This document shows positions 1 through 13,111 of a stretch of DNA of 13,111 bases, in pieces. The number at the start of each line of letters is the position of its first letter. Position 1 is the stretch's first letter. A program made the position numbers and the translations under genes. A model generated the notes under the pieces. That model made no database searches, was not told the DNA's origin, and worked only from the letters and a program-made list of their open reading frames with translations. Source of the DNA: an uncultured Nitrosotalea sp. (GTDB taxonomy: Archaea > Thermoproteota > Nitrososphaeria > Nitrososphaerales > Nitrosopumilaceae); contig CAMLDG010000002.1 of the NCBI GenBank assembly GCA_946478655.1, positions 1 to 13,111 of the forward strand, in the 5' to 3' direction.

Positions 1-1
1 G

Positions 2-160
2 TTAGAGGCTCCCAATGGTACAGACATAGAACAGACCCAAGCCACTCCCCAACCCAAGAAAGATGCATCACTTGAGCTTCTCAGAGTCAGACTTGCAGAA
101 GGACAGATATCAATAGAGGAGTTTCGAGTGCTCAAAAAAGCCCTAACAGAGGAAGAATAA
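2..160 (+). CDS. C-terminal fragment of a SHOCT-domain protein
   Basis: Reading from base 2 gives 52 residues up to a TAA, with the 5' part outside the window. The first half is a Pro/Gln/Thr-rich linker. The last 30 residues (LELLRVRLAEGQISIEEF and following, ending in LKKALTEEE) match the SHOCT pattern: a short amphipathic helix, a G-x-I-s/t-x-E-E-F turn, then a second helix. SHOCT domains are short C-terminal modules, often at the end of membrane or secreted bacterial and archaeal proteins, and are thought to mediate oligomerisation or interaction. The function of the full protein cannot be read from this piece. It ends 147 nt before the tubulin-like gene on the same strand, too far to assume one transcript. 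Confidence 0.72.
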   Translation, partial: LEAPNGTDIEQTQATPQPKKDASLELLRVRLAEGQISIEEFRVLKKALTEEE

Positions 161-239
161 ATCATTCTTAAATCTTAAATTCAAAAAGACATGCACAGTA
201 ACAGGATTGAAACTTCAACAACATGTCTACAAGTATCAA

Positions 240-252
240 GTACAGACTGTAC
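240..252. promoter_or_regulatory. 13-bp perfect palindrome upstream of the tubulin-like gene
   Basis: GTACAG-A-CTGTAC is a perfect inverted repeat around a central A. It lies about 20-30 nt upstream of the candidate TATA elements and 55 nt before the TTG start of the tubulin-like gene. Its size and place suit a dimeric regulator binding just above the TATA/BRE. No second copy was noticed in the window, so an operator role is inference only. Confidence 0.3.
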
Positions 253-269
253 AAACTTGCACTATACCC

Positions 270-288
270 TTAAAGAGACAAGTTAAGG
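270..288 (+). promoter_or_regulatory. Candidate TATA region for the tubulin-like gene
   Basis: Two AT-rich elements are possible: CTTAAAGA (270-277), centred about 34 nt before the TTG, and GTTAAGG (282-288), centred about 23 nt before it. Neither sits at the 26-28 nt spacing seen for most genes here. The promoter is therefore less certain than the others, and a short leader is possible. Confidence 0.3.
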
Positions 289-307
289 TTTCAGATAGTG
301 ATTAGAA

Positions 308-1696
308 TTGTCAAAGTTTGCCCCATTACCACCAGCGCCAGTTATCATGACATGTTTTGGCCATTGTGGCATTGGTCTTGGCGCTGAAACATACAGAAGA
401 CTATTGATTGATGTCGGGGCAGACCCTCTAAAGCCAACATTGAAGGGAGAAAAAGATGAATCTCGTATACTCAAAAGATATGGAAGTACCATCTTACGAT
501 TTCCAAATGCTTATGGAGGCAGTGAAATTCCGCTCATTCCAAGAGCCCTCTTAATTGATCTTGATCCAAGAGCTGCCAATTTAATATTACAATCATACCC
601 AGACTTGTTTGCATTAAGAGACAAGCATGTAATTTCAGGTGCAGGAGGTGCTGCAAGAAACTGGGCAGAAGGCCGTACAAGATTCATCAAAGAAGTCAGT
701 ACAAAGTATGACATGCAAAAACAACTTGCAAGTTTATCTCCGGAACCAGTAAGAGGGTTTACAGTTCCATTTGCAATGGGAGGAGGTACAGGTGCTTCAT
801 TTGCAAGTGCCTTTATGCAATATATCAAAAAGGACACAAAAGAGCATGCAACAATTGCATCATTTGGATTATTACCAGAATTTGGATGGGATCCAGTAAT
901 TCTAGAGGCATCAGCCATCAACATAGTGATGAACCTAGAACACCAGATAAAATACAGTGACTGTTCAATTCTATTTTCTAACAAGCGATTAAGAGAACTT
1001 GCACAAAGACATGAAAAGAAACTAGACAAAATGTCTTCAATCATAGATGACCTTCCAAAAGAACACGAAGTAGGCTGGAAGGATTACCGTGGAATGAATC
1101 TGATTGCAGCAAATGCAATGTCTATGTTTACTGCATCTTTTGCAAGAGAGACAGAATGGGATATGTCAAACTATAGAACATGGCTTGCAACAAAGAGACC
1201 AAGATTTGCAATTCCGTGGGTAATTCCGATTGTTCCAGAAGAGAGACAATGGAGCTCAGACTTGATGACAAGTACTAAACACAATACCATGGAGGGAATC
1301 GTAGAACACATCAACAAGAAAGAAGATGGAGTATTGTTTGATATTGACGAAGCTGATATCAGGGATAAGGGAGGTCCAAAAGATTCCTGTTGTGCACTTG
1401 TCAAAGTGAAAGGAGACTTTGAAGCAAAGGAAAGAGACATTCTAAAGAACATGATAAAGGACAGATTCCACATTGAAGAATCAAGAATGATATTCATCAA
1501 GATTCCAATATTAGAGACAGAGCAAGCTAATGTCACAATACTTGTCAATACAAAGGCAATCGGACCAAAAATATTAGAGATTGCAAGCGAAGCAGAAGCT
1601 TCATGGGATGCATTCAAAGACGAATATGGCAAGTGGGGATTGTCCACTGAAGAATTCAAGGCAAGCCTTATGGACGTAGTCCATGAGTTTAGCTAG
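308..1696 (+). CDS. Tubulin-superfamily GTPase, artubulin-like
   Basis: A 462-residue cytoskeletal GTPase of the tubulin/FtsZ fold, closer to tubulin than to typical FtsZ. In order: phosphate loop GHCGIGLGAE (18-27); PRALLIDLDP (78-87), like tubulin PRAVLVDLEP; GAGGAARNWAEG (111-122), like tubulin GAGNNWAKG; glycine loop GGGTGAS (158-164); and the guanine-contact residues N225 (SNKRL), Y260 and N264, spaced like tubulin N206, Y224 and N228. About 17 extra charged residues lie between N225 and Y260. The T7 loop (about 283-290, EWDMSNYR) lacks the canonical N-x-D-x-x-E/D, so GTP hydrolysis may be weak or absent. Tubulins and FtsZ hydrolyse GTP by donating T7 to the next subunit. The TTG start is preferred because the next Met (residue 14) would cut into the first beta strand. 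The downstream coiled-coil gene is 2 nt away. The alternative label is the divergent thaumarchaeal FtsZ. The superfamily call is firm; the exact subgroup is not. Confidence 0.85.
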   Translation: MSKFAPLPPAPVIMTCFGHCGIGLGAETYRRLLIDVGADPLKPTLKGEKDESRILKRYGSTILRFPNAYGGSEIPLIPRALLIDLDPRAANLILQSYPDLFALRDKHVISGAGGAARNWAEGRTRFIKEVSTKYDMQKQLASLSPEPVRGFTVPFAMGGGTGASFASAFMQYIKKDTKEHATIASFGLLPEFGWDPVILEASAINIVMNLEHQIKYSDCSILFSNKRLRELAQRHEKKLDKMSSIIDDLPKEHEVGWKDYRGMNLIAANAMSMFTASFARETEWDMSNYRTWLATKRPRFAIPWVIPIVPEERQWSSDLMTSTKHNTMEGIVEHINKKEDGVLFDIDEADIRDKGGPKDSCCALVKVKGDFEAKERDILKNMIKDRFHIEESRMIFIKIPILETEQANVTILVNTKAIGPKILEIASEAEASWDAFKDEYGKWGLSTEEFKASLMDVVHEFS

Positions 1697-1698
1697 AA

Positions 1699-2244
1699 AT
1701 GTCTGACTTTGCCTTTCTAGAGCAGGTTGCAAGTCGCATTAGAGAAAATAGAACCCAGCTAAAGGATACTGAAGATGAGCTTGCAACAGTAAATTTTAGA
1801 ATCCATGAAATTCCACTCAAGAGTCCAACCGAGTCCACGTTTGCAAAAATGATAGGACAGGACTACTATGATGCTTCAACAGATTTGGAAAAGGCAAGAG
1901 AGAAGCTCATCGCACAAAAAGAGGATCTTAGTACAAAGGTAAGAGAAGACATTGCATCATTTATAACAGAATTTACTTCCCCCGAACTTGTCATACCGCT
2001 AGAGCCAAACCCAAAGATTGCAGATGGAAACACAGTATTTCACTATAAAAATAACACCACATTTAACAACATACTTGCAATACTAAGCGAACTTTTAGGA
2101 CTCTCCCCACCAATACTTGTCAAGGATGTAATGTTTTCAGCATCAGAGATAACAATCAAAGTGGCAGACGAATATGAAGCCAAACAAAAATTCCTAAGCA
2201 GCATAAGCGAAGTCCAAAAGACACTATCAATTAAAAGGAAATAG
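1699..2244 (+). CDS. Coiled-coil protein encoded with the tubulin-like GTPase
   Basis: A 181-residue soluble protein that I do not recognise. Residues about 5-38 and 55-90 are charged heptad-like helices with no signal peptide or membrane segment. Residues about 110-180 form a mixed alpha/beta C-terminal region with hydrophobic helix NNILAILSELLGL (123-135) and strand-like ITIKVADEY (151-159). It starts with ATG 2 nt after the stop of the tubulin-like gene, without a visible Shine-Dalgarno sequence, so translational coupling is likely. This placement suggests a partner, adaptor or regulator of the GTPase filament, by analogy with filament-associated proteins encoded beside FtsZ, MreB or TubZ. 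That role is inferred from position only. Confidence 0.75.
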   Translation: MSDFAFLEQVASRIRENRTQLKDTEDELATVNFRIHEIPLKSPTESTFAKMIGQDYYDASTDLEKAREKLIAQKEDLSTKVREDIASFITEFTSPELVIPLEPNPKIADGNTVFHYKNNTTFNNILAILSELLGLSPPILVKDVMFSASEITIKVADEYEAKQKFLSSISEVQKTLSIKRK

Positions 2245-2246
2245 CC

Positions 2247-2272
2247 CCCCAAGATTCCTGCATTCTTGCGGG
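2247..2272 (+). terminator. GC-rich hairpin after the tubulin-like operon
   Basis: CCCCAAGA and TCTTGCGGG pair around a 9-nt loop, with one bulged base, directly after the stop of the coiled-coil gene. Only a short T stretch follows. Archaeal termination relies mainly on T-tracts, so this may instead be an mRNA 3' end stabiliser. Confidence 0.45.
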
Positions 2273-2278
2273 TTTACG

Positions 2279-2290
2279 TATAAGATATAA
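2279..2290 (+). promoter_or_regulatory. TATA box for the Vgb-like gene
   Basis: TATAAGATATAA; the ATATAA half is centred about 27 nt before the GTG start, which predicts a leaderless mRNA and supports that start. Confidence 0.55.
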
Positions 2291-2314
2291 CAAGGTAAAA
2301 ACAGCCAAGATTTT

Positions 2315-3862
2315 GTGAACAAGAACACTAAAAAACTTCTTGCATTATCATTTATGGCAATTTTCATCGTTTCTACCGTCAGTGTAGCATTTCTAGGAGG
2401 CGGACGAGTTACACCTCCTGCTGATAAAACTTCAGATACAACAATCACTGGAACACCTGCAGACAATTACAAGGACAAAGATAGGCCAACATTTTGTGGA
2501 ACAAATCAGACCGAGTCAACCAAGTACATAACAGAATTCAAAATACCTACAATCTGTACCCAACCACTTGCAATCATGGTAGACCAGTCAGGTAGTGTTT
2601 GGTTTACAGAATCAAACACAGGAAATCTAGGTAAGTTTGACTTGTCTTCAAAATCATTCCAGGAATTTACTAATCAACAATGGCAAAAGGGAGAAAAATC
2701 CATGATGTGGGGTCTTGCCAATTCTCAAGACGGAAATATTTGGATAACAGACTCGCAACATAATTTAATTTGGAAATTCAATCCATCAGACAAGAGCTAT
2801 CAAAGATTTGTTTTTCCCAAGAGTAATACACAAGATGGGTCTTTCCCTCAGATGCTCCTAATAGATGGTAAGAGTGCATACATCAATGACTTTACTGGAA
2901 GAAAAATTGGAGTGTTTAGCACAGACCACACAGGTCAAGACCTTGGTGTGTCAAGTATTCCATCTCCTGGAGATCACAACTTTACAAGCGCCATGGTCAA
3001 AGATACTTCAGGAAAATTGTGGTATACAGTTTGGAAGTATCAACAGGGAGGAGATCTTGTAAGTTATGACAAAAAGACAGGCAACTACACACAGTACATC
3101 CTACCTCAAGACATTCAGGCACCAAATGGAATAACAATTGATTCCTCAGGAAAATTATGGATAATGGATACTGCAAGTAGTTACTTTTTCGATTTTGATC
3201 CTGCAAGTAATAAATTCACAAAACACATCACATCCCCACCGCCTTTGTCCTCATATGGCAATGCATCAGGGCTTATCAAGACACCAATATCAAGACCATA
3301 TTGGGCTCACTTTGATGATAATGGAAGACTGTGGTTTAATGAACAAGTTGCAAACAGTCTAGGTGCATATGATCCATCTACACAATCACTTGTAGAATAT
3401 CTTGTGCCATCCAAAAATCCCAACTGGTCGGACTGTGGAACATTATCAGACTGTGGAGTAGCTCAAGTGTTGGACTTTACCGTTGACCACAACAAGGTCT
3501 GGTTTACAGAATGGGTTGAAAACAACATAGGCGTTTTAGATTCTAGCGTTCCGCTACCAATCAATGTAACAACAGATCCTTCAATTGTCATACACCATGG
3601 ACAAAATGCGACAGTTTCACTAAACATTATTCCACAAGAGAGTCTAGACTCACCGGTATCAATAATCACATCAAATACCGCAGGACCACAAACAGTTTCA
3701 ATTACACCACAACAGACCACTGTTACAGTTGACAAGCCGCAGACTGTCAAGTTAACAATATCCGCAGATAACTTTGCCATGCCAGGAACTTATCAGATCT
3801 TGCTTAGTGCAAGATACCACGATATTACAGTATCAAAATATGTCAATATCACACTAGAGTAA
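2315..3862 (+). CDS. Secreted Vgb-like seven-bladed beta-propeller protein with Ig-like tail
   Basis: A 515-residue exported protein. Residues 1-28 are a signal peptide or N-terminal anchor (KK followed by a hydrophobic run to AFLGGG). Residues about 70-412 hold seven propeller repeats whose inner strands read WFTES (96), WITDS (143), AYIND (188), LWYTV (235), LWIMD (281), LWFNE (339) and VWFTE (396). This is the pattern of virginiamycin B (streptogramin) lyase-like and SMP-30-like propellers. Residues about 415-515 look like an Ig-type beta sandwich. Four Cys (61, 81, 374, 380) could form extracellular disulfides. The catalytic residues of true Vgb could not be verified, so lyase activity should not be assumed; such propellers in archaea are more often of unknown surface role. 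The gene starts at GTG behind its own TATA box and is followed 3 nt later by truD. Confidence 0.78.
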   Translation: MNKNTKKLLALSFMAIFIVSTVSVAFLGGGRVTPPADKTSDTTITGTPADNYKDKDRPTFCGTNQTESTKYITEFKIPTICTQPLAIMVDQSGSVWFTESNTGNLGKFDLSSKSFQEFTNQQWQKGEKSMMWGLANSQDGNIWITDSQHNLIWKFNPSDKSYQRFVFPKSNTQDGSFPQMLLIDGKSAYINDFTGRKIGVFSTDHTGQDLGVSSIPSPGDHNFTSAMVKDTSGKLWYTVWKYQQGGDLVSYDKKTGNYTQYILPQDIQAPNGITIDSSGKLWIMDTASSYFFDFDPASNKFTKHITSPPPLSSYGNASGLIKTPISRPYWAHFDDNGRLWFNEQVANSLGAYDPSTQSLVEYLVPSKNPNWSDCGTLSDCGVAQVLDFTVDHNKVWFTEWVENNIGVLDSSVPLPINVTTDPSIVIHHGQNATVSLNIIPQESLDSPVSIITSNTAGPQTVSITPQQTTVTVDKPQTVKLTISADNFAMPGTYQILLSARYHDITVSKYVNITLE

Positions 3863-3865
3863 GAA

Positions 3866-5065
3866 GTGGTCCCTAGCCTAGACAAACTGATTGGAATTTT
3901 CATCTATTGTACCAAGACAGAAGGTACGGGAGGCAAGATCAAGTCATCACCAGAACAGTTTTTTGTCTCAGAGATATTGCGAGGCAAGTCACTTGACAAG
4001 ATCTCATCTTCTGGAAGTTATACAGTATACAAATTAAAAAAACACGGCATTGATACAAATCATGCATTATCAGACATTTTCACAAAATATGGTCTAAGAC
4101 TCAAGGCATTAGGTCTCAAGGATGCAAATGCCACTACAGAACAATACGTATGTGATATGACAACAGGCAGGTCTACTGATACCCTAGTTACAAACAGGTA
4201 TACGCTTGAAAAGATTGGTCTTGTTCAAAAACCCCTGACAAAAAAAGACATGGTTGGAAACCATTTCAAGATCAAAGTGGAAGATGCAGATTTTTCCAAA
4301 GTCTCCCAGTTTACAGATCATGATAAGATTCTGAATTTTTTTGGATACCAGAGATTTGGAAGCAGACGTCCAGTGTCGCACTTGATAGGAAAGGCCATTT
4401 TACAGAAAAATTTTGATCATGCAGTAGAGACCCTACTTTCTTTTACTTCAGAACATGACTTGCCACATAACAACAAGATACGAGAAATGCTCAAGGACAA
4501 GTCAAATTATGCCAAGATCTTTGACCAGGTTCCTCCTCAGATGGACATTGAAAAAATAGTATTAAATGAAATGATAGACCATGGAGACGCACTAAGAGCA
4601 TTGCGAGCCATACCAATACAATTACGAAGATTTTTCGTCGAAGCTTTCCAGTCGTTTGTATACAATCAAACAATATCTAGAGCATTTGAGTTTGGAGAAG
4701 ACCTTATACAACCACAACAAGGAGATGTCTGTTTTGATAAAGATGACATATTAGGTAGATATCAGAATGACCCCATGCAAAGACTAGCAATTCCACTTGT
4801 AGGATATTCGTATTCAAAAAAGAATCGATTTGACAGTTTCATTTCTCAAATACTTGTAGAACAGCAGATAACACCAAAGGAATTTTTTGTAAAAGAGATG
4901 CAGGAAGCAAGTGAAGAGGGCGGGTTCAGACAGGCTACAATATCATGCAGTGACTTTGCAATCAAGGAACCGTATGTAGAATTTACACTCTCAAGAGGGT
5001 CATATGCTACCATATTATTACGAGAGATAATCAAGCCAGCAGACCCAGTTGCTGCAGGATTTTAA
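3866..5065 (+). CDS. truD: tRNA pseudouridine(13) synthase TruD
   Basis: A 399-residue enzyme that isomerises U13 of tRNA to pseudouridine in the cytosol. Family marks: the N-terminus VPSLDKLIGI plus TKTEGTGGKIK, typical of archaeal TruD; the catalytic segment ALGLKDANATTEQ (81-93), with D86 as the expected nucleophilic aspartate; NFFGYQRFG (about 157-165), matching the N-[YF]-F-G-x-Q-R-F-G motif; and the insertion-domain region LRRFFVEAFQSFVYNQ (about 252-267). Length fits archaeal members. It starts with GTG, 3 nt after the stop of the secreted propeller gene, with no separate promoter visible, so the two are probably co-transcribed although no functional link is apparent. It ends before a 114-nt gap that carries the next gene's promoter. 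Confidence 0.95.
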   Translation: MVPSLDKLIGIFIYCTKTEGTGGKIKSSPEQFFVSEILRGKSLDKISSSGSYTVYKLKKHGIDTNHALSDIFTKYGLRLKALGLKDANATTEQYVCDMTTGRSTDTLVTNRYTLEKIGLVQKPLTKKDMVGNHFKIKVEDADFSKVSQFTDHDKILNFFGYQRFGSRRPVSHLIGKAILQKNFDHAVETLLSFTSEHDLPHNNKIREMLKDKSNYAKIFDQVPPQMDIEKIVLNEMIDHGDALRALRAIPIQLRRFFVEAFQSFVYNQTISRAFEFGEDLIQPQQGDVCFDKDDILGRYQNDPMQRLAIPLVGYSYSKKNRFDSFISQILVEQQITPKEFFVKEMQEASEEGGFRQATISCSDFAIKEPYVEFTLSRGSYATILLREIIKPADPVAAGF

Positions 5066-5149
5066 TGTACGTCAGAGAACATGTAAAATCAAACATATGG
5101 TAGATTCTAATTTAGAACTAACATTCTTACTAACAAATTACACCTAAGT

Positions 5150-5157
5150 CTTATTAG
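5150..5157 (+). promoter_or_regulatory. TATA-like element for the 355-residue secreted protein gene
   Basis: CTTATTAG is centred about 26 nt before the TTG start at 5180, the spacing of a leaderless archaeal transcript. This supports the TTG choice. Confidence 0.4.
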
Positions 5158-5179
5158 TTTAGTTCGAGCAGTTTCATAA

Positions 5180-6247
5180 TTGAAAAACACACTGATTCTA
5201 TTGATAGGACTTGGGGCCATCCCATTGTGCAATCTAGCATGGGCAACTACAGATCTGAGTACACTCGGAAGTCCATATGTCACAATATCTCCAGACTCTG
5301 GACCCCCCGGAACCAAGATAACAATTACAGTATCACACATTCCAGACATTTCAAAAACAAATTACCCATATCCTGATCTTGATATCTATCTACCATTTTC
5401 AGAACCCTTTGGTACTACCCTTAAAAGTCAATGCGGAGGACAGGATTGTTTTCCAATCTATACACATAATGATGCATTAAGTCAGGATTTTGCAGACAGG
5501 GTCATCACATTTACATTGCCCAGCACAAACAATCCAAAACCTGTCTTTCTGAACGGTTTTGAGAATTCGGTGTGTGATGTAACAGTAAATGGCAAGGTAA
5601 TGGAAAGATTTTCTACTTTATGTAACACAAAAGATGAACCACAGGGCATTTATCAAATCAAGCTTGCATGGATACTTGAAAGTGATTCTGAACAGACCTA
5701 TACTACAAAGATAATTCCTTTTGTAGTAACATCTGGAATATCCCCCTCTCAAAGTCCTATTGCTGATAATGGTAATACCATCATAAAGGAATATCAAAAT
5801 GGAACAATTAGTCAATCTCAATTTTATACTGAACTCAAGTCTAGAGGCTGGAATGATGAGCAGATAAGACAGGCTCTTGCAGTAATAGGAAAACTGCCAC
5901 ACCAGATGGGCATAGTAGGACCAGACTCCAAGTTATCAATATACCAGACAAACTCTACAAACAATACAAATACCATACAAAAAAATGTCACAGTCTCAGT
6001 GATTCCACAACCAGAGATCAAGCAAAATATCAATGTCACAAATATCAAAGAAGAAAATAATACTTCATCTCCAGTTCAACAAAACTCTACAACTAAATCC
6101 ACACAGTACAACTCCATACCCGTGCCTACTCAAAGTGATTCCATTTGGAATAACATCATAATTGGATTATCAATCTTAGCTGCTGCAATAATGGCAGGTG
6201 TAATCATATTTGTAAAAACGTACAGGAGTAAAGGAAATGCCCGATAA
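5180..6247 (+). CDS. Secreted, C-terminally anchored protein of unknown function
   Basis: 355 residues. A signal peptide covers about 1-22, with probable cleavage after AWA. An Ig/IPT-like strand segment follows (about 32-55, YVTISPDSGPPGTKITITV), within a beta-rich ectodomain to about 185 containing several Cys. A short helical module (about 200-240, IIKEYQNGTISQSQFYTEL followed by GWNDEQIRQAL) resembles small two-helix interaction modules. Then comes an Asn/Thr/Ser/Gln-rich linker (about 252-322) with many N-x-S/T sequons, a membrane helix (about 325-346) and a basic tail (KTYRSKGNAR). The topology suggests a cell-surface protein whose ectodomain is held away from the membrane by a glycosylated stalk. 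It starts at TTG. A short T5 run at 6314-6318 could end the transcript. I recognise no enzyme signature. Confidence 0.72.
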   Translation: MKNTLILLIGLGAIPLCNLAWATTDLSTLGSPYVTISPDSGPPGTKITITVSHIPDISKTNYPYPDLDIYLPFSEPFGTTLKSQCGGQDCFPIYTHNDALSQDFADRVITFTLPSTNNPKPVFLNGFENSVCDVTVNGKVMERFSTLCNTKDEPQGIYQIKLAWILESDSEQTYTTKIIPFVVTSGISPSQSPIADNGNTIIKEYQNGTISQSQFYTELKSRGWNDEQIRQALAVIGKLPHQMGIVGPDSKLSIYQTNSTNNTNTIQKNVTVSVIPQPEIKQNINVTNIKEENNTSSPVQQNSTTKSTQYNSIPVPTQSDSIWNNIIIGLSILAAAIMAGVIIFVKTYRSKGNAR

Positions 6248-6339
6248 GTTATGCAAAACATCGTAGGATCTCATCAAGTGGTCTGCATGTTCAGGATTCA
6301 GAAAATATTATACTTTTTGAGTTTGAATATCTTTTGAAA

Positions 6340-6699
6340 TTATAGGTTATCCCCAAAATTTCTTGTGTGTGTATCAACTTCATCTTGTGGAGATGTAGAT
6401 TTGTCTTCATGTTTGTGTTCGCTTTTGTGAATACGTCCCTCCATCTTTTTCTCATGTTCTTTTCGAGAGTGGTGGAGTCTATCGGTTTCATGGATAAACT
6501 CTTTTCCACAATTATCACACTTGACAATATCATGATGATGATCATGACGTGCATGTTTTATCAAATCATCATAGACTGTAAATTTGACACTACATTGATC
6601 ACATTTGAATTTCTTTTTAAAAAGATCCAATGACAACAGAAAATGGTCACAGTGTATTAAAACTGTCGCATAAAACCATTTATTTTTATTTTTCATCAT
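6340..6699 (-). CDS. Two-finger C2H2 zinc-finger protein
   Basis: Up to 119 residues. Two C2H2 fingers are visible, each CX2CX12HX4H: C33/C36/H49/H54 and C61/C64/H77/H82. The tail after residue 85 is His/Glu/Lys-rich and charged. Small C2H2 proteins occur in archaea as putative DNA-, RNA- or protein-binding factors, but the target here is unknown. The start is uncertain. The ATG at 6699 adds a 25-residue N-terminus unlike a finger domain. An in-frame TTG at 6630 (or 6636) begins just before FKKKFKCDQC and has a TATTAAAA element at 6655-6662 with leaderless spacing, so the shorter 97- or 99-residue form is plausible. It faces away from the thioredoxin/NHL gene and converges with the secreted-protein gene. 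Confidence 0.7.
   Translation of the reverse strand: MMKNKNKWFYATVLIHCDHFLLSLDLFKKKFKCDQCSVKFTVYDDLIKHARHDHHHDIVKCDNCGKEFIHETDRLHHSRKEHEKKMEGRIHKSEHKHEDKSTSPQDEVDTHTRNFGDNL
6655..6662 (-). promoter_or_regulatory. TATA-like element inside the longest form of the C2H2 gene
   Basis: On the reverse strand this reads TTTTAATA. It is centred about 28 nt before the in-frame TTG at 6630 and about 22 nt before the one at 6636, matching the leaderless spacing of the neighbours. It argues for a shorter C2H2 protein than the ATG-initiated form. Confidence 0.35.
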
Positions 6700-6761
6700 A
6701 TTTTATTACAAATCCAATGCACACATCTTATTTCATGCTACAACAAATACAATTGAAGAGC

Positions 6762-6770
6762 TATTAAATA
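6762..6770 (+). promoter_or_regulatory. TATA box for the thioredoxin/NHL gene
   Basis: TATTAAATA is centred 27 nt before the ATG at 6793, predicting a leaderless mRNA. Confidence 0.6.
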
Positions 6771-6792
6771 ATCAAGACCTCAAATCAATATT

Positions 6793-8283
6793 ATGTTTGA
6801 CAATATATTTTCCAAGGTTATCAAGGCATCAGAGTTTCCGTCAGATTTTGACTGGATAAATACAAAGGAACCACTTTCACTTGAAAAGCTCAAAGGCCAT
6901 GTCATAGTTCTAGATTTTTGGACGTATTGTTGCATCAATTGCATGCATACATTACCAGTGCTTGCAGAGCTTGAAGAAAAATACAAAGACGTGCCAGTTG
7001 TATTCATAGGAGTACATTCTGCAAAGTTCTTCAACGAACAAGATAGGAAAAACATCGAACAGGCAGTAGCAAGATACGAGATATCACATCCAGTGCTCGT
7101 AGACAAGAAAATGACTGTCTGGAATAGGTTTGGAGTAACTGGCTGGCCTACTATTGCAATAATTGATCCAAATGGGACTCTAGTATACAGACAATCAGGA
7201 GAAGGTCAAAAAGAGATGGTAGAAGACACAATCGATGTCCTTTTGGAAAAGCATGAAAAATCACATACACTAGCAAGAGAGCCAATCAAGATTGTAAAAA
7301 CCATCCAGAAAAATAACACAACTTTGTCTTTTCCAGGCAAGATATCGATACTCAACGACAAGATTGCAATATCTGACTCTAATCATAACAGAATCATTGT
7401 TACTGATCTTTCAGGCAAAATATTACATGTAATTGGCAGCGGTAAGACAGGTCTACAAGACGGTAAATTTTCAGAGGCGACATTTTTTAGACCGCAGGGA
7501 GTTTCGTGGAAAGGTGATCTAATCTTTGTTGCAGATACAGAAAATCATGCACTACGAAAGATAGATCTGCAAAGCAAACAAGTTACTACAATCGTTGGCA
7601 CAGGCAAACAAGGCCCATGGAGATCACTGGGTGGTAAAGGAAAAGAAACTGCAATTTCGTCACCGTGGGATGTAGCAGTAAAAGATAATCTAGTGTTCAT
7701 CGCAATGGCAGGCAATCACCAAATATGGACATATGATGCCAATACAGATTTGGCAAAACCCTTTGCCGGAAATGGTCAAGAAGATATCGTAGACGGTACC
7801 AGAATACAAGCACAACTTGCACAACCAAGTGGGATTTTTGTTTACGATGATGTGGCATATTTTGTAGACAGTGAAACATCATCGGTTCGAGAGATAGATC
7901 TCAAGACAGATTATGTTAGAACCATCGTAGGCCATGGGCTGTTTGCATTTGGATACAAGGACGGCAAGTCAAATGAATCATTGTTTCAACATCCACTTGG
8001 AGTATGTGTATCTGGAAACAAAATATTTGTTGCAGACACATACAATTCTGCAATTCGAGTGATTGATCTGGATAATGATTCAGTTGCGACAATAATTGGA
8101 AAACAAGGTACTAGTATAATGTGTAGACTAGACGACCCTAGCTGTGATACACTAGGACTGTACGAGCCAAGCGATGTAGAATTTTATCAAGACAAATTGT
8201 ATATTTCAGATACCAATAATCACCTCATACGAGTCTATGATCTTAGTACAAATATCCTAAAGACTCTAGATATACGAATTTAG
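6793..8283 (+). CDS. Thioredoxin-like / NHL-repeat fusion protein (NHLRC2-like)
   Basis: 496 residues, no signal peptide, so probably cytosolic. Residues about 10-155 are a TlpA/thioredoxin-like domain: VIVLDFWTYCCINCMHTLP carries the redox centre C47-I-N-C50 next to an extra C46, and GWPTIAIIDPNG holds the cis-Pro loop. Residues about 165-496 form a six-bladed NHL propeller, with repeats of the type VADTENHALRKIDL (about 247), VADTYNSAIRVIDL (about 415) and ISDTNNHLIRVYDL (about 475). The same domain order and the CCINC centre are found in NHLRC2 of animals and in bacterial homologues. The substrate is unknown; a thiol-disulfide or scaffold role is the natural guess. NHLRC2 also has a C-terminal beta-stranded domain, which is absent or very short here. 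The gene has its own TATA box and converges with a small reverse-strand gene 4 nt away. Confidence 0.88.
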   Translation: MFDNIFSKVIKASEFPSDFDWINTKEPLSLEKLKGHVIVLDFWTYCCINCMHTLPVLAELEEKYKDVPVVFIGVHSAKFFNEQDRKNIEQAVARYEISHPVLVDKKMTVWNRFGVTGWPTIAIIDPNGTLVYRQSGEGQKEMVEDTIDVLLEKHEKSHTLAREPIKIVKTIQKNNTTLSFPGKISILNDKIAISDSNHNRIIVTDLSGKILHVIGSGKTGLQDGKFSEATFFRPQGVSWKGDLIFVADTENHALRKIDLQSKQVTTIVGTGKQGPWRSLGGKGKETAISSPWDVAVKDNLVFIAMAGNHQIWTYDANTDLAKPFAGNGQEDIVDGTRIQAQLAQPSGIFVYDDVAYFVDSETSSVREIDLKTDYVRTIVGHGLFAFGYKDGKSNESLFQHPLGVCVSGNKIFVADTYNSAIRVIDLDNDSVATIIGKQGTSIMCRLDDPSCDTLGLYEPSDVEFYQDKLYISDTNNHLIRVYDLSTNILKTLDIRI

Positions 8284-8287
8284 GGAT

Positions 8288-8551
8288 TTATTCAAAAAAG
8301 TTCTCAGATACAACATGATGCTTTAGTGCAAATTCCTTTAGCTGAGAAAATTGTATTTTTCCCTTGTGATATTGATCCCAGACAAAATCAAGAACTTCAA
8401 TACTTGATAGATGTTCTTGGTCCATTGCTGGTGTTACTCCAAGTGTTTCTACACAAAAAGTCTGCAGGTCAGCAAATTGAAAGTTATCAAGCAAGACCCT
8501 CATTTGTTCAATGGTGTCATCTTTTGGCTTTGACCTTCCAAACAATCCCAT
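8288..8551 (-). CDS. Small conserved-looking hypothetical protein
   Basis: 87 residues beginning MGLFGRSKPKDD; not recognised. It is hydrophilic and mostly helical, with no membrane segment: a basic N-terminus, then two predicted helical stretches (EQMRVLLDNFQFADLQTF and SSIEVLDFVWDQYHKGK), ending in HHVVSENFFE. A 12-residue longer form from 8587 is possible, but the ATTTAA element at 8576-8581 would then lie inside the gene, while it sits about 27 nt before the ATG at 8551. The shorter form is therefore preferred. It converges with the thioredoxin/NHL gene, with 4 nt between stops. The T6 run on the reverse strand near 8294-8299 lies within its last codons and could help terminate it. Confidence 0.68.
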   Translation of the reverse strand: MGLFGRSKPKDDTIEQMRVLLDNFQFADLQTFCVETLGVTPAMDQEHLSSIEVLDFVWDQYHKGKIQFSQLKEFALKHHVVSENFFE

Positions 8552-8575
8552 AAGTTGGCATTTTGCTAGCCCGCC

Positions 8576-8581
8576 ATTTAA
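8576..8581 (-). promoter_or_regulatory. TATA box for the 87-residue hypothetical
   Basis: On the reverse strand this reads TTAAAT, centred about 27 nt before the ATG at 8551. It decides between the two possible starts. Confidence 0.55.
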
Positions 8582-8666
8582 TCCCATGGCTCAATTGCCA
8601 TCATGAAAAATTTCAAGAAAAACTCTTGTTTGTAATCAGGAATGATTCAAGGTTATGGAATAAGGA

Positions 8667-8672
8667 TTTAAG
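8667..8672 (+). promoter_or_regulatory. TATA box for the RAM-domain gene
   Basis: TTTAAG is centred about 26 nt before the ATG at 8696, consistent with a leaderless transcript. Confidence 0.55.
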
Positions 8673-8695
8673 CTTGTGTTACAATTTGATATATC

Positions 8696-8926
8696 ATGGA
8701 AAAGGCATACGTTTTGATCGGTTGTGAGCTTGGTGCCGAAAACGAAATTGTTGGAAAACTGAAAAAAATAGACAAGGTAAAGGATGCAAGAGTAGTATAT
8801 GGAGACTATGACATCGTAGTAGAAGCTGAAACCGATACCGAATCTCAGATGGACAGTCTGATTACAAAAAAGATTCGCCAACTATCCAAGGTCAGGTCCA
8901 CTATGACCTTGGGCGTCGTAAGCTGA
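8696..8926 (+). CDS. Stand-alone Lrp/AsnC ligand-binding (RAM) domain protein
   Basis: 76 residues covering only the effector-binding half of Lrp/AsnC regulators. AYVLIGCELG forms the first strand, ENEIVGKLKKIDKV the first helix, and DARVVYGDYDIVVEAET the central strands with the typical G-D-Y/F-D turn. Then comes MDSLITKKIRQLSKVRST, ending with the TMTLGVV strand. No helix-turn-helix is present, and the gene has its own promoter and ATG, so this is not a truncation. Stand-alone RAM proteins are common in archaea and form rings that bind amino acids or other small molecules, modulating full-length Lrp proteins by co-assembly or acting on their own. The ligand cannot be read from sequence. Its last 26 nt overlap the 3' end of the reverse-strand two-TM gene. 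Confidence 0.88.
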   Translation: MEKAYVLIGCELGAENEIVGKLKKIDKVKDARVVYGDYDIVVEAETDTESQMDSLITKKIRQLSKVRSTMTLGVVS

Positions 8927-9113
8927 TTCCAAGGCCTGCAGACAAGATCAACACACCAACAACGGCAATCCATTGACCGTTTACAATCCATTTCGGATTT
9001 GAATACATGAACGAGGAAGTAGGGCCAACTAAGGAATTTCCTTGAAGATAGAATACAATTCCAAATACAAAGACTACAATCCCAAGAAACATGACTGCAA
9101 TACCTACTCTCAT
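8901..9113 (-). CDS. Two-transmembrane micro-protein
   Basis: 70 residues from the ATG at 9113. TM1 is about 4-23 (GIAVMFLGIVVFVFGIVFYL) and TM2 about 46-64 (GQWIAVVGVLILSAGLGIS). Between them is a 20-residue polar loop containing SNPKW, and the tail is basic (RRPRS). A 20-residue longer form from 9173 is open, but the reverse-strand TATA-like element at 9139-9146 lies at leaderless spacing before 9113, and the short form gives a clean membrane N-terminus. No family is recognised. It is encoded antisense to the end of the RAM-domain gene (26-nt 3' overlap) and divergently from the six-TM gene. Confidence 0.65.
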   Translation of the reverse strand: MRVGIAVMFLGIVVFVFGIVFYLQGNSLVGPTSSFMYSNPKWIVNGQWIAVVGVLILSAGLGISLRRPRS

Positions 9114-9138
9114 GATACAGTACACATACTTGTCCCCC

Positions 9139-9146
9139 AAATAAAA
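9139..9146 (-). promoter_or_regulatory. TATA-like element for the two-TM micro-protein
   Basis: On the reverse strand this reads TTTTATTT, centred about 29 nt before the ATG at 9113. It favours that start over the longer frame from 9173. Confidence 0.45.
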
Positions 9147-9192
9147 GGCAAAATGAGTTGATAAGAAAGGCAAAATCCTTTTGATTTCCCGC

Positions 9193-9198
9193 TTTAAT
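9193..9198 (+). promoter_or_regulatory. TATA box for the six-TM protein gene
   Basis: TTTAAT is centred about 28 nt before the TTG at 9224, supporting that non-ATG start. Confidence 0.5.
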
Positions 9199-9223
9199 TC
9201 AAAATTCTACATCATAGCACAGA

Positions 9224-9913
9224 TTGGACGAGTGGGGAACAGACCTATTGGAGATGAGAAAGAATAGAAGTTCAATAGATATCGCAATATTTGTAGGAGC
9301 TGCAATACTTGCACTTGTAGTATACCTCGTATTTGGGCCAGACATTGACAAGATGATAAAACAGAGTCCTTTGATCATAGACCTGATGTTTGCACCATCT
9401 TTTGGTATTGGTTTCCTATACGGTTTGAAGATGACTGATAGGGTAATGCAACCTTCAGAATCCCGCAGTCCACTAAAACGTGCCTTCTTCAAGGGATTTT
9501 TATTTTTGTTTATGATGGGTGCAATCTTTACCTCTGTCTCTTTTGCATTACACGGCGGCGCACAACCATCACACAAATCAATTTTTACAGATGGGTTGAT
9601 TCCATGGGCAACAGAATTCATTCAAGTAAATGGAGGACTGACATTTTTAATAATATCAAGCATAACGATAATGGCTGCAGCAACAAAGAGAATAGTTGGA
9701 ATGGAAGGAATATTTAGCAAGATATTCACATTTGTTGGAACATACATCTTCTTTTCCATGCTTGCACTCACTTTTACTCATTCAGATCCAACACATTCTC
9801 AAGTTTACCTCTATGCATTTTATCAGGCAGGAATTGTAGGTGGAATATTTTATCAGATGAACAAGCTTACCACAAGAGCAAACATGTGGGAAGATTACAA
9901 CAACGGGTTTTAG
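9224..9913 (+). CDS. Integral membrane protein with six predicted TM helices, function unknown
   Basis: 229 residues from a TTG start; an ATG at residue 11 (9254) is the alternative. Predicted membrane helices lie at about 18-38, 49-69, 88-109, 137-153, 165-184 and 194-211. There is a soluble loop with HGGAQPSHKS (110-119) between the third and fourth helices, and two His (186 and 191) after the fifth. No signal peptide and no transporter, kinase or protease motif is seen, so I do not name a function. The C-terminus is polar (WEDYNNGF) and probably cytosolic with an even helix number. Its stop overlaps by 4 nt the stop of the PEF-type surface protein on the other strand. Confidence 0.75.
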   Translation: MDEWGTDLLEMRKNRSSIDIAIFVGAAILALVVYLVFGPDIDKMIKQSPLIIDLMFAPSFGIGFLYGLKMTDRVMQPSESRSPLKRAFFKGFLFLFMMGAIFTSVSFALHGGAQPSHKSIFTDGLIPWATEFIQVNGGLTFLIISSITIMAAATKRIVGMEGIFSKIFTFVGTYIFFSMLALTFTHSDPTHSQVYLYAFYQAGIVGGIFYQMNKLTTRANMWEDYNNGF

Positions 9914-10422
9914 AATCTTCTAATCTTTGACACAAACAGAACCATCGTAATAGACAATATCATTACAAGCGAAGCAACAGTTGAAAATTCTGGAAGATAT
10001 GTCGTTCCAAAAACACTTGTATTCACAGTGCCGGTTTGATTGAATTTCAGCATTATGGTAGAACTGTCAGTTCCTGGAATCACAATAGCGGAAATAGGGG
10101 TTCCATTCTGAGAGACAGTTAGATTTCCTCCAATCAGATTAGTTGGTATCTCAATTTCAGCAATGTTTCCGTCATGCGTACTGTTGCTTGTAAATACAAG
10201 TTCTTTGTTTATCTTGTTAAATGTAACATTGTTCATGTCATAGTTTGATACTGTAATTACATGAAATGTGTAATTTTCTGCATTTATCTTCCAATCCCAT
10301 TTTATTCCCATATGTGCACCTGAAGAAACAGTAGGTTCTTGTGCAAATGCCTGTGATAACAAAAATCCCAACAAGATAACAGATGACAATACAATAGAAG
10401 ATAAGAAAATCTGAGATCTCAA
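9910..10422 (-). CDS. Exported protein with PEF-CTERM-like C-terminal sorting signal
   Basis: 170 residues. A signal peptide covers about 1-27 (cleavage after AFA), followed by a beta-rich ectodomain with seven N-x-S/T sequons (N50, N65, N80, N100, N106, N128, N134). The end is tripartite: LPEFS (143-147), a hydrophobic helix (about 148-165) and a basic KIRRF tail. That arrangement is the PEF-CTERM/PEFG-CTERM class, recognised in archaea by archaeosortase-type transpeptidases that swap the C-terminal helix for another anchor. The fifth residue is Ser, where thaumarchaeal examples I recall have Gly. It starts at a TTG sharing 4 nt with the stop of rpl15e, so it is translated from the same mRNA. 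A plain C-terminally anchored protein is the alternative. Confidence 0.78.
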   Translation of the reverse strand: MRSQIFLSSIVLSSVILLGFLLSQAFAQEPTVSSGAHMGIKWDWKINAENYTFHVITVSNYDMNNVTFNKINKELVFTSNSTHDGNIAEIEIPTNLIGGNLTVSQNGTPISAIVIPGTDSSTIMLKFNQTGTVNTSVFGTTYLPEFSTVASLVMILSITMVLFVSKIRRF

Positions 10423-10877
10423 TTTTTCAAAGTAGATAGTTTGCCGCGTATCTCTTTGTCTTTTATGATTCGTGGATGTGATACATCTGCAAGTATTACT
10501 TCATACCAGAGATACAAACCGTCTTGATGAACATAGTATGAGCCAAGAAGATCCATGTTTGGGAATCGTTCCAACACTCTACGCTCTGCAACTCTCTGCA
10601 TGCTAAGTGCAGGTTTGATTCTGAGAACACCGAGATGCTTTGGTCTTCTTCCTGCAACTGGTCTTTTCTTGCGCATGTTACCCTTACCTACACGCATTCT
10701 TACTACAACAATGCCTTGTTTTGCCTTGTATCCTAATCTTCTTGCCCTCTGGATTCTGCTTGGTCTATCTACACGTAGTAGAGCATTTTGTTTTCTCCAT
10801 TCTACGGCCTTTGCCCTAAGCTCTGGGGAATTTTCTTTCCACATCTTTATCCAGATTTGGTCCTGTTGACTAGGCAT
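10419..10877 (-). CDS. rpl15e: Large-subunit ribosomal protein eL15 (L15e)
   Basis: 152 residues of the eukaryote/archaea-specific 50S protein L15e, which binds 23S rRNA. Diagnostic segments are RARRLGYKAKQGIVVVRMRV, a basic GxxRKKRPVAGRRPKHLGV loop, KPALSMQRVAERRVLERFP, LGSYYVHQDGLYLWYEVIL and DVSHPRI. The length is slightly under that of typical archaeal L15e (about 190 residues), the shortness being at the N- and C-termini. A TTTATA element (plus strand 10900-10905) is centred 25 nt before the ATG at 10877, so that start is chosen over the GTG at 10886, which would add three residues. The following gene overlaps it by 4 nt, an unusual pairing of a ribosomal protein with a surface protein. 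Confidence 0.95.
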   Translation of the reverse strand: MPSQQDQIWIKMWKENSPELRAKAVEWRKQNALLRVDRPSRIQRARRLGYKAKQGIVVVRMRVGKGNMRKKRPVAGRRPKHLGVLRIKPALSMQRVAERRVLERFPNMDLLGSYYVHQDGLYLWYEVILADVSHPRIIKDKEIRGKLSTLKN

Positions 10878-10899
10878 ACTCGGCACTACAAATTTACCC

Positions 10900-10905
10900 T
10901 TTATA
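10900..10905 (-). promoter_or_regulatory. TATA box of the rpl15e operon
   Basis: Reverse-strand TATAAA, the best TATA match in the window, is centred 25 nt before the ATG at 10877 and only 16 nt before the alternative GTG. It fixes the rpl15e start and should drive the downstream surface-protein gene too. Confidence 0.65.
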
Positions 10906-10994
10906 TTCTGTTAGAAAAAATCCCAACCTTCTGTGTATTTTAGGCATAATTTTGTAGTATAATTTACGAATATGAAAACAATATCAAAGAAGGC

Positions 10995-11000
10995 TATTTA
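10995..11000 (+). promoter_or_regulatory. TATA box for the 209-residue secreted protein gene
   Basis: TATTTA is centred about 27 nt before the ATG at 11025, consistent with a leaderless transcript. Confidence 0.5.
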
Positions 11001-11024
11001 TGAAATTAATTTTCCTTAATTTTT

Positions 11025-11654
11025 ATGAGATGGTCAATACAAATTTTGATGATTACCATGGCAGTTGTACTTGTATTAGGTACACAATATGGTTCTGCAA
11101 CACCATCTCTTAAGATATCTACAAGCAAGCAGGTTTACGAATATGGCGATTTTCTTTCAATTAATTTTCAGATCTCAGAAGTTACCAACAATACCATAAC
11201 CATACACATTATTGATAGTTCAAACAAGACAAGTGCCCCAATCAACCTACCAATAAACAAACCAAACAGTACAATTACCTCGCCGTTTCCCTTTTACAAA
11301 ACAACGTTTGACCCTGGAACTTATCACATTAATGCAGAATACGCAGGTACCAAGGCCAGCACTTCATTTTATCTGATAGATTCTGGTAAAATTGCAATAC
11401 CAGTAGAATTCAAGTCCCTAGTAAGCACATTGCAACAAGGTACCCCCACAGACAATGCCTATGCGGGAATAATTCGCGAATTGATAAATAACAACATACT
11501 CAGCATCCCAAATCATAACAATCAGACAAGTCAAGTACACATTCCACATTGGTTCAAAAATAATTTACGATGGTGGTCTGAGGATTTAATCTCGGATAAT
11601 GATTTTGGTATGTCAATAGAATATCTGATTCAAAAAGGAATCATGCAAGTCTAG
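11025..11654 (+). CDS. Secreted protein with Ig-like domain and C-terminal WFKNN/RWWSE module
   Basis: 209 residues. A signal peptide or anchor covers about 1-25 (cleavage probably after GSA). An Ig-like beta domain (about 28-118) contains the bacterial-macroglobulin-like phrase STSKQVYEYGDFLSI and FDPGTYHINAEY. A helical linker (about 125-160) and a C-terminal module (173-207) follow: IPHWFKNNLRWWSEDLISD, then FGMSIEYLIQKGI. Versions of this module (I-P-x-W-x-K-N-N-x-x-W-W-s-x-x-x-I-s-D-x-D-F) recur at the ends of many exported thaumarchaeal proteins; I know of no established function for it. Four N-x-S/T sequons (N55, N67, N81, N166) fit a glycosylated surface protein. The gene is divergent from rpl15e and ends 1 nt before a convergent gene. 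Confidence 0.8.
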   Translation: MRWSIQILMITMAVVLVLGTQYGSATPSLKISTSKQVYEYGDFLSINFQISEVTNNTITIHIIDSSNKTSAPINLPINKPNSTITSPFPFYKTTFDPGTYHINAEYAGTKASTSFYLIDSGKIAIPVEFKSLVSTLQQGTPTDNAYAGIIRELINNNILSIPNHNNQTSQVHIPHWFKNNLRWWSEDLISDNDFGMSIEYLIQKGIMQV

Positions 11655-11655
11655 A

Positions 11656-11928
11656 TTACTTTTTAATTTGTTTTTTATTTTTTGATCTGGCAGATGATGC
11701 AATCACAACAATTATCACCAGTGCTATTGATCCAATCAATGAATACTCTACAATGTGCGTTTTACTCAATTCAAGAGACAATCCAGATTTGATATGAAAT
11801 AATGAGTTGATTTGATTTACGATTTGATCTTGAAAAGACATGATGGAGGATCCTGGCATTTCAGCAGATACAAGAGCAAAAGGAGTTGTAAGGATTAGAA
11901 ATGCTGGTAGAATTTTTGATATATTCAA
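11656..11928 (-). CDS. Small exported single-TM protein
   Basis: 90 residues from a TTG start, 1 nt after the serA stop, so very likely on the serA mRNA. A signal peptide covers about 1-22 (ILPAFLILTTPFALVSA, then EMPGSS). A short amphipathic ectodomain (about 23-58, FQDQIVNQINSLFHIKSGL) precedes a membrane helix (about 61-80) and a Lys-rich cytosolic tail (SKNKKQIKK). Type I topology with a very short outside part. No family is recognised, and there is no evident link to serine synthesis beyond co-transcription. It converges with the WFKNN-module gene with 1 nt between stops. Confidence 0.68.
   Translation of the reverse strand: MNISKILPAFLILTTPFALVSAEMPGSSIMSFQDQIVNQINSLFHIKSGLSLELSKTHIVEYSLIGSIALVIIVVIASSARSKNKKQIKK
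11660..11683 (+). terminator. T-tract terminator within the antisense gene
   Basis: Three T runs (T5, T6, T6, broken by A/G) lie 6-29 nt after the stop of the secreted-protein gene. T-tracts of this kind suffice for archaeal RNA polymerase termination. On the other strand the same bases encode the Lys-rich end of the convergent membrane protein. Confidence 0.5.
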
Positions 11929-11929
11929 A

Positions 11930-12862
11930 CTAGATAACGCCGCGTAGAATCATTATTATTTTTTCACCTATTACATTTGCTGCAAGTGTCTGTGCCTCTT
12001 TTGTCTGAGCGCCTATATGTGGAGTGCACACAACATTTGGAAGTGTTGTAAGTTTGTTCCCGACGGCAGGCTCTTTTTCAAAGACATCTAATGCAGCACC
12101 TGCAATCTTTCCTTCTTTGAGTGCATTATACAATGCATCTTCATCAATTATCTCTCCTCTTGATGTGTTTATGATGTATGCTGTTTTTTTCATTGTAGAG
12201 ATTCTTTTAGAGTTTACCAAGTGGTGTGTAGTCTCAGTCAATGGAACATGAAATGAGATGTAATCAGCACTTGAGAGTAAAGTATCAATGTCTGCCTTGA
12301 TGAGCCCCACATCACGTGCAAAGTCATCTGCAATCGGCATAACATCAAAACCAATAATATTCATATTTAGTCCTCTTGCAAGCTTTGCAAGTCTTTTTCC
12401 TATATTCCCCAATCCAACTATACCAAGATATTTCCCGGAAAGCTCGCTTCCCATTAGTTCTTTTTTGAGCCAATTACCGTTTCGTATCTCTCGGTCAGCT
12501 CGTGGGATTTCTCTTGCCAGCGAAAGCATCAATCCCAAAACAAGTTCTGCAACTGCGTTCATTGCACCCTCTACTGCATTGATTACTCGTATGCCTTTTG
12601 CCTTTGCTGCATCGACGTCAATGTTATCAAGACCTACTCCCACACGTGCAATTATCTTGCATTGTGTAGCTCTGTCGATCATCTCTTTTGTAATTTTAGT
12701 TCTGCTTCTTACTACGACTATATCAAAATTAGAAATTTTTTCTTTTATCTGATCTGGTGTAATCTCTGGTTCATATGTTATCTTTAATCCATTTTTTTGC
12801 AATATTTCGTTCAGAATTGGTGCCACCTGATCACAGATCAATACAGATTGATTCATCGACAT
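11930..12862 (-). CDS. serA: D-3-phosphoglycerate dehydrogenase (short, no ACT domain)
   Basis: 310 residues of the D-2-hydroxyacid dehydrogenase family. It should oxidise 3-phosphoglycerate to 3-phosphohydroxypyruvate with NAD+, the first step of serine synthesis, in the cytosol. Seen: ARVGVGLDNIDVDAAKAKGI (72-91), typical of PGDH; the NAD-binding GLGNIG (150-155) and acidic D173 at the end of the second strand; and the catalytic triad R235 (NTSRGE), E264 (DVFEKEP) and H282 (TPHIGAQT). The protein stops after the catalytic and NAD domains, so the C-terminal ACT regulatory domain of E. coli-type enzymes is absent and serine feedback by that route is not expected. ATG TCG ATG gives two starts; the TATA box favours the first. 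Other members (glyoxylate or hydroxypyruvate reductases) remain possible. Confidence 0.9.
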   Translation of the reverse strand: MSMNQSVLICDQVAPILNEILQKNGLKITYEPEITPDQIKEKISNFDIVVVRSRTKITKEMIDRATQCKIIARVGVGLDNIDVDAAKAKGIRVINAVEGAMNAVAELVLGLMLSLAREIPRADREIRNGNWLKKELMGSELSGKYLGIVGLGNIGKRLAKLARGLNMNIIGFDVMPIADDFARDVGLIKADIDTLLSSADYISFHVPLTETTHHLVNSKRISTMKKTAYIINTSRGEIIDEDALYNALKEGKIAGAALDVFEKEPAVGNKLTTLPNVVCTPHIGAQTKEAQTLAANVIGEKIIMILRGVI

Positions 12863-12884
12863 AAAGGAAAGCCATCAGTGACAG

Positions 12885-12891
12885 AATATAA
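12885..12891 (-). promoter_or_regulatory. TATA box for serA
   Basis: Reverse-strand TTATATT is centred 26 nt before the ATG at 12862, consistent with leaderless initiation at the first of the two ATGs. Confidence 0.55.
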
Positions 12892-12934
12892 TCATTGCCC
12901 AGATCATGTTAAAGATATTGAAAGATTAGAATTG

Positions 12935-13111
12935 TCAGATGTTTTGTCTTTTAGAAATCATCTTGGCAAGTACTGTATACAATCCAATGAATGCAATCTG
13001 GAACATCTCTATTGGTGGTACCATCAGTCCTCCGATCACTAACACTCGTCCTCGTGGGGCAGCGCCTCGGGGTAGCGGCGGCGCTGCTGAAGGCGCCCGA
13101 GCTCCTGGTCC
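12935..13111 (-). CDS. C-terminal fragment of a small membrane protein, probably chimeric at its 5' side
   Basis: The reverse strand is open from the window end to a TGA at 12937-12935 (58 residues). The last 37 residues (from VLVIGGLMVPP through FQIAFIGLYTVLAKM to ISKRQNI) use the same AT-rich codons as the rest of the window. They look like a membrane segment with a basic C-terminus. The first 21 residues (rich in Pro, Ala, Gly and Arg) come from the high-GC tail and are probably not part of this protein. It is upstream of serA on the same strand but 72 nt away, with the serA TATA box between. The family is unrecognised. Confidence 0.45.
   Translation of the reverse strand, partial: GPGARAPSAAPPLPRGAAPRGRVLVIGGLMVPPIEMFQIAFIGLYTVLAKMISKRQNI
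13056..13111 (+). other. High-GC foreign tail: likely fragment of a bacterial ABC-transporter ATPase gene
   Basis: These 56 bases contain 44 G/C (79%), against the strongly AT-rich composition everywhere else. Read forward from 13057 they give GQRLGVAAALLKAPELLV. This matches the stretch between the ABC signature and Walker B (R-Q-R-L-G-[VIL]-A-A-A-L-L-x-x-P-E-L-L-[VIL]-L-D-E-P) in high-GC actinobacterial-type exporter ATPases. The in-frame residues before it (LTLVLV) do not fit that family, so the join lies near 13050-13058. A chimeric contig end from assembly is the simplest reading. Confidence 0.6.

Follow-up and report, generated by a model that had tools for sequence, protein, structure and literature searches.

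An acid-amide swap in the T7 loop of Nitrososphaeria artubulins and a recurrent partner gene

An artubulin gene and its relatives

The window analysed here, a stretch of 13,111 nucleotides from an uncultured Nitrosotalea sp., starts within a gene of which the C-terminal end is present (positions 1-160, forward strand; the tail appears SHOCT-like by eye). On the same strand lie a gene for a 462-aa protein (308-1696), with a TTG start inferred from homologues that share the N-terminus, and, beginning 2 nt past its stop codon, a gene for a 181-aa protein (1699-2244). The larger product matches the Pfam Tubulin family (PF00091) with 59.6 bits against a cut-off of 33 and has no NCBIfam match up to an E of 1. 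An earlier sequence-only reading of this DNA had delimited the same reading frame and named several GTPase motifs in it, and both are present in the sequence.

Judged from sequence comparison, the gene at 308-1696 is an artubulin, that is, a member of an already known tubulin-related family, and its host is close to Ca. Nitrosotalea. The assignment follows because the protein is 77% identical to an orthologue at a Nitrosarchaeum locus (L049), where the gene order, triosephosphate isomerase, DNA polymerase, dCMP deaminase, Snf7 and artubulin, is that of the published artubulin neighbourhood (PMC3349469); orthology was thus judged via the L049 gene, in place of the original limnia and koreensis sequences. 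The family is known from Nitrosarchaeum through the 2012 work of Yutin and Koonin (PMC3349469), and an artubulin of Ca. Nitrosotenuis uzonensis has also been reported (PMC3835317).

Our scan of GTDB species genomes returned 86 relatives, the best 80 of which were kept as loci; those at L003-L019, mostly labelled Ca. Nitrosotalea or Thaumarchaeota, are 93-99% identical to the window artubulin. There is one artubulin match per genome in 83 of the 86 artubulin genomes, and the best 120 of 160 rows of a profile search against the protein database were all further artubulins. Two loci titled Gammaproteobacteria bacterium and bacterium (L038 and L064) carry artubulins that are 79% and 54% identical, respectively, and are probably mislabelled or contaminated. 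The dN/dS ratio of artubulin is 0.00-0.03 in six comparisons with Nitrosotalea-like loci and that of the downstream gene is 0.03-0.19 (6 pairs), which argues for a conserved design and not decay; by this estimate, strong purifying selection acts on the artubulin gene.

Gene neighbourhood and the downstream partner

According to the 2012 description, Snf7 adjoins artubulin (PMC3349469), and according to a 2013 report, it is absent in N. uzonensis; Snf7 adjacency is therefore not taken here as defining artubulin (PMC3835317). The published functional guess, joint action of artubulin and Snf7 in division, is based on a neighbourhood that tblastn with a single query, the L049 Snf7, detected at 7 of the 80 loci, six of the 73 negative loci holding less than 1 kb of upstream DNA. 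In contrast to the Nitrosarchaeum artubulin, those of Nitrosotalea have no Snf7 neighbour detectable with this query, and the 181-aa gene lies downstream in both.

A homologue of this gene, hereafter the partner, directly follows artubulin in each of the 77 loci whose 3' sequence extends for 142 nt or more (in the other three of the 80, which have 48, 2 and 0 nt, it was too short for the test), and a partner is present in all 86 artubulin genomes among 400 genomes of the class. Two genomes (G113 and G375) have two artubulins each, every one with an adjoining partner, a picture that mixed assemblies could also give. The partner is predicted to consist of a helical hairpin (residues 4-51 and 60-92) and a small alpha/beta domain (model pLDDT 92.4). 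Each Pfam family was matched by at most 2 of the 34 members, a PDB sequence profile search gave weak matches, mostly to coiled coils, and Foldseek returned no recognised fold (best E 0.12); these results neither establish a known fold nor speak against one. A relationship to Snf7/CdvB was considered and found no support (hhalign probability 0.8). A general statement in the literature is that most of the genes surrounding archaeal tubulin-like genes encode coiled coils (PMC9871819), and a 2012 figure legend mentions a 'conserved hypothetical protein' near artubulin (PMC3349469), which may or may not be this partner; in the portions of the literature covered, we found no passage that singles out the partner gene.

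The pairing is not strict. A partner match without an artubulin match occurs in 39 genomes, mostly in two other families, which implies that the partner has or had another role. Family f9 (6 of the 39 genomes) has a full-length, divergent partner, whereas in family f10 (29 of the 39) the match covers the partner model from position 52 onward only; no artubulin was detected in the 14 partner-only loci examined (4 of f9 and 10 of f10). At four f9 loci (L129-L132), the divergent partner adjoins a gene that by eye resembles radical-SAM, and at eight f10 loci (L133-L137, L145, L146 and L148), the shorter homologue, without the N-terminal part, lies in other gene neighbourhoods. Among the remaining genomes, G376 is a contig-edge case in which the artubulin C-terminus is present, and G260 is probably the same; G088 and G197 contain broken partner remnants and no detected artubulin, which fits loss of both genes. 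Remnants of the partner that contain stop codons lie at L147:3868-3987 and L142:2055-2577, in genomes without detected artubulin. At two further loci (L138:3810-4883 and L139:3871-5206), artubulin begins at about residue 295 and about residue 230, respectively, next to an intact partner, such that most of the GTPase domain is missing, through either real truncation or an assembly fault.

Tubulin affinity and the T7 loop

The claim of the sequence-only reading that this GTPase is of the tubulin type and not of the FtsZ type is borne out by profile, tree and fold comparisons. In hhalign, artubulin scores 98.7% across 386 columns against alpha-, beta- and gamma-tubulin, compared with 10.7% against Nitrososphaeria FtsZ. 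The phylogenetic check proposed in that reading puts the gene outside canonical FtsZ: artubulins and tubulins are split from FtsZ, CetZ and Nmar_1262-type sequences with support 100/99, and FtsZ forms its own group (95/99). CetZ was likewise rejected, given that artubulin falls outside the CetZ-like group (100/100; n = 4, including two identical rows; the name was given by eye, on the basis of the N-terminus). The tree includes three tubulins and, because full Asgard tubulin sequences are missing from it and long branches meet, it gives no position for artubulin with respect to Asgard tubulins; published passages also describe artubulins as sitting on a very long branch, in a position that is not fully settled (PMC13394414).

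The best 60 of 170 PDB sequence matches are all tubulins or tubulin-like proteins (Asgard, Odinarchaeal and eukaryotic), with no FtsZ, and the listed fold matches of the artubulin model are tubulins; FtsZ is absent among the 50 VIA-align fold rows listed, a result still compatible with fold similarity to FtsZ. Asgard AtubA/AtubB and OdinTubulin are among both the best sequence matches and the listed fold matches; AtubA/B, in distinction, form heterodimers and microtubules (PMC13394414). Identity to beta-tubulin chains is 18-19% among the matches listed. Altogether, we favour tubulin over FtsZ as the nearer relative of artubulin; artubulins have been cited as possible relatives of the eukaryotic tubulin ancestor.

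Several homologues bear the source name 'cell division protein FtsZ', so the possibility of an ordinary thaumarchaeal FtsZ losing its function, as proposed for Nmar_1262, has to be weighed. We regard it as hardly credible, given that tree and profile comparisons set artubulin apart from FtsZ, that its dN/dS is so low, and that the nearest genome examined (L002) has a separate Nmar_1262-like gene. This second gene encodes 317 aa with AGKSGAA at the G-box position and was assigned by motif and length, in place of a comparison with Nmar_1262 itself, for which an AGKAGSA G-box and missing hydrolysis residues have been noted (PMC3684127). Both proteins belong to the tubulin/FtsZ superfamily, but they differ: the Nmar_1262 type has 316-317 aa, one or the other of these G-boxes, a T7 region with gaps in all three aligned rows of this type, and a different branch in the tree, whereas artubulin has 462 aa, GGGTG and a T7 loop. 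The Nmar_1262 type was accordingly rejected for the window gene, in which GGGTG and T7 are both present and from which the look-alike gene in L002 is separate. Of the two items of prior knowledge invoked in the sequence-only reading, artubulin therefore applies to the window gene, and the hydrolysis-deficient thaumarchaeal FtsZ concerns the other paralogue. Relatives of the latter occur in other Nitrososphaeria (L149-L151 and L157), and three of these four retain a GGxTGSG box, so the lost G-box may be derived.

The alignment shows a tubulin-like guanine pocket in artubulin, with a conserved GGGTG box (T4, GGGTGAS, residues 158-164; 779-799, forward strand). The guanine contacts N225, Y260 and N264, previously read as tubulin-like, pair in hhalign with N206, Y224 and N228 of alpha-tubulin, and the H7 stretch described as gapless indeed aligns without gaps from Y260 to S277, with gaps flanking it. 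One of these reflects the spacing between N225 and Y260, 35 residues compared with 18 in alpha-tubulin: the H6-H7 loop region (residues 234-256; 1007-1075, forward strand) contains about 17 residues that have no alpha-tubulin counterpart in hhalign. In the T3 loop (GGAARNW, residues 113-119; 644-664, forward strand), R117 replaces tubulin N101.

Directly after a segment that is a net 2 residues shorter than in alpha-tubulin comes the T7 loop (E283-W-D285-M-S-N288; 1154-1171, forward strand), within EWDMSNYR at residues 283-290. The loop had been called abnormal, with N or R in place of the catalytic acid; because hhalign and MAFFT on a mixed set give the same register (E283 = N249, D285 = D251 and N288 = E254 of alpha-tubulin), the residue is N288 and not R. 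Thus, N-x-D-x-x-E of alpha-tubulin becomes E-x-D-x-x-N, with acid and amide trading ends; position 254 lacks the acid characteristic of hydrolysing microtubule-type tubulin, but acids are still present in the loop, since E283 stands where N is usual. The same motif, as opposed to N-x-D-x-x-D, together with the separate FtsZ group in the tree, led us to reject canonical FtsZ.

Of 129 homologues, 128 have the pattern RETEWDxxNxRTWL, and the remaining one (P0094) has a deletion there; N288 occurs in 87 of 88 loci, with serine in L033. In 80 of these 88 loci, retrieved by means of two peptide patterns of which one is SF[AIT]RETEW, conservation of E283 is partly selected for because the pattern includes it; N288 lies outside, and the 8 loci from the profile search (L113-L120) also carry the T7 motif. 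In the A3 alignment, E283, D285, N288 and R117 are invariant in all 55 rows, as is D86 (alpha-tubulin E71). The AlphaFold model has pLDDT below 50 at residues 283-286 and is unreadable at T7 there. The words 'T7 loop' and 'catalytic' are absent from the main texts of PMC3349469 and PMC9871819 and, in the available passages of PMC13394414, are not applied to artubulin. The protein family itself is known; what is new here is the swap inside T7, together with the recurrent partner.

Likely GTPase behaviour

Artubulin resembles eukaryotic beta- and gamma-tubulin in the tubulin fold, the guanine contacts and the lack of an acid at T7 position 254, where beta-tubulin has K, gamma-tubulin, in the alignment, G, and artubulin N. 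Gamma-tubulin nucleates. Microtubules with alpha-tubulin E254N show no GTP hydrolysis and no catastrophes (PMC8764682), and K254 of beta-tubulin and, by prediction, K248 of AtubA do not support hydrolysis (PMC13394414). Artubulin differs from beta- and gamma-tubulin in having E in place of the first T7 asparagine, in the T3 residue R117 and in the H6-H7 insertion, and beta-tubulin works beside a catalytic sister, whereas artubulin is mostly the single match in its genome. By analogy, the simplest inference is that artubulin hydrolyses GTP slowly or not at all; hydrolysis stays conceivable, because the loop still has two acids, E283 and D285.

The likeliest form of the protein is a GTP-stabilised tubulin with slow turnover. 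Artubulin would bind GTP and assemble longitudinally like other tubulins, the incoming T7 loop leaving the active site short of efficient completion, so that GTP would stabilise the assemblies and their turnover would be slow, a situation comparable to that of beta-tubulin K254 or engineered alpha-tubulin E254N. The co-encoded 181-aa protein would bind artubulin and control assembly, disassembly or attachment, and artubulin would serve as a stable scaffold or as a seed and would probably not belong to the core Cdv division machinery. We give this explanation as a whole, slow-turnover assemblies with a co-encoded controlling partner, an even chance of being correct. A mixed polymer is also conceivable, because some artubulin genomes hold other tubulin/FtsZ genes too.

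Alternatively, catalysis could have been relocated, with E283, at the tubulin N249 position, acting as the acid, helped by D285 and perhaps R117 of T3, in an active, dynamic GTPase. The invariance of E283, D285, N288 and R117 in the A3 alignment makes this a fair rival, and the swap leaves the acid count in the loop unchanged; but five residues separate N249 from E254, which occupy distinct sites in the loop and helix and hence are no obvious substitutes for one another, and we found no precedent in the portions of the literature covered, so that we consider relocation unlikely.

In tubulins, the T7 and H6-H7 surfaces form longitudinal contacts. The conserved H6-H7 insertion, the shortened segment before T7 and the recurrent partner gene would also suit a non-polymerising GTP-binding regulator, a GTP-locked monomer or small complex in which these surfaces bind a partner instead of another artubulin. 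The paralogue Nmar_1262, although of a different family, formed no polymers in yeast (PMC3684127). The full-length tubulin fold predicted by the model, including the C-terminal helices, speaks against such a regulator, which seems to us improbable.

Slow-turnover assembly remains our preferred reading. The observations of the sequence-only reading hold, and its interpretation does so in part: of the two behaviours it offered, slow turnover stays plausible, whereas none of the results here demonstrates a non-polymerising regulator, and it anticipated neither the exchange of acid and amide nor the partner. As a broader possibility, somewhat less likely than not, the two genes may form a hitherto unrecognised tubulin system of Nitrososphaeria, in which E-x-D-x-x-N silences or relocates hydrolysis and a coiled-coil partner, not Snf7, controls assembly. 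No report of an artubulin function, and no GTPase or polymerisation measurement on one, was found in the accessible parts of the literature on the family; the family-wide T7 swap predicts stable GTP assemblies and, with the recurrent partner gene, makes the function testable.

Elsewhere in the window, the reverse strand at 6340-6699 encodes a 119-aa protein with weak Pfam matches to C2H2 zinc fingers, here in an archaeon.
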